From NCBI GenBank assembly GCA_020850945.1, contig JADZDR010000077.1:1-54981 (forward strand): DNA of 54,981 nt, given 5' to 3'. Of the stretch, positions 1 through 54,981 are shown piece after piece. The notes under the pieces were generated by a model. It worked only from the letters and a program-made list of their open reading frames with translations. It was not told where the DNA came from and did not search any database. How positions within the stretch are numbered: position 1 is the first letter of the stretch; the number at the start of each line of letters is the position of its first letter. The DNA comes from Acidimicrobiia bacterium (GTDB taxonomy: Bacteria; Actinomycetota; Acidimicrobiia; UBA2766). Position numbers and translations under genes: made by a program.

Positions 1-24
1 CTGTCCGATCGCGGTCTCGGCCAT
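1..24 (-). CDS. Possible N-terminus of a divergent gene (partial)
   Basis: An ATG on the minus strand at 24-22 opens a frame reading MAETAIGQ to the window edge, with a weak purine-rich ACAGG just upstream. In many actinobacteria the heme O synthase gene ctaB is divergent from transketolase, so this could be its start. Eight residues cannot identify a family; the identity is inference from synteny only. Confidence 0.22.
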
Positions 25-58
25 CCTGTCGCGTGCCACTATCCCGAGACGCTGGCCC

Positions 59-100
59 GTGTTCCGTCTCCCCTCGGGGAGGCGTGACGGACCGGAACAC
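59..100. promoter_or_regulatory. Nested inverted repeat in the tkt upstream region
   Basis: Outer arms GTGTTCCG (59-66) and CGGAACAC (93-100) enclose a second inverted repeat CTCCCC (68-73) / GGGGAG (76-81). It lies between the transketolase start and a possible divergent gene, so it may be an operator or a 5' leader hairpin. No regulator can be named. Confidence 0.35.
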
Positions 101-187
101 GTCGTCCTGTGACGTACCCCCACGTGTGCCAGACTCCCCCCTGCGGGCAAGGCGTGTACCGCCGAGGGGATTCGAGAAGGAGTGTCG

Positions 188-2218
188 ATGACAGCAGCCG
201 CCACCACCGACATCGTCACGGAGACGATTAACGCCATCCGCTTCCTCGCCGTCGATGCGATCGAGGAGGCGAACTCCGGTCATCCGGGCGCCCCCCTCGG
301 GCTCGCACCCCTCGCATACTCGCTCTACACACGCCACATGCGCCATGACCCGTCCGATCCGGCCTGGCCCGACCGTGACCGATTCGTCCTCTCGAACGGG
401 CATGCGTCGATGCTCCTGTACGCGACCCTCCACCTCGCCGGATACGACATCCCCCTGGACCAGATCCGCAACTTCCGCCAGTGGGGCTCGATCACGCCTG
501 GACATCCCGAACGCGGCCACGTGGACACGCCGGGTGTCGAGGTCACGACGGGACCGCTCGGCCAAGGTTTCGGCAACGCGGTGGGCCTCGCTGTCGCCGA
601 ACGGGCGGCCGCAGCCCGGTTCAACACGACTTCGCCGGAGGTCGTCGACCACAGGACTTGGTGCATCGCCGGTGACGGCTGCCTCATGGAAGGTGTGCAG
701 TCCGAGGCGGCCTCCCTCGCCGGATTCCTCGGTCTCGGCAAGCTCACCGTCTTCTACGACGACAACTTCGTGACCCTGTCGGGCCCGACTTCGATGTCGT
801 TCCACGAGGACGTGCGCCACAGGTTCGCCGGCTATGGCTGGCACGTCACGTACGTGTCGAATGTGAACGACCTCGAGGAGATCGACCGCGCGATCGCCGA
901 GTGCCTCGAGGAGCCGAGCCGCCCCAGCCTTGTGATCACCCGTAGCCACATCGGCTATGGCTCGCCCGTGGAGGACACCTTCCACGCACACGGCAGTCCC
1001 CTCGGCAACGAGGGCGTGGAGTCCACACGGGAGGCACTCGGCTGGACGCATCCTCCGTTCGAGATCCCCGCGGAGGTCTACGCCCACGTGGGTGAGCTCG
1101 TCGCGCAGCGCGCGAACAGCCACGACACATGGAACGCGGCGTTCGCGGCATGGCAGTCGAAGGACTCGGATCTGGCGGCCGAGTTCGAGCGGCGCCTCAC
1201 CGGCAAGCTGCCCGACGGCTGGGATGCCGACCTGCCGTCCTGGCAGCCGGGCGAGGACGCGATCCCGACACGCAAAGCGGGTGGTCTTGTCATGAACGCC
1301 CTCGCCCCGACGCTGCCCGAGCTGATCGGCGGCTCCGCCGACCTCGATCCGTCGACGTACACGTACCTGAACGACTCGGGCCACTTCGGGGCGCAGCACG
1401 ACGACGCCCAGCCCGGACCGGGTATCGAGGTGCGGCGCGACTGGGCGGCTCGCAACATCGAGTTCGGCGTGCGCGAGCACGGCATGGGCGCCATCACGAA
1501 CGGGATCGCGGCTCACGGCCTGTTCCGGCCGTTCTGTGCCACCTTCTTCGTCTTCAGCGACTACATGCGTCCAGCCGTGCGCCTCGCCGCCCTCAGCCAC
1601 CTCGACGGCATCTTCGTCTACACGCACGACTCGGTCTTCCTCGGCCAGGACGGCCCGACGCACCAGCCCGTCGAGCATCTCGCGAGCCTGCGGGCGATGC
1701 CGAACCTCTGGGTCTTTCGACCGGCCGATCCGAACGAGACCGCGCAGGCGTGGCGCGTGGCCCTCGCGCGCACCGAGGGGCCGACCGCACTCGTGCTCTC
1801 ACGCCAGAGCGTCCCCGTCCTCGACCCCGACAGGGTGCGGGCCGACGAGGGGGGCTACGTGTACGCGGACGGCGACGACGTCTGCCTCGTCGCCACCGGG
1901 TCCGAGGTGTCCGTCGCCCTCGACGCCCGCGATCTCCTCGCGGCGGAGGGGATCGCCGCCCGCGTGGTCTCCCTCCCGTGCTGGGAGCGCTTCGCCGAGA
2001 GGCCCGTGGCAGAGCAGCATGCCGTCCTCCCCCCCGACATGCCGACACTCGCGGTCGAAGCGGCTGCCACGTTCGGCTGGGAGAGGTGGAATGTGGATGC
2101 CGTCGTCGGCCTCGACCGCTTCGGCGCGTCCGCGCCCGCCTCGGTCCTCGCGGAGAAGTTCGGCTTCACGGCGCCCGCTGTCGCCGCGCAGGCGACCGCC
2201 CTCGTCCGTGGCGCGTAG
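188..2218 (+). CDS. tkt: Transketolase
   Basis: Thiamine-diphosphate enzyme that moves two-carbon units between sugar phosphates in the non-oxidative pentose phosphate pathway (cytoplasm). The product is about 676 residues, normal for the family. It carries the N-terminal SNGHASM substrate histidine, the TPP/Mg motif GDGCLMEG near residue 162, and the central Pyr-domain catalytic Glu region (EFGVREHGMG). I chose ATG 188 over the in-frame GTG 182 because GAAGGAG ends at 182, giving a 5-nt spacing. zwf follows 9 nt downstream, so the two probably form a pentose phosphate operon. Transaldolase, opcA and pgl, often present in actinobacterial versions of this cluster, are not in the window. Confidence 0.97.
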   Translation: MTAAATTDIVTETINAIRFLAVDAIEEANSGHPGAPLGLAPLAYSLYTRHMRHDPSDPAWPDRDRFVLSNGHASMLLYATLHLAGYDIPLDQIRNFRQWGSITPGHPERGHVDTPGVEVTTGPLGQGFGNAVGLAVAERAAAARFNTTSPEVVDHRTWCIAGDGCLMEGVQSEAASLAGFLGLGKLTVFYDDNFVTLSGPTSMSFHEDVRHRFAGYGWHVTYVSNVNDLEEIDRAIAECLEEPSRPSLVITRSHIGYGSPVEDTFHAHGSPLGNEGVESTREALGWTHPPFEIPAEVYAHVGELVAQRANSHDTWNAAFAAWQSKDSDLAAEFERRLTGKLPDGWDADLPSWQPGEDAIPTRKAGGLVMNALAPTLPELIGGSADLDPSTYTYLNDSGHFGAQHDDAQPGPGIEVRRDWAARNIEFGVREHGMGAITNGIAAHGLFRPFCATFFVFSDYMRPAVRLAALSHLDGIFVYTHDSVFLGQDGPTHQPVEHLASLRAMPNLWVFRPADPNETAQAWRVALARTEGPTALVLSRQSVPVLDPDRVRADEGGYVYADGDDVCLVATGSEVSVALDARDLLAAEGIAARVVSLPCWERFAERPVAEQHAVLPPDMPTLAVEAAATFGWERWNVDAVVGLDRFGASAPASVLAEKFGFTAPAVAAQATALVRGA

Positions 2219-2227
2219 GATCGGGTC

Positions 2228-3625
2228 GTGGCCGATGCCACTGCTGCATCCGACGCACTCGTCCTGTTCGGGATCACGGGCGATCTCGCGAGACGCAAGC
2301 TCTTCCCGGCGCTCTACCGCTTGGTGGAGCACGGCTCGGAGATCCCGATCGTCGGCTTCGCGTCTTCGGACTGGAACACCGACCACTTGCGCCGCCGTGC
2401 GCGGGAGTCGCTCGAAGCCGACGGCATCGAAGTCGAAGGGAACGTGTGGTCGCGACTCGCGTCGCTGCTCACCTACGTGCGGGGTGACTACCGGGACGCG
2501 GCGACTCTCGATCCCCTCTGCGCCACGTTGCGGGGCCGGGAGCGTCCCCTCTTCTACCTCGCGATCCCACCGGCTCTCTTCGAGGTGGTCGTCGAGAACC
2601 TGGCGGCGGTGGGGCTCAACAGGAACGCCCGCGTCGTCGTCGAGAAGCCGTTCGGACGTGACCTCGGATCGTCGGAGCGCCTCGGCCGTGTCATCGCCGC
2701 CGCGTTCCCGGAGGAGCGGACCTTCCGCATCGACCACTATCTCGGCAAGGAGGCTGTCCAGGACATCATGGTCTTCCGCTTCGCGAACGCGATCTTCGAA
2801 CCGATTTGGAACCGACGTTATGTCTCGAGCGTGCAGGTCACCATGGCCGAGGAGTTCGGCGTCGAGAGCCGGGGGCGCTTCTACGACGGCGTCGGGGCAT
2901 TGCGCGACGTCGTGCAGAACCACGTCCTGCAGATCCTGCTCCTCCTCGCCATGGAACCACCGTCGAGCTCGGGACCCGAGGCCGTCCGCGACGAGAAGCT
3001 CAAAGTCCTCCAGGCGATGCGCTCGCTCGATCCACTCGCCACAGTGCGGGGCCAGTACCGCGGGTACAGCGAGGAGCCCGGTGTCGCAGTCGGCTCGGAC
3101 ACGGAGACGTACGTGGCGGCCCGCTTCGAGATCGACTCGTGGCGGTGGGCGGGCGTGCCGTTCTTCGTCCGGGCCGGCAAGGCCCTGCCCGTCAACGCGA
3201 CGGAGGCCGTCATCCGCTTCCACCACCCGCCTCGCCTCCTCTTCGCGGGGAAGGACGCCCCCATGCCCCAACGAAATGCTCTCTACTTCCGAATCGGGCG
3301 CAGCGACGGTGTGACGCTGCAGGTGCAGGCGAAGAAGCCGGGCGCGGAGATGGTCTCGCGGCCAGTGGACCTCGACGTCGACTTCCACGAGGTGCTCGGC
3401 GCCGCCCAGGAGCCGTACGAGCGCCTCCTCGGTGACGCGATGGCGGGGCGCCAGACCCTCTTCGCCCGCGCGGACAGCGTGAACGAGTCGTGGCGTGTGA
3501 TCCAGCCCGTCCTCGACCGTCCCCAGCCCGTCCACGTGTACGACAGGGGAGGCTGGGGTCCCGAGGCGTCCTTCTACATGCTCGCCGAGTACGGTGGCTG
3601 GCACGATCCGCGGGATGCCGCATGA
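2228..3625 (+). CDS. zwf: Glucose-6-phosphate 1-dehydrogenase
   Basis: Oxidises glucose-6-phosphate to 6-phosphogluconolactone with NADP(+), the entry step of the oxidative pentose phosphate pathway. The 465-residue product has the Rossmann motif GITGDLARRK (about residues 15-24), EKPFG (139-143) and the substrate-binding signature RIDHYLGKE (167-175). The start is GTG 2228, with no strong Shine-Dalgarno, so translation may be coupled to tkt. Its 3' end overlaps the next gene by 4 nt (ATGA). Confidence 0.96.
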   Translation: MADATAASDALVLFGITGDLARRKLFPALYRLVEHGSEIPIVGFASSDWNTDHLRRRARESLEADGIEVEGNVWSRLASLLTYVRGDYRDAATLDPLCATLRGRERPLFYLAIPPALFEVVVENLAAVGLNRNARVVVEKPFGRDLGSSERLGRVIAAAFPEERTFRIDHYLGKEAVQDIMVFRFANAIFEPIWNRRYVSSVQVTMAEEFGVESRGRFYDGVGALRDVVQNHVLQILLLLAMEPPSSSGPEAVRDEKLKVLQAMRSLDPLATVRGQYRGYSEEPGVAVGSDTETYVAARFEIDSWRWAGVPFFVRAGKALPVNATEAVIRFHHPPRLLFAGKDAPMPQRNALYFRIGRSDGVTLQVQAKKPGAEMVSRPVDLDVDFHEVLGAAQEPYERLLGDAMAGRQTLFARADSVNESWRVIQPVLDRPQPVHVYDRGGWGPEASFYMLAEYGGWHDPRDAA

Positions 3626-4221
3626 GCGGGGTCCGCGATCAGGCCGGTTCGGGCAGCCCCACCTGCCTGTGGATCGTGCGCCACGGTGAGACAGAGTGGA
3701 GCGAGAACCGCAGGCACACAGGGCGCACGGACATCCCCCTCACCGAAGCGGGAAGGCAGGAGGCGCGGGCCGTGGCGACCCTGCTCGCCGGGCACGACTT
3801 CGCGGGGGTCTTCAGCTCCCCCCTGTCCCGTGCCCTCGACACGGCCCGTCTCGCCGGCTTCGAGGCGGCCGAGCCGGACGACGACCTGCTCGAGTGGGAC
3901 TACGGCGAGTACGAGGGGCGCACGACCGTCGACATCCGTGTCGAGCGGCCGGGTTGGACCGTCTTCCACGGCGGCTGCCCCGGCGGTGAGACGGCTGCCG
4001 ACGTGGGCGTGCGGGTCGATCGGTTCATCGCCCGTGCCCGCCGTGTCGACGGGGACGTCGTCGCCTTCTCGCACAGCCACCTTCTACGGGTGCTCTGCGC
4101 CCGCTGGCTGGGGCTCGGGGGAACCGACGGGCGTCTCTTCACCCTCGATACGGCAGCGGTCTCGGCCCTCGGCTACGAACGCGAGGTGCCGGTCGCGCGC
4201 CACTGGAACTTGAGGGGCTGA
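3622..4221 (+). CDS. Histidine phosphatase (phosphoglycerate mutase-like) family protein
   Basis: A 199-residue member of the histidine phosphatase superfamily. The catalytic RHGE motif is at residues 20-23, followed by a TGRTDIPLTEAGRQEA segment, and the second catalytic His lies in AFSHSHLLRVL. The start ATG overlaps the zwf stop (ATGA), so it is the third gene of the tkt-zwf transcription unit. In this setting a sugar-phosphate or acid phosphatase role is plausible, but the sequence does not fix the substrate; cofactor-dependent mutase activity is less likely at this length. Confidence 0.88.
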   Translation: MSGVRDQAGSGSPTCLWIVRHGETEWSENRRHTGRTDIPLTEAGRQEARAVATLLAGHDFAGVFSSPLSRALDTARLAGFEAAEPDDDLLEWDYGEYEGRTTVDIRVERPGWTVFHGGCPGGETAADVGVRVDRFIARARRVDGDVVAFSHSHLLRVLCARWLGLGGTDGRLFTLDTAAVSALGYEREVPVARHWNLRG

Positions 4222-4256
4222 CCCACTCCAACGTCCTCGCGTCGATCTCACGTGTG

Positions 4257-6137
4257 TCAGGAGTCGGTCGATCCGGCCGGATCCTCGTCCGACGGGTACA
4301 TGAGAGTGAAGCGGTCTTCGAGGGCGAACGCCGCCATGAGGAGACCGATGTGCGTGAGCGCCTGCGGGAAGTTGCCGAGCATCGCCCCGTCGGGGCCGAG
4401 CTCCTCGGACAGGAGACCGACGTCGTTCGCGCAGTCGAGGACGCGGCTGAAGAGGGCATGCGCGTCGTCGTGGCGGCCGAGGAGGGCGAGGCAACCTACG
4501 AGCCAGAAGGTGCAGATCGCGAAGGTGCCCTCGGTGCCTTTCAGCCCGTCCTCGTCGCGGTACCGGAAGACGAAACCGTTGTCGTCGCAGAGCTCGGCCT
4601 CGATCGCCTCGATCGTGGCTCGCATGCGCGTGTCCTGCGCGTCCACGAACCCGGTGAGCGGCATCATGAGCGTCGACGCGTCGAGAGCGTCGACGCCGAA
4701 CGCCTGCGTGTACGCCCCGAGCTTCTCACTCCAGCCGTCCGTCTCGATGGCATTCCGCACGGCGTCTCGTGCCTCGCTCCACCGATCGACAGCGTGTTGC
4801 GTGGCACCGATCGCGTCGCACATGTGAACCGCCCGGTCGAGCGCCACCCAACACATGAGCTTCGAGAAGAGCGTGTGCTGGAGCCCCGCCCGCTGCTCCC
4901 AGATGCCGTAGTCCTTCTCGTGCCATCTCGCGGCCGCGCAGTCGGCGAGGTCACGCAGGAAGCGGGCGATGGTGGGGTTGAAGTCGCGGTCCGCCCGCCA
5001 GAGTGCCCACGCCGCCTGGAGGAGATGGCCGAAGATGTCGAGTTGGATCTGGTCGTATGCGCCGTTGCCGACGCGGACGGGTTGGCTGCCCCGGTAGCCG
5101 GGCAGGTGGTCGAGGACCGTCTCGGGCAGGTAGCGCTGGCCGTGGATGCCGTAGAGGATCTGGAGATCGTGGCCCTCCGTGACACGCCCGGCAGCCGCGG
5201 TCACGAAGAAGTTGAAGAAGCCGAGGGCCTTGAAGTCGTGCGATGCCTCGACCAGAGCCGAAACCGCCATGCTCGCGTCGCGGACCCAGGCGTAGCGGTA
5301 ATCCCAGTTCCTCTCACCACCGATCGCCTCCGGCAACGCCATCGTCGGCGCAGCCACGATCGCCTTCGTGCGTGCGTACTGGAGGGCTTGGAGGACGAGG
5401 GCCGACCTGTTCACCTCGTCCCTGTAAGGCCCGTCGTAGTCCGTCTCGTGGTTGTGGGACCACGCCTGCCAGAGACCGATCGTGCCGTCGAGGGCGGCGT
5501 GGATCTCCTCCTCCGGCATCGGGGCAGGGCGGATCTCCCACGGCGTGAACTCCTGCAGGGCGAAGGCGATCTTCTGGCCCTCGGCGATCGTGAAGCGGGT
5601 CTCGGCCGTGCTCTGCACGGCGTCGGCGGCGACGGGCCAGGTGATCGTGAACGCGGTCGAACCCCCGAACGACTGCAGGCCCCCGTCGACGGGGATCAGG
5701 AACGGACGTGTGAGACCGTACTCGGGGCGGGGCGCGAGCTCGACGTGGAAGACGGCGCTCCCCTCGACTGCCTCGAGCACGCGGAGGATCGTGGGGGGTG
5801 AGTCGGCGCCGATCTCGGAGTCCTCGCCCTCTGCCCGGAGCACGAGCGCGTCCGTGAGCGTGACCGTCGCACCGCTCAGCCGGAACTCGGTGCGCAGGAC
5901 CATGGTGCCGGGTACGTACGCACGAACGACGTCGAAGTCGAACGCGGGCCGGATCGACCAGTGGCCGGCGTCGGGGCCGAGGATGCGGGCGAACGTGGCG
6001 GGTGACTCGAAGCTCGGCAGGCACGCCCAGTCGATCGAACCGTCTCGGCTCACGAGGACGGCGCCTCGACAGTTGGAGAGGAGGGCGTAGTCCGAGATCG
6101 AGGGTGGCGTTCCCCCGGCGTCGTCACCTGGATGCAC
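4257..6137 (-). CDS. Glycoside hydrolase family 15 protein (glucoamylase/trehalase-like)
   Basis: A 626-residue cytoplasmic GH15 protein. It opens with the conserved segment ISDYALLSNCRGAVLVSRDG followed by DWACLPSF, typical of the N-terminal beta-sandwich of bacterial trehalase/glucoamylase-like members. The (alpha/alpha)6 barrel carries NWDYRYAWVRDAS (277-289) and a GYRGSQPVRVGNGAYDQ segment that matches the catalytic region. No signal peptide is seen. Mycobacterial relatives hydrolyse trehalose, others maltooligosaccharides; the substrate cannot be decided here. It is convergent with the pentose phosphate unit (35 nt between stops). Confidence 0.9.
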   Translation of the reverse strand: MHPGDDAGGTPPSISDYALLSNCRGAVLVSRDGSIDWACLPSFESPATFARILGPDAGHWSIRPAFDFDVVRAYVPGTMVLRTEFRLSGATVTLTDALVLRAEGEDSEIGADSPPTILRVLEAVEGSAVFHVELAPRPEYGLTRPFLIPVDGGLQSFGGSTAFTITWPVAADAVQSTAETRFTIAEGQKIAFALQEFTPWEIRPAPMPEEEIHAALDGTIGLWQAWSHNHETDYDGPYRDEVNRSALVLQALQYARTKAIVAAPTMALPEAIGGERNWDYRYAWVRDASMAVSALVEASHDFKALGFFNFFVTAAAGRVTEGHDLQILYGIHGQRYLPETVLDHLPGYRGSQPVRVGNGAYDQIQLDIFGHLLQAAWALWRADRDFNPTIARFLRDLADCAAARWHEKDYGIWEQRAGLQHTLFSKLMCWVALDRAVHMCDAIGATQHAVDRWSEARDAVRNAIETDGWSEKLGAYTQAFGVDALDASTLMMPLTGFVDAQDTRMRATIEAIEAELCDDNGFVFRYRDEDGLKGTEGTFAICTFWLVGCLALLGRHDDAHALFSRVLDCANDVGLLSEELGPDGAMLGNFPQALTHIGLLMAAFALEDRFTLMYPSDEDPAGSTDS

Positions 6138-6166
6138 GCCGAGACGGTACCACTGGTTTCGGCCGC

Positions 6167-7126
6167 TCAGGGCACGTCGGCGGCTGCCTTGAGGAGGCGG
6201 TCACGCACCGCGGTGCCGATTCCCGTTGCGGGAGGGAGGACGGCGATCACGTGACGGATGCCTCGGCGGTCCGCTTCACGCAGGAGGGTGTAGAGGCGCT
6301 GCCCGTACGAGACGTCGTTCGGGCCGGCGTCGAGACGCGCCAGTCCCTCTGGCACGGGGATGTCTGTCGGGCAGAGGACGGCGCATGCCTCGACGGACGG
6401 GCGCATCGCGGCGAATAGGCGGCCGACGTCCCCGGCCTCGACAGCCACGACGCGGGCCTGCGGTGCGTAGTGCGTGGCGAGCATTCCCGGCGCGCGAGGC
6501 GGACCCGAGTCGGCGGGCAGGGGGGCGCCGAGGATCGCCTCGACGGCCTCGACGGGCACTCCGCCCGGACGCAGGAGCAGCGGCGTGTCCCGCGTGAGGT
6601 CGACGATCGTGGATTCGACGCCGAGGCGGCACGGGCCGCCGTCGAGGACGAGGTCGACACCCTCCCCGAGGGATTCCTCCACGTCCGCGGCGGTCGTCGG
6701 GCTCACACGACCGAACCTGTTCGCCGAAGGCGCCGCCACGGGGCGATCGAGTCGTTCGATCACTTCGCGCGTGAGGGGATGGTCGGGCGCACGCACGGCC
6801 ACAGTGTCGCGACCGCCCGTGACGGCATCCGGCACGAGACGCGAGCGCCGCAGGACGAGTGTGAGAGGTCCCGGCCAGAAGGCGCGCACGAGGCGCCGCG
6901 CCCCGTCCGGCACGCCGGTGACGCAGGTCCCGAGCATCGCCTCGCCCGACACGTGGACGATGAGCGGGTGCGCTGCCGGCCTGCCCTTGACCGCGAAGAC
7001 CCGCGTGAGGGCCGCCCCGTCCGTGACATCGGCCGCGAGACCGTAGACGGTCTCCGTCGGCACGGCGACGAGGCCTCCGGCTGCGAGAACGGCGGCAGCC
7101 CGCCCAGGGTCCCGGGTTCGTTCCAC
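6167..7126 (-). CDS. sua5: Threonylcarbamoyl-AMP synthase, Sua5 type
   Basis: Makes threonylcarbamoyl-AMP from Thr, bicarbonate and ATP for the universal t6A37 tRNA modification. The YrdC domain starts at AAAVLAAGGLVAVPTETVYG, and the KxR-type binding region includes FAVKGRPAAHPLIVHV. The SPGM/HYAP-like linker (RAPGMLATHYAPQ) leads into a C-terminal Sua5 domain, so this is the two-domain form of about 319 residues. The open frame extends further upstream, but GTG 7126 matches the family N-terminus (ERTRDPGRAAAVL) and I use it; its ribosome-binding site (GGGG) is weak. Confidence 0.9.
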   Translation of the reverse strand: MERTRDPGRAAAVLAAGGLVAVPTETVYGLAADVTDGAALTRVFAVKGRPAAHPLIVHVSGEAMLGTCVTGVPDGARRLVRAFWPGPLTLVLRRSRLVPDAVTGGRDTVAVRAPDHPLTREVIERLDRPVAAPSANRFGRVSPTTAADVEESLGEGVDLVLDGGPCRLGVESTIVDLTRDTPLLLRPGGVPVEAVEAILGAPLPADSGPPRAPGMLATHYAPQARVVAVEAGDVGRLFAAMRPSVEACAVLCPTDIPVPEGLARLDAGPNDVSYGQRLYTLLREADRRGIRHVIAVLPPATGIGTAVRDRLLKAAADVP

Positions 7127-7248
7127 CCCCAAGGGATACCAGGTGGAGATGTGGAAACCAGAGGGGTTCGCGACAGTGGCAATACCTGACAGCTTCGGGT
7201 AGGTTGGCGATGCCGACATTCCGGGCTGGGAGGCCTGAGTGGTGCGGT

Positions 7249-7268
7249 GGCGGTGTCGTGACACCGCC
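7249..7268. promoter_or_regulatory. Perfect inverted repeat between divergent genes
   Basis: GGCGGTGTC (7249-7257) and GACACCGCC (7260-7268) are exact reverse complements separated by 2 nt. The repeat lies between sua5 (leftward) and the secreted-protein gene (rightward), a typical position for a dimeric regulator site. The short centre argues for a DNA operator more than an RNA hairpin. Confidence 0.4.
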
Positions 7269-7334
7269 GCCGGAGACACGTGACGTTCCTTCCGGCCTCG
7301 GCATTCGGTCGGGAAAAACGACAGAGAGCCGTCT

Positions 7335-7400
7335 CGGTTCCGTGGGGCAACCGCCTACCGGCAGTTCGAACCACACCGGGCGGTGCGCAACCGGGAGGAA
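7335..7400 (+). promoter_or_regulatory. Candidate structured 5' leader of the secreted-protein gene
   Basis: The roughly 65 nt before the start contain several competing pairings: ACCGCC (7350-7355) with GGCGGT (7379-7384), or CGGTT (7335-7339) with AACCG (7349-7353). GGGCAA and GCGCAA flank the first hairpin. This loosely recalls the P1b part of c-di-GMP-I riboswitches, but the second tetraloop-receptor helix is absent, so I do not call a riboswitch. The Shine-Dalgarno GGGAGGA (7393-7399) follows directly. Confidence 0.25.
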
Positions 7401-7405
7401 AGCAC

Positions 7406-8653
7406 ATGAAGACCGTCTTCGGGCGATTCCGTCGCTCGATATTGATCGGCCTGCTCGTCGCCGGGGGAGGCCTGTTCTTCCTGCTGGGATCCGCCAACTC
7501 GGCGTCGGCATACGAGGAATGGGCTCTCATCACCAACGACCCGAGTCCCTGTACGGAACTCCTCGGGGCGTGCATCGGCGGCACAGTCCAGACCGCCTAC
7601 GACGCCCGCCAGGACGCCACGATCACGCTCGAAGCAGCCGTGTGCCGCGACGACGGTTTCTTCGACCTCTGCGGCGACGGCACGATCGGCTCCGTCTCGC
7701 TCGACGGGCCGGACGCGATCGAGGTGCAGTGGGACATGGAAGGCGACGGGGTCGTGAACTCGATCGACAACAACGGCGGACCGGGCTTCGGCGCGGGAAC
7801 CGTCGACGGCTCCTGTCCCGCGGGGACGAGCTGGTACCTGACGACCTTCTGCAATCTCGAGATCTCCCATCCCGCCAACTTCTTCAAGCCTTCACCGGCC
7901 GATGGCTGGGACCTCCGCGCCCGCATCTGCGGTCTCGGTGGCTCACCGTGCTCGGGCTGGGAACGCTGGTCACTCGCCGGCATCGACACCGACTACGACG
8001 TCAAGTGCGCCCCGGGCAAGGACAACGACGCCGACGGCGTGGCGTGCGAGTTCGAGTTCCCCGGCGGCGAGGTGATCACGAACGACGACGACCGTGACAA
8101 CGACGCCGTCTACCAGCGCAGCGCGCTTGCCTGCGTCGACGCCGACGTCGCCGGCATTCCCGCCGTCGACCTCGAGATGGGCCTCTTCGGCGACTTCTCG
8201 GGTGCGGCCGTGAACAACTTCTGCAAGAAGACGGTCTCCATCCTCGGCAACCCGGTCTTCACCTACTTCACGGGCGGATTCGCCTGGGCTGACGTGACGG
8301 TCACGTCGGGTTCGGTCGAGCTCGCCATGGCGAGCCTCCTCACCCAGAACGGAGTCGTCTCGCACAACGCCGACGGCACCGTCGAGGCAGTCGTGAGGGG
8401 ACTCGGCTTCTGCACGGATCCCGACGCCACGACGTTCTTCGGATCCGACCTCGGCTTCTGCAACTTCACGGCCATGATCCAGGACGACACCGACTTCCTG
8501 ACCCAGGACGAGTTCTCGATCCGGATCACGGGCACGGGCTTCTTCGGCACGTCGTTCAACAAGAGCTACGGCTTCGACGGCAGCGGCAACCGTGACGCCG
8601 CCGAGAGCCTCGCGAGCATCGTGTTCGACTCGTTCATCATCACACCCGGCTGA
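7406..8653 (+). CDS. Secreted Cys-rich protein with an Excalibur-like motif
   Basis: A 415-residue exported protein of unknown function. A basic N-terminus and hydrophobic core (residues 1-35) end in a clear signal peptidase site after SASA, before YEEW. The mature part has about 16 cysteines in spaced pairs, suggesting disulfides. It is Asp-rich, with DNDADGVACE at about residues 206-215, which fits the calcium-binding Excalibur pattern DxDxDGxxCE. ATG 7406 is preceded by GGGAGGA at good spacing, so the longer upstream frame is rejected. It is monocistronic and ends at a strong hairpin (8681-8710). An envelope or extracellular calcium-binding role is inference. Confidence 0.8.
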   Translation: MKTVFGRFRRSILIGLLVAGGGLFFLLGSANSASAYEEWALITNDPSPCTELLGACIGGTVQTAYDARQDATITLEAAVCRDDGFFDLCGDGTIGSVSLDGPDAIEVQWDMEGDGVVNSIDNNGGPGFGAGTVDGSCPAGTSWYLTTFCNLEISHPANFFKPSPADGWDLRARICGLGGSPCSGWERWSLAGIDTDYDVKCAPGKDNDADGVACEFEFPGGEVITNDDDRDNDAVYQRSALACVDADVAGIPAVDLEMGLFGDFSGAAVNNFCKKTVSILGNPVFTYFTGGFAWADVTVTSGSVELAMASLLTQNGVVSHNADGTVEAVVRGLGFCTDPDATTFFGSDLGFCNFTAMIQDDTDFLTQDEFSIRITGTGFFGTSFNKSYGFDGSGNRDAAESLASIVFDSFIITPG

Positions 8654-8680
8654 TCGGCACAACCGAACCAGGCCACGCGT

Positions 8681-8710
8681 GCGGCCGCCCGGTCCCGACC
8701 GGGCGGCCGC
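8681..8710 (+). terminator. Strong GC hairpin, likely terminator
   Basis: A 14-bp stem with arms GCGGCCGCCCGGTC (8681-8694) and GACCGGGCGGCCGC (8697-8710), 28 nt after the secreted-protein stop. There is no T-run, as is common for actinobacterial terminators. Confidence 0.7.
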
Positions 8711-8796
8711 CGTCGCGTTGACACGGCACGCCGACGCGGCCATCTTGTGCACGTCGCACTCAACCGTTCATACCGCACCTTGTCGGGGGGTAGCCG

Positions 8797-9396
8797 ATGT
8801 CGCCTGAGGAGTTGCTCGACAGCCATGCCCGTGCCCTCGACTGGACGGGTACAGTCGTGGGGCGGATTCCCCGCTCCCGGCTCGAAGCACCGACACCGTG
8901 TGACGAGTGGACGGTTGCCGAGCTGCTCCAACACGTCGTCGCGGGCAACCTCTGGGCGGCCGAGCTCGCCTCGGGGAGGACGATCGCCGACGTAGGCGAT
9001 CGCCTCGACGGCGACGTACTGGGCGAGGACGTCACGCACTCCTACACCGAGTCGGCCGCCCTCGCCGACGCTGCGTTCCGGGTCCCGGGCGCGCTCTCTG
9101 CTCCCTGCGATGTGTCGTACGGTCCGGTACCGGGCGCTGTCTTCTGCGAGCACCGCTTCGTCGACGTCCTCGTGCACGGCTGGGATCTCGCCGTCTCCAC
9201 GTCCGGCCCGCAGACGCTCCCGCCGGGCCTCGTCACGGCATGCTGGGAGGTCGTGGAACCCCAGCTGCCCGAGCTGGAGGCGAGTGGCGCGTTCGGCACC
9301 GCCCTCGAACCGTCACCTGACGCGCCCGCCCAGGACCGGCTTCTCACCGCCCTCGGCCGTGACCCCGGCTGGACGCCTGCGCAGCCTCGCCTCTGA
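8797..9396 (+). CDS. TIGR03086-like / DinB (mycothiol-dependent type) metal-binding protein
   Basis: A 199-residue protein of the DinB/mycothiol maleylpyruvate isomerase N-terminal superfamily. Metal-ligand histidines fit those in LLQHVVAGNLW (about residue 46) and in the FVDVLVHGWDLAVSTS segment. The RSRLEAPTPCDEWTVAELLQH opening is characteristic of the TIGR03086 subgroup. Substrate unknown; relatives use mycothiol or act as thiol-dependent transferases. ATG 8797 follows GGGGG at 8788-8792. It appears monocistronic. Confidence 0.82.
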   Translation: MSPEELLDSHARALDWTGTVVGRIPRSRLEAPTPCDEWTVAELLQHVVAGNLWAAELASGRTIADVGDRLDGDVLGEDVTHSYTESAALADAAFRVPGALSAPCDVSYGPVPGAVFCEHRFVDVLVHGWDLAVSTSGPQTLPPGLVTACWEVVEPQLPELEASGAFGTALEPSPDAPAQDRLLTALGRDPGWTPAQPRL

Positions 9397-9416
9397 GGGA
9401 TTCGAGGGTCGAGACG

Positions 9417-9443
9417 GTATGCTCTCGGATAACGCGCGTTATC
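9417..9443 (+). promoter_or_regulatory. Promoter -10 with palindromic operator
   Basis: TATGCT (9417-9422) is a good -10 hexamer; the -35 (CTGAGG near 9393) is poor. Right after it, at the expected transcription start, is the perfect 16-bp palindrome GATAACGCGCGTTATC (9428-9443). A regulator bound there would block initiation. It controls the activase pseudogene that follows. A related ATAAC-GTTAT site precedes the flavoprotein gene at 45582. Confidence 0.5.
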
Positions 9444-9457
9444 AGGGGGTCGTGGCT

Positions 9458-10127
9458 GTGCCAGTCGCACAAACGCCAGGCGGTGCGGGGAGCGAGCGGG
9501 TCGCCGGTTGTGACCTGGGGAAGGCAACCGCCACGTTCGTCGTCGCGGACATCGGAGCGGGGAGCCTCGAGTTCGAGTCGGTGGAGACCGTCGTCCACAG
9601 CGGCCGCCCCATGGACGCCTTCTGTGAGTGTACCGCAACAACGACATCTCCTCGTGCCTCGCGATCGGCGCCAAGGCGCGCGGGAGCTCGTGCGCCTGCC
9701 GAAAGGGGGGCGACGCGGTCCGAACCTCGTCGCTGACGGGATGGCTCGACTCCGCGGCCTCCTCTACTCGAGGGTGCGGCGGCACCACGCCTGGCTTCCC
9801 GCGCCGGACATCGCCGCCCTGCTCGCCGAATCAGCGCAGGTCCTCGACCGCCATCCGCAGGGTGAGGCGCCGGTCACCGTCGGCTCGGTCCTCCACCACT
9901 GGAACAGCGGGCTCTGCGACGGTGTCGTCGTCGTGAGTCCGTGGGGATGCGGCCCCGCCCTGATCGCCGAGAGCCTCCTGCGCCACCGACACGAGATCCC
10001 CATGCTGCTCGTCTACGTGGACGGCTCCCCCATCGACGAGCGACGCCTGAACGCCTTCGCCTTCCGGCTCCGCCGGCAGCCGGTAAAGAGCCTGCCACGT
10101 GGGCGTACTCAACCACGTCAGGTGTAG
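9458..10127 (+). pseudogene. Decayed acyl-CoA dehydratase activase (HgdC/BadF-BcrA type)
   Basis: The remains of an activase of the 2-hydroxyacyl-CoA dehydratase/benzoyl-CoA reductase family. Frame one, from about GTG 9458, encodes the ASKHA phosphate motif VAGCDLGKATATFVVAD and reads to AFCE near 9627. An apparent single-base loss (TGG to TG in an expected EWYRNND) shifts to a second frame, YRNNDISSCLAIGAKARG. After about 9690 a third frame gives only the family C-terminus, with GLCDGVVVVSPWGCGPALIAE and the LLVYVDGSPIDERRLNAF segment, ending at 10127. Intact relatives are far longer (roughly 1000 residues or more when fused), so a large internal deletion accompanies the frameshifts. The promoter and palindrome at 9417-9443 are still present, suggesting recent decay. 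Confidence 0.75.
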
Positions 10128-10140
10128 TTGAGTACGCCCA
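10100..10140. terminator. Bidirectional hairpin between the activase remnant and tRNA-Arg
   Basis: Arms TGGGCGTACTCAAC (10100-10113) and GTTGAGTACGCCCA (10127-10140) form a perfect 14-bp stem with a 13-nt loop. The stem overlaps the end of the last pseudogene frame and lies downstream of the minus-strand tRNA-Arg, so it can serve both directions. Confidence 0.6.
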
Positions 10141-10159
10141 GGTGGAAGTCGGCTTCTCG

Positions 10160-10236
<77 letters not shown>

Positions 10237-10295
10237 ATTCCGATTCCGAAGCGTAACAGCAGCGCCAGGAGGTCTGCGATCCGCCTCGGTATCCG

Positions 10296-10384
10296 CGGAG
10301 GGTGAGGGATTCGAACCCTCGAGGGCCTTGCGACCCAACGGGATTAGCAATCCCGCGCCATAGACCGGACTAGGCGAACCCTCC
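10296..10384 (-). tRNA. tRNA-Ser (GCT)
   Basis: Minus-strand class II tRNA with acceptor GGAGGGT / ACCCTCC, anticodon stem CGGGA / TCCCG with loop TTGCTAA (anticodon GCT), a long variable arm and T-loop TTCGAAT. G is at the discriminator position; CCA is not encoded. Confidence 0.96.
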
Positions 10385-10517
10385 TCTGTGTGCATCGAGA
10401 GGATAGGTGCCCGGTGCCGTGGAGAGGCAAGGGTTGCATACCCGGCGCTCCGCCCCGTGTGTGCAGGTATTCTCGTCTGCTCGCACTCAGACCCACACCG
10501 AACCGACCGGAGCGAAC

Positions 10518-10982
10518 ATGGAGAAGGGGACCCTGCTCAGCCAGGAGGCGTTCGACCGTCTCACGGCGGAGTTGCACGAGCTCGAGACCGAGGGCCGCCT
10601 CCGAGTCCAACAGCGCATCCAGGCCGCACGGGAGGAGGGCGACCTCCGCGAGAACGCCGAGTACCACCAGGCGAAGGAGGACCAGGCGTTCCTCGAGGGC
10701 CGGATCGCCGAGCTCCGCTCCCTCCTCGAGACGGCCGAGGTCGGCCACGCGACGGGAGGGGGTGACGTCGTCGAACAGGGTGTGCGGGTGACGCTTCGCG
10801 ACGCGGACGGCGACGAGGACCTGTACGTATTCACGTCGACCCACAACGAGTCCGAGCTGCCGGTCATCTCGCCCGAGAGCCCGCTCGGCCTCGCCCTCCA
10901 GGGACATGCAGTCGGCGACGTCGTCGTGTACGAGGCGCCGGTCGGGAAGCTCAGTGTCGAGATCCTCGCGATCGAAGTCTGA
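10518..10982 (+). CDS. greA: Transcription elongation factor GreA/GreB family
   Basis: A 154-residue GreA. It rescues backtracked RNA polymerase by stimulating its transcript cleavage through the secondary channel. The N-terminal coiled coil (residues about 8-75) carries the tip acidic region EEGDLRENAEYHQAK. The C-terminal FKBP-like domain has SPESPLGLALQGHAVGD. ATG 10518 follows CGGAGCG. The membrane-protein gene begins 16 nt downstream, so co-transcription is likely. Confidence 0.94.
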   Translation: MEKGTLLSQEAFDRLTAELHELETEGRLRVQQRIQAAREEGDLRENAEYHQAKEDQAFLEGRIAELRSLLETAEVGHATGGGDVVEQGVRVTLRDADGDEDLYVFTSTHNESELPVISPESPLGLALQGHAVGDVVVYEAPVGKLSVEILAIEV

Positions 10983-10998
10983 CCGGTCACGCGGGCGC

Positions 10999-11739
10999 GT
11001 GAAGCTGCGCGCCCGGCCCCTGATCCGCGGGTCGGTCCACGTGTACAGACGCAATGCCGCCCTCATCCTCGGCACGGCGGTGATCGTCTTCGCACCCGTC
11101 GCCGCCTTCGAGGCGTTCTTCGACGAATCCGTGGAGGCCCGCACGCGCGACCTCCTCGATCTCGAAGTCCTCGTGTCCCTCGCCGGCGTGATCACGGGGA
11201 TCGTCGTGTCCTTGCTGGTCATTCTCTTCTACGAGGGTGTCGTCGAACGGATCGCGGCCGTAGAGCACCGTGGGCACCCTCACGCCCGTCCCGTCGAAAT
11301 CCTCGCAGACCTGCCCTACGGTCGTCTCCTCGTCGCCGACGTCCTCCTGACTGCCGCCACCCTCGTCGGTGCTCTCTTCTTCGTGGTGCCCGGGCTGGTC
11401 GTGCTCGTGCTCTTCTCGCTCACGCCGCCGATCATCAACATGGAGCGCCGGAGCGTGGCGTGGTCCCTGCGACGCAGCTACCGCCTCGTGCGGGGCAACT
11501 TCTCCCGTGTCGCCGTCGTCGTGCTCGGCGGCCTCACGTTCGGCGAGCTCGTGGAGACGGGCTTCGAAGCGCTGGCCCACGCCCTCCACACCGGCAGTGG
11601 CGGCGAGTTCGTGGCCATCCTCGCATCCGATGTCGTCGTCGAGCCCCCCGTCACGCTCCTGATCGTGGTCACGACCTTCATCCTGAGCGGTGTCCCGGTG
11701 GACGATACGGGCGAGGACGCGCGTCTCGTCTCCCCATAG
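10999..11739 (+). CDS. Polytopic membrane protein of unknown function
   Basis: A 246-residue protein with about five hydrophobic segments (around [55 protein letters not shown], and a C-terminal [13 protein letters not shown]). The [18 protein letters not shown] stretch before the last membrane region resembles glycerophosphoryl-diester-phosphodiesterase-type or DUF975-like membrane domains, but I cannot assign a family firmly. Start GTG 10999; it lies 16 nt after greA and 11 nt before tRNA-Ser(TGA). Confidence 0.75.
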
Positions 11740-11750
11740 AATCCGCTCCC

Positions 11751-11835
11751 GGAGGGATGGCCGAGTGGACGAAGGCGGTGGTCTTGAAAACCACTGAGGT
11801 GTGAGCCTCCGGGGGTTCGAATCCCTCTCCCTCCG
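11751..11835 (+). tRNA. tRNA-Ser (TGA)
   Basis: Plus-strand class II tRNA with acceptor GGAGGGA / TCCCTCC, anticodon loop TTGAAAA (anticodon TGA), long variable arm and T-loop TTCGAAT. CCA is not encoded. It lies tail-to-tail with serS, the enzyme that charges it. Confidence 0.96.
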
Positions 11836-11864
11836 CAAGAAGCAACCAACCCCGCGTCAGTGCT

Positions 11865-13124
11865 TCACTCGGGTCGCATCAGGGCGGGGGCGCCACGCTC
11901 GACGAGGGCGGCGGGCAGGGCGACGGAACCGTCCTCCCGCTGGTGCTGCTCGAGGAGGAACGTGAGGGCGCGACCGATCGCGACAGCCGTGCCGTTCAGG
12001 GTGTGGACGGGTACGTTGCCGGCGTCGAGCTTCGTGCGGACCCTGAGGCGACGCGCCTGGTAGTCGGTCGTGTTCGAGGCCGAGGTCGCCTCCCGGTACC
12101 GACCCTCGGACGGCAACCACGCCTCGATGTCGTACTTCTTGGCCGCAGGCGCGCCGAGATCACCCCCGCAGACGTCGACCACGCGGTACGAGAGCTCGAG
12201 CGCGTCGAAGATCCGGCGCTCGCACGCGAGGAGGAACTCGTGCTCCTCCCAGCTCGAGTCGGGATGCGTGAACGAGAACATCTCGACCTTGTCGAACTGG
12301 TGGACACGGAAGATGCCCCGCGTGTCCTTGCCATGCGTGCCCGCCTCACGCCGGAAGCAGGTCGAGAAGCCGAGGTACCTGAGGGGGAGCCGGGCGGCGT
12401 CGAGGATCTCGTCCATGTGCATGGCAGCGAGCGGCACCTCGGACGTCCCGGCGAGGAACAGGTCGTCCTGGTCCGTCGCATAGATCTGGTGGCGGTCGGT
12501 GGGGAAGAAGCCCGTCCCGTACATGGCGGCCTCCCGCACGAGAACGGGCGGGACGACCGGGACGAAGCCCGACGGTGTGAGGAGGTCGAGGACGAGTCGC
12601 TCGAGGGCGAGTTGGATGCGCACCGCGTCACCACTGAGATAGGTGAATCGCGACCCGCTCACGACGGCAGCCCGTTCGATGTCGATGATCCCGAGGGCAA
12701 CCCCCATGTCGTAGTGATCACGCAACCAAGGCGGCGTCTCGGTCGCGCCGACCGTCACGACGGCGACATTGTCGAGGTCGTCGGCGCCTTCGGGCACCGA
12801 TGTGTGGGCGGGGTTGGGGATCTCGGCGAGGAGGGCGTCGACCGTGGCCGCGGCTGCGTCGAGGTCCGTGTCGACTCTCTCGCGTTCGGCCTTGAGCGCC
12901 GCCATGGCCGCGACCATCTCGTCCCGGCTCGCGCCATCTGCGGTCGCGATGTCCCGACCGGCCGTCTTCTGCCTGCTGCGCAGCTCATCCGCCTCTGTCT
13001 GGAGGTCGCGGCGGCGCCGGTCGGCGTCAAGGAGGCGGTCGATGAGAGAGGTGTCCGCTCCCTTCCGGGCGAGACCCCGCTTGAACGCGTCGGGATCGTC
13101 CCGCGCCGCCTTCAGGTCGATCAC
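11865..13124 (-). CDS. serS: Serine--tRNA ligase
   Basis: Class II synthetase of 419 residues. The N-terminal long antiparallel coiled coil (about residues 1-105) recognises the tRNA-Ser variable arm. Motif 2 is in the [20 protein letters not shown] segment, and motif 3 is in [19 protein letters not shown]. It is the last gene of a DUF4446-pheA-serS run, starting one base after the pheA stop. Two tRNA-Ser genes lie within 1.6 kb. Confidence 0.97.
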
Positions 13125-14057
13125 CTAGTCGCCCTCCATCTCGGCGACGAGGCCGGTCACCCACTCGCCGGCCTGCGCCCACGCGGCCTCCTCCTCTTCC
13201 TCGTGGAAGATGCCGCGGCGGCGCGCCCGCGGGTACGAACCGAGGAAGTGCACGGATCCGAACCTGAATCGCAGCCCCCGCAAGGCGTCCTGCACGAGGG
13301 CATCGGCGAGGTGGCCCTCGATGTCGATGAAGAACCAGTACTCGCCGAGACCACCCTTCGTGGGGCGGGATTCGATCTTCGTGAGGTTGAGCCCGCGGGC
13401 GGCGAACTCCTGGAGGATCGCGAGCAGCGACCCCGGCCGGTCGACACCCAGATGGCAGACGATGCTCGTCTTGTCCGCCCCCGTACGGGGCGGCACACCG
13501 TGGCCGAGGAGGACGAAACGCGTCTCCGCACCCGGGTGGTCCGAGACGTCGTCGCGCAGGACCGTGGCCCCGTAGAGGCCCGCCGCGATGCGGGGGCCGA
13601 TCGCGACCCGGTCACGCCGCTCGGATCCGGCAACCTCCTGCACGGCTTCGGCCGTGCTGTTCGTGGCGACGAACACGGCCTGGGGCAGGAGCCCCTCGAC
13701 GGTGTGGCGGCACTGTGCCGTCGCATGCGGATGGGAGAGGATCTCCCGCACCTCACCCAGATCGGTGCCGGACAGCCCGATGAGGTTGTTGTCCACGACG
13801 GAGACGATCTCGCGGCGGATGAGCAGATCGGGCCTCTGGGCGAGGACGTCGAGCGTGATGTTCACGGATCCCTCGACCTGGTTCTCGATCGGGACGAGGC
13901 CCAGATCCACCTTGCGACTCGCGACTCCTTCCACGACGTCCGCGATCGTCGACATGGGAGTCATCTCGGCGTCGGCGAAATCCTCCTGCGTCCGCAGGGC
14001 GGCTTCCGTGTTCGTGCCCGGCGGGCCGAGGTAGCCGATGCGGACCGTCATCGTCAC
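13125..14057 (-). CDS. pheA: Prephenate dehydratase
   Basis: Converts prephenate to phenylpyruvate in phenylalanine synthesis. The 310-residue product is the monofunctional type. The dehydratase domain starts VRIGYLGPPGTNTEAAL and contains LVPIENQVEGSVN. The C-terminal ACT domain has GSLLAILQEFAARGLNLTKI followed by ESRP, the Phe feedback site. A short extra tail (about 30 residues, EEEEEAAWAQAGEWV) follows the ACT domain. GTG 14057 overlaps the upstream stop by 4 nt; ATG 14051 is an alternative start closer to the family N-terminus. Confidence 0.96.
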   Translation of the reverse strand: MTMTVRIGYLGPPGTNTEAALRTQEDFADAEMTPMSTIADVVEGVASRKVDLGLVPIENQVEGSVNITLDVLAQRPDLLIRREIVSVVDNNLIGLSGTDLGEVREILSHPHATAQCRHTVEGLLPQAVFVATNSTAEAVQEVAGSERRDRVAIGPRIAAGLYGATVLRDDVSDHPGAETRFVLLGHGVPPRTGADKTSIVCHLGVDRPGSLLAILQEFAARGLNLTKIESRPTKGGLGEYWFFIDIEGHLADALVQDALRGLRFRFGSVHFLGSYPRARRRGIFHEEEEEAAWAQAGEWVTGLVAEMEGD

Positions 14058-14557
14058 ACCATCTCGTGGTGGACATGGTCGGGGTCCATGGCGAGGGCAA
14101 TGGCCGCGCTCTCCTCCTCCGACAGCGGCCCGTCCTCACCCCTCCCCGCCTTCACTCCCTTGGCGTACACGCGGGCATCCGTGCGGCCGTTGATGCACGT
14201 GAGGACGAGGCCCGTCCCGTTCTCGTCGAGGAAGGCGGCGGAGAAGGACAGGTGGCCACCCATGTCCGCGAAGGCGTCGTAACGCACCACTCCAACGCGC
14301 TGCACCGCGGCCGCGAGCGCGTTGCGGAGCTGGCCGACCCTCGTGTCGAGGGCGGCGACGATCTGGCCGAGGTTCTGCGTCGTCTCGACCTGGAACGCCA
14401 CGGCCTCCACGAAATCGGACTCGTCACGACCGCCGGAGAGGATCGTGAGTCGGCGTTGCAGGCGACTCAATCGCACGAGGGCGAAGGCGGCCACGGCGAG
14501 AGCGGCGGCGCCGACGAGGCCGATGACGACGAGGGCGATGGTCACGGATTGGTCCAC
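14054..14557 (-). CDS. DUF4446 family protein
   Basis: A 167-residue protein with one N-terminal membrane helix (about residues 7-29). The conserved DUF4446 core reads VVRYDAFADMGGHLSFSAAF, then LDENGTGLVLTCINGRTDARVYAK. Function unknown; in other bacteria the family often sits near chromosome-partitioning or tRNA-synthetase genes. It is first in a minus-strand unit with pheA and serS, overlapping pheA by 4 nt. Confidence 0.85.
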   Translation of the reverse strand: MDQSVTIALVVIGLVGAAALAVAAFALVRLSRLQRRLTILSGGRDESDFVEAVAFQVETTQNLGQIVAALDTRVGQLRNALAAAVQRVGVVRYDAFADMGGHLSFSAAFLDENGTGLVLTCINGRTDARVYAKGVKAGRGEDGPLSEEESAAIALAMDPDHVHHEMV

Positions 14558-14585
14558 GGGGGAAAGTTACCTCTGCGAGCCGGGC

Positions 14586-15641
14586 TCAGGAGGAGTAGTC
14601 GAGCTCCAGCGAGCGGATGTTGTCCTGCACATTCTGTTCCCCGGGGAGAGGCCCGAGCGAGACGGTGACCCTGTTCCGGCCCGGTGCCGGACTCAAGCCG
14701 GCGACGGTCACGTTCTTGGAGGCCCCCGGCGCGAGTGCCGTGACATCGACGCTCGCCTTCTGCGTGTCCGTCGCTCCCTGTGGCCGGAGACTCGCCTTCA
14801 CGGCGAGCATGTCGATCGACTGGTCACCCACGTTCTTGATCGTGACCTGCACCTCGAACTTGCCGGACGCGACGACTTGCACGACTCCGTCCTGCACGCC
14901 GGAGGGCACCGGTTGCGTCGCGAGGGTGAGGAGGGCGACGTCAACCGTCCCGCTCACATCGGGTGCGCCGAGGAGCTTGCGGACGAACAGGGCAATCGCG
15001 GGTCGCTCGGTCTCGGCCGGCTCGGGAAACCAGTACGAGTCGGGCAGGTGCGGCGGCGCCGCCTCACCTTCGAAGTGCGCCTTCACGGCGGCCTGCGCGT
15101 ACGCGTACGCCCGGTCGCCCGTCACGAAGTCACGCTCGATGTCCATCATCTCCGACGTCACCTCGTTCGGATCCCCTCCCTCGGTCACGATCCGGTTGAT
15201 GAGGGACGCGAGCCGCGAGATGCCGCCGGCTCGGGCCTGCATCGCCACGACGAACTGCCTGAAAGCCCCCTCGAGCTCTGCGGGGGCGTCGAGTTGCTCG
15301 GCTTCCTCCGCGATACGCGTGGCGTCGGCCGCCCACGCCTCGAGGACCTCGGTGGCGGGCTTCTGCTCGTCACCGACGAGGATCGCGCTACCCGACGGTT
15401 CGGCGTAGAACTGGCGGAGGACCTCACCCACCGCCGTCGAGCGTTCGGCCAGCGGTGTGAGGTCCTTCTCGACGAAGGCCGCTGGCTTCGGCCCACCGAA
15501 GAAAGCGCGCGCCCCGAGCACGACGAACACGCTGAAGAGCACGATCAGGCCGATGAGCGGCCAGTTCGCCCCGCGCCGGCGGCCCGGGGGAGGGCGGGGC
15601 GCGTTCGCGTTCGCGGCGGCAACTCGTCCGGTTGTGGTCAC
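14586..15641 (-). CDS. Membrane-anchored extracytoplasmic protein, CARDB-like C-terminus
   Basis: A 351-residue protein not identified beyond its layout. A Pro/Arg-rich cytoplasmic tail (1-25) and a single membrane helix (about 28-48, NWPLIGLIVLFSVFVVLGARAF) precede a helical exterior domain (50-200). A C-terminal beta-rich segment (about 250-345, KFEVQVTIKNVGDQSIDMLAV) resembles CARDB/adhesion modules. A signal-anchor topology with an exposed C-terminus is inferred. GTG start at 15641; divergent from the next gene across a palindrome. Confidence 0.7.
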   Translation of the reverse strand: MTTTGRVAAANANAPRPPPGRRRGANWPLIGLIVLFSVFVVLGARAFFGGPKPAAFVEKDLTPLAERSTAVGEVLRQFYAEPSGSAILVGDEQKPATEVLEAWAADATRIAEEAEQLDAPAELEGAFRQFVVAMQARAGGISRLASLINRIVTEGGDPNEVTSEMMDIERDFVTGDRAYAYAQAAVKAHFEGEAAPPHLPDSYWFPEPAETERPAIALFVRKLLGAPDVSGTVDVALLTLATQPVPSGVQDGVVQVVASGKFEVQVTIKNVGDQSIDMLAVKASLRPQGATDTQKASVDVTALAPGASKNVTVAGLSPAPGRNRVTVSLGPLPGEQNVQDNIRSLELDYSS

Positions 15642-15738
15642 AGGGGGTCGTTCCTGTCAGGGCCCGTGGAAAAGCTCGACACGGACGATCGAGGGTGAAC
15701 GACCATTATCGCAGACCGGCCGGTGGTTCTCCCATCGT

Positions 15739-15760
15739 GAAGCCCGTGCGCACGGGCTTC
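15739..15760. promoter_or_regulatory. 22-bp perfect palindrome in a divergent intergenic region
   Basis: Half-sites GAAGCCCGTGC (15739-15749) and GCACGGGCTTC (15750-15760) meet with no spacer; CGGTGG (15721-15726) and CCACCG (15760-15765) form a second, outer repeat. Both flanking genes start away from it (15641 leftward, 15798 rightward). A transcription terminator makes little sense there, so an operator or shared leader is favoured. Confidence 0.45.
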
Positions 15761-15797
15761 CACCGTGCACGAGTAGCTTCTGGCGGAGGGCTCGGCT

Positions 15798-16697
15798 GTG
15801 AAAGGGACGAAGATGGGGGAGACGAACCCCGCGGACGCCGCGGACACTCCGGAGGCGGATGCCGGCATCCCCACCTCCGTCGCGCCGCCGGCACGGGACC
15901 GGACTCTCTCCCCGGCCGAGATCGCCGTCGAGTCCGCCCGTCTCGTGATCGGCCTCGCGGCACTCGTCGGATCCGGCTTCGTCGCTCTCCTCGAGCGCTA
16001 CGGCATCCCCGAGGCAGAGCTCCACCCCGACGGAGGTCCTCCGCCGCCTGCCCTGGCCGACGGCGACCCGACCGCCACGGATGCGGTTCGGCTCGCGGTC
16101 CACGGTCTCCTCGGCCTCGTCCGAAGCCCAGCGGACAGCTCGGCGCCACGGCGCAACGTCCTCGCAGGATTCGCGCTCGATCTGCCCGGCATGGCGAGCC
16201 GCCTCCGCACCGGCACGCGCAGGCGGGCTGCACCCGTATTCGGCCTCGCCGCCCGGGCCGCGGCGTTCGGTCCCGTCGCCGCCCGCGTCGAGCGCACGCA
16301 GGCGGTCCTCGACCGCTGGCACACCGTGGGCAGCAGAGAGATGGAGGCGAACCGGCAGTATGCCGCGGCCGTGCTCGACGCCGGCGCCCGCCTCGGCATG
16401 GACTGGATCGTCGACAACCTCAACCTCGACCTCATCATCAAGAACCTCGACCTGAACCGGATCCTCGCCGACCTCGAGCTCACGGACATCATCGTGGAAT
16501 CGACCGGTGGTGTGACGGAACGGACGCTCGAGTCCGTGCGCTCACAGGCGGTCGGAGCCGACGGGCTCGTGGATCGCCTCGTGGGGCGCACCCTGCGGCG
16601 ACGGACCCGGGACGCCCCGAAGGGTCCCGCCTTGCTCGTCGGCGACCCAGGCGCCACAGGCACCGCAGGCGACAACGGATCCGTCGTGCAGCCGTGA
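15798..16697 (+). CDS. Conserved hypothetical, probable membrane-associated protein
   Basis: A 299-residue protein of unknown function. An acidic Pro-rich N-terminus precedes a hydrophobic helix (ARLVIGLAALVGSGFVALLE, about 46-65). The C-terminal half contains a repeating amphipathic segment (DWIVDNLNLDLIIKNLDLNR, then ILADLELTDIIVES) with regular Leu/Asp spacing. GTG 15798 has GGAGGG at 15785-15790; an internal ATG at 15813 is weaker. It overlaps the RDD gene by 4 nt (GTGA), so the products probably act together at the membrane. Confidence 0.65.
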   Translation: MKGTKMGETNPADAADTPEADAGIPTSVAPPARDRTLSPAEIAVESARLVIGLAALVGSGFVALLERYGIPEAELHPDGGPPPPALADGDPTATDAVRLAVHGLLGLVRSPADSSAPRRNVLAGFALDLPGMASRLRTGTRRRAAPVFGLAARAAAFGPVAARVERTQAVLDRWHTVGSREMEANRQYAAAVLDAGARLGMDWIVDNLNLDLIIKNLDLNRILADLELTDIIVESTGGVTERTLESVRSQAVGADGLVDRLVGRTLRRRTRDAPKGPALLVGDPGATGTAGDNGSVVQP

Positions 16698-17275
16698 CCG
16701 AGCCACAGGCGGACCGGCCCGAAGGAGGGACCGAGTACGGCCACTATGCCGGCCTCGTAAGCAGGGCGGCGGCCTGGATGCTCGACCTCTTCGTGCTTCT
16801 CGCCGGACTCTACGGGTCCATCCTCGTCGCCTCGACCGTGCAGAGCATCTTCTCGCTCGAACCTCCTTCCGTCCCCCAGATCAGCCGTGTCGCCTTCATC
16901 GTCACGTTCGGAGCCGGCGCGTTCGTCTACCTGTTCGTGGGCTGGTCGGTGTGGGGCAAGACCATCGGCAAGGCCGTCCTCGGCCTCGAGGTCCTGCGAG
17001 CCGACGGCTCGAAGCTGCCGGCCCTGCGCTGCATCATCCGCATCTTCGGCTACGTGGTCTCCGCCCTTCTCTTCGGGATGGGCTACTGGTGGGTGGCACT
17101 CAGCCCGCGACGGCGGGCGTGGCACGACGCGATGGCGGGGAGCTGTGTCGTATATGCGTGGCGAGCCCGGTCGAGCCGGATCTTCGACGCGCTCGGGCAA
17201 GGACAAGGAACGGGAAGGAGGAGGCGCCGGGCTGGTCCAGATGGATCAGGCGCCGATTCGGCGCCTGTGCGTTGA
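16694..17275 (+). CDS. RDD family membrane protein
   Basis: A 193-residue RDD-domain protein. The domain signature begins at GLVSRAAAWMLDLFVLLAG (Arg and two Asp give the family name). Hydrophobic segments are at about 30-50, 65-85 and 110-130, with the typical GWSVWGKTIGKAVLGLEV loop and RRRAWHDAMAGS near the end. Some RDD proteins take part in Na+/H+ exchange, but most are uncharacterised. It is translationally coupled to the preceding gene, and its last codons overlap a hairpin at 17248-17266. Confidence 0.88.
   Translation: MTEPQADRPEGGTEYGHYAGLVSRAAAWMLDLFVLLAGLYGSILVASTVQSIFSLEPPSVPQISRVAFIVTFGAGAFVYLFVGWSVWGKTIGKAVLGLEVLRADGSKLPALRCIIRIFGYVVSALLFGMGYWWVALSPRRRAWHDAMAGSCVVYAWRARSSRIFDALGQGQGTGRRRRRAGPDGSGADSAPVR
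17248..17266 (+). terminator. Hairpin at the 3' end of the RDD gene
   Basis: AGGCGCCGA (17248-17256) and TCGGCGCCT (17258-17266) form a 9-bp perfect repeat around 1 nt. It overlaps the final codons of the RDD gene and may end the 15798-17275 transcript before the MMPL gene. There is no T-run. Confidence 0.4.
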
Positions 17276-17341
17276 TCGGGGACCATTGCGTATCCTCGCC
17301 GAGATCGGCACCATCGCTCCCCAATCCAGCCGGAGGTCCGC

Positions 17342-19585
17342 GTGCACGGGCGAACGCAGTCCCCACAGAAGCTCTCCCTCGTGGAAAGGATGTCGGCGTG
17401 GTCCGTGCGGCGACGCCGCCGTGTGATCGTCCTCTGGGTGGTCGTTCTCGTCGCGTTCAACGCCGTCGCCGCATCCATCGGCAGCCAGTTCACGAACGCC
17501 TTCTCGCTCCCGGGAACGGAGTCCCAGGAGGCGTTCGACATCCTCGAGGAGCGCTTCCCGGAGAGATCGGGTGACACGGCCGAGATCGTCTTCAAGGCCG
17601 AAGGGGGGATCGAAGACGCGGGCGTACGGAGTCGCATGGAGGATGCGTTCGGTCGCATCGAGGACTACGACGAGGTCGTTGCGGTCCTCAGCCCGTACGG
17701 CGAGGGGGGAACGGGTCAGATGTCGCCGGAGGGCACGATCGCGTTCGCCGTCGTGCAGTTCGAGGGCCAGGCGGGCGACATAGACATCGACAAGGTGAAG
17801 GAGATCAAGGAGATCGCCGAGAGTGCGGCCGGTGACGGTCTCACGGTCGAGGTGGGGGGCTTCGTCGTGGCGGCTGCGGAGCAGGAGCCGCCCGGGCTCG
17901 GCGAGGCGATCGGCTTCTTCGCCGCCATGATCATCCTCCTCATCGCGTTCGGGTCACTGCTCGCCATGGTCCTTCCCCTCGTCATCGCCATGTTCGGGAT
18001 CGGTGTCGGGCTCACGATCATGACGGTACTTACCCACGTCCTCAAGACTCCCCAGTTCGCCCCCCAGCTCGCGTCGATGATCGGGATCGCCGTCGGTATC
18101 GACTACGCGCTCTTCATCGTGACCCGTTACCGGGAAGGGCTGGAGCACGGCATGGAACCGGAGGAGGCGATCGCGCGTTCGTCGGGAACGGCTGGCCGTG
18201 CCGTCGTGTTCGCCGGCGTCATCGTCGTCATCTCGATGCTGGGCATGCTCCTCATGCGCTTCCAGTTCGTCGAGGGCCTTGCCGTGGGGGCCGCAACCGT
18301 CGTGTTCGTGACGATGGTCGCGTCGGCGACGCTGCTGCCCGCCCTGCTCGGTTTCACGGGCCGCAACATCGACAAGTTCCACATCCCGTTCTTCGCGAAG
18401 CGCCAGTCGACCGACGAGACCTCGATATGGTTCCGCTGGAGCCGGCGCATCCAGCGCCACCCCGGCCTCTTCGCGACCATGAGCTTCCTCGTGCTCGTCC
18501 TCCTCGCCACACCTGTCTTCTCGATGCGGCTCGGCGTCGCCGATGCCGGCAACGACCCCAAGTCGCACTCGACCCGCCGCGCCTACGACCTCCTGAGCGA
18601 GGGCTTCGGACCCGGTTCCAACGGTCACATAATCCTCGTGGCGAGTCTCGAGTCCTCGGAGGATCTCGACGCGCTCGAAGGACTGCGGGGAGACCTCGAG
18701 GGGACGGAGGGGATAGTCGCGGTCGGACCTGCGGTCCCCAACGAGGCCGGCGACGCCGCCGTGGTCAACGTCACGCCCGCGTTCGCCCCCCAGGATGTGG
18801 AGACGAGTGAGCTCGTCGACGAGATCCGCACCGAAATCGTCCCCCGCGCGCTCGCGGGATCTGGCGCCGTCGTGCGCGTCGGTGGTTTCACGGCGATCAT
18901 CGACGACTTCAGCCGGCAGATCGCGCAACGCCTTCCCGTCCTCATCGGTGTCGTGCTTGCCCTCTCCTTCCTTCTCCTCATGGTCGTGTTCCGATCGGTC
19001 CTCGTGCCCCTCAAGGCGGCGGTCATGAACCTCCTCTCGATCGGGGCCGCGTACGGCGTTATCGTCGCCATCTTCCAGTGGGGCTGGTTCGCCGACGAGA
19101 TCGGCGTGGGAAGGCCGGGGCCCATCGAAGCCTGGATACCGATGATGCTCTTCGCGATCCTCTTCGGGCTCTCCATGGACTACGAGGTGTTCCTCCTCTC
19201 GCGGGTCCGCGAGGAGTACCTGCGCACGAACGACAACGCCCTCGCCGTCGCCAACGGCCTCGCCAAGACCGCGCGTGTCATCACGGCTGCGGCCCTGATC
19301 ATGGTCACGGTCTTCCTGTCGTTCGTGCTGAGCGGGGACCTGCGCCAGGTCAAGCTGTTCGGCATCGGCCTCGCCGTCGCCGTGCTCATCGACGTGACGC
19401 TCGTGCGGGTCGTGCTCGTGCCGTCGACGATGGAGCTGCTCGGGGATGCCAACTGGTGGCTGCCCCGCTGGCTCGACCGGCTCCTCCCGACCCTGCGCAT
19501 CGAGGCCGAGGAAGCCGAGGAGGGAGAGCACGAGGGCATCGACGTGAGGGACCCAGCCGAGATCCCCGAAGAGGCACGCAGGTAG
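17342..19585 (+). CDS. MMPL family (RND superfamily) transporter
   Basis: A 747-residue inner-membrane lipid or hydrophobic-compound transporter. The two-repeat RND layout is visible: an N-terminal helix (VIVLWVVVLVAFNAVAASIG), an extracytoplasmic loop, then helices with GIAVGIDYALFIVTRYREG. The second half repeats this with FGLSMDYEVFLLSRVREEY; the Asp-Tyr pairs are the MMPL proton-relay signature. GTG 17342 is backed by GGAGG at 17332-17336. No adjacent regulator or lipid gene fixes the substrate; export of envelope lipids is a family-level inference. Confidence 0.93.
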   Translation: MHGRTQSPQKLSLVERMSAWSVRRRRRVIVLWVVVLVAFNAVAASIGSQFTNAFSLPGTESQEAFDILEERFPERSGDTAEIVFKAEGGIEDAGVRSRMEDAFGRIEDYDEVVAVLSPYGEGGTGQMSPEGTIAFAVVQFEGQAGDIDIDKVKEIKEIAESAAGDGLTVEVGGFVVAAAEQEPPGLGEAIGFFAAMIILLIAFGSLLAMVLPLVIAMFGIGVGLTIMTVLTHVLKTPQFAPQLASMIGIAVGIDYALFIVTRYREGLEHGMEPEEAIARSSGTAGRAVVFAGVIVVISMLGMLLMRFQFVEGLAVGAATVVFVTMVASATLLPALLGFTGRNIDKFHIPFFAKRQSTDETSIWFRWSRRIQRHPGLFATMSFLVLVLLATPVFSMRLGVADAGNDPKSHSTRRAYDLLSEGFGPGSNGHIILVASLESSEDLDALEGLRGDLEGTEGIVAVGPAVPNEAGDAAVVNVTPAFAPQDVETSELVDEIRTEIVPRALAGSGAVVRVGGFTAIIDDFSRQIAQRLPVLIGVVLALSFLLLMVVFRSVLVPLKAAVMNLLSIGAAYGVIVAIFQWGWFADEIGVGRPGPIEAWIPMMLFAILFGLSMDYEVFLLSRVREEYLRTNDNALAVANGLAKTARVITAAALIMVTVFLSFVLSGDLRQVKLFGIGLAVAVLIDVTLVRVVLVPSTMELLGDANWWLPRWLDRLLPTLRIEAEEAEEGEHEGIDVRDPAEIPEEARR

Positions 19586-19627
19586 CCCTTCCGGGTCGAT
19601 CGTTGCAGGTGACAACTAACCTGCCCC

Positions 19628-20695
19628 GTGTTCCGCAGGCCAGGGGGAGCTGTGGGCATCGAGAGGAGACCACCTGTGCCGCCGGAGGGGACGTGGATCG
19701 CAGCCGACCTGGCCGAGCTGACCGAGGGGGCGGACAATCGCGTAGAGGTCACGCCCGGCGATGCCAGGTCCGGCTCGGGCTTCGAAAAGATGACCATCGC
19801 CGATGAGCGATACTTCCTGAAGACGGTCAGCCCCGCAACGGACTGGCTCATGCGCGTGACCGGCGACCGAAACCACCGCACGTTCCGCATCTGGACGGCC
19901 GGAATCATGTCCGCGGCCCCGGACAGCATCGACCACACCGTCGTCGGCATGGCCTTGGAGGGGGAGGGCCCCGAAGCCGTGCTCGGGATCCTCATGCGGG
20001 ACGTCGCCGAGTATCTCGTCCCCGAAGGGGACGCTCCCCTCACATCAGATCAGCACGCCGGCTTCCTCGATCACATGGCCGAGTTGTGCGCCACCTTCTG
20101 GGGCTGGAACGACAATCTCGGACTCGCGACACTCGGGCAACGTGTCCGGTTCTTCGCGCCGGACAACATCGCCCCCGAACTGGAGGCCTCGGACGTTCCC
20201 GGCCCGATCGCCGCCTCGGACGCGGGTTGGCGCCTGTTGGCGGAGAAGGCACCCGACCTTGCGAGGACCGCCGCCCTGATCCACGCCGATCCGCAGCCAC
20301 TCGTGGCCGCTCTGAGACGTACGCCGCAGACCTTCCTCCACGGGGACTGGAAGGCAGGGAATCTGGGCAATTTCCCGGACGGTCGCACGATCCTCGTCGA
20401 TTGGGCCTACCCGGGTGAGGGGCCTGCCTGCTGGGATCTCGCGTGGTATCTCGCCCTCAACCGCGTCCGGCTCCCCGAGGCGAAGGAGGACGCCATCGCA
20501 CGATTCCGGGACTCGTTGGAGCGCTACGGCATCCCGACCTCGGGCTGGTGGAGCGAGCAGCTCGAGCTCTCCCTCCTGGGAATGGCGGTGTGCTTCGGTT
20601 GGGAGAAGGCTCTGGGCGACGAAGACGAGCTCGGCTGGTGGGCTGAGAGGGCAGCGGTCGGGATCCGCCGTCTCGAAGGCGCTCGGGCGCCATGA
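19628..20695 (+). CDS. Aminoglycoside-phosphotransferase-like (APH/ChoK fold) kinase
   Basis: A 355-residue kinase-like protein. The Brenner catalytic motif is TFLHGDWKAGNLG (about residues 236-248; catalytic Asp then Asn), followed by ILVDWAYPGEGPACWDLAW, the metal-binding Asp segment. Such APH-fold proteins phosphorylate small molecules, often not antibiotics; the substrate is unknown. GTG 19628 is the earliest plausible start. Its stop overlaps the next gene's ATG by 4 nt, linking it to a methyltransferase. Confidence 0.83.
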   Translation: MFRRPGGAVGIERRPPVPPEGTWIAADLAELTEGADNRVEVTPGDARSGSGFEKMTIADERYFLKTVSPATDWLMRVTGDRNHRTFRIWTAGIMSAAPDSIDHTVVGMALEGEGPEAVLGILMRDVAEYLVPEGDAPLTSDQHAGFLDHMAELCATFWGWNDNLGLATLGQRVRFFAPDNIAPELEASDVPGPIAASDAGWRLLAEKAPDLARTAALIHADPQPLVAALRRTPQTFLHGDWKAGNLGNFPDGRTILVDWAYPGEGPACWDLAWYLALNRVRLPEAKEDAIARFRDSLERYGIPTSGWWSEQLELSLLGMAVCFGWEKALGDEDELGWWAERAAVGIRRLEGARAP

Positions 20696-21471
20696 GCCGA
20701 GATCACTATGCGGGGGCTGTGGCCGCATGGGCGGAGGGTGCGTCCCGTGTGTACCGACCGATCGCGGAGGAGCTCCTGCGCCACGCGCCGCATCCGTTGC
20801 GAGGCCGCACCGTGCTCGACGCCGGCGCGGGGACGGGCGTCGCGAGCGACGCCCTGACTGCCGTAGGTGCATCCACAGTGGGAGCCGACCTCTCGTTCGA
20901 CATGCTCGCATGGAACAGGCCGAGGCGTCCCCCGGCTGTGGTCTGCGACATACTCGCACTCCCCATACACGATGATGCGGTCGACGACGCGGTCGCTGCA
21001 TTCGTTCTCAACCATGTCGACGCGCCCGTGCGGGCGCTAGGGGAGCTCATCCGCGTGACGCGGGAGGGCGGGGCCGTCCTTGCGACGGTGTATGCGAGCT
21101 CGAGCAGGAGTGACGCCCGCGAGCGGATCGATGGCGCCGTCCGTGCCCACGGCTGGGTCGCACCCGCCTGGTTCGCGCACCTGAAGGCGGCCGTGACCCC
21201 CCTCCTCGGGACAGCCGAAGCGATGGCACGAGCCGCCTCGACGGCCGGACTCGCAGTATCCGAGGTGCGCGAGGAGGACGTCGACGTGGGTGTGACGGAC
21301 GCCGCTTCTCTCGTGGACTACCGCCTCGGACAGGCGCACGCGTCATCGTGGTACACGGGACTCGGCGAGCAGGAACGGGCGCGGGTCCGCGCGGCTGCGA
21401 TCGCAGCGGCAGAACCGGTCATGGAGCCCTACCGTCCCACGGTCGTCTTCCTGTCCGGATACGTCCCCTGA
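20692..21471 (+). CDS. Class I SAM-dependent methyltransferase
   Basis: A 259-residue methyltransferase of the UbiE/methyltransferase-11 type. Motif I is TVLDAGAGTGVASDAL, the acidic residue after strand 2 is in VGADLSFDML, and a VCDILALPIHDDAVDD segment follows. It is translationally coupled (ATGA) to the APH-like kinase, so they may act on the same metabolite. Substrate unknown. Confidence 0.87.
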   Translation: MSRDHYAGAVAAWAEGASRVYRPIAEELLRHAPHPLRGRTVLDAGAGTGVASDALTAVGASTVGADLSFDMLAWNRPRRPPAVVCDILALPIHDDAVDDAVAAFVLNHVDAPVRALGELIRVTREGGAVLATVYASSSRSDARERIDGAVRAHGWVAPAWFAHLKAAVTPLLGTAEAMARAASTAGLAVSEVREEDVDVGVTDAASLVDYRLGQAHASSWYTGLGEQERARVRAAAIAAAEPVMEPYRPTVVFLSGYVP

Positions 21472-21564
21472 GCAGACCGATCACACCTCCTCGACTCGCC
21501 CCCGCCGGATTCGCGTGGCAGGATTTCCGCCGGGGAACGGGGGCCGTCTGATTCGAGAGGTCTG

Positions 21565-23202
21565 ATGGACGAATCCGAGTTCGACGTCGTCATCGTTGGC
21601 TTCGGTGGCGCCGGGTCCGCCGCGGCCCTCGAAGCCGCCGGGGCGGGCGCGCAGGTCCTGGTCGTGGATCGCTTCGCCGGTGGGGGTGCGACGCGCCTCT
21701 GCGCCGGCATCGTCTACCTGGGTGGTGGCACGAAACAGCAGCGTCTCGCCGGTTTCGCCGACACGCCCGGGGGGATGGAGGCTTACCTGCGCACCGAGAC
21801 GGAGGATGCGGTCGACCCCGATCTCGTGCGTGCCTTCTGCCGACAGAGCCTCGAGAACTACGAATGGCTCCAGGCCAAGGGCGTCGGCTTTCCCGAGGAC
21901 TTCTACGAGCCCAAGACGACAGTACCCGGCGACAGATACGGGCTCTACTACTCGGGCAACGAACGTCAGCGCGCCGCCGTGACCCCACCGGTCCCGCGTG
22001 GCCACCGTGTCGCAGGTGACGGCCTGTCGGGCAAGTACCTGTACGAGTCGCTCTCGGCGGCGGTGCTCGCGGCCGGGGTCACCGTGTGGCGGCACAGCGA
22101 AGCGGTTCGCCTCGTCACCGACGAGGCCGGGGCCGTCACCGGCCTCGAGTTGAGAGTGCTCGACGGCAAGTGGCTGCAGCGACGCCACTCCGCCCTCGCC
22201 CAGCTCCATCAGCGCCTCGTGCAGGGGAACCTGCCGGGTGCTGCGGCCGCGCAACGTGCCCTGGTCAACTTCGAGGAGCGTCATGGCCGCAAAGTGACGG
22301 TTCGTGCCTCGTCGGTCGTGCTCGCGAGCGGTGGTTTCGGGTTTTCGTCCGAGCTCATGGCCCGCCACGGAGGGCCTTACCGTGACGCCACGCCGCTCGG
22401 GACCCCGGCCGACGACGGGGCTGCGATCCGCCTTGGGACGGCCGTCGGTGCGGCGACGGGCAATCTCGACCGCTTCGCCGCGTCTCGGTTCATCTGTCCG
22501 CCGGACGCGTTCGTCTGCGGGGTCCTCGTGAACGCCGCGGGTGAGCGGATCTGCGACGAGACGCTCTACGGCGCGTCTCTGAGCGTGCACATCGCCGAGA
22601 AGGGCGGCGGCGACGCGTTCCTCGTCATCGACCAGCCCCTGTGGGAACGGGCACGCCGGGAGATGCAGGAGGACGAGCGGCTGCGGGACTTCCCGATGCG
22701 TATCGTGCTCGCGGGCGGCCAGAACCATGTCGTGTTCCGCAAGGGCACGGCCTGGGTGAACCGTCACGTGAACCGCAAGAAGGCGTCGACGCTCGCGGAC
22801 CTCGGCCGGCGCCGCGGCATCGACCCCGACGGGCTCGCTGCCACGGTCGCGGTCTACAACGAAGATGCCCAGGCGGGCAGGCCGGACGGCCAGGGAAAGG
22901 ACCCCAAGTACGTGAGCGCGCTCACAACCCCTCCGTACTACGCGATCGACGCCAGTCTGGGAGCCCTGCTGTTCCCCGCCCCGTTCCTCAGTCTCGGTGG
23001 TCTCGCCGTCGAGGGGATCGCCGGTGCGGTGTGCCGGCGCGACGGCGGGACGATCCCCGGCCTCTTCGCGGCGGGCCGGGCGGCGGCGGGCGTGTCGTCG
23101 CGGTCCTACGTGAGTGGCCTCTCCGTTGCGGACGCCATCTTCAGCGGCCGCAACGCCGGGCGCGCTGCGGCCGAGGTGGCGCTGTCGCACCGGCCGGCCT
23201 GA
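21565..23202 (+). CDS. FAD-binding dehydrogenase (fumarate reductase / KstD-like flavoprotein)
   Basis: A 545-residue flavoprotein. The N-terminal dinucleotide motif FDVVIVGFGGAGSAAALEA leads into GGGATRLCAGIVYLGGG. A mid-protein ASSVVLASGGFGFSSELMA segment and a C-terminal PGLFAAGRAAAGV close the FAD site. The family includes 3-ketosteroid dehydrogenases and fumarate reductases. Neither a steroid cluster nor Sdh/Frd partners adjoin it, although a thiolase and an acyl-CoA ligase lie elsewhere in the window. ATG 21565 follows GAGAGG. Confidence 0.87.
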   Translation: MDESEFDVVIVGFGGAGSAAALEAAGAGAQVLVVDRFAGGGATRLCAGIVYLGGGTKQQRLAGFADTPGGMEAYLRTETEDAVDPDLVRAFCRQSLENYEWLQAKGVGFPEDFYEPKTTVPGDRYGLYYSGNERQRAAVTPPVPRGHRVAGDGLSGKYLYESLSAAVLAAGVTVWRHSEAVRLVTDEAGAVTGLELRVLDGKWLQRRHSALAQLHQRLVQGNLPGAAAAQRALVNFEERHGRKVTVRASSVVLASGGFGFSSELMARHGGPYRDATPLGTPADDGAAIRLGTAVGAATGNLDRFAASRFICPPDAFVCGVLVNAAGERICDETLYGASLSVHIAEKGGGDAFLVIDQPLWERARREMQEDERLRDFPMRIVLAGGQNHVVFRKGTAWVNRHVNRKKASTLADLGRRRGIDPDGLAATVAVYNEDAQAGRPDGQGKDPKYVSALTTPPYYAIDASLGALLFPAPFLSLGGLAVEGIAGAVCRRDGGTIPGLFAAGRAAAGVSSRSYVSGLSVADAIFSGRNAGRAAAEVALSHRPA

Positions 23203-23306
23203 TCCGGCGCTGCGCCGGACGGGTACGATTCGGCTGGAGTCCCGGGTTGGGCTCTGCAGGGGAGCGGGAGCGCGATACGTCCGGTCGTGCGTTGGGAGCC
23301 GTCACG

Positions 23307-24608
23307 TTGCTCGCACAACTGATCCACGTCGACGAGGCGAACAGGCTCTGGTTCGAGCTGATCTCGATCCCGCTCTTCACGGGTGTGATCGGCTACATCA
23401 CGAACTGGACGGGGGTTCTGATGCTCTTCGAGCCACTCCGCTACCACGGAGTGGCCGTGCCCGGACTCAAGCTCCTCTTCCCGTTCCTGCCGCGGCGCCT
23501 GCAGATCGTCCCGGTCTTCTCCAAGGACGGCCGGCTCGGCTGGCAGGGCATCGTCCCGTCGCGGGTCGACAAGATGGCGAGCATCGCCACCGACAAGGCG
23601 CTGTCCAAGGTCGGCAGCATCTCGGACTTCTACCGGGAGCTCGAACCCAACCGCATCGCCGAGCGACTCCTCGACACCGCGCGGGGAGAGGTGCGTGGCC
23701 TCGTAGAGGACCTCATGGAGCGCGAACACCCCAAGCTGTGGCACGACATGCCACCTGCCCTGAAGGATGCCCTCTTCGCCCGCGTCGACGCGCAGCTCCC
23801 GACCGTCGTGACACAGGTCACAGACGAGATCGGCAATCACCTCGACCAGCTCATCGACGCCAAGCTCATGGTCATCCGCTATTTCCGCAAGCACCCCGAG
23901 CTCATGAACTCGGTCTTTCGCGACATCGGCCGCAAGGAACTGCGCTTCATGCAGAACTTCGGCTTCTACTTCGGTGTCCCGATGGGCTTCCTGCTCGTCT
24001 GGCTCGTGCGCACCATCCCCCATTGGTGGGTGCTCCCCGTGGGCGGCGTGATCATCGGTTACGTCGTCAACTACCTCGGCATCCAGATGATCTTCGAGCC
24101 TGTGCTCCCCCACAAGCTCGGTCCGTTCACGGTCCAGGGGCTGTTCCTCAAACGACAGCCCGAGGCGAGCGACGTGTTCGCCGCGATCATCGCCGAGAAC
24201 GTCATCACGATCGAGAACATCGCCGACGAGATCCTCTACGGCCCGCGCTCGGACCGGACACACCAGATGCTCGAAGATGTCCTCCGCCCGACCGTCGACA
24301 AGGCGCTCGGGCGTGCCCAGTCCACGGTGCGAGCGGCGATCGGCAGCCGCGAGTACGAACGCATTCGCGACTCCGTCGCGATCGAAGCCGCCGGGTTCAC
24401 GACTGCGCTCTTCGATCCGGAGTTCAGCAGCGAACAGGCCGAGAAGATCCGGACCTTCGTCGCGAGGCAGATGCGCAAGCTGTCGCCGGAGGAGTTCTCA
24501 GAGCTCCTCCGCTCGGCGATCAAGTCCGACGAATGGCTCCTCTTCGTCCACGGCGCAGTGCTCGGTTTCGGCGCCGGACTCCTGCACCTAGCAGTATTCG
24601 GGGTGTGA
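23307..24608 (+). CDS. DUF445 family membrane protein
   Basis: A 433-residue DUF445 protein. An N-terminal membrane segment, ISIPLFTGVIGYITNWTGVL, is repeated in the C-terminal half as GGVIIGYVVNYLGIQMIFEP. Long helical stretches lie between, and the C-terminus ends in a last hydrophobic helix. The frame is open far upstream, but no ATG/GTG fits; TTG 23307 has GGGAG at 23294-23298 and matches where the family begins, so I use it. Function unknown. It overlaps the next gene by 4 nt. Confidence 0.83.
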   Translation: MLAQLIHVDEANRLWFELISIPLFTGVIGYITNWTGVLMLFEPLRYHGVAVPGLKLLFPFLPRRLQIVPVFSKDGRLGWQGIVPSRVDKMASIATDKALSKVGSISDFYRELEPNRIAERLLDTARGEVRGLVEDLMEREHPKLWHDMPPALKDALFARVDAQLPTVVTQVTDEIGNHLDQLIDAKLMVIRYFRKHPELMNSVFRDIGRKELRFMQNFGFYFGVPMGFLLVWLVRTIPHWWVLPVGGVIIGYVVNYLGIQMIFEPVLPHKLGPFTVQGLFLKRQPEASDVFAAIIAENVITIENIADEILYGPRSDRTHQMLEDVLRPTVDKALGRAQSTVRAAIGSREYERIRDSVAIEAAGFTTALFDPEFSSEQAEKIRTFVARQMRKLSPEEFSELLRSAIKSDEWLLFVHGAVLGFGAGLLHLAVFGV

Positions 24609-25510
24609 CCGACGTGGACGGCTTCGACGACTACCTCGACGACGGCATCGGTGACGACGTCGACTCCACCGACGACCCGACTGAGTCGTCGTACTTGATG
24701 TGGCTGCAGGCAGCACCCGAGTTTGCCCGCCTCGCCGCATCGTCGTGGTGGAGTGCCCTGCGCTGGGTGGCGTCTGTGACCTCGGAGAACTCACGTCGCA
24801 TAGGACGGGCAGTGGCGGCGGGCATGTCGCCGACCCAGGTCGCGGCCGAGATCGGGTCCGACGTGCGTGCTGCCGTCCTCGACCTCCTCGGCCTGGGCAA
24901 TTCGGCGGTCGCGCCCGGCACGCAGTCCCGCTCGAACGGCCTCCGCAGTCGATCCGGGCGTGCAGTCGCGCCCCGCCGCACCGTGACTGCCGCCGAGCTG
25001 CAGGCACGCGGCGCCGAACTCCTGCACGACGCCGCCGACGTCTGGTACGAGGCCGACGCCCACCCGGCATACGCGAGGATCCTCGACGAGCTCTCGCCCG
25101 ACGAAGCCCGCATCCTCTGTCTCCTGTCGACCGACGGCGCCCAGCCCGCGATCGACGTGAGAACGAACCGGCCGCTCGGGGTCGGCTCCGAGCTCGTCGC
25201 CGGCGGCCTCTCGATGATCGGGCTCCAAGCGGGCGTCCGGCGCGTAGACCGGACCCGGGCCGACCTGAACAACCTGTACCGCTTGGGCCTGGTCTGGTTC
25301 TCGCGGGAGGAGGTCGAGGACCCCACCCGCTACCAGGTCGTCGAGGTCCAGCCGGACGTGGTTGACGTCCTCAGGCGGGCGGGCCGCTCGCCCAAGATCG
25401 TGCGGCGCAGCATCCACCTCACCCCGTTCGGAGAGGACTTCTGTACGACTTGCCTGCCTTCCCCTGCGTCTCGCGGACGCAGCCCCAACGGCACCGGCCC
25501 GGGGTTGTGA
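24605..25510 (+). CDS. DUF4393 (Abi-alpha)-like protein
   Basis: A 301-residue protein. A very acidic N-terminus is followed by an amphipathic helical region and a Ser/Arg-rich linker. The C-terminal domain contains HPAYARILDELSPDEARIL, LNNLYRLGLVWFSREEVEDP and RRSIHLTPFGEDFCTTCL, typical of DUF4393. Some members are annotated as phage abortive-infection Abi-alpha, but this chromosomal context beside DUF445 does not indicate defence. GTG 24605 overlaps the DUF445 stop (GTGTGA). The last codons run into an intergenic repeat hairpin. Confidence 0.7.
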   Translation: MTDVDGFDDYLDDGIGDDVDSTDDPTESSYLMWLQAAPEFARLAASSWWSALRWVASVTSENSRRIGRAVAAGMSPTQVAAEIGSDVRAAVLDLLGLGNSAVAPGTQSRSNGLRSRSGRAVAPRRTVTAAELQARGAELLHDAADVWYEADAHPAYARILDELSPDEARILCLLSTDGAQPAIDVRTNRPLGVGSELVAGGLSMIGLQAGVRRVDRTRADLNNLYRLGLVWFSREEVEDPTRYQVVEVQPDVVDVLRRAGRSPKIVRRSIHLTPFGEDFCTTCLPSPASRGRSPNGTGPGL

Positions 25511-25552
25511 GGATCTCACCCGCCGGAGCGATGTCGAGTCCTCACAACCCCG
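25500..25552. repeat. Intergenic palindromic repeat, copy 1
   Basis: Perfect 14-bp arms CGGGGTTGTGAGGA (25500-25513) and TCCTCACAACCCCG (25539-25552) flank a 25-nt loop that begins TCTCACCCGC and ends GTCGAG. A second copy with the same loop length and similar loop sequence is at 47746-47792. Here it also overlaps the stop of the DUF4393-like gene and sits downstream of tRNA-Leu, so it may act as a terminator in both directions. Confidence 0.65.
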
Positions 25553-25581
25553 CCCGAGAAGACATCGCGACTTCACATGGG

Positions 25582-25666
25582 TGCGCGAGGGGGGACTTGA
25601 ACCCCCACGTCCTCGCGGACACAGGAACCTGAATCCTGCGCGTCTGCCGAATTCCGCCACTCGCGC
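25582..25666 (-). tRNA. tRNA-Leu (CAG)
   Basis: Minus-strand class II tRNA with acceptor GCGCGAG / CTCGCGC, anticodon loop TTCAGGT (anticodon CAG), variable arm GTCCGCGAGGAC and T-loop TTCAAGT. CCA is not encoded. Confidence 0.95.
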
Positions 25667-25801
25667 GTGGGCGCGGCAGTGTACCAGCAGCCCTGGTAGG
25701 CGACCCGCGGGAATCCCCGCCCAGGGCTCGCACCGGGGTCTGGAAGCAGGCTGGCAGTACAATGCCCGAGGTCGTCACGCCCATCACATGGAGGTTCGGA
25801 C

Positions 25802-26554
25802 TTGGGCATCGCCCAATCCTTCGAGCGACGCCTCGAACAGTTCGTCGAGGGGTTCTTCGCGCGCACTTTCAGGAGCGGCCTGCAACCCGTCGAGCTCGGC
25901 CGCAAGATCGCGCGGGAGATGGAGCGCGGCAAGACCGTCACCCAGAACGGCGTCGTGGTCGCCAACCACTTTCGCGTGTTCCTCTCCCCCGAGGACACGG
26001 TGCGCTTCGGCCACTTCGAGAGCTCACTCCGCCAGGAGCTCGCCGACGGCCTCACAGACGAGTGCCGCAAGGAGAGCTGGCGCACCCTGGGACCGATCCA
26101 GGTCGAGTTCGTGACGGACGCCGACCTCAAGCTCGGTCGTTACGTCATCGAGAGTCGCATCATCGAGGGCTCGTTCGCCGCGTCACAGAGCGCACGGCCC
26201 GAGCCGGATCCGCCGCCTGCCGCGCCAACCCCGGCGGCACGCACCCCGCCTCCACCTCCGCCTGCTGGGGGGACGGGCCCCCGCCTCGAATCGGCCTCGG
26301 GCGAGACCCTCGTCCTTCTCAAGGACAGGATCTGGGTGGGGCGGCTCGAGGACTGCGCGATCCAACTCGACGACCCCAACGTGTCCCGCCACCACGCCGA
26401 GGTCACCGTGGACGCGTCCGGTGCTTGGGTGGTGACCGACCTCGGCTCGACCAACGGAACGTACGTCAACGGAATCCGTATCGGCGGGGAGACACCGTTA
26501 CAGGACGGTGACCAGCTCTCCGTCGGTAGGAACACAGTGGTCTTCAGGACTTGA
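25802..26554 (+). CDS. fhaA: FhaA-like FHA-domain protein (DUF3662)
   Basis: A 250-residue protein. The N-terminal DUF3662 domain (1-115) contains SFERRLEQFVEGFFARTF and PVELGRKIAREME. A Pro-rich linker (about 125-155) follows, then a C-terminal FHA phosphothreonine-binding domain with WVGRLEDCAIQLDD, VSRHHAEVTV and DLGSTNGTYVNG. Mycobacterial FhaA binds phosphorylated MviN/Wag31 and helps control peptidoglycan synthesis. The start is TTG 25802 with GGAGG at 25790-25794 (7-nt spacing). It opens the fhaA-fhaB-pstP-rodA-pbpA run; fhaB starts one base after its stop. Confidence 0.92.
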   Translation: MGIAQSFERRLEQFVEGFFARTFRSGLQPVELGRKIAREMERGKTVTQNGVVVANHFRVFLSPEDTVRFGHFESSLRQELADGLTDECRKESWRTLGPIQVEFVTDADLKLGRYVIESRIIEGSFAASQSARPEPDPPPAAPTPAARTPPPPPPAGGTGPRLESASGETLVLLKDRIWVGRLEDCAIQLDDPNVSRHHAEVTVDASGAWVVTDLGSTNGTYVNGIRIGGETPLQDGDQLSVGRNTVVFRT

Positions 26555-26555
26555 G

Positions 26556-26990
26556 GTGCCTGCAGCAGTCCTCACTCTCGCGAAGGTCGCGTTTCTCGTG
26601 GTCCTTTTCGCCTTCATCGCGTGGAGCCTGCGCGTCGTGATCCGGGAACTGCGCGAGAGCGCCGAGGGCGCAGGCGCCGCACCCGATCTCACCCTCGCCC
26701 GCCCCGCCGAGCTCGAGGTCAAGGAGCCGCCGGAGCATCGCGGCACCCGCATACCCCTCGTTCACGGGCTCACGATCGGCAGATCGGACGCGGCCAACCT
26801 CCAGCTCGACGATGCGTACGTGAGCGGAACGCATGCTGTGATCACGGCCCGTGGAGACGACTTCTTCGTCACGGACGAAAGCTCGAGCAACGGTACGTAC
26901 GTGAACCGGCGGCGCATCGGCGGGGCGACGCTACTGCGCAGGGGCGACACGGTCCAGATAGGCCGCACCGTCCTCGAGGTCGTGAAATGA
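26556..26990 (+). CDS. fhaB: FhaB-like FHA-domain protein
   Basis: A 144-residue protein with an N-terminal membrane helix (about 6-22, LAKVAFLVVLFAFIAWSL). The FHA domain (about 65-140) contains LTIGRSDAANLQLDD, VSGTHAVITA and DESSSNGTYVN. In mycobacteria FhaB (FipA) is a PknB target bridging kinase signalling and division. The start is GTG 26556 because an ATG would lie inside fhaA. It overlaps pstP by 4 nt (ATGA). Confidence 0.9.
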   Translation: MPAAVLTLAKVAFLVVLFAFIAWSLRVVIRELRESAEGAGAAPDLTLARPAELEVKEPPEHRGTRIPLVHGLTIGRSDAANLQLDDAYVSGTHAVITARGDDFFVTDESSSNGTYVNRRRIGGATLLRRGDTVQIGRTVLEVVK

Positions 26991-28315
26991 GGATGCGCCA
27001 GGCCGCGCGCAGCGACACCGGCAAGGTGCGCGAGCACAACGAGGACTCCTACCTCGTGCGGGCTCCGGTCTTCGCCGTCGCCGACGGCATGGGGGGCCAC
27101 GAAGCGGGTGAGGTCGCATCCTCCGTCTCCCTCTCCGTGTTCGAGGACGCGGTCCCGGACGAGACCGCGCCCGCGAACTGGATGACCGAGATCCTCGAAC
27201 GGGCGAACGCGGCTGTGTACGAGGCCGGAACCCACACGGGTGGCATGCTGCGCATGGGCACCACACTCACCGCCGCCTACGTCACAGCAGACTCCGTGTG
27301 GCTGGGGCACGTAGGAGACTCGCGTGCCTACCTGCTCCGCGACACCGAACTGCGCCAACTCACGGACGACCACTCCCTCGTCGCCGAATGGGTGCGGGAC
27401 GGACGCCTCACGGCAGAGGAGGCCGCCCTCCACCCGCAGCGTTCCGTGATAACCCGGGCGCTTGGCATCGAACCCGACGTGCAGATCGATGTGAGCCGGA
27501 TCACGCCCCAGCAGGGTGACCGTATCCTCCTCTGCTCGGACGGGCTCACAGGGGAGCTCTCCGACGCCGAGATCTGCGGGATCCTCCGCGAGGAAGTGGA
27601 GCCGGAGACGGCGGCACAGGTGCTCGTCGACACCGCGAACGACCACGGGGGCGAGGACAACATCACCGTCGTCGTCATCGACTTCCTCGACGACCCGCTG
27701 CCGGCAACGCCAGGTATTCGGCCCGAACCCCAGGCGGCCCCATCCCCAGCAGAAGACGAGACCGCGCCCGCCACGGCGACAGAGCCCGTCGCGTCCCCGC
27801 CTCGGGCCGAGGGCAGCCCCGGGCTCGTCGTGCGCGACCTCCCTTCGGAAGGGCGGGCGGAAGGGCGGGGCGAGGCGCGGGGCGCCGACGAATCCGCCGG
27901 GGTCCCCGGTGGCCGCCGTTTCTGGATCCGCTTCGGCATGTGGGCAGCACTCACGCTCGTGATCGTGCTCGGTGGCTGGATCGGCCTCAACTGGTACATC
28001 TCGTCGTCGTGGTACGTGGGAGTCCACGACGGGAACGTGACGGTCTTCCAGGGAGTACCGGAGGGAGTGCTCGGCATGTCGACGGGTCGCGTCTGGGACC
28101 GCACGTCGCTTCCCGTGACCCTCCTGCCGACGACGACACGCGAGAAGGTCGAGGCAGGTATCGCCGCCGACAGCCGTGAGGACGCAGAGGAGATCGTCGC
28201 CAACCTGCGAGAACAGGCGATGCCGACCACGACCACGACGACAACCCCGACGACGACCACGACGACCCCGACGATGGCCCCCCTGCCACCCACCCCCGGG
28301 GCACCGCCTCCATGA
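26987..28315 (+). CDS. pstP: PP2C-type serine/threonine phosphatase
   Basis: A 442-residue phosphatase that would reverse PknB phosphorylation at the membrane. The PP2C metal motifs are all present: HNEDSYLV, VADGMGGHEAGE, GHVGDSRAYLL, CSDGLTGELSD and GGEDNITVVV. A charged Pro/Ala linker (about 245-300) precedes one membrane helix (ALTLVIVLGGWIGLNWYI). A small extracytoplasmic domain follows, then a C-terminal Thr/Pro low-complexity tail encoded near 28222-28275. It overlaps both neighbours by 4 nt. Confidence 0.95.
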   Translation: MRMRQAARSDTGKVREHNEDSYLVRAPVFAVADGMGGHEAGEVASSVSLSVFEDAVPDETAPANWMTEILERANAAVYEAGTHTGGMLRMGTTLTAAYVTADSVWLGHVGDSRAYLLRDTELRQLTDDHSLVAEWVRDGRLTAEEAALHPQRSVITRALGIEPDVQIDVSRITPQQGDRILLCSDGLTGELSDAEICGILREEVEPETAAQVLVDTANDHGGEDNITVVVIDFLDDPLPATPGIRPEPQAAPSPAEDETAPATATEPVASPPRAEGSPGLVVRDLPSEGRAEGRGEARGADESAGVPGGRRFWIRFGMWAALTLVIVLGGWIGLNWYISSSWYVGVHDGNVTVFQGVPEGVLGMSTGRVWDRTSLPVTLLPTTTREKVEAGIAADSREDAEEIVANLREQAMPTTTTTTTPTTTTTTPTMAPLPPTPGAPPP

Positions 28316-29715
28316 CGGCTGACGCTGCGCTCACCGTACGGCACACCGCCCGCAGGCGCAGACGCACAGAGGCCGCCCTCCTCGTCCTCGCGTGGTTCCT
28401 GTCGATCGGCGCCCGCCTTCTCACCCAGCTCGCGTCGAGCGACACGATCCCGGACGACACGCTCGTCATGGCGGCTCTCATAGGCGCCCTCTTCCTCGCC
28501 TCGCACCTGGCCGTGCGCCGCCTCGCCCCCAACGCCTCACCTGTCCTCCTCCCCCTCGCAGGCCTTCTCGCCGGGATCGGCTGGGCGGTCGTCGCCCGCC
28601 TCGACCCGGGCCGCGCGACCGACCAGGGGACGTGGATCGTGATCGGCATCGCCGTGTTCGTGGGCGTCCTCGCCCTGTTGCGCGACTACAGGGTTCTCGA
28701 TCGCTACAGGTACACGTTGCTTGCACTCGGGGTCGTCCTGCTCCTCCTCCCCCTCGTCCCCGTGATCGGCCAGACCCGCAACGGGTCACGCCTCTGGGTC
28801 GAGGTCCCCGGCCTCGGCCTCGGCTTCCAGCCGGCCGAGTTCGCGAAGGTCCTCCTCGTCGCCTTCTTCGCGTCCTACCTGGGGGAACGCCGCGAGCTGA
28901 TCGCCATCGCACCCCGCAAAGTCGCAGGCGTCGGCATCCCGGACCTCAAGCACTTCGGACCCGTCCTCGCCGTGTGGGGCCTCACGATGGTGGTCATGAT
29001 CTTCGAGAAGGACCTCGGTTCGAGCCTCCTCATCTTCGCCGTGTTCCTCGCCATGCTCTACACGGCCACTGCCCGCGCGGCCTACGTCCTCGTCGGACTC
29101 GTCCTCTTCGCGATCGGCGCCCTCATCGCCTACGAGCTCTTCGGACACGTCCAGACGCGGGTGGCCGGCTGGCTCGATCCGTTCGATCCCGAGACCGTCG
29201 GCGCCGGCACGTTCCAGATCGCCCAGTCTCTGTTCGCGCTGGCCGCCGGGGGCCTCTGGGGCACCGGCCTCGGCCTCGGCTACGGCCTCGGACCGGACAA
29301 GCCCGTGCTCCTACCCGAGCGGACCACCGACTCGATCTTCGTCGCCTACGCCTACGAGCTCGGGTTCGTCGGTGCCGTCGCCATGCTCCTCGCCTACCTC
29401 ACACTCGTCGTGAGTGGCATGCGTGTCGCCCTGCGCTGTGCCGAGCCCTTCGGCAAGCTCCTCGCCGCCGGTCTCTCCATCACGCTGGGCGTGCAGTCCT
29501 TCATCATCATCGGGGGCGTCACACGGGTCATCCCCCTCACCGGGATCACGCTGCCGTTCGTCTCATACGGGGGCAGCTCCATCCTCGCGAACATGGCGAT
29601 CCTCGCAATCCTCCTCGCGATCAGCGACCAGACGGTCAGTGGTCCGCGTGGCCACGGGCTCGTGCGCCGCAAGCCCCTCGCAGTCGGCACACCGCTGCCC
29701 GAGGGCGCGACATGA
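28312..29715 (+). CDS. rodA: FtsW/RodA/SpoVE (SEDS) peptidoglycan polymerase
   Basis: A 467-residue polytopic SEDS glycosyltransferase that polymerises lipid II together with a class B PBP. Family landmarks are GQTRNGSRLWVEVPG followed by FQPAEFAKV, FEKDLGSSLLIFAVF, a large extracytoplasmic loop with TDSIFVAYAYELG, and the C-terminal PLTGITLPFVSYGGSSILAN. It is translationally coupled to pstP and to the PBP gene pbpA (4-nt overlaps), matching the conserved actinobacterial rodA-pbpA pair. Confidence 0.95.
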   Translation: MTADAALTVRHTARRRRRTEAALLVLAWFLSIGARLLTQLASSDTIPDDTLVMAALIGALFLASHLAVRRLAPNASPVLLPLAGLLAGIGWAVVARLDPGRATDQGTWIVIGIAVFVGVLALLRDYRVLDRYRYTLLALGVVLLLLPLVPVIGQTRNGSRLWVEVPGLGLGFQPAEFAKVLLVAFFASYLGERRELIAIAPRKVAGVGIPDLKHFGPVLAVWGLTMVVMIFEKDLGSSLLIFAVFLAMLYTATARAAYVLVGLVLFAIGALIAYELFGHVQTRVAGWLDPFDPETVGAGTFQIAQSLFALAAGGLWGTGLGLGYGLGPDKPVLLPERTTDSIFVAYAYELGFVGAVAMLLAYLTLVVSGMRVALRCAEPFGKLLAAGLSITLGVQSFIIIGGVTRVIPLTGITLPFVSYGGSSILANMAILAILLAISDQTVSGPRGHGLVRRKPLAVGTPLPEGAT

Positions 29716-31142
29716 ACCGCCAGCTCCGCCAGATCGGCTACGTGATCGTGGTGCTGTTCGTCGTACTCATCGCGAATCTCGTCTGGATCCAGATCGTCGA
29801 TGCCGAGAACATCTCCGCCAACGACGCGAACACGAGCCGTCGGCTCGAGCAGCAGTTCTCCGTGGAGCGGGGACCGATCCTCGCGGCGGACGGCACGGTC
29901 CTCGCCCGCAGTGTCCCGAATCCGGCCGGACCGTTCGCCTACCGGCGCAACTACCCCGAACCGGGTCTCATGGCATCCGTGGTCGGCTTCCAGTCCCTCA
30001 CGCGCACGTTCCTCAGCGAGAACGCCTTCGACAGGCTGTTGCAGGGGTCGGACAAACCGGTCACGCAGTCATCCGTCCTCGAACGTCTCGAGGGAGACGT
30101 GACGGGGAACACGGTGCAGGTCTCCATCCGGCCCGACGTGCAGCGTGCCGCCGCGGACGCGCTCGACGGCCGCACGGGTGCCGTCTTCGCCCTCGACCCC
30201 AAGACAGGCGCGGTCCTCGCCTCGTATTCCGATCCGACCTACGACCCGAACCTGCTCACGACGCAGAGCACGGCCGGGCTCGCCGAGGCGGCGACAGCCC
30301 TCCAGGCGGATCCGGCCAACCCGCAACTTCCCCGCGCGTTCCGGGAGGTCTATCCGCCCGGCTCGACGTTCAAGATCGTGACGGCCGCGGCGGCGCTCGA
30401 GTCGGGGGTCGCAACCCCCGAGACCGAATACCCGGTCCTGAGCGAGATCGAGCTGCCGAACACGAACGGGCTGGTCCTCGAGAACTTCGACGGAGCGTCG
30501 TGCGGCGGCAGCCTCGTCGAATCGTTCGCGCGCTCCTGTAACACGGTCTTCGCCCAGCTCGCACGCGACGTCGGGGCGGCCCGGCTCGTGGCGACGGCCG
30601 AGGCGTTCGGCTTCAACTCGCGGCCGCCCTTCGAGCTCGGCGCCGTCGAATCCACGATCCCGTCCGCCTCCACCTTCGCGACCGACATTCCGGGACTGAT
30701 GAAGAGTGGAATCGGCCAGCAGGACGTGCGGGCGACACCCATGCAGATGGCACTTGTCGCGGCTGGCGTCGCCAACGCGGGACGCATCATGCAACCCCAG
30801 GTCTTCTCCGAGGCGCGGGACGAGAAGGGCAACCTGATCCGTGCGGTCGAACCGCGGGAGTGGCGCACTGCGATCACGCCCGGGACCGCGGCGACGCTGC
30901 GTGACATGATGATCGACGTGGTGGAGTCCGGCACGGGCCGGGGCGCGCAGATCGACGGGGTGACAGTGGCCGGCAAGACCGGCACGGCCGAGGCGGGGGA
31001 ACGCACGGACGCCTGGTTCACGGGCTTCGCGCCCGCCGAGGACCCCCGCGTCGCCGTCGCCGTGGTCGTCGTGGGTGGCGGCTCGGGGGGTGGCGTCGCC
31101 GCCCCCGTCGCGCGTGCCGTCATGGAGGCGGCGCTGCAGTGA
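29712..31142 (+). CDS. pbpA: Class B penicillin-binding protein (transpeptidase)
   Basis: A 476-residue bitopic transpeptidase that crosslinks peptidoglycan outside the membrane. An N-terminal anchor (8-27) and a short pedestal domain lead to a transpeptidase domain. SxxK is STFK at 218-221, SxN is SCN at 275-277 and KTG is at 422-424. It probably forms a complex with the coupled RodA. Unlike longer PBP2-type proteins it lacks an extended dimerisation domain, as in mycobacterial PbpA. Confidence 0.95.
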   Translation: MNRQLRQIGYVIVVLFVVLIANLVWIQIVDAENISANDANTSRRLEQQFSVERGPILAADGTVLARSVPNPAGPFAYRRNYPEPGLMASVVGFQSLTRTFLSENAFDRLLQGSDKPVTQSSVLERLEGDVTGNTVQVSIRPDVQRAAADALDGRTGAVFALDPKTGAVLASYSDPTYDPNLLTTQSTAGLAEAATALQADPANPQLPRAFREVYPPGSTFKIVTAAAALESGVATPETEYPVLSEIELPNTNGLVLENFDGASCGGSLVESFARSCNTVFAQLARDVGAARLVATAEAFGFNSRPPFELGAVESTIPSASTFATDIPGLMKSGIGQQDVRATPMQMALVAAGVANAGRIMQPQVFSEARDEKGNLIRAVEPREWRTAITPGTAATLRDMMIDVVESGTGRGAQIDGVTVAGKTGTAEAGERTDAWFTGFAPAEDPRVAVAVVVVGGGSGGGVAAPVARAVMEAALQ

Positions 31143-31265
31143 CGGACGGCATCGCTTGCACCGCTCACGATGTGCCCGTATGCGAGTGTGACCACGTAGA
31201 GTTCCACCGAGGAATACCGACGAACGAGACGGGGGCTTCCCCCATCTCACCCGATTGAACGAGTC

Positions 31266-33215
31266 ATGCCAGCCCCCTCGCAGTTCGGTGACAGGTACGC
31301 GGTCTCGAGGCCGATCGCCCGCGGGGGTATGGCGGAGGTCTTCCTCGCCACGGATCTGCGCCTCGACCGTCCCGTGGCAGTCAAGGTCCTCCACGACGAG
31401 TTCACCGCCAACTCCGCCTTCCTCGCCCGCTTCGAACGGGAGGCGCGGGCGATGGCCGGCCTCAACCATCCGACCATGGGTCAGGTCTACGACTACGGCC
31501 AGGAGAACGGCTCGCCCTACATCGTCATGGAATACGTGCGTGGTAAGACGATGCGTGACCTCCTGCGCGAGCAGAACACGCCGCCCCCGGAGCGGGCCGC
31601 CGAAGTCATGGCCGACGTGGCCGGGGCCCTCCAGTACGCGCATGATCACGGGATCGTGCATCGCGACGTGAAGCCGGCGAACATCATGATCGACGTCGAG
31701 GGGGCCGTGAAGGTCGCGGACTTCGGAATCGCGCAGGGAGCCGACGAGGACAACCAGCTCACCCAGGTCGGTGCGGTGGTCGGAACTGCCGCATACTTCT
31801 CCCCCGAGCAGGCACAGGGACATCTCGCCGACGCCCGTTCCGACGTGTACGCCATGGGTTGCGTCCTCTACGAGCTCCTGAGCGGCCAGCCGCCGTACAA
31901 CGGCGAGACCCCCTGGGCGATCGCCTACAAGCACGTGAACGAGAACGCCGTCCCCCCCTCGGCTCTCAACCCATCCGTCCCGCCGGACCTCGAAGCCGTG
32001 GTCGGCGTCGCCATGCAGAAGGATCCCGCGCGCCGCTACCAGTCGGCGGCCGAGATGCGTGAGGACCTCGTGCGCTGCTTGCGAGGGGAACGTCCCCGCG
32101 CTGCTCTCGGGCTCGTCGGGCTCGCCGCGGGTGGAGCTGCCGCGGCCGCGGCCGCGCAGACGTCTGTCATGGCGTCACAGGCGACATCCGTGCAGGCCAC
32201 GCAACAGGCCCCGCCCGCCGTAGGCGGCTCGTTTCCGGCCTCGTCGGCCTACCCGGTGTCCGCGGGCGAGCCGGTGCCGGACAAGCGCAAGCGGGCATGG
32301 GCCGTGATCGGCGTGATCCTCGCCCTGATCGCCGTCGGGGTCGGCACGTTCCTCCTCGTGCGCTCGTTCCTCGCGAGCTCGGGCAGCACCGAGATCCCCA
32401 ATGTCGTCGGCAAGCCGTCGGAGGAGGCTCAGGCCGAGTTGCGCCAGGCCGGTTTCGAAGTCGAGGTCGAGACCGTGCCCTCGAACGACATCGAGAAGGA
32501 CCACGTGATCCGGACTGATCCGGCCGCAGGCGAGAAGGCCGACGTCGGTTCGACCGTCAAGATGTTCGTCTCCGCCGGCCCGGCCGATGTCGCCGTGCCC
32601 GACGTCGTCGGTCTCTCGCTCGAGGAGGCGAAGGCCGCCTTGGAGGACGTCGGTTTCGATGTCGTGGTCGAGACGGCCACGAACGAGGCAGCGCGAGGCA
32701 CCGTCGTGGCGCAGGATCCCGCGCCCGGCGCCGAGGTGGCCGCGGGGTCGCAGGTGACGCTCACGGTTTCGGACGGTCCCGGTCAGGCTCGCGTCCCCGA
32801 CGTGCAGGGGACGAGCGAGGCGGATGCGATCGAGGAGCTGCGGGCGGCCGGGTTCGCTGTGACCGTGGTGCGCCAGCAGTCCGACGAGGCCGAGGGAACG
32901 GTCATCAGCCAGGTCCCGGGGCCGAGCACGCTGGCCGACAAGGGCTCGACCGTGACGATCACCGTGTCGGAAGGTCGGAACGTGACCGTGCCCGAGGTCG
33001 TGGGCAAGTCGCCCGTGGCCGCGACGAACCTCTTGCGTGACGCCGGCCTGCAGGTGAAGGCCCAGCCCTTCCCCTCGACGGATCCGTCCTGCACGCCGGG
33101 AAACGTCTGCGCCCAGGACCCTGACGCAGGCACCACTGTGAAGAAGGACACCGTCGTCACGATCTACATCGGCGAGGTCACACCGTCGAGCTCGACCACG
33201 ACCACTGCCCCCTGA
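31266..33215 (+). CDS. pknB: Transmembrane Ser/Thr kinase with four PASTA domains
   Basis: A 649-residue receptor kinase controlling cell-wall growth. The kinase domain (about 8-272) has the Gly loop IARGGMAEV, catalytic Lys40, HRDVKPAN (132-139) and DFG (152-154). An Ala-rich and Gln/Ser linker follows, then one membrane helix (344-366). Four extracytoplasmic PASTA repeats start at about 374, 440, 506 and 571; each opens with a VP(D/E)V-like motif and bears a DP/GP turn. They would sense muropeptides or lipid II. It is separated from pbpA by 123 nt, so it may have its own promoter. No second kinase (PknA) is present in the cluster. Confidence 0.96.
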   Translation: MPAPSQFGDRYAVSRPIARGGMAEVFLATDLRLDRPVAVKVLHDEFTANSAFLARFEREARAMAGLNHPTMGQVYDYGQENGSPYIVMEYVRGKTMRDLLREQNTPPPERAAEVMADVAGALQYAHDHGIVHRDVKPANIMIDVEGAVKVADFGIAQGADEDNQLTQVGAVVGTAAYFSPEQAQGHLADARSDVYAMGCVLYELLSGQPPYNGETPWAIAYKHVNENAVPPSALNPSVPPDLEAVVGVAMQKDPARRYQSAAEMREDLVRCLRGERPRAALGLVGLAAGGAAAAAAAQTSVMASQATSVQATQQAPPAVGGSFPASSAYPVSAGEPVPDKRKRAWAVIGVILALIAVGVGTFLLVRSFLASSGSTEIPNVVGKPSEEAQAELRQAGFEVEVETVPSNDIEKDHVIRTDPAAGEKADVGSTVKMFVSAGPADVAVPDVVGLSLEEAKAALEDVGFDVVVETATNEAARGTVVAQDPAPGAEVAAGSQVTLTVSDGPGQARVPDVQGTSEADAIEELRAAGFAVTVVRQQSDEAEGTVISQVPGPSTLADKGSTVTITVSEGRNVTVPEVVGKSPVAATNLLRDAGLQVKAQPFPSTDPSCTPGNVCAQDPDAGTTVKKDTVVTIYIGEVTPSSSTTTTAP

Positions 33216-33227
33216 CGCGGGCCGTCG

Positions 33228-33800
<573 letters not shown>

Positions 33801-33813
33801 CGGCGCACCCCGC

Positions 33814-34056
33814 TCAGAACTCGGCGGGTAGAAGACCCTCGACCCAGGGGAAGACCACGAACCAGAGGAGGATGATGACGCCCACGACCACGGCTGCGCC
33901 GATGGCGAGCTTGAGGGGTCGGGCGAGGCCCTTGCGTGCGTTCGTCCCCCCCACGTCCGCATCGCCGACATCGCCTTCGCTCGTGACCGGCGTTGCTTCC
34001 TCGATCTCCTCGTCCTCGTCGCTCACGTCCGCGTTCTTCACGTCCGCCTCGCTCAT
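33814..34056 (-). CDS. Small acidic single-pass membrane protein
   Basis: An 80-residue protein with a highly acidic N-terminal half (about 15 Asp/Glu in 35 residues) and one C-terminal membrane helix (about 50-72, [20 protein letters not shown]). ATG 34056 has GGAGGGG upstream and overlaps the sortase stop by 4 nt. No family recognised; its location between sortase and pabA suggests an accessory role in the envelope locus. Confidence 0.7.
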
Positions 34057-34898
34057 TTCCGCCCCTCCATCCCGAGGAACGGTCCCGACTCCATGTCGGC
34101 GACGACGATGAGGCGCTCGCGGGCGGAGAACTTCGGGTTGCATGTCGTGAGGGTCAGCCGGCTCGGACCGCCCTGCGACGTGAACGTGCGCGCGGCCGAT
34201 TCCTTGCTCTCCAGTGAGTCGTGCGCCACAACCTGAGAGCCGAAGAGGTCGACGGTCTGGTCGCCCGCCGCGCCCGGCACGGTGACGCGGATCGGGTCCG
34301 TGTTGCTGTGCACGCGGTAGACCGTCTTGCCTGCCATGGTCTCGATCACTATCCGGTCGCCGGGGACGAGCTCGTCGAGGCGATTGAAGTCCGCTCCGTA
34401 CGTGACGCGGTGGGCGGACACAACCGAGTTCCCGGGCGTGCCGGGCGGTGCCGTGACGAGCATGTTCCCCGGCCCGCGCTTGAGGGCCTCGGTGTCCGTC
34501 CCCGCTACGACCATCGCGTTCAAGCCGAGCTTGGGGATCGTGATGCGGGCGATCGGGGCGCCGGTCGTCGCGGCAGCGTCGCGTTCGGCGTAGAGGGTGT
34601 CGAGGAGCGCCTGCCTGCCCTGCTCGCTCTCGAGAGCAGCGACCTCATCCATGAACTCCGCGGCCTGCGCCTCGAACTGCTTGCGCATCTCGGCCTGCGC
34701 ACGGGCGGTCTCGGCCCGCGTGCCCCAGAGCAGATACACAACGAAGAGGAGGAGGACGAGGCCGAGACAGATCAGCGTCCAACCCGCCCAGACGACCACG
34801 CGCCAGACGGTCTTCGACTTGGCCCGCTGCGGGGTGGGGCGGGCGGCCGGCTCTTCTTCGGGGATCTCGGTGTCGGGGCGGTCCAGTGTCGTAGTCAT
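34053..34898 (-). CDS. srtE: Class E sortase
   Basis: A 281-residue membrane-anchored transpeptidase that would attach sorting-signal proteins to peptidoglycan. A cytoplasmic tail and membrane helix (31-58) precede the sortase barrel. His163 is in the segment SVVSAHRVTYGADF, the catalytic Cys253 is in TLTTCNP, and the Arg is in SARERL (260-262), the TLTTC form typical of class E. Class E sortases usually process LAXTG-type substrates; I found no such substrate in the window. In Streptomyces, srtE genes occupy this same crgA-pknB neighbourhood. Confidence 0.93.
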   Translation of the reverse strand: MTTTLDRPDTEIPEEEPAARPTPQRAKSKTVWRVVVWAGWTLICLGLVLLLFVVYLLWGTRAETARAQAEMRKQFEAQAAEFMDEVAALESEQGRQALLDTLYAERDAAATTGAPIARITIPKLGLNAMVVAGTDTEALKRGPGNMLVTAPPGTPGNSVVSAHRVTYGADFNRLDELVPGDRIVIETMAGKTVYRVHSNTDPIRVTVPGAAGDQTVDLFGSQVVAHDSLESKESAARTFTSQGGPSRLTLTTCNPKFSARERLIVVADMESGPFLGMEGRK

Positions 34899-34906
34899 AA
34901 GGCTGT

Positions 34907-35149
34907 GTGCGCTACATTCCGCATGTGTCTCAGGAACCCCAGGCGAAACGGTCACGATACACGCCGCCGTCGTCGCGCAAGGCGCTGCCGAGTCCACGCT
35001 GGTACGTGGGAATCGTGCTCGGCTGCTTCGTAGTCGGCGTCGCCATCATAATCGGCAACTACGTGAGCGGAGATGCCAACAACCTCCTCCTGATCATCGG
35101 CCTCATCCTCATCCTCGTCGGATTCCTCCTCGCGATGCGCCTGCGCTGA
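34907..35149 (+). CDS. crgA: Cell division protein CrgA
   Basis: An 80-residue (or 74 from GTG 34925) septal membrane protein that helps coordinate FtsZ and peptidoglycan synthesis in actinobacteria. The cytoplasmic KRSRYTPPSSRK motif is followed by two membrane helices (about 33-52 and 58-76), ending FLLAMRLR as in CrgA/UPF0233. GTG 34925 lies 7 nt after a TACATT -10-like hexamer and could be a leaderless start. Divergent from srtE with only 8 nt between starts, so the promoters overlap. Confidence 0.9.
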   Translation: MRYIPHVSQEPQAKRSRYTPPSSRKALPSPRWYVGIVLGCFVVGVAIIIGNYVSGDANNLLLIIGLILILVGFLLAMRLR

Positions 35150-35177
35150 CCCTGCCCGAGTCCATACACTGCATCGC

Positions 35178-35465
35178 GTGACCTGGCTCGGTGATCATCC
35201 CTGGCTTCTCGTACCCCTCGCCGTCCTCGTCGCGTACATCGTCATCCGCCTCGGCTTCGCCGCGCTCCACATGCTCGGGACCGAGATGGAGCGACCCACC
35301 TCCGATCCACCTCTCACGAAGGACGTCGAAGGTGACGACGTGCGCTACCGCTGCATCGTGTGCGCGACCGAGGTGCGCATGACGAAGATCGCCGACGACG
35401 ACTTCGAGCCACCCCGGCATTGCCGGGAGGACATGCAACTCGTCGTGGAGGCGGGCGACGCCTGA
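35178..35465 (+). CDS. Small membrane protein with a Cys/His cluster
   Basis: A 95-residue protein with one N-terminal membrane helix (about 8-28, PWLLVPLAVLVAYIVIRLG). The short cytoplasmic domain carries CIVCATEV and a later HCRED, which could form a small zinc site. GTG 35178 starts 28 nt after crgA, so the two may be co-transcribed. Family unknown. Confidence 0.65.
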   Translation: MTWLGDHPWLLVPLAVLVAYIVIRLGFAALHMLGTEMERPTSDPPLTKDVEGDDVRYRCIVCATEVRMTKIADDDFEPPRHCREDMQLVVEAGDA

Positions 35466-35495
35466 CACGGCGTGGCCAATTCGCGCGCTCTGTAC

Positions 35496-35549
35496 AGTGG
35501 TCCGACCACTTTGCGCGTTGTCCACAGGTGTGGACAACTCTGTGGGTAA
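35496..35549. promoter_or_regulatory. DnaA-box cluster with adjacent inverted repeat
   Basis: AGTGGTC (35496-35502) and GACCACT (35504-35510) form an inverted repeat. It is followed by TTGTCCACA (35518-35526), its exact inverse TGTGGACAA (35529-35537) and TGTGGGTAA (35541-35549, inverse of TTACCCACA). All three 9-mers fit the actinobacterial DnaA-box pattern, and the first two make a 20-bp palindrome around GG. The 212-nt gap between the crgA unit and the thiolase has no gene. It could be a DnaA-binding regulatory locus or part of an origin. Confidence 0.55.
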
Positions 35550-35677
35550 TGCCACGGATGAGATTCCCGAGGTGGGACTCCAATACGCGCGCGTGGCGTG
35601 GTGTACTGGGCAAAAGCCTGTGCACGGGCAGTGAACGCGGCGTGTGGCGGGGCGTCTCGCCCGGACGGACCGGCCCT

Positions 35678-36874
35678 TCAGAGGCGCTCGATGATGGTGG
35701 CGTTGGCCATGCCGCCACCCTCGCACATCGTCTGGAGGCCGAAGCGGCCATCCGTACGCTCGAGCTCGTTGAGGAGGGTCGTCATGAGGCGGGCGCCGGA
35801 TGCGCCGAGTGGGTGTCCGAGCGCGATCGCGCCCCCGTTCACGTTCACCTTCTCCATGTCGGCGTTGTGTTCCCGAGCCCACGCAGCCACTACCGGCGCG
35901 AACGCCTCGTTCACCTCGAAGAGGTCGATCTCGTCCATCTTCATGCCGGCTCGCTCGAGGACCTTCGTCGTCGCGGGGATGGGGCCACTCAACATGATCA
36001 CGGGATCGACCCCGGCGAGCGCGAACGTGTGGAAGCGGGCCCTGGGTCGCAGACCGAGCTCTTCCGCCTTGGTCTTCTCCATGATGAGGAGGGCAGACGC
36101 ACCGTCGGTGATCTGTGAGGAGTTCCCGGCCGTGATCACGCCGTTGGGGTCGAAGGACGGTTTGAGGCTCGCGAGCTTCTCGAGTGTCGAGTCGGGCCGG
36201 ATGCCCTCGTCCCGCGTCATCATCTCACCGGTCGCCTTGCCGTCCTGGTCACGTATCTCGACGGGCACGATCTCGTTCTCGTAGCGGCCTTCGTCCGTGG
36301 CGCGGGCAGCCCGCTTGTGCGATTCGACGCTGAGCGTGTCGAGCTCCTCACGGCTGATGCCCCACTTCTCGGCGATGATCTCGGCCGACGTGCCCTGCTG
36401 CACGAGGCCACCCTTGCCGTAGAGGTTCTTCTCCATGTACAGCTTGACCATCGAGCCCATGGGGAAGCCGGGCCCGTTCATCATCGACGCGCCCATCGGC
36501 ACGCGGCTCATCACCTCGACACCGGACGCGACGACGACGTCGTATGCACCCGCGATCACACCCTGCGCTGCGAAATGGGCGGACTGCTGTGAGGAACCGC
36601 ACTGGCGGTCGACAGATGTGCCCGGCACGCTCTCGGGATAGCCGGCGATGAGGGCGGACGCGCGCGCGATGTTGCCCGCCTGCTCGCCGACCTGCATGAC
36701 ACACCCCATGATCACGTCCTCGATGATCTCGGGGTCGATCCCGGTCCGCTCCACGAGGGCACGCAGCGGGACGGCACCGAGGTCTGCGGCATGCCATCCG
36801 GAGAGTTGGCCCGAGCCCGGCTTGCCCCGGCCGAGCGGTGTGCGTACGGCATCGATGATGACAGCTTCGCGCAT
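35678..36874 (-). CDS. Acetyl-CoA acetyltransferase (thiolase)
   Basis: A 398-residue thiolase catalysing acyl-CoA chain cleavage or acetoacetyl-CoA formation. The nucleophilic Cys92 is in SVDRQCGSSQQS, the His is in GGAIALGHPLGASG, and the second Cys is in MCEGGGMANA. ATG 36874 follows AGGAAGAACC. It is monocistronic. Sequences of this type (PGSGQLSGWHAADL near the N-terminus) are common in actinobacterial beta-oxidation or steroid degradation, so an FadA-type role is more likely than polyhydroxybutyrate synthesis. Confidence 0.94.
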   Translation of the reverse strand: MREAVIIDAVRTPLGRGKPGSGQLSGWHAADLGAVPLRALVERTGIDPEIIEDVIMGCVMQVGEQAGNIARASALIAGYPESVPGTSVDRQCGSSQQSAHFAAQGVIAGAYDVVVASGVEVMSRVPMGASMMNGPGFPMGSMVKLYMEKNLYGKGGLVQQGTSAEIIAEKWGISREELDTLSVESHKRAARATDEGRYENEIVPVEIRDQDGKATGEMMTRDEGIRPDSTLEKLASLKPSFDPNGVITAGNSSQITDGASALLIMEKTKAEELGLRPRARFHTFALAGVDPVIMLSGPIPATTKVLERAGMKMDEIDLFEVNEAFAPVVAAWAREHNADMEKVNVNGGAIALGHPLGASGARLMTTLLNELERTDGRFGLQTMCEGGGMANATIIERL

Positions 36875-37004
36875 GGTTCTTCCTGACTCCTGAATCAGTT
36901 TGGGCCCAGGGCGATGGTACGGCCGCACTCGGACCAGGGTCAATGCGCAACCGCGGTGGTACCGCGTGCACCCGGCGCCTGCGGCCCGGTGTAGAAATGC
37001 GGCG

Positions 37005-39212
37005 ATGATCCCCGCCCAACCGGAGACGACCCCACGGATCCAGGGCTTCGCCCTCCGCGTGCACGTGAGAGACGGCATTGACGCCGGCCGCGACGTGTGC
37101 CGCCTCCACACCGAGGCGGTACGGGCGCTCGGCATGAACGTGTGGGACCCGATCCTCCTCACGACTGAGACGACGGGACTGCCGACTCGCTCCGCGGCTG
37201 CGCTCGTCGGCTTCGCCGACTGGGCCGACCCCCACGACATCTGCATCATCGACTCGTTCACAGCCGCGACTCTCGGTGTCATGCAGGGCTCACGCATCAT
37301 CGCCGCTCCGGTTGCACCCATCGTCGCCCAGGACGTGTGGGCCGCAGCGGGCGATCACGCCGGCGCACTCCCTGCCGACATGCTGCGCGCTCTCCTGCTC
37401 GGCAAGGCGGTCCTCGCCGGAACGAACGAGACCCTCCTCCCCCAGGACTACAACCGGGCGTTCACGGCCGATGCGGCCGGGAACCTCAAGAGCCTGCGCG
37501 ACACGTACGGCGAGAATGCCCTCAGCCGCGAGGTCACGATCACGCGCACGCAGCCGGGTGGGGTCGTCCTCGTCGCCGCGACCACACGCGTGCACTGGGA
37601 AGGCGAGGTGACGGTCTCCTCCGGTCCCGACACCTCGGTCTCCCTCGAGAACATCGGCGGGCTCGACGCGCAGATCGCGCAGATCACCGAGCTGTTCGAC
37701 CTCGCGTTCCGCCAGCGAAGCCTCCTCACCAAGCTGGGCAGCACACCCTGTCACGGCATCCTCCTCCAAGGTCCCGTGGGCAGCGGCAAGGCGGAGCTGA
37801 CCTACGCGATCGCCGCGGAGTTCGGTGCCACGGTCGTGCGCATCAGCGGCGTCGACCTCGAGTTCGTCGACCCAAACGTCGTGGCCGACCGCCTCAAGAC
37901 CACGTTCTCCACGCACGCCGGCGGTACCCCCGTCGTCATCCTCATCGAGGATGTCGACCGCCTCGCCTCGGCCAAACCGGACGAGCGCGCGGCAGGTGGT
38001 GCGGCCCTCCTCCACTGCATGGACGAGGTGCGCGACCGCGAAGACGTGATGGTCGTCGCCACGACCCCGAATCCGGACGGATGCAGCGCCGCCCTCTTCC
38101 AACCGGGCCGCATCGACCGCCGCATCGACTTCCCCCTTCCCAACGGGGCGCAGCGCCTCGAGATCCTCGGCATCCACACGCGGCCCCTCCCCTTGGCCGC
38201 GGACGTCAACCTCCAGGAGCTCGCCGACAAGACCCACGGGTTCGTGGGGGCCGACATAGCCCGCCTCTGCAGCCATGCCGCCCGGGCCGCCGCCGCCCGT
38301 CTCCGCACGCAGCCTGGTTCACCCGAGTCCCAGATCCAGGTCACCGCCGCCGACTTCGCCGGTGCGCTCGAAGCCGTGTCCCCGTCGGCTCTCGGCGGCA
38401 CACGAGTCGACACGGGTGATGTGACGTGGCTCGACGTCGGTGACGCCGAAGCCACGAAGGAGGCCCTGACCGAGGCCGTGATCTGGCCCATCAAGTTCCC
38501 CGACACGTTCAGCCGCCTCGGTCTCGACCCTCCCCGCGGCGTCCTCCTCTACGGACCACCCGGCTGCGGGAAGACGTTCCTGGTCCGCGCCCTCGCGAAC
38601 GAGGCCGCCGCCCACCTCATCTCGGTGAAAGGCGCCGAGCTCCTCTCGAAGTGGGTGGGAGAGTCCGAGTCAGGCGTGCGCGACGTGTTCCGTCGCGCAC
38701 GTGGCGCCGCGCCGGCCGTCGTCTTCCTCGACGAGATCGATGCCCTCGCCCCGCGACGCGGGTCGTCGACCGACTCGGGCGTGACCGACCGTGTAGTCGC
38801 CCAGCTCCTCACCGAGCTCGACGGGATCGAGCCCATGCGCGGAGTGGCCGTCATCGGCGCGACGAACCGGCCCGATCTGATCGACCCCGCCCTCCTCCGG
38901 CCGGGACGCCTCGAACGGCACGTCTTCGTGGAGCCACCCGATGCCGCGGCCCGTGTCGAGATCCTCCTCGCTGCGGCCCGCAAGATGCCGATGGATCCGG
39001 ACGTGGATCTGGCGGCGGTTGCGCGGGGCGCCGCGGGCTTCTCGGCCGCCGACCTCGCCGCCCTCGCCCGCGAAGCGGGCCTCACGGCGATGCGGCGCGA
39101 CCCGCAGACGGCCCTCATAACCGCGGCCGATCTCGAGGCTGCGGCATCGAGGATCACGCCGAGCGTGGACGCCGCGACCGTCGCTGCCCTGCGCGACTTC
39201 GACGTCGCGTGA
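37005..39212 (+). CDS. CDC48/VAT-like AAA ATPase with two AAA domains
   Basis: A 735-residue AAA protein, probably a hexameric unfoldase or remodeller. The N-terminal region (1-205) resembles the CDC48 N-domain (double-psi barrel) in position. D1 (about 213-440) has Walker A GPVGSGKA (256-263), in which the usual Thr is Ala, and Walker B VILIED (311-316), in which the canonical DE is inverted to ED. D2 (about 475-700) is canonical: GPPGCGKT (517-524), VVFLDE (572-577) and Arg fingers in RPGRLE. Thus D2 is probably the motor and D1 mainly structural. It is monocistronic; no proteasome gene is nearby. Confidence 0.92.
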   Translation: MIPAQPETTPRIQGFALRVHVRDGIDAGRDVCRLHTEAVRALGMNVWDPILLTTETTGLPTRSAAALVGFADWADPHDICIIDSFTAATLGVMQGSRIIAAPVAPIVAQDVWAAAGDHAGALPADMLRALLLGKAVLAGTNETLLPQDYNRAFTADAAGNLKSLRDTYGENALSREVTITRTQPGGVVLVAATTRVHWEGEVTVSSGPDTSVSLENIGGLDAQIAQITELFDLAFRQRSLLTKLGSTPCHGILLQGPVGSGKAELTYAIAAEFGATVVRISGVDLEFVDPNVVADRLKTTFSTHAGGTPVVILIEDVDRLASAKPDERAAGGAALLHCMDEVRDREDVMVVATTPNPDGCSAALFQPGRIDRRIDFPLPNGAQRLEILGIHTRPLPLAADVNLQELADKTHGFVGADIARLCSHAARAAAARLRTQPGSPESQIQVTAADFAGALEAVSPSALGGTRVDTGDVTWLDVGDAEATKEALTEAVIWPIKFPDTFSRLGLDPPRGVLLYGPPGCGKTFLVRALANEAAAHLISVKGAELLSKWVGESESGVRDVFRRARGAAPAVVFLDEIDALAPRRGSSTDSGVTDRVVAQLLTELDGIEPMRGVAVIGATNRPDLIDPALLRPGRLERHVFVEPPDAAARVEILLAAARKMPMDPDVDLAAVARGAAGFSAADLAALAREAGLTAMRRDPQTALITAADLEAAASRITPSVDAATVAALRDFDVA

Positions 39213-39238
39213 GGACGTGAGAACAGCGGGGGAGGCCT

Positions 39239-40060
39239 TCAGGCCGGGGGGTGGCGTACGAGGTCGAGTATCGCCATGAGGGCACCACCCGCCACGAGGC
39301 CCCCGACGTGTGCCTGCCAGGCGATGCCGGGAAAGGCGAACGTGAACACGAGGTTGATCACGAGCAAGACCGCGATGTTCCGCCAGAGGGCTCGGCCCTG
39401 GGGTGTGTGCCGGCGCCGCCAGGCGAGGACCCCGACCGCGCCGAAGAGGCCGAAGACCGCGCCGGACGCACCGACTGCGGGCGCAAACGGTGCCGCGAGC
39501 GCCACGTAGACGACACCCCCGGCGAGGCCGGCCACGAAGAACACGGCGAGGTACCACCACGGGCCGATCGCGACCTCGAGCTGCGAACCGAGGACCCAGA
39601 GGGCGAACATGTTGAAGGCGATGTGCATGAGGCCGGCGTGGAGGAACATCGACGTGAGGAGTCGCCACCACTGCCCGCCCTCGGTGACCGCGGCCGGGAC
39701 GAGTGCCCCGTCGTCGATCGAGTTCCCTGCGGTCAGCGTGAGGACGAACGCGACGACGTTGATCCCGATCAGGATCATCGTGACGGGCGCACGCCCGTTT
39801 CGCCCCGCCTGTGTCGACTGTCCCTGCCAGCGGATCCGGCGGGCACCCGGAGTGTTCCCCTCCCTCACGCAGGCCGGGCACTGGAAACCGACGGAAGCGC
39901 TGATAGCGCAGTCCGCGCAGATGGGGCGGCCACAGCGGCTGCAGCGCACGGCCATCTCCACGTCGGGATGCCACGCGCAGGAGGGAAAGGCACCCTCGCG
40001 GTTCGTTGCCTCTGGTTGTGTCAACACGGCTCCGTCGTCGTGTGTGTCGGGGCTTCTCAT
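39239..40060 (-). CDS. Rhomboid family intramembrane serine protease with N-terminal zinc finger
   Basis: A protein of about 273 residues. The cytoplasmic N-terminus has a B-box-like zinc finger, with histidine and cysteines in CAWHPD, RCSRCGRPICADC and QCPAC. Six or so membrane helices follow, with HAGLMHIAFNMFALW, the catalytic Ser in GASGAVFGLFG and the catalytic His in QAHVGGLVAG. It cleaves membrane-protein substrates within the bilayer; the substrate is unknown. ATG 40060 is preferred over the 18-residue-longer frame, but its ribosome-binding site is weak. It is convergent with the AAA ATPase gene. Confidence 0.9.
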   Translation of the reverse strand: MRSPDTHDDGAVLTQPEATNREGAFPSCAWHPDVEMAVRCSRCGRPICADCAISASVGFQCPACVREGNTPGARRIRWQGQSTQAGRNGRAPVTMILIGINVVAFVLTLTAGNSIDDGALVPAAVTEGGQWWRLLTSMFLHAGLMHIAFNMFALWVLGSQLEVAIGPWWYLAVFFVAGLAGGVVYVALAAPFAPAVGASGAVFGLFGAVGVLAWRRRHTPQGRALWRNIAVLLVINLVFTFAFPGIAWQAHVGGLVAGGALMAILDLVRHPPA

Positions 40061-40095
40061 CGGGACGTTATGCCCCGGGAAGAGGTATTTCGCCT

Positions 40096-41862
40096 TCACA
40101 TGCGGTCGGGGCACTCCACGCCGAGGACCCCGAAGATGTCACGGATGCCGCACGCCGTCGCCGCGGCGAGGCCGAGGCGCGACCGTCGCAGATCGGCGTC
40201 GGTGGCGAGCACGCGCAGGTCCGGCCGCTCCCGCGCGCCGGCCGTCTGGTAGGCACCCCACGCGTCGGCAAGGCCGACCGCCGCATCGGCGAGGTGGGAG
40301 GGATCGTCGGTCTCGACCGCCTTGCGGGTCGCGCCGGGCACGGCGGCGACGGCCAACACGACGTCTCTCTCGAGGGGATCCGTGAGCCTGCTCGCGTCGC
40401 ATGCCGAGAGTGCCGCCTCGACCCCCACGTCGGCCCTGCGCAGGATCGACATGATCCGGGCGTGCGTGTACTGGATGCGAGGGCCGGTCTCACCCCGGAA
40501 CGCGACGGCGGAGTCGAGGTCGAAGTCGAAGTCCGACGTGCGCCGCATCCGCACCTGTGAGAAGACGACGGCGCCGATGCCGACGATGCGCGCCGTCTCC
40601 GCCGGATCGTCGAGGTCCATCTCGCGTGTGGCGATCTCCGTCTCGGCGCGGGCGACCGCCTCGTCGAGGACGTCGTCGAGCGGGACCGCGGTCCCCTGCC
40701 GTGTCTTGGCCTTGCGGCCGCCGAGGCGCATCTGGCCGAAACCGAGGTGCACGAGTGCCTGCGCCCACTCGAAGCCGGCCCGGTCGAGAGCGGCGAAGAC
40801 CGCCGCGAATCGCCCGCCCTGGCCGACGTCGGTGAGGTACACGGAGCGGTCGAAGCGGAAGGACAGGTGGCGGTCGACGGCGGCGGCGCAGTCACGACCC
40901 TCGTACGTGCTGATGCCCCGGCTGTTCACGAGCACCACGGCTTGCAGGCCGTCGGTCTCGGGCACGTAGACCGCGCCTGATTCGGGATCGACACGGGCAA
41001 CGGCGGCCTCGACGAGCTCCTCGGCGACGCCGACTGCCGTCTTCACGTAGTTGCTCTCCCCCCGGTACTCGTCGAAGCGGATGCCGAGGCGGGCGTACGT
41101 GGCGTCGAGTGCTTCCGTCGTGCTGTCCACGATAAGCTGCCACCTGCGCACGGCGACAGGGTCCTGCTCCTCGAACCGGCGCAGCCACTCGCCCGACGCC
41201 GCCTTGATGCGGTCGGGGTCGGCGGCTTCCTCCTCGTTCACCTCGACGTAGAGCTGTTGGAGGCGGGACGGGTCGATGTGGTCTGCGTCGCCTGCGGGGA
41301 TTTCGGACAGCTTGTGGAGGAGCTGGCCGATGTTGTGGCCCCAGTCCCCGAGGAAGTTGAGGCGGACGACGGACCAGCCACGGGCCTCCCAGAGACGGGC
41401 GAGGGACGCACCCACGACAGTCCCCCGCAGGTGGTGGAACGCGAGCTTGCGGGCCGCGTTCGGTGACGAGAAGTCGAGGACGACCGTCGCCCCTTCGCCT
41501 TCGCTCCCTGCGACGAGACCCCCCTGCGTCCGCGACACTCGCACGGCCTCGATCACGTCGGCCGCGAGACGGCCTGCAGCCCAGGTGATGTTGCAGAACG
41601 GTCCCGCCGCCTCGGCTTCCGCCACGAAGTCGAGCTCCCGGGCGGCCGCGGCGAGCCGGGCCGCGAGCTCGGGTGGAGTCGTTCCGGCCTGCTTCGCGAA
41701 GCGATGCGCGGCGAGGGCGATGTCGGCGTGACCGTGCTTGGGCGGGGGGGCGAGCGACTCCCGCACGATCGCGGGATCGGACCCCGCCACAGGCGCGAGC
41801 GCCTCGGCAAGCGCGCCCAGCGCGCGGTCGAGCGGGTCGGGAGGGGCGTGGTCTGCGTGCAT
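40096..41862 (-). CDS. argS: Arginine--tRNA ligase
   Basis: Class I synthetase of 588 residues. The N-terminal additional domain (1-95), a Rossmann core and a C-terminal DALR anticodon domain (about 455-588, QYTHARIMSILRRAD) are present. The HIGH region reads SSPNAARKLAFHHLRGTV: only the last His of the usual HxGH remains in place, a form I associate with a divergent ArgRS subgroup. The KMSKS equivalent is KAKTRQGT. Residue departures do not suggest decay, since the frame is intact and the flanks conserved. Start at ATG 41862. tRNA-Ala lies upstream on the same strand. Confidence 0.92.
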   Translation of the reverse strand: MHADHAPPDPLDRALGALAEALAPVAGSDPAIVRESLAPPPKHGHADIALAAHRFAKQAGTTPPELAARLAAAARELDFVAEAEAAGPFCNITWAAGRLAADVIEAVRVSRTQGGLVAGSEGEGATVVLDFSSPNAARKLAFHHLRGTVVGASLARLWEARGWSVVRLNFLGDWGHNIGQLLHKLSEIPAGDADHIDPSRLQQLYVEVNEEEAADPDRIKAASGEWLRRFEEQDPVAVRRWQLIVDSTTEALDATYARLGIRFDEYRGESNYVKTAVGVAEELVEAAVARVDPESGAVYVPETDGLQAVVLVNSRGISTYEGRDCAAAVDRHLSFRFDRSVYLTDVGQGGRFAAVFAALDRAGFEWAQALVHLGFGQMRLGGRKAKTRQGTAVPLDDVLDEAVARAETEIATREMDLDDPAETARIVGIGAVVFSQVRMRRTSDFDFDLDSAVAFRGETGPRIQYTHARIMSILRRADVGVEAALSACDASRLTDPLERDVVLAVAAVPGATRKAVETDDPSHLADAAVGLADAWGAYQTAGARERPDLRVLATDADLRRSRLGLAAATACGIRDIFGVLGVECPDRM

Positions 41863-41961
41863 CTCGATGGTGGGCTGCTTCTAACCTGTTGACCTGGGCA
41901 AACGAGTATCGACTTTAGCCGCGGGCTCCTCCGTCCCGTCCTCGACCGCGGGCCCCGCTGA

Positions 41962-41978
41962 CATGCGGGACCCGCATG
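41962..41978 (-). terminator. Small inverted repeat downstream of tRNA-Ala
   Basis: CATGCGGG (41962-41969) and CCCGCATG (41971-41978) are exact inverse repeats with a 1-nt centre, starting 17 nt past the encoded CCA of tRNA-Ala. It could be its terminator or a binding site ahead of argS. Confidence 0.35.
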
Positions 41979-41994
41979 CGGGACTCGCGGTGCT

Positions 41995-42070
41995 TGGTGG
42001 AGCTAACCGGACTCGAACCGGTGACCCCCGGCTTGCAAAGCCGGTGCTCTACCAACTGAGCTATAGCCCC
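41995..42070 (-). tRNA. tRNA-Ala (TGC)
   Basis: Minus-strand cloverleaf with acceptor GGGGCTA / TAGCTCC, D-arm AGCTCAGTTGGTAGAGC, anticodon loop TTTGCAA (anticodon TGC) and T-loop TTCGAGT. CCA is encoded at the 3' end. Confidence 0.96.
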
Positions 42071-42164
42071 ATTTGTCGGCTTGGAGAGCGGAGCGGCTTC
42101 CCGCCGTTCGCCTCCGTGACCACCCGTGTGAGTCCGGAGCGTACCAGCCGGGTGTGATCGGCCC

Positions 42165-42326
42165 TCAGCGGATCCGTCTCCACTCGTCGCGTGAGCGGCC
42201 AGGCCGGTGCCGGAGTTGGGTACGGGCCAGCGCCACGAGGGTGGCCACGACGAGGGCGGCGAGAACGACGATGCCGCCGCGTCGCACGTCCCGGAGGACG
42301 TCTCGTGCCGGCTCCTGCGCTGCCAT
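42165..42326 (-). CDS. Small single-pass membrane protein (53 aa)
   Basis: A 53-residue frame starting MAAQEPARDVLRDVRRGG, with one hydrophobic helix (about 19-34, IVVLAALVVATLVALA) and a basic Arg-rich tail (RHRPGRSRDEWRRIR). AAGGTG lies upstream of ATG 42326, and third codon positions are almost all G or C, which supports real coding. It lies just upstream of tRNA-Ala on the same strand. No family recognised. Confidence 0.5.
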   Translation of the reverse strand: MAAQEPARDVLRDVRRGGIVVLAALVVATLVALARTQLRHRPGRSRDEWRRIR

Positions 42327-42527
42327 GCGCCGCACCTTACACGCGATCGCGAGCAGGGCTGGAGGTGGGGCGGGCCGAATATCCAGGGTGTACCCGGCAT
42401 GAAGTCATCCGGGTGTCGTTGGGGCGTGCAACTCGGGGAGGACTCGGTCTTCGTTTCCTCCCCGCACCGCCAGCGCGGACTGTCCCGGGCGCCTGAGGCC
42501 CGCGTCCGCCGAAGGTGCGAGATTCGA

Positions 42528-43265
42528 ATGTTGACCATGGCGTCGGCGGAGGTGGCGGCCACCATCGCCGGCACAGCATCGCAGCCCGCTGTCGGCGAGC
42601 CCGTGCGTGAGGTGCGGGTGCTCGCCATCGACCGCCAGGTGAGCGTGGCCGAGGCGTTCGGGCGGAGGCTCCACGACGAAGACGACCTCGTCTTCCTCGG
42701 CGTGCTAACGAATCCCCACGCCACGATCGACACGGTGCGCCGCCTGCGTCCCGATGTCTGCCTCATCGACCTCCTCGCCGGAGACGGACACGACGGCCTG
42801 CGCGCGCTACGCGACGTGGCGACTGCCAGCACGGCGGTGGGTCGTCTCGTCGTCGTCGACCTGCAGGCCGCGGGCACAGCCCTGATCGGTGAGGCGCTCG
42901 CCTGTGAGCCCGACGGCTTCTTCGCCACGTCCGAAGGCCTCGAAGAGCTCGTGAAGGCGGTACGCCAGGTCGGGGAGGGCCAGGACAGGTTCTCGCCCGA
43001 GGTCGAGATCGTGGCAGGCACCGCTCAGGCGGTACGGGGTCTCTTCTCACGCGGTGAGCTGCGCGTCGTCTGCGCCCTCGCCAAGCACGGCAACAAGGCG
43101 GAAGCTGCCGGCGCCACCTACTACAGCTCGGAGACGATCAACACCTACGTGCGGCGCATCCGCAAGCACGTAGCCGAGCACGAGGGTCGCCCGGCCATCC
43201 GCCTCCCCGACCTCATCGCGTGGGCGCGGGAGCACGGCTTCCACCGCATCGACCTCCCGGACTGA
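42528..43265 (+). CDS. Response-regulator-like protein with atypical C-terminal helix-turn-helix
   Basis: A 245-residue protein. A receiver-like domain (about 28-145) contains VREVRVLAIDRQVSVAEAF and DVCLIDLLAGDGHDGLRALR. The phosphoacceptor-type Asp is in LIDLLAG, but the usual N-terminal acidic pair is reduced (AIDRQ), so phosphorylation is doubtful. The C-terminal region (about 165-245) has LFSRGELRVVCALAKHGNKAEAA and a predicted recognition helix in SSETINTYVRRIRKHV, resembling LuxR-type DNA binding. No partner kinase adjoins. Its 3' end overlaps the convergent ceramidase-like gene by 53 nt. Confidence 0.75.
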   Translation: MLTMASAEVAATIAGTASQPAVGEPVREVRVLAIDRQVSVAEAFGRRLHDEDDLVFLGVLTNPHATIDTVRRLRPDVCLIDLLAGDGHDGLRALRDVATASTAVGRLVVVDLQAAGTALIGEALACEPDGFFATSEGLEELVKAVRQVGEGQDRFSPEVEIVAGTAQAVRGLFSRGELRVVCALAKHGNKAEAAGATYYSSETINTYVRRIRKHVAEHEGRPAIRLPDLIAWAREHGFHRIDLPD

Positions 43266-43812
43266 TCGCCTCGTCGCTCCCGAGGCGAGCCTCGGCCCAG
43301 ACGACAAGGGCGATCGCCGTCAAGACATGCCAGACGCCGTGACCCTGCAGGCGACTCCCCGGCCGGCAGAGCGGCGCACCCGTGCGGCTCGCGAGGGCGA
43401 TCGCACCACCCACGCCGAGCAGTACGGCCAATCCGGCGTGTGTCGAGGCGAGATCCCGTCCGATCTCTCGCAGCGACCTACCGCGCCGCCGGGCCGCGAT
43501 GATCCTCTGCCCGTTCCAGGCGAGGACGAACAGCACGACCGCGAGGATCGCCTTGTCGTGCAGCCACTTGCCCCACGCCGTGGCCGCCCCGTGGAACGCG
43601 ACGCTCCCGAGGCCCACCCCGACGACGGTGGCGCCGAAAATCCGCTGCGGCAGTCCCGACCCGGCGCCGCTTCCACGCCGCCGCCCGATCCACAGGCCGG
43701 CAGCCACGTATGCGAGGCTCGTGAGGGTGTTGACGGGTTGCGCGACCGGCCCGGCACGAAGCCTCTCACAGTCGCTCGCGCCCACACCCGGCATGCGCTC
43801 GCACACACGCAC
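43213..43812 (-). CDS. Ceramidase-like (alkaline ceramidase/PAQR superfamily) membrane protein
   Basis: A 199-residue polytopic protein. The N-terminal CER motif is followed by QPVNTLTSLAYVAAGLW. Metal-ligand candidates are in GSVAFHGAATAWGKWLHDKA (His and HD pair) and in the late GHGVWHVLTA. This pattern fits bacterial ceramidase-domain proteins; actual lipid substrate unknown. GTG 43812 start. Its C-terminus is encoded opposite the response-regulator 3' end, so the last 17 or so codons may be unconstrained. Confidence 0.75.
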   Translation of the reverse strand: MRVCERMPGVGASDCERLRAGPVAQPVNTLTSLAYVAAGLWIGRRRGSGAGSGLPQRIFGATVVGVGLGSVAFHGAATAWGKWLHDKAILAVVLFVLAWNGQRIIAARRRGRSLREIGRDLASTHAGLAVLLGVGGAIALASRTGAPLCRPGSRLQGHGVWHVLTAIALVVWAEARLGSDEAISPGGRCGGSRAPAPTR

Positions 43813-43846
43813 TGTTCCCCGTGCCTCGTACCGGAGCGAGCCCTAC

Positions 43847-44155
43847 TCAGCCGCCGAGGAGCTGCGCCTTGGCGGCGGCGAACTCCTCGTCGGTGAGGAG
43901 CCCCTGCGCCTTCATGTCGGCGAGGCGGGCGAGCTCGTCGGTCATGCTCGCCGCGGGTGCCGCTGCAGGCGCCGCGGCCGGAGGTGGTGCCTGTGCGGCA
44001 ACCTGCTGTTGGTCTGCCTGCTGGCGGTCGGCGTAGATCTGGGCGTCACGGTCGGCGAACTTCTCCGCCTGGCGGCGTTGCACACGCCCCGACACGGCTG
44101 ACGCGGTCCCGGCGATCACAGCGGTGCGGGCGACACCTCTCAACAGTCCTGGCAT
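43847..44155 (-). CDS. SHOCT domain protein
   Basis: A 102-residue protein with a basic N-terminus, a Gln- and Ala/Pro-rich linker (40-70), and a C-terminal SHOCT domain (ELARLADMKAQGLLTDEEF). SHOCT modules mediate oligomerisation. It follows the DUF6325 gene, a pairing seen in other actinobacteria; the function of the pair is unknown. Confidence 0.85.
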   Translation of the reverse strand: MPGLLRGVARTAVIAGTASAVSGRVQRRQAEKFADRDAQIYADRQQADQQQVAAQAPPPAAAPAAAPAASMTDELARLADMKAQGLLTDEEFAAAKAQLLGG

Positions 44156-44191
44156 CTCGGTCTCCTTTCCGGATCTGTCACGCTCTGCAGG

Positions 44192-44632
44192 TCAGTTCGC
44201 CGTCTCGAGGGCGTCGAGCAGCTCGATCACGTCGCCGGCGGGGATCCGGCTGCTCGCGATCATCTCGCCACCGGCATCCCTCGCGGCGGCGACGAAAGGC
44301 CGTGCCCACGCGTTCTCGAACATGACGAGAAGGGCTTTCGTGCCGGGTTCCATCGCGTCGGCCGCGGACGCGAGGTCGTCGTCGCCGAGGAGGCCCGAAC
44401 GGGCGCCGGTGAACGCCAAGAAGTCCCCGAACTCGGCCGCCTCGGCAGCGTCGAACGCGATCCCCGAGAACGTCCCGTCGTCTTCCTTGCGGACTGCGAC
44501 GAGGTCGTACACGCAGACGAGCCCCCGCTCGACGAGGTCGACGAGTGCCGCGGCGACCCCGTCGAGAGGCTTGCCTCCGCTGAACTCGATCAGGACGAAG
44601 TCGATCGGGCCGGATACGTTGTTGTCTGACAT
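44192..44632 (-). CDS. DUF6325 family protein
   Basis: A 146-residue soluble protein. It begins GPIDFVLIEFSGGKPLDGVA and has repeated alpha-beta halves typical of DUF6325/DUF1269-like proteins, with a mid-protein SGLLGDDDLASAADAM. Function unknown. It is 36 nt upstream of the SHOCT gene on the same strand and probably in one operon. Confidence 0.8.
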   Translation of the reverse strand: MSDNNVSGPIDFVLIEFSGGKPLDGVAAALVDLVERGLVCVYDLVAVRKEDDGTFSGIAFDAAEAAEFGDFLAFTGARSGLLGDDDLASAADAMEPGTKALLVMFENAWARPFVAAARDAGGEMIASSRIPAGDVIELLDALETAN

Positions 44633-44727
44633 CTCTCTCTGATCCCCCCTGTTGTCTCGGCGGTTCGGAGCTCGCGGTCAGGTTTCCACGAGTGCCTGGC
44701 CGAGCCTAATGGAATCCGGAAGGACGC

Positions 44728-45489
44728 GTGATCGACAACATCGACCTCTGGTCACACCTGAACCGTGAGCTCACGGACCGCGGGGCCACCGCGATGTGGG
44801 CTGCCGACGAGGTCACGTGGGGGCTGTTCGCCGTACCGGAGCGCGAGCTCGGAGTCCTCGGTGACGTGTCGGGCATCGACGTGCTCGATCTCGGCTGCGG
44901 CACAGGTTGGCTGTGCGCCTGGCTCGCGCGGCGGGGCGCGGTTCCGGTCGGTCTCGACGTGAGCAGACCGCAACTCGAGACGGCGCGTCGGTGCGGGCGG
45001 GAGTTCGGGATCGACTTCCCCCTCGTCGAGGCGAGCGCGGAGGAGATACCTCTCGCCTCGTCCGCCTTCGATCTCGTCGTGAGCGAATACGGGGCTGCAC
45101 CGTGGTGCGAGCCGGATCGGTGGCTGGGTGAGGCGGCCCGGGTGCTACGGCCGGGGGGGAGGCTGGTCTTCCTCACGAACAGCGTCCTTGCCGCCCTGTG
45201 CGTGCCTAGCGAAGGCGGATTCGCGGGGGATCGCCTCCTCCGTGGCATGCGCGACATCCGTCGCATCACGTGGCCGGGTGGTGGGACCGAACACCATCCG
45301 GGTCACGGGGAGTGGATCCGTGCCATCCGCGGGGCCGGTCTCGAGATCGAGGCCCTCCACGAGTTGTACCCGCCCGCCGGGGCGACAGTCCGGGAACCCT
45401 ACGAGATCGTCACGCCCGAATGGGCGGCCCGCTGGCCCGCCGAAGACGTGTGGGTGGCGCGTCGGCCGCGGGCCCGCCCGAGGCTGTGA
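44728..45489 (+). CDS. Class I SAM-dependent methyltransferase
   Basis: A 253-residue methyltransferase. Motif I is IDVLDLGCGTGWLCAWLA, the acidic post-II residue is in PVGLDVSRPQ, and post-I motifs are in FDLVVSEYGAAPWCEPDRW and ARVLRPGGRLVFL. GTG 44728 follows GGAAGGA. Substrate unknown; not linked by overlap to its neighbours. Confidence 0.87.
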   Translation: MIDNIDLWSHLNRELTDRGATAMWAADEVTWGLFAVPERELGVLGDVSGIDVLDLGCGTGWLCAWLARRGAVPVGLDVSRPQLETARRCGREFGIDFPLVEASAEEIPLASSAFDLVVSEYGAAPWCEPDRWLGEAARVLRPGGRLVFLTNSVLAALCVPSEGGFAGDRLLRGMRDIRRITWPGGGTEHHPGHGEWIRAIRGAGLEIEALHELYPPAGATVREPYEIVTPEWAARWPAEDVWVARRPRARPRL

Positions 45490-45540
45490 GCACGTGGGCC
45501 GCCAAGGTCGGGCGCGGGCTCCTCATCCACCGTAATGGCC

Positions 45541-45563
45541 CGATATCATAACCGTTATTATCG
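45541..45563. promoter_or_regulatory. Palindromic operator-like site before the flavoprotein gene
   Basis: ATAAC (45548-45552) and GTTAT (45554-45558) form an inverted repeat around one base. CGATA (45541-45545) and TATCG (45559-45563) form an outer pair. It lies 19 nt before the GTG start. The half-site ATAAC resembles those of the 9428-9443 palindrome, though with different spacing (1 versus 4 nt). Confidence 0.4.
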
Positions 45564-45581
45564 AGTCGAGGGGGCCGTCGC

Positions 45582-47051
45582 GTGTACGACGTCATCGTGA
45601 TCGGAGCCGGCTACGGGGGCGTGACATGCGCTGCCTTGCTCGCCGAGGAGGGCCACCGTGTCCTTCTCCTCGACAAGAACGAACAGCCCGGCGGCAAGGC
45701 CATGACCGTGAGAGCGGCCGGCTTCGGCTACGAACTCTGGCCGATCGCAGGCGGGCCGGCCGACGGATCGAAGTTCGCCGACCTCGCCCGTGTCGTGGGT
45801 CTCGATCCAGACGACGTGATCCTCCTCCCCGCGGAAGCGGGCGAGTTCCGCTACATCCGCCCCGACGGGACGACGGCTGTCGTGCCGTTCTCCGCCCGGC
45901 CCGCGGCCGACCCGGCCGCCGCCGTGCGGCTGCCGCAGGACCTCGGCGCCACAGAGGAGGAGACGGCGGGCATGATGCGGCTCGTCGCCGGCGTCTTCTC
46001 CATGCCCGAGGACGAGATCGCCGCCCTCGACACGCAGGATGCCGCCACGTGGGTGCGTGACCTCGGGATCGGCCGCCCCCTCGAGTCCTACATGTTCATG
46101 CTCTTCAACCTCCTCTTCGTCGTGGCCGTCGACCGGTTGCCTGCCTCCGAGGCGGTCCGCACGCTGCGCGACTTCTTCGCCGGAGGCGGCGGTCGCTACC
46201 ACCGGGGTGGCTTCGCGCGGCTTGCCGAGGCCGCCGCCGACCACGTCGTGAGCCGAGGCGGCGAGTACCGGCCGGGCACGACTGTCACGACCCTGCTCGT
46301 CGAGGACGGGCGCGTCGTGGGTGTGTCCACGCCCACCGGCGAGCTCCGGGCCCGGGTGGTCGTCTCGAACGCGGGAATCCAGCCGACGGTTCTGCACCTT
46401 GCGCCGGACGGCACATTTCCCCCGGACTACGTGGACCGCGTGCGCTCTCTCGAACCGTCGTGGGCGTTCGTCGGCCAGCGGTACACGCTCGACACCTGCG
46501 TGATCGACGCCCCCATGATCCTGCGCTTCTCGGACGACTCTTGGTGGGACACCGAGCGCTTCGCGCGGGCTGAGAGCGGCGACTGGCCGGAGGACCCCCT
46601 TCTCTTCATCACGACACCCGCCTGCTACGACCCGGACCTCGCGCCCGCGGGACAGCAGATGCTCCTCGCCGGAACCATGTGCTCTCCCGACCCCGACTCG
46701 CCCATGAACGAAGCGGCGATCGCCCAGGTCGATCGCCTCGTCCGCGCGAACTGGCCCGACGTGACCCAACACCTCGTGAAGGCGGAGCCGTTCACGGCCC
46801 GGCATGCGTCCGTGGCGAGCCGCGCAGCCGTCGTCCCCGGCCAGGGCGGCGAGTGCATCGGCCTCGCCCAGGTCATCGGCCAGTGCGGCGCCACGAAACC
46901 CGCCGTGACCGCACCCGTCCCCGGCCTCTACTTCTGCGGCTGCGACGCCGGGGGCTACGGCTGTGGCACACACCAGGCCGTCGATTCGGGTTTCAACGTG
47001 GCTCGCATCGTCTCGACGGCACTCGCGGGCGCGGAGGCCACGCATGCCTGA
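45582..47051 (+). CDS. NAD(P)/FAD-dependent oxidoreductase, phytoene-dehydrogenase-like
   Basis: A 489-residue flavoprotein. The N-terminal YDVIVIGAGYGGVTCAALLA motif, LLDKNEQPGGKA and a C-terminal GLYFCGCDAGGYGCGTHQA close the FAD site. It is related to carotenoid desaturase/isomerase-type amine oxidoreductases. No carotenoid gene adjoins, so the natural substrate is unknown. GTG 45582 has GAGGGGG upstream. It overlaps the next gene by 8 nt and is preceded by a palindromic operator. Confidence 0.88.
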   Translation: MYDVIVIGAGYGGVTCAALLAEEGHRVLLLDKNEQPGGKAMTVRAAGFGYELWPIAGGPADGSKFADLARVVGLDPDDVILLPAEAGEFRYIRPDGTTAVVPFSARPAADPAAAVRLPQDLGATEEETAGMMRLVAGVFSMPEDEIAALDTQDAATWVRDLGIGRPLESYMFMLFNLLFVVAVDRLPASEAVRTLRDFFAGGGGRYHRGGFARLAEAAADHVVSRGGEYRPGTTVTTLLVEDGRVVGVSTPTGELRARVVVSNAGIQPTVLHLAPDGTFPPDYVDRVRSLEPSWAFVGQRYTLDTCVIDAPMILRFSDDSWWDTERFARAESGDWPEDPLLFITTPACYDPDLAPAGQQMLLAGTMCSPDPDSPMNEAAIAQVDRLVRANWPDVTQHLVKAEPFTARHASVASRAAVVPGQGGECIGLAQVIGQCGATKPAVTAPVPGLYFCGCDAGGYGCGTHQAVDSGFNVARIVSTALAGAEATHA

Positions 47052-47691
47052 CAAACGGACGGCCGCCGCCTGCGACCTGCCCCACGCCGAGAGGCTCGAG
47101 ATCCTGGGGCGGTTCTTCTCGGCTCACCCGGGAACGCCAGGCGGACCGCCCGGCCTCGGCGCCGCGGCCCTCGACTTCGTCGCCTGGCTCGGGCAGAGCG
47201 GCCGTCTCGACGATTCGTGTGGGTCTCCGTGGTGGCGGACCCTCAACGGCGCCCTCGTCCTCGACCTCGCGGATGCCCTCGTGGGAATCGGCTCCGGCAC
47301 CGGATCCGCGGCCTGGCTCGACTATGCGGCCGCGGCGGGCCCCGCGGGCACCGACCACGCGCAGACGATCTTCTGGCAGGCACATCAGACGTCACTGCAC
47401 GCGGTGATCCCCAGCGCCCACGACCTCCTCGCAGCCGAACCTGTGCACGAACGCGACTTCATCGCATGCGCGATCGAAATCGTCGATCTCGCCGCTCTCC
47501 GCGGGCAGCCGACGGACACCGAGGCGCTCGGCCTCCTCACAGAGCGGCTCTACCCGCGCCACTACCCGCTGGCAGAGCCTCTGTCCGCCGACTTGTGTCG
47601 TCTTCGCCTCGCCGCCTCGAAGCGTCACGCCGGTCCCCGCGTGGGGCTCGGCTCCGAGATCTGGGGTGGGGAACGGAGAGTGGCCGGCTGA
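47044..47691 (+). CDS. Hypothetical protein coupled to the flavoprotein
   Basis: A 215-residue, mostly helical, soluble protein with no recognised family. It carries a Gly/Pro-rich early part (GTPGGPPGLGAAALDFVAWL) and a His-containing segment DHAQTIFWQAHQTSLHAVIP. The 8-nt overlap with the flavoprotein gene suggests joint function. It ends before an intergenic repeat. Confidence 0.6.
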   Translation: MPDKRTAAACDLPHAERLEILGRFFSAHPGTPGGPPGLGAAALDFVAWLGQSGRLDDSCGSPWWRTLNGALVLDLADALVGIGSGTGSAAWLDYAAAAGPAGTDHAQTIFWQAHQTSLHAVIPSAHDLLAAEPVHERDFIACAIEIVDLAALRGQPTDTEALGLLTERLYPRHYPLAEPLSADLCRLRLAASKRHAGPRVGLGSEIWGGERRVAG

Positions 47692-47745
47692 GTCGACGAG
47701 GCGGGTCAGACGAGTCGGGCCAGGTCGCGCCGGGTCGGGCCGGAT

Positions 47746-47792
47746 GGTTGTGAGGATCTGACCCGCTCTCACACGGTCAAGTCCTCACGACC
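47746..47792. repeat. Intergenic palindromic repeat, copy 2
   Basis: GGTTGTGAGGA (47746-47756) and TCCTCACGACC (47782-47792) pair with one wobble around a 25-nt loop beginning TCTGACCCGC and ending GTCAAG. It matches copy 1 at 25500 in stem, loop length and loop ends. It lies between convergent genes and overlaps the stop of the minus-strand gene, a terminator-like position. Confidence 0.6.
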
Positions 47793-48323
47793 CGCCGAGG
47801 GCGGGAAGCGGAACTGCATCGTGCGTACGCATGCGCCCGTGTCGTGCATGAGGCAGCCGAGCGTGTCGGGTGTGATCTCCCACGCGACGTCGAGGGTGTC
47901 CATCCAGCCGTAGATGCGTTCGAAGATCCCGCATTCGTAGCGGTCGGCCACGCCCAGCATCGTGACACCGTCGAACGCGAAGCAGGACCTCCATTCGAAG
48001 CGGACGGAGTCCGTCTCGGGAAACCACGTCCACTCGAAGTCCATGAAGTCGCCCATCACGAGGTCGGCCGCCCCTTCGAAGAAGCGCCGCATCTCCGCGA
48101 GCGTGGTGACGGCCTCCATGTCGAGCACGCGCAGGAGGCGGCGCGCCTCGATCGCCGCCATCGACCTCACTGCCTGCCGGTTAAGGGTGTTCGCGGTCTC
48201 GATGCCGAGCTCGGCCACGGCGGTTCCGAACCACATGGCGTCATGCGTCATCCAGTTCTTGACGAGGAGGTCCTTGAGGCGCGCCTTGTCGACCCCGTCG
48301 AGGATCTCGCCCGGCGGGCTCAC
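47769..48323 (-). CDS. Conserved hypothetical (DUF6125-like)
   Basis: A 184-residue soluble protein. An early LLVKNWMTHDAMWFGTAVAE segment, FEWTWFPETDSVRFEWRSC, and Cys/His residues near the end (LGCLMHDTGACVRTM) suggest a metal- or cofactor-binding fold. I associate this pattern with DUF6125-like proteins, but not firmly. Its start overlaps the hemerythrin stop by 4 nt (GTGA), so the two are coupled. Confidence 0.6.
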   Translation of the reverse strand: MSPPGEILDGVDKARLKDLLVKNWMTHDAMWFGTAVAELGIETANTLNRQAVRSMAAIEARRLLRVLDMEAVTTLAEMRRFFEGAADLVMGDFMDFEWTWFPETDSVRFEWRSCFAFDGVTMLGVADRYECGIFERIYGWMDTLDVAWEITPDTLGCLMHDTGACVRTMQFRFPPSAGREDLTV

Positions 48324-48850
48324 CTGCGGCCTCGCATCTCGGCCCGGATGTCGGCCAGCTCACGCTCACCGAGCATCCGCTCCAGGGCGGGGAAGAGGTC
48401 GTTCTCCTCGAGGTCGAGGTGTTCCCGCCAGAGGGGTTCGAGCACTGCCACGGTCTCGCCGAGACGCGTCGCTGTCTCTCCCGTGAGGGTCTCGGGAGCC
48501 GTGGCGACACCGCCGGTCAGCGCGACGAGGGTCGCGGTCGGCCCGTGCAACTTCTCGTGCTGGCGTGTCATCTCGTCGAGCATGACATCGACGTCGGCGT
48601 CACGGCCGGCGACGCGGGGCCGGAGGGACTCCTCCTCGTCCGCCTCGTGGTGGGGCAGCGCCTCTCCGAAGTAGCTGGCGACACCTGTTGCGGCCTCGAC
48701 GATGTCCTCGTGTCGAGTCCCGTCCGGGAGGGCGGCGAGCCGTGCCGCCACTTCCATGAACGAGCGGATCCGGGCGTGGCATTCGAGGAGGGCGGCCACG
48801 ACACCCGGATCGTCGTCGCGGGCGTGTTTCGGCGTGACTTGGAGGCGCAT
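48320..48850 (-). CDS. Hemerythrin domain-containing protein
   Basis: A 176-residue four-helix protein with di-iron ligands expected in ALLECHARIRSFM, EALPHHEADEEESL, RQHEKLHGP and WREHLDLEENDLFPAL. Such proteins sense or bind oxygen, or store iron. It is translationally coupled to the downstream hypothetical gene. ATG 48850 start. Confidence 0.88.
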   Translation of the reverse strand: MRLQVTPKHARDDDPGVVAALLECHARIRSFMEVAARLAALPDGTRHEDIVEAATGVASYFGEALPHHEADEEESLRPRVAGRDADVDVMLDEMTRQHEKLHGPTATLVALTGGVATAPETLTGETATRLGETVAVLEPLWREHLDLEENDLFPALERMLGERELADIRAEMRGRR

Positions 48851-48907
48851 GGACCGAGACTACGCCCCTGACCCGTGTCCCCGACAAGGCCTCTCCCCGG
48901 CCTCGGC

Positions 48908-50518
48908 CTAGCGCTCGATCTCGAAGCCGGACGCGACGCGATCCCAGGTCGCTCCCGTGACACCCCGCTCGCGCAGCTCGAACTTGCGGACACGCCCGTT
49001 GGGTGTCGTGGGCAGCTCGCTCACGAACTCGACGTATCGGGGCACCGCGAAGTAGGGGGCGTTGTCGTTCACCCAGCGGCACAGGTCCTCCGCCGTGAGT
49101 TCGGCATCCGGCTGGAGGACGACGTCGAGCTTGATCTCGGCTTCGGAGTCGAGCTCGGCCGTGACGCCGAACGCGGCGCTCTGCAGCACGGCCGGATGCG
49201 AGTTGACGGTGGCCTCGACTGCGAAGGAGCTCACGCTGCGGCCCTTGTGGCGGATGTAGTCGGCCTTGCGGTCGACGAAGTAGTAGTGGCCGTTCTCGTC
49301 GCATCGGGCGAGGTCCCCCGTGTGGTACCAGAGGTTGCGGAACGCGGCGAGTGTCGCCTCGGGGTTGTGGAAGTAGCCGTTGAAGATCCCGAAGGGCTCC
49401 TTCGTGCGCACGCACATCTCTCCGACCTCACCCGTCTGCACGGGGTTGTCGTCGTCGTCGAGGAGGGCGAGCTCGATGCTGTCGTTCGGCTTCCCCGACG
49501 AGTTCGCGCCCCATTCGGTCTTGCCGTCGTCCACACGCGAGAGGACGCCGAGCATCTCGCTCTGCCCGTAACCCTGGAATATCTGCTCGATGCCGAACCG
49601 GGCCTTGAACGGCTCGATCAGGTTCTCGGGCATCGGGATCGCCGAGGCCACCCGGACCGGGTTCTCGGCGTCGTCGGGCTTCTCGGGTGCCTGCCAGAGG
49701 TAGATGTGCATCGCGCCGAGCGTGATCGTGTGGGTGGCGCCGTAGTGCCGGGTGCGGTTCCAGAACTCGGCCGGGGAGAAGTGGCGGTCGAGGCCGAAGG
49801 GAACGCCGCAGATGAGGGATCTGTAGATGACGGTGACCCACGCACCCGTGTTGTAGAGCGGCATGCACGAGTAGAGGACGTCACCCTCCCGGATGTCGGC
49901 TGTGCGGATCCCCTCCTCGGACCCGAAGACCCAGCAGTTGTGGCTCTGCTCGACCCCCTTCGAGCGTCCTGTCGTCCCCGACGTCCACATGACAGCCGCC
50001 GTGTCGCCGTGGTGGATGTCGACCGCGGGCGGGGTCGCACCCTCCACCGGCAGCCCGTCGAGGGGATGGAGTGTGGTGCCGGGCAGCACGGCTCCCGCCT
50101 CGCCTCTCACGACCACGTGGTCGAAGAGCCGTGCCGGGCCGAGTTGTGCCACGCGGTCGAGGAGGTCTCCGTCGGTAAGGAGCACGCGGGCCCGCGATTC
50201 CTCGAAGCTCTCGCGAAGCCAGTCGCCCTTGTAGTCGCTGTTCGTCGGCACCCAGATCGCGCCGAGCCGGTTCAGGGCGAAGGTGGCGATGACGACCTCG
50301 GGCCCGCCGTCCATGAACAGCGCAACCGTGTCGCCCTGGCGGACACCGAGGTCGGCGAGGCCGGCCGCGTATGCGTCGGCGAGCGCGTCGACTCGACCGA
50401 AGGAGTACGTGTCGACGTCGTCGATCATGAACGCGGCGTCGGGGTCGTGCTCGGCCTGGCGCGTGAGGAGTCGCCCCAGGACTCGGTCGCGCCGTTCCGT
50501 CAAGTCCAGCCTGTTCAT
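48908..50518 (-). CDS. AMP-dependent acyl-CoA synthetase/ligase
   Basis: A 536-residue ANL-superfamily enzyme activating a carboxylic acid to its acyl-CoA. The P-loop is MWTSGTTGRSKGVEQSH, the adenylate motif is FQGYGQSEM, and the hinge and core motifs are WYHTGDLARCDENG and VDRKADYIRHKGRSVSS. The usual catalytic Lys is near the C-terminus in NGRVRKFEL. The substrate cannot be read; proteins like this include long-chain and carnitine/crotonobetaine-type CoA ligases. ATG 50518 is preferred to the longer frame. Confidence 0.92.
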   Translation of the reverse strand: MNRLDLTERRDRVLGRLLTRQAEHDPDAAFMIDDVDTYSFGRVDALADAYAAGLADLGVRQGDTVALFMDGGPEVVIATFALNRLGAIWVPTNSDYKGDWLRESFEESRARVLLTDGDLLDRVAQLGPARLFDHVVVRGEAGAVLPGTTLHPLDGLPVEGATPPAVDIHHGDTAAVMWTSGTTGRSKGVEQSHNCWVFGSEEGIRTADIREGDVLYSCMPLYNTGAWVTVIYRSLICGVPFGLDRHFSPAEFWNRTRHYGATHTITLGAMHIYLWQAPEKPDDAENPVRVASAIPMPENLIEPFKARFGIEQIFQGYGQSEMLGVLSRVDDGKTEWGANSSGKPNDSIELALLDDDDNPVQTGEVGEMCVRTKEPFGIFNGYFHNPEATLAAFRNLWYHTGDLARCDENGHYYFVDRKADYIRHKGRSVSSFAVEATVNSHPAVLQSAAFGVTAELDSEAEIKLDVVLQPDAELTAEDLCRWVNDNAPYFAVPRYVEFVSELPTTPNGRVRKFELRERGVTGATWDRVASGFEIER

Positions 50519-50627
50519 CGCCCTCGCTTCCCGCTCTGCCGACCCACCGACGCGTGGTCGGGATTCCACCGGAAGGTAGCAACGGTGCCGCCACGTACCC
50601 CGAGGAGAGAAGGGAGTCCGGGGGCGG

Positions 50628-51590
50628 TCAGCGAGGTAGGCCGCGGATGATTTGGCGCGTCCGATCGGCATCGACGGGTGCCCCGACTGCCTCGAAGACC
50701 TCGACGGCACGGGCGAGATGGACGTGGGCATCCGTGGGCGCTGACGCGACGGCGCCTTCTCTGCCGACGAGGAAGAGGGCGCGCGCCTGCCGGTAGGTGC
50801 CGGGAGGCTGGAGCTGCGCCGCGGCCGCAGCCGCTTCCAGGTCGCCTCGCCTCAGCGCGTCGGCGAGGTCCCGCACGGGTCCGAGCAGCGGGACGTCGGG
50901 GAACCGGATCTGCGGCAGCTCCGACGAGGCCCGCGTCGCCTCGAGGGCGTCGAACGCCACGAGCGAGACGGCTCCGAACAGACCCGCTTCCTCGCAGTCC
51001 CCCACGAGGGCTGCGTAGCGGGCGGCGGCGCTGTCTCGGCGTCCGAGGACGAGATCCACTCGCGCCGCGATCAGGGCGGTGATCAGCGAAGCGGTCCTGT
51101 CGGGGGGCGGGAGGGGTGTGACCGCTTCCAGCTCCTGCGCACGTGCGATGTCGTGGCCGGACGCGACGAGGAGTCCGAGGAGGCGGTAGAGCGGAGTCGC
51201 GCGGGTCCAGTCCTCACCTACACGTTCCCGCAGCGCCGCGGCAGCCGCCCCGAAGCGTCCCTGCAGGGCTTTCGTCAACACGTCGAGCGGTGCGACCACC
51301 GGATTCCCTGCCGTGTCGGCCGTGGCGCCGTCCTCGGCCGGCGGCGTGACACCGGCGACGGCGAGCGCGAAGGCCTGCAGGCAGCGGTCCGCGGGACCGG
51401 CGGGTGTCATGCTCGCCACGAACTGCGTGAGCCCGTCCGTCGCACCCTCGAGGGCCAGGCGCACGCACCTCAGCGCCGCATCCGAGAACTCCCCCGAGAC
51501 GGGCACATCCGGCGTCGCTCGCTCCGTCCCCTGCGGAGCGAGACTCGGCATGTCGTCGCGGGTTGCGAGACCGGTGTCTGTGGATGGCAT
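50628..51590 (-). CDS. Helical-repeat hypothetical in an SOS-linked unit
   Basis: A 320-residue all-alpha protein with no recognised family. Regular Ala/Leu-rich helix pairs run from about 40 to 318 and resemble TPR-like solenoids. The C-terminus (THAHVHLARAVEVFEAVG type, near the end) recalls helical regions of LuxR/MalT regulators, but no helix-turn-helix is present. It starts about 55 nt after the PcfJ-like gene on the same strand (ATG 51590, or GTG 51593), so it is probably the second gene of the SOS-controlled unit. Confidence 0.6.
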   Translation of the reverse strand: MPSTDTGLATRDDMPSLAPQGTERATPDVPVSGEFSDAALRCVRLALEGATDGLTQFVASMTPAGPADRCLQAFALAVAGVTPPAEDGATADTAGNPVVAPLDVLTKALQGRFGAAAAALRERVGEDWTRATPLYRLLGLLVASGHDIARAQELEAVTPLPPPDRTASLITALIAARVDLVLGRRDSAAARYAALVGDCEEAGLFGAVSLVAFDALEATRASSELPQIRFPDVPLLGPVRDLADALRRGDLEAAAAAAQLQPPGTYRQARALFLVGREGAVASAPTDAHVHLARAVEVFEAVGAPVDADRTRQIIRGLPR

Positions 51591-51645
51591 CACAGCTTCT
51601 CATCGGCGCCTGCCCCGGACCGGTGAAGCGTCCGGGCAGGCCGAG

Positions 51646-53016
51646 TCAGCCCACGCTGCCCACGGGGCTGTCCACGAGCCCGCACAGCCGCAGGTACGTG
51701 ATCACCGGCCTCGCCATCCCCGCCGGCACCGGCCTGTTGTGGGGGCCGAGGAACTGCATGATCGTCCTCGATTCGGGACGAAGCTCGAGTGCCGCCACGA
51801 GTTGGCGGCCACGCCGCACACCGACCACGACAGACATTCCCGCGGCCACGGCCAGGCCGAAGCCGCCGAGGCAGTTCTGCTGCGACCTGCCCCAGACCGT
51901 GAGCTCGTGGGCGCTCCACGGGAGGACGAGGGTGAGTTCACCGATCGCCGTGCCGTGCAGGTCGGCGATCCGAGGCGGGTACTCGAAGCGCGGCGGCAGC
52001 ACACGCCTGCGCACGGGCGGTGCGAGGCGGGGGATCGCGAGTGCCGCCGTTTCGGGGTCCGGCGCCGCCTCCGCGTTGGCCCGGGGGCGAGGTGGCGGAG
52101 CCGTGCCGCACTGCGGATAGGGCCGTCGCGGTCCCGGGTCGACACGTGCGACTGCGAGGCAGTCTCGTTCGAGGCGGTCGAGTCGGCTCGGCGGCTGCCG
52201 CTCGAGGTCGCGATGAACCGTGAGGAAGAGCCGCAGGATCCCGAGGAGGTGGCGGCCCGTGTCACGGCCGAGCGCGTCGACGGCAAGCCGGGCCGCCACG
52301 GACGGGCCGAGCAGTTCGAGGGCGCGCCGCATGTCGGCGACGTCGTCGTTCGTGGGGACCGTGCCCACGGGGCGTGCAGGGGTGGACATGACCGCGGCGA
52401 GGTGGTCGGGTTCGAGGACACGCGCCCCGGCGAGAGCGACGCCGACCTGCCACCACTGCACTTCGGGTCGCTCCGCCTCCGAGGCGTCCGGGCTCGGTGC
52501 CATGCAGCCCACGAACGCCCGCATGACCGGCCGGGTCGCCTTGGGTCCGAACGCCATGCGGGCTGCGTCCACAGCCGACTCCTGCCCGAGCGCCGGAGAT
52601 GCCCAGAGTGGGATCTCGCCTGCGGGGCGCACACCGGCGTCGTACGCGAAACCGAGCACAGGATGGGTCATCCCACCCAGGGCCGCCAGGGCACCGGTAT
52701 CCGTGCCGGCGCCGGGTGCCCACGTCTGCCATTCGCGGCTGCGGCGGTGCAGCCTCTCCGCCAACACCGGTCGGTCCCCTCCGTCCGGCCCGAACCCGCC
52801 GGCCGCAGCGGCGAGGACGTCGAGGACGGCCGCAGGCCGCGTGGACAGGTCGACCGCGCGCTTGCCCGAGAGGAAGAGGAGCTCGGCCCGGACCCGTGCC
52901 CCCGCCCGCGACACGCGCAGCCGCGGCTCACGACGCCCCTCGTCCTCCACTGCGACCACGGAGGCATCGGCCTCGTCGGTCCACCACACGCCCTCGCACA
53001 GGAGTTCCGCCGTCAT
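51646..53016 (-). CDS. PcfJ-like protein under a LexA-box promoter
   Basis: A 456-residue protein. Residues 1-330 are of unknown type, with a helical middle and a Pro/Arg-rich linker. The C-terminal domain (about 340-450) matches the PcfJ pattern: LTLVLPWSAHELTVWGRSQQ, then NCLGGFGLAVAAGMSVVVGV, LRPESRTIMQFLGPHNRPV. The Cys in RSQQNCLGG is the characteristic residue. PcfJ-like proteins come from conjugative plasmids and genomic islands; their activity is unknown. ATG 53016 is about 45 nt from a promoter overlapped by a perfect SOS box, which implies induction by DNA damage. Confidence 0.7.
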   Translation of the reverse strand: MTAELLCEGVWWTDEADASVVAVEDEGRREPRLRVSRAGARVRAELLFLSGKRAVDLSTRPAAVLDVLAAAAGGFGPDGGDRPVLAERLHRRSREWQTWAPGAGTDTGALAALGGMTHPVLGFAYDAGVRPAGEIPLWASPALGQESAVDAARMAFGPKATRPVMRAFVGCMAPSPDASEAERPEVQWWQVGVALAGARVLEPDHLAAVMSTPARPVGTVPTNDDVADMRRALELLGPSVAARLAVDALGRDTGRHLLGILRLFLTVHRDLERQPPSRLDRLERDCLAVARVDPGPRRPYPQCGTAPPPRPRANAEAAPDPETAALAIPRLAPPVRRRVLPPRFEYPPRIADLHGTAIGELTLVLPWSAHELTVWGRSQQNCLGGFGLAVAAGMSVVVGVRRGRQLVAALELRPESRTIMQFLGPHNRPVPAGMARPVITYLRLCGLVDSPVGSVG

Positions 53017-53058
53017 CGCCCCTCGACCTCACAACTCACCAAGCAACCCGCACGAGAG

Positions 53059-53090
53059 TCGAACATACGTTCCCGCGACCAGTCCGTCAA
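53059..53090 (-). promoter_or_regulatory. SOS (LexA) box overlapping a sigma-70 type promoter
   Basis: On the minus strand, TTGACG (53090-53085) and TATGTT (53067-53062) are separated by exactly 17 nt, a near-ideal promoter. The -10 is overlapped by CGAACATACGTTCC (53060-53073 on the plus strand), which fits the Gram-positive LexA consensus CGAACRNRYGTTYC at every position. It points at the PcfJ-like gene starting at 53016. Confidence 0.78.
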
Positions 53091-53244
53091 CCCCCCGGAA
53101 ATCTGGACTGGCCCCCGTTTAGTCCCCGCTCCGGCGGCTCGAGTGCTTCGCACGTGAGTGTCTCTCCGTACCAAGTATGAGTCCCCTGGGGTGGTGGGGT
53201 TTGGGGGTCCACCGCGAGGTGAGCCACGGGCGTGATGCTCGGTG

Positions 53245-53260
53245 TGTACAGGCAAGTACA
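53245..53260. promoter_or_regulatory. Inverted repeat upstream of the Fic gene
   Basis: TGTAC (53245-53249) and GTACA (53256-53260) form an inverted repeat with a 6-nt spacer in the leader of the Fic gene. The Fic product has a C-terminal winged helix, so autoregulation is possible but not shown. Confidence 0.35.
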
Positions 53261-53279
53261 TACCAAGGAGATCACACCG

Positions 53280-53348
53280 ATGCTCTTGACGATTCTGCCG
53301 TGTCGGACCTCAACCAAGGGCCGCTTGCATTGCCTGGGCCGTAAGTAA
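53280..53348 (+). CDS. Possible 22-residue leader peptide
   Basis: ATG 53280 opens a 22-codon frame (MLLTILPCRTSTKGRLHCLG then RK, stop TAA 53346). A strong AAGGAG (53265-53270) lies 9 nt before it, better than the site of the Fic gene itself. It ends 65 nt before the Fic start. Either a leader peptide or a remnant of a gene start left by recombination. In the 397 nt between the divergent genes I see only this, the SOS promoter and the inverted repeat. Confidence 0.3.
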   Translation: MLLTILPCRTSTKGRLHCLGRK

Positions 53349-53413
53349 AGGGATCGCCGGTTTGTTTTAGCTATGCTGGGGCTACGGGAAGTCCGCCTTC
53401 CTTGGAGTCCCCG

Positions 53414-54577
53414 GTGCAACCTGACGCCTTCACATCCAGCGCTCGAGGTGAAGTGCGCAAGACCCAGGCCGGTTACTGGGCCTTCTTCCCCGCCGAGGTC
53501 CCCCGACGTGTGCCGCTCTCCGATGACGTGGTCAAGCTCCTCGACGAGGCGACCGGCGCCGTGCACCGCCTCGGCGGTGTGGGCCGCCTCGTCCCGAACC
53601 CCCACCTGCTCATCGGCCCCCACCTCCGCCTCGAGGCCGTGCTCAGCTCGCGCATCGAGGGCACCAAGACCGACGTCGGCCAGCTCCTGCTCTTCGAGGT
53701 CGGCCAGGTCCCGTCCCCTGACGCCGCCCAGGATGCCGCAGAGGTCAACAACTACGTCCTCGCCATGGAGCACGGGCTCGAACGCGTCCGTGGCGGTTTC
53801 CCCATCTCCGTCCGACTCCTCCGCGAGATGCACGAGCGACTCCTCCAGGGAGTACGCGGGCAGCATCACCGCCCGGGCGAGTTGCGATCGAGCCCGGTCT
53901 GGATCGGCGGCAGCACGCTCGACAACGCCGTGTTCGTACCTCCCCCGCCTGACGAGATGAAGGGGGCGCTGAGCGACCTCGAACGCTTCCTCCACGAGCG
54001 TGACCTCCCGCTGCTCATCCAGCTCGCCATCGCGCACTACCAGTTCGAGGTCATCCACCCGTTCCTCGACGGCAACGGCCGGATCGGTCGCCTGCTCATC
54101 CCACTCATGCTCGTGCTCCGCGACGCTCTCCCCCAACCCCTCCTCTATCTCTCGGCCTACTTCGAGCAGTACCGCGGCGAGTACCACGACCACCTGCTCA
54201 TCACCAGTCAGAACGGCGACCTCATGCCCTGGATCGCGTTCTTCCTTCGAGGCGTCCGACGCCAGGCCCGCGACTCCGAGGAGCGGACAGTCCGCCTCGT
54301 CGACCTCCAACACCAGCTCCGCAACGAACTCCTCGACGAAGGTCGACCCAACTCGGTGATCCGTCTGGCCGAGCAGCTCTTCTCCGCCCCCGTCGTGACC
54401 GCCGCCCGAGTGGAAGCGATGATCGGCGTGACCCGACCCACCGCCCACGCAGCGATCGACGCCCTCGTCGAACGCGGCGATCTCGTCGAGGTCACCGGGC
54501 GCGAGCGCCGACGGGTCTACGAAGCACCCCGCATCTACGAGGCAGTGTATGGCTCCGTCGACGTCGAGGATCACTGA
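53414..54577 (+). CDS. Fic family protein (AMP-transferase) with winged-helix C-terminus
   Basis: A 387-residue Fic protein. The N-terminal class II inhibitory motif (S/T)xxxE(G/N) is present as SSRIEG (78-83). The active-site loop is HPFLDGNGRIGR (215-226), fully canonical, so AMPylation (or de-AMPylation) activity is expected. Residues about 310-375 form a winged helix (VEAMIGVTRPTAHAAIDALV), as in the Fic/DUF4172 and SoFic subfamily. GTG 53414 has GGAG at 53404-53407; TTG 53402 is an alternative. No antitoxin gene adjoins, consistent with inhibition built into the chain. The leader is lower in GC than its surroundings. Confidence 0.93.
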   Translation: MQPDAFTSSARGEVRKTQAGYWAFFPAEVPRRVPLSDDVVKLLDEATGAVHRLGGVGRLVPNPHLLIGPHLRLEAVLSSRIEGTKTDVGQLLLFEVGQVPSPDAAQDAAEVNNYVLAMEHGLERVRGGFPISVRLLREMHERLLQGVRGQHHRPGELRSSPVWIGGSTLDNAVFVPPPPDEMKGALSDLERFLHERDLPLLIQLAIAHYQFEVIHPFLDGNGRIGRLLIPLMLVLRDALPQPLLYLSAYFEQYRGEYHDHLLITSQNGDLMPWIAFFLRGVRRQARDSEERTVRLVDLQHQLRNELLDEGRPNSVIRLAEQLFSAPVVTAARVEAMIGVTRPTAHAAIDALVERGDLVEVTGRERRRVYEAPRIYEAVYGSVDVEDH

Positions 54578-54646
54578 CTGATCTGACGCCCAGCCGGACA
54601 CGTTGCCCGAACCGGTCGAGACCCGGCGGGATGCGATCAAAGCGGA

Positions 54647-54796
54647 TCACGTGACCTCGGCGAGGAGGCGGCCGTCGTGGATGGTGACGTGGCGGTCGCC
54701 GATGTCGGCAGCGGCCGGGTCGTGCGTGACGAGGATGACGGCGGCGCGGTCGAGCTCGGCGGCCTCCTTGAGCAGGCCGAGGACCTCGATAGGCAC
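54647..54796 (-). pseudogene. 3' fragment of an ABC transporter ATP-binding gene
   Basis: About 48 codons of an ABC ATPase C-terminus, with EVLGLLKEAAELDRAAV and the H-loop VILVTHDPAAADIGD, ending HDGRLLAEVT. Walker A, signature and Walker B motifs are missing. The frame upstream of about 54796 has no similarity and runs into repeat and tRNA sequence. This is a truncated remnant left by deletion or insertion. Confidence 0.7.
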
Positions 54797-54851
54797 CGGA
54801 AGCCACGCAGAGTGATACCAATGGATCAGGGTCTGGCGTCTGCGAAGAACA

Positions 54852-54893
54852 TGTGAGGATCTGGGCCCGTGAGCGCATCCCTGCATGCTCACG
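54852..54893. repeat. Partial relative of the intergenic repeat, with hairpin
   Basis: TGTGAGGATCTG near 54852-54863 is identical to the left arm and loop start of copy 2 at 47746. The right arm TCCTCAC is absent; instead CGTGAGC (54868-54874) pairs with GCTCACG (54887-54893). It lies between the ABC remnant and tRNA-Ile. Confidence 0.35.
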
Positions 54894-54931
54894 CCACGTG
54901 AGAAATAGCGCGTGAGCAGGGCGGCAATCGG

Positions 54932-54981
54932 TGGGGCTACGTGGACTCGAACCACGGACCTCATCCTTATCAGGGATGCGC
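54932..54981 (-). tRNA. tRNA-Ile (GAT), partial at window end
   Basis: Minus-strand tRNA whose 5' part lies outside the window. Visible are anticodon loop CTGATAA (anticodon GAT), T-arm CGTGG-TTCGAGT-CCACG and acceptor TAGCCCC with discriminator A. CCA is not encoded. Confidence 0.88.

Follow-up and report, generated by a model that had tools for sequence, protein, structure and literature searches.

The Mycobacterium tuberculosis gene Rv0011c, which we take to be crgA, borders a DnaA-binding site. In vitro the M. tuberculosis DnaA protein binds five regions, among them Rv0010c-Rv0011c, and the homologous site of M. smegmatis is occupied by DnaA in vivo (PMC7738170). Convergent mutations in clinical M. 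tuberculosis hit a palindrome situated 65 bp upstream of Rv0010c, and reconstructed palindrome mutants form longer cells and resemble dnaA mutants, in which the expression of both Rv0010c and Rv0011c is unchanged (PMC7738170). According to the same study the site has no obvious correspondence in other species. The high-affinity DnaA box of M. tuberculosis and S. coelicolor has the sequence TTGTCCACA (PMC4285127). The regulator McdR/ResR (Rv1830) recognizes the motif AATnACAnnnnTGTnATT, which was defined via DIP-seq, EMSA and mutation, and its known operators, e.g. that of whiB2, are found at promoters (PMC9040748).

Sites that act on DnaA itself are described for E. coli. The DARS1 and DARS2 sites release ADP from DnaA, while datA, which requires an IHF site between its boxes, promotes the hydrolysis of DnaA-bound ATP. 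Both datA and the E. coli titration clusters consist of DnaA boxes in non-coding gaps downstream of genes. For Streptomyces, Smulczyk-Krawczyszyn et al. reportedly described in 2006 clusters of DnaA boxes that lie outside oriC and influence replication. In the 9.2-Mb genome G061 of our set, which is presumably Streptomyces-like, we found several DnaA boxes 3' of crgA and no McdR box.

The stretch of DNA analysed here, called the window in the following, comprises 54,981 nucleotides and corresponds to contig C77 of a 3.9-Mb genome in 97 contigs, whose class is probably Acidimicrobiia. It carries crgA on the forward strand (34907-35149; Pfam CrgA PF06781, 42.4 bits, exceeding the cut-off), which encodes a cell division protein. 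On the same strand follows a small open reading frame of 95 amino acids with a CxxC pair (35178-35465), here called Zn95. This frame between crgA and a thiolase gene is conserved in the class and was found by tblastn in nearly all class loci; its protein matched no Pfam or NCBIfam family. The thiolase gene (acetyl-CoA acyltransferase, Pfam Thiolase_N and Thiolase_C), which forms the other flank in the class, occupies 35678-36850 on the reverse strand, where these coordinates denote the core and the listed reading frame possibly starts further upstream. The reading frames of both flanks end in the gap between them (35466-35677), such that the gap is of the convergent 3'-3' type. The first-pass annotation had described it as gene-free, and we likewise found no likely gene between 35466 and 35677, nor any promoter-like or terminator-like site. 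An Rfam search returned tRNAs only. The contig breaks off within a tRNA gene (54932-54981 of the window); if the gene order is the one usual in actinobacteria, gyrA and dnaA may come next.

The gap contains three DnaA boxes. Box 1 (TTGTCCACA, 35518-35526) is an exact match on the forward strand. Box 2, which reads TGTGGACAA and is an exact TTGTCCACA on the reverse strand (35529-35537), faces box 1 head-to-head. Box 3, which reads TGTGGGTAA and corresponds to TTACCCACA on the reverse strand (35541-35549), has one mismatch and is offset by 12 bp from box 2. The boxes are thereby ordered (+,-,-) with offsets of 0, 11 and 23 and span 32 bp in total, at just the positions given in the first-pass annotation. 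That annotation had also described boxes 1 and 2 as a 20-bp palindrome. This description holds, the palindrome being an interrupted one: two 9-bp arms enclose a central GG that is itself not palindromic. The window holds 6 single boxes with no more than one mismatch, versus 5.75 expected; boxes as such are not enriched. It is the arrangement that is rare: the (+,-,-) triad occurs once in the 55-kb window and never in shuffles of the crgA flanks. The palindromic pair TNTCCACA-N2-4-TGTGGANA has 3 copies in the 3.9-Mb genome, while a reversed control has none.

The genus-mate G001 retains all three boxes and their spacing. Box 1 and box 3 are kept, the counterpart of box 2 carries one substitution (TTTTCCACA), and the two central bases have changed; conservation between the two genomes centres on the boxes. 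The inverted repeat AGTGGTC-C-GACCACT, which had been noted before and is indeed present 7 bp from box 1 (35496-35510), is absent from G001. We therefore placed it outside the element and rejected it as a working part.

The flank of the boxes opposite to this repeat carries a second conserved feature, a McdR/ResR-type palindrome, which the first-pass annotation overlooked while recognizing the DnaA boxes. In most relatives the palindrome abutting the boxes matches AATnACAnnnnTGTnATT, i.e. their crgA gaps share the motif of the known McdR/ResR operators, although in these gaps it abuts DnaA boxes instead of sitting at a promoter. The window holds a degenerate copy (AATGCCA-CGGA-TGAGATT, 35548-35565), which deviates from AATnACAnnnnTGTnATT at 2 of 12 positions and overlaps box 3 by two bases (AA). 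This best match of the window, AATGCCACGGATGAGATT, has arms that are kept in G001; an exact AATnACAnnnnTGTnATT was not found in the crgA gap of the window. Read on the reverse strand, the window's element aligns without gaps to the elements of its relatives, and its palindrome is then collinear with their better boxes. Only the Zn95 frame separates crgA from the element (35518-35565), and in the window's genus Zn95 and the element form one block that is inverted with respect to the rest of the class.

For a comparison across genomes we scored 400 bp beside crgA at 31 loci of the class and 25 loci of other classes of the phylum. Other 400-bp segments of the same 3-kb loci served as controls (n=178 for the class and n=149 for the other classes). 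The segments of four loci (L006, L015, L020 and L021) were set by hand following the flips, and the box consensus as well as the spacing ranges were fixed after viewing the window and some relatives. Inverted box pairs with at most 3 mismatches were present in 20/31 class and 8/25 other-class gaps compared to 0/178 and 2/149 controls; these counts do not represent independent events, since genome relatedness is uncorrected and the controls stem from the same loci. With the same reservation, (+,-,-) triads with at most 5 mismatches occurred in 13 of the 31 and 11 of the 25 gaps (controls 0/178 and 2/149), and AATnACAnnnnTGTnATT with at most 2 mismatches in 19 of the 31 and 18 of the 25 (controls 3/178 and 0/149). 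The spacing of the boxes was near-constant among relatives, mostly 11 or 12 followed by 12. The cluster thus recurs beside crgA in the class and in the phylum, a conservation that the first-pass annotation had named as a check of its proposal, and its presence there exceeds chance.

In the class the element is placed between crgA and Zn95 or the thiolase gene; of 29 loci counted by eye, 27, among them the window, have it in a 3'-3' gap. In family f10 crgA is flipped and the element is found upstream of it. Genus g7 of family f5, whose genomes are small and A+T-rich (L005, L007, L008, L009 and L011), is without the element, which seems to have been lost there. In G002, a member of the same family as the window's genome, the crgA gap has no triad; its DnaA boxes form one large inverted repeat instead (L036:6234-6273).

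How closely the element resembles the M. tuberculosis site was seen from 80 named loci, nearly all of them mycobacterial. There a palindrome AATCACACGCGTGTGATT is typically followed by TTATCCCCA on the (+) strand, a box on the (-) strand and TGTGGATAA on the (-) strand. In this set AATnACAnnnnTGTnATT is found with at most 1 mismatch at 80/80 loci, versus 26/56 of the others. From the end of the palindrome to the start codon of the Rv0010c-like gene the distance is 65-66 bp (59 loci with a located start). H37Rv is not among the 80 loci, such that the published palindrome is equated with that of the loci by distance and context. The M. tuberculosis site and the element of the window share the position 3' of crgA and the three boxes in (+,-,-) order. 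Next to these boxes each has a palindrome, which in the window is a putative match to the AATnACAnnnnTGTnATT type. They differ in that the element of the window is inverted together with Zn95, has a degenerate palindrome and a convergent next gene, and in that its DnaA binding is predicted. The box offsets are 0, 10 and 23 in mycobacteria versus 0, 11 and 23 in the window, and with the palindrome placed first the middle box lies on opposite strands in the class and in mycobacteria. In layout and gene context the element of the window corresponds to the Rv0010c-crgA site of M. tuberculosis.

The palindrome itself (AATCACAC-NN-GTGTGATT) was previously viewed as degenerate DnaA boxes (PMC7738170). 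We dropped this reading because DnaA boxes are missing around most other copies, and whiB, smc, dnaE or mreB genes follow several of them; the published McdR motif fits instead. The palindrome in which M. tuberculosis mutations accumulate is probably a McdR box. At other loci of the phylum, McdR/ResR-type palindromes that match the motif exactly or nearly precede smc (L185, L194), dnaE (L239, L240), whiB (L193, L249) and mreB (L244), with gene names read from the translations, and another copy lies in the apparent whiB2-fbiA gap of a mycobacterium-like genome (L197). Such a placement fits a regulator of division and cell cycle, suggesting that the palindromes before replication, segregation and division genes mark an old cell-cycle regulon. 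In the source genome the candidate McdR, assigned by domain and position, is a MerR-type protein whose gene adjoins a BFN-domain gene on contig C22. Rv1830 has this placement, beside Rv1829. McdR-like boxes are found in the gap upstream of this MerR gene (C22:9123) and before a whiB-like gene (C25:15468). In two loci of other classes (L084, L089) and one of the class (L004) McdR-type palindromes flank the DnaA boxes on both sides.

The box order and orientation of the element are those of the E. coli DARS cores. As read from MG1655, the cores of DARS1 and DARS2 consist of three boxes in (+,-,-) order with offsets of 0, 14 and 26. Box I is thus opposite to boxes II and III, and boxes II and III are offset by 12, as in the window. 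The offset between boxes I and II differs (14 versus 11), as does the gene context, and an effect on ADP release is hypothetical. Upstream of dnaA the triad recurs with no McdR box beside it, both in the source genome (L034:8237-8268, contig C43) and in relatives (L066, L067, L069, L071, L073 and L074), always in the same orientation relative to dnaA. Hence the lineage uses this layout as a general DnaA module, and it is by itself no proof of reactivation. Given this recurrence and the deviating spacing between boxes 1 and 2, we did not assign the element to the DARS family and claim a common layout only. Like datA and the titration clusters, the element lies in non-coding DNA downstream of genes, while the box layout of datA is unlike that of the window. 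Of the options in the first-pass annotation, a locus that binds DnaA for titration or reactivation is supported by the conservation across the phylum, the DnaA-binding counterpart in mycobacteria (PMC7738170) and the box order of the DARS core. The site may be DARS-like or titrating, and possibly gated by McdR.

The other option raised in the first pass was an origin element; we weighed both an origin of replication and a part of a split oriC. DnaA boxes within a non-coding gap would suit an origin, and judged by positions, about 16-40 kb separate the crgA site from dnaA-type sites in some relatives. The dnaA gene, rightly expected outside the window together with dnaN, is located on contig C43 with parA, parB, rsmG, jag, yidC, dnaN, recF, gyrB and gyrA (names from translations), and has the separate box module upstream of it. 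Of the three genomic palindromic pairs, one lies just upstream of dnaA (C43:8238) and one in a ybjN-like/proC gap (C9:36007), where at least 5 DnaA-box-like 9-mers are densely packed (L064:7909-8037, about 35.9-36.0 kb of C9); a palindromic pair of G001 (C248:11553) may be the counterpart of this ybjN-like/proC group. In the closed genomes G005 and G026 dnaA is 336 and 222 kb away, and the sites are still found at crgA. The inversion of GC skew that an origin should show was looked for in G005, where the skew is weak: its sign goes from minus to plus at dnaA (4.68 Mb) and does not change lastingly at crgA (4.34 Mb). On gene context and skew we rejected the origin reading, which we regard as very improbable.

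Ordinary transcriptional control of crgA or a neighbouring gene by DnaA, alone or with McdR, deserves more weight and is still unlikely in our view. Both proteins are known regulators of transcription (PMC7738170, PMC9040748), the mycobacterial element precedes the Rv0010c-like start codon closely, and in family f10 the element is upstream of crgA. Against this stand the 3'-3' position of the element in all but two of the 29 class loci, the gap of the window with its lack of promoter-like sites, and the unaltered expression of Rv0010c and Rv0011c in M. tuberculosis dnaA mutants; the 3'-3' gaps and these expression data make promoter control unlikely. In particular a promoter of crgA is hard to reconcile with a site that almost all loci have on the 3' side of this gene. 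Since the gap is convergent and contains an inverted repeat, an RNA hairpin or a two-way terminator was also considered; we rejected it as even less probable than an origin. The gap has neither a terminator-like site nor a T-run, and the stem can form in full in only 8/26 orthologous pairs, with 3 compensatory changes versus 29 broken cells. Furthermore, the conserved letters are those of the DnaA box and the third box lies outside the repeat. A chance resemblance in a GC-rich gap would account for the single near-matches, which occur at the expected frequency, but not for the enrichment of the locus across the phylum over a very low background, nor for the conservation in G001 centred on the boxes; its probability is negligible.

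We therefore favour, as the likely explanation, a conserved DnaA-regulatory site outside oriC that corresponds to the M. tuberculosis Rv0010c-crgA site. In the source organism DnaA would bind the inverted pair of boxes 1 and 2 plus the tandem box 3 and form a small oligomer in a gap faced by no annotated promoter. The site would either hold DnaA or change its nucleotide state, as the E. coli DARS cores do, and could in this way tune the amount of active DnaA that reaches oriC. McdR, if it binds the abutting palindrome at crgA, would compete or cooperate with DnaA there, and their interplay would tie initiation to growth and division. More tentatively, and with less than even confidence, we propose that the crgA gap is an ancestral composite checkpoint of the phylum, made of a McdR/ResR box and a DnaA triad, at which occupation by McdR determines if DnaA is retained or set free, such that growth and division status sets initiation. 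A literature search that covered few subscription journals found no paper joining these subjects.

The control of DnaA activity outside proteobacteria and Bacillus is largely open. A site that is kept beside crgA in many genomes across the phylum, and for which a promoter role in the window is hardly conceivable, suggests that it is DnaA itself that is regulated. If the checkpoint proposal is true, the McdR box would mediate the effect of the mutations selected in the Rv0010c-crgA palindrome of M. tuberculosis, and the dnaA and resR pathways, which the papers found treat separately, would be joined. The abutting McdR-type motif offers a link between division control and replication that is concrete and testable, and a new view of a clinically selected hot spot. 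Probably the element is an ancient switch by which DNA replication is linked to growth and division, and not an origin.
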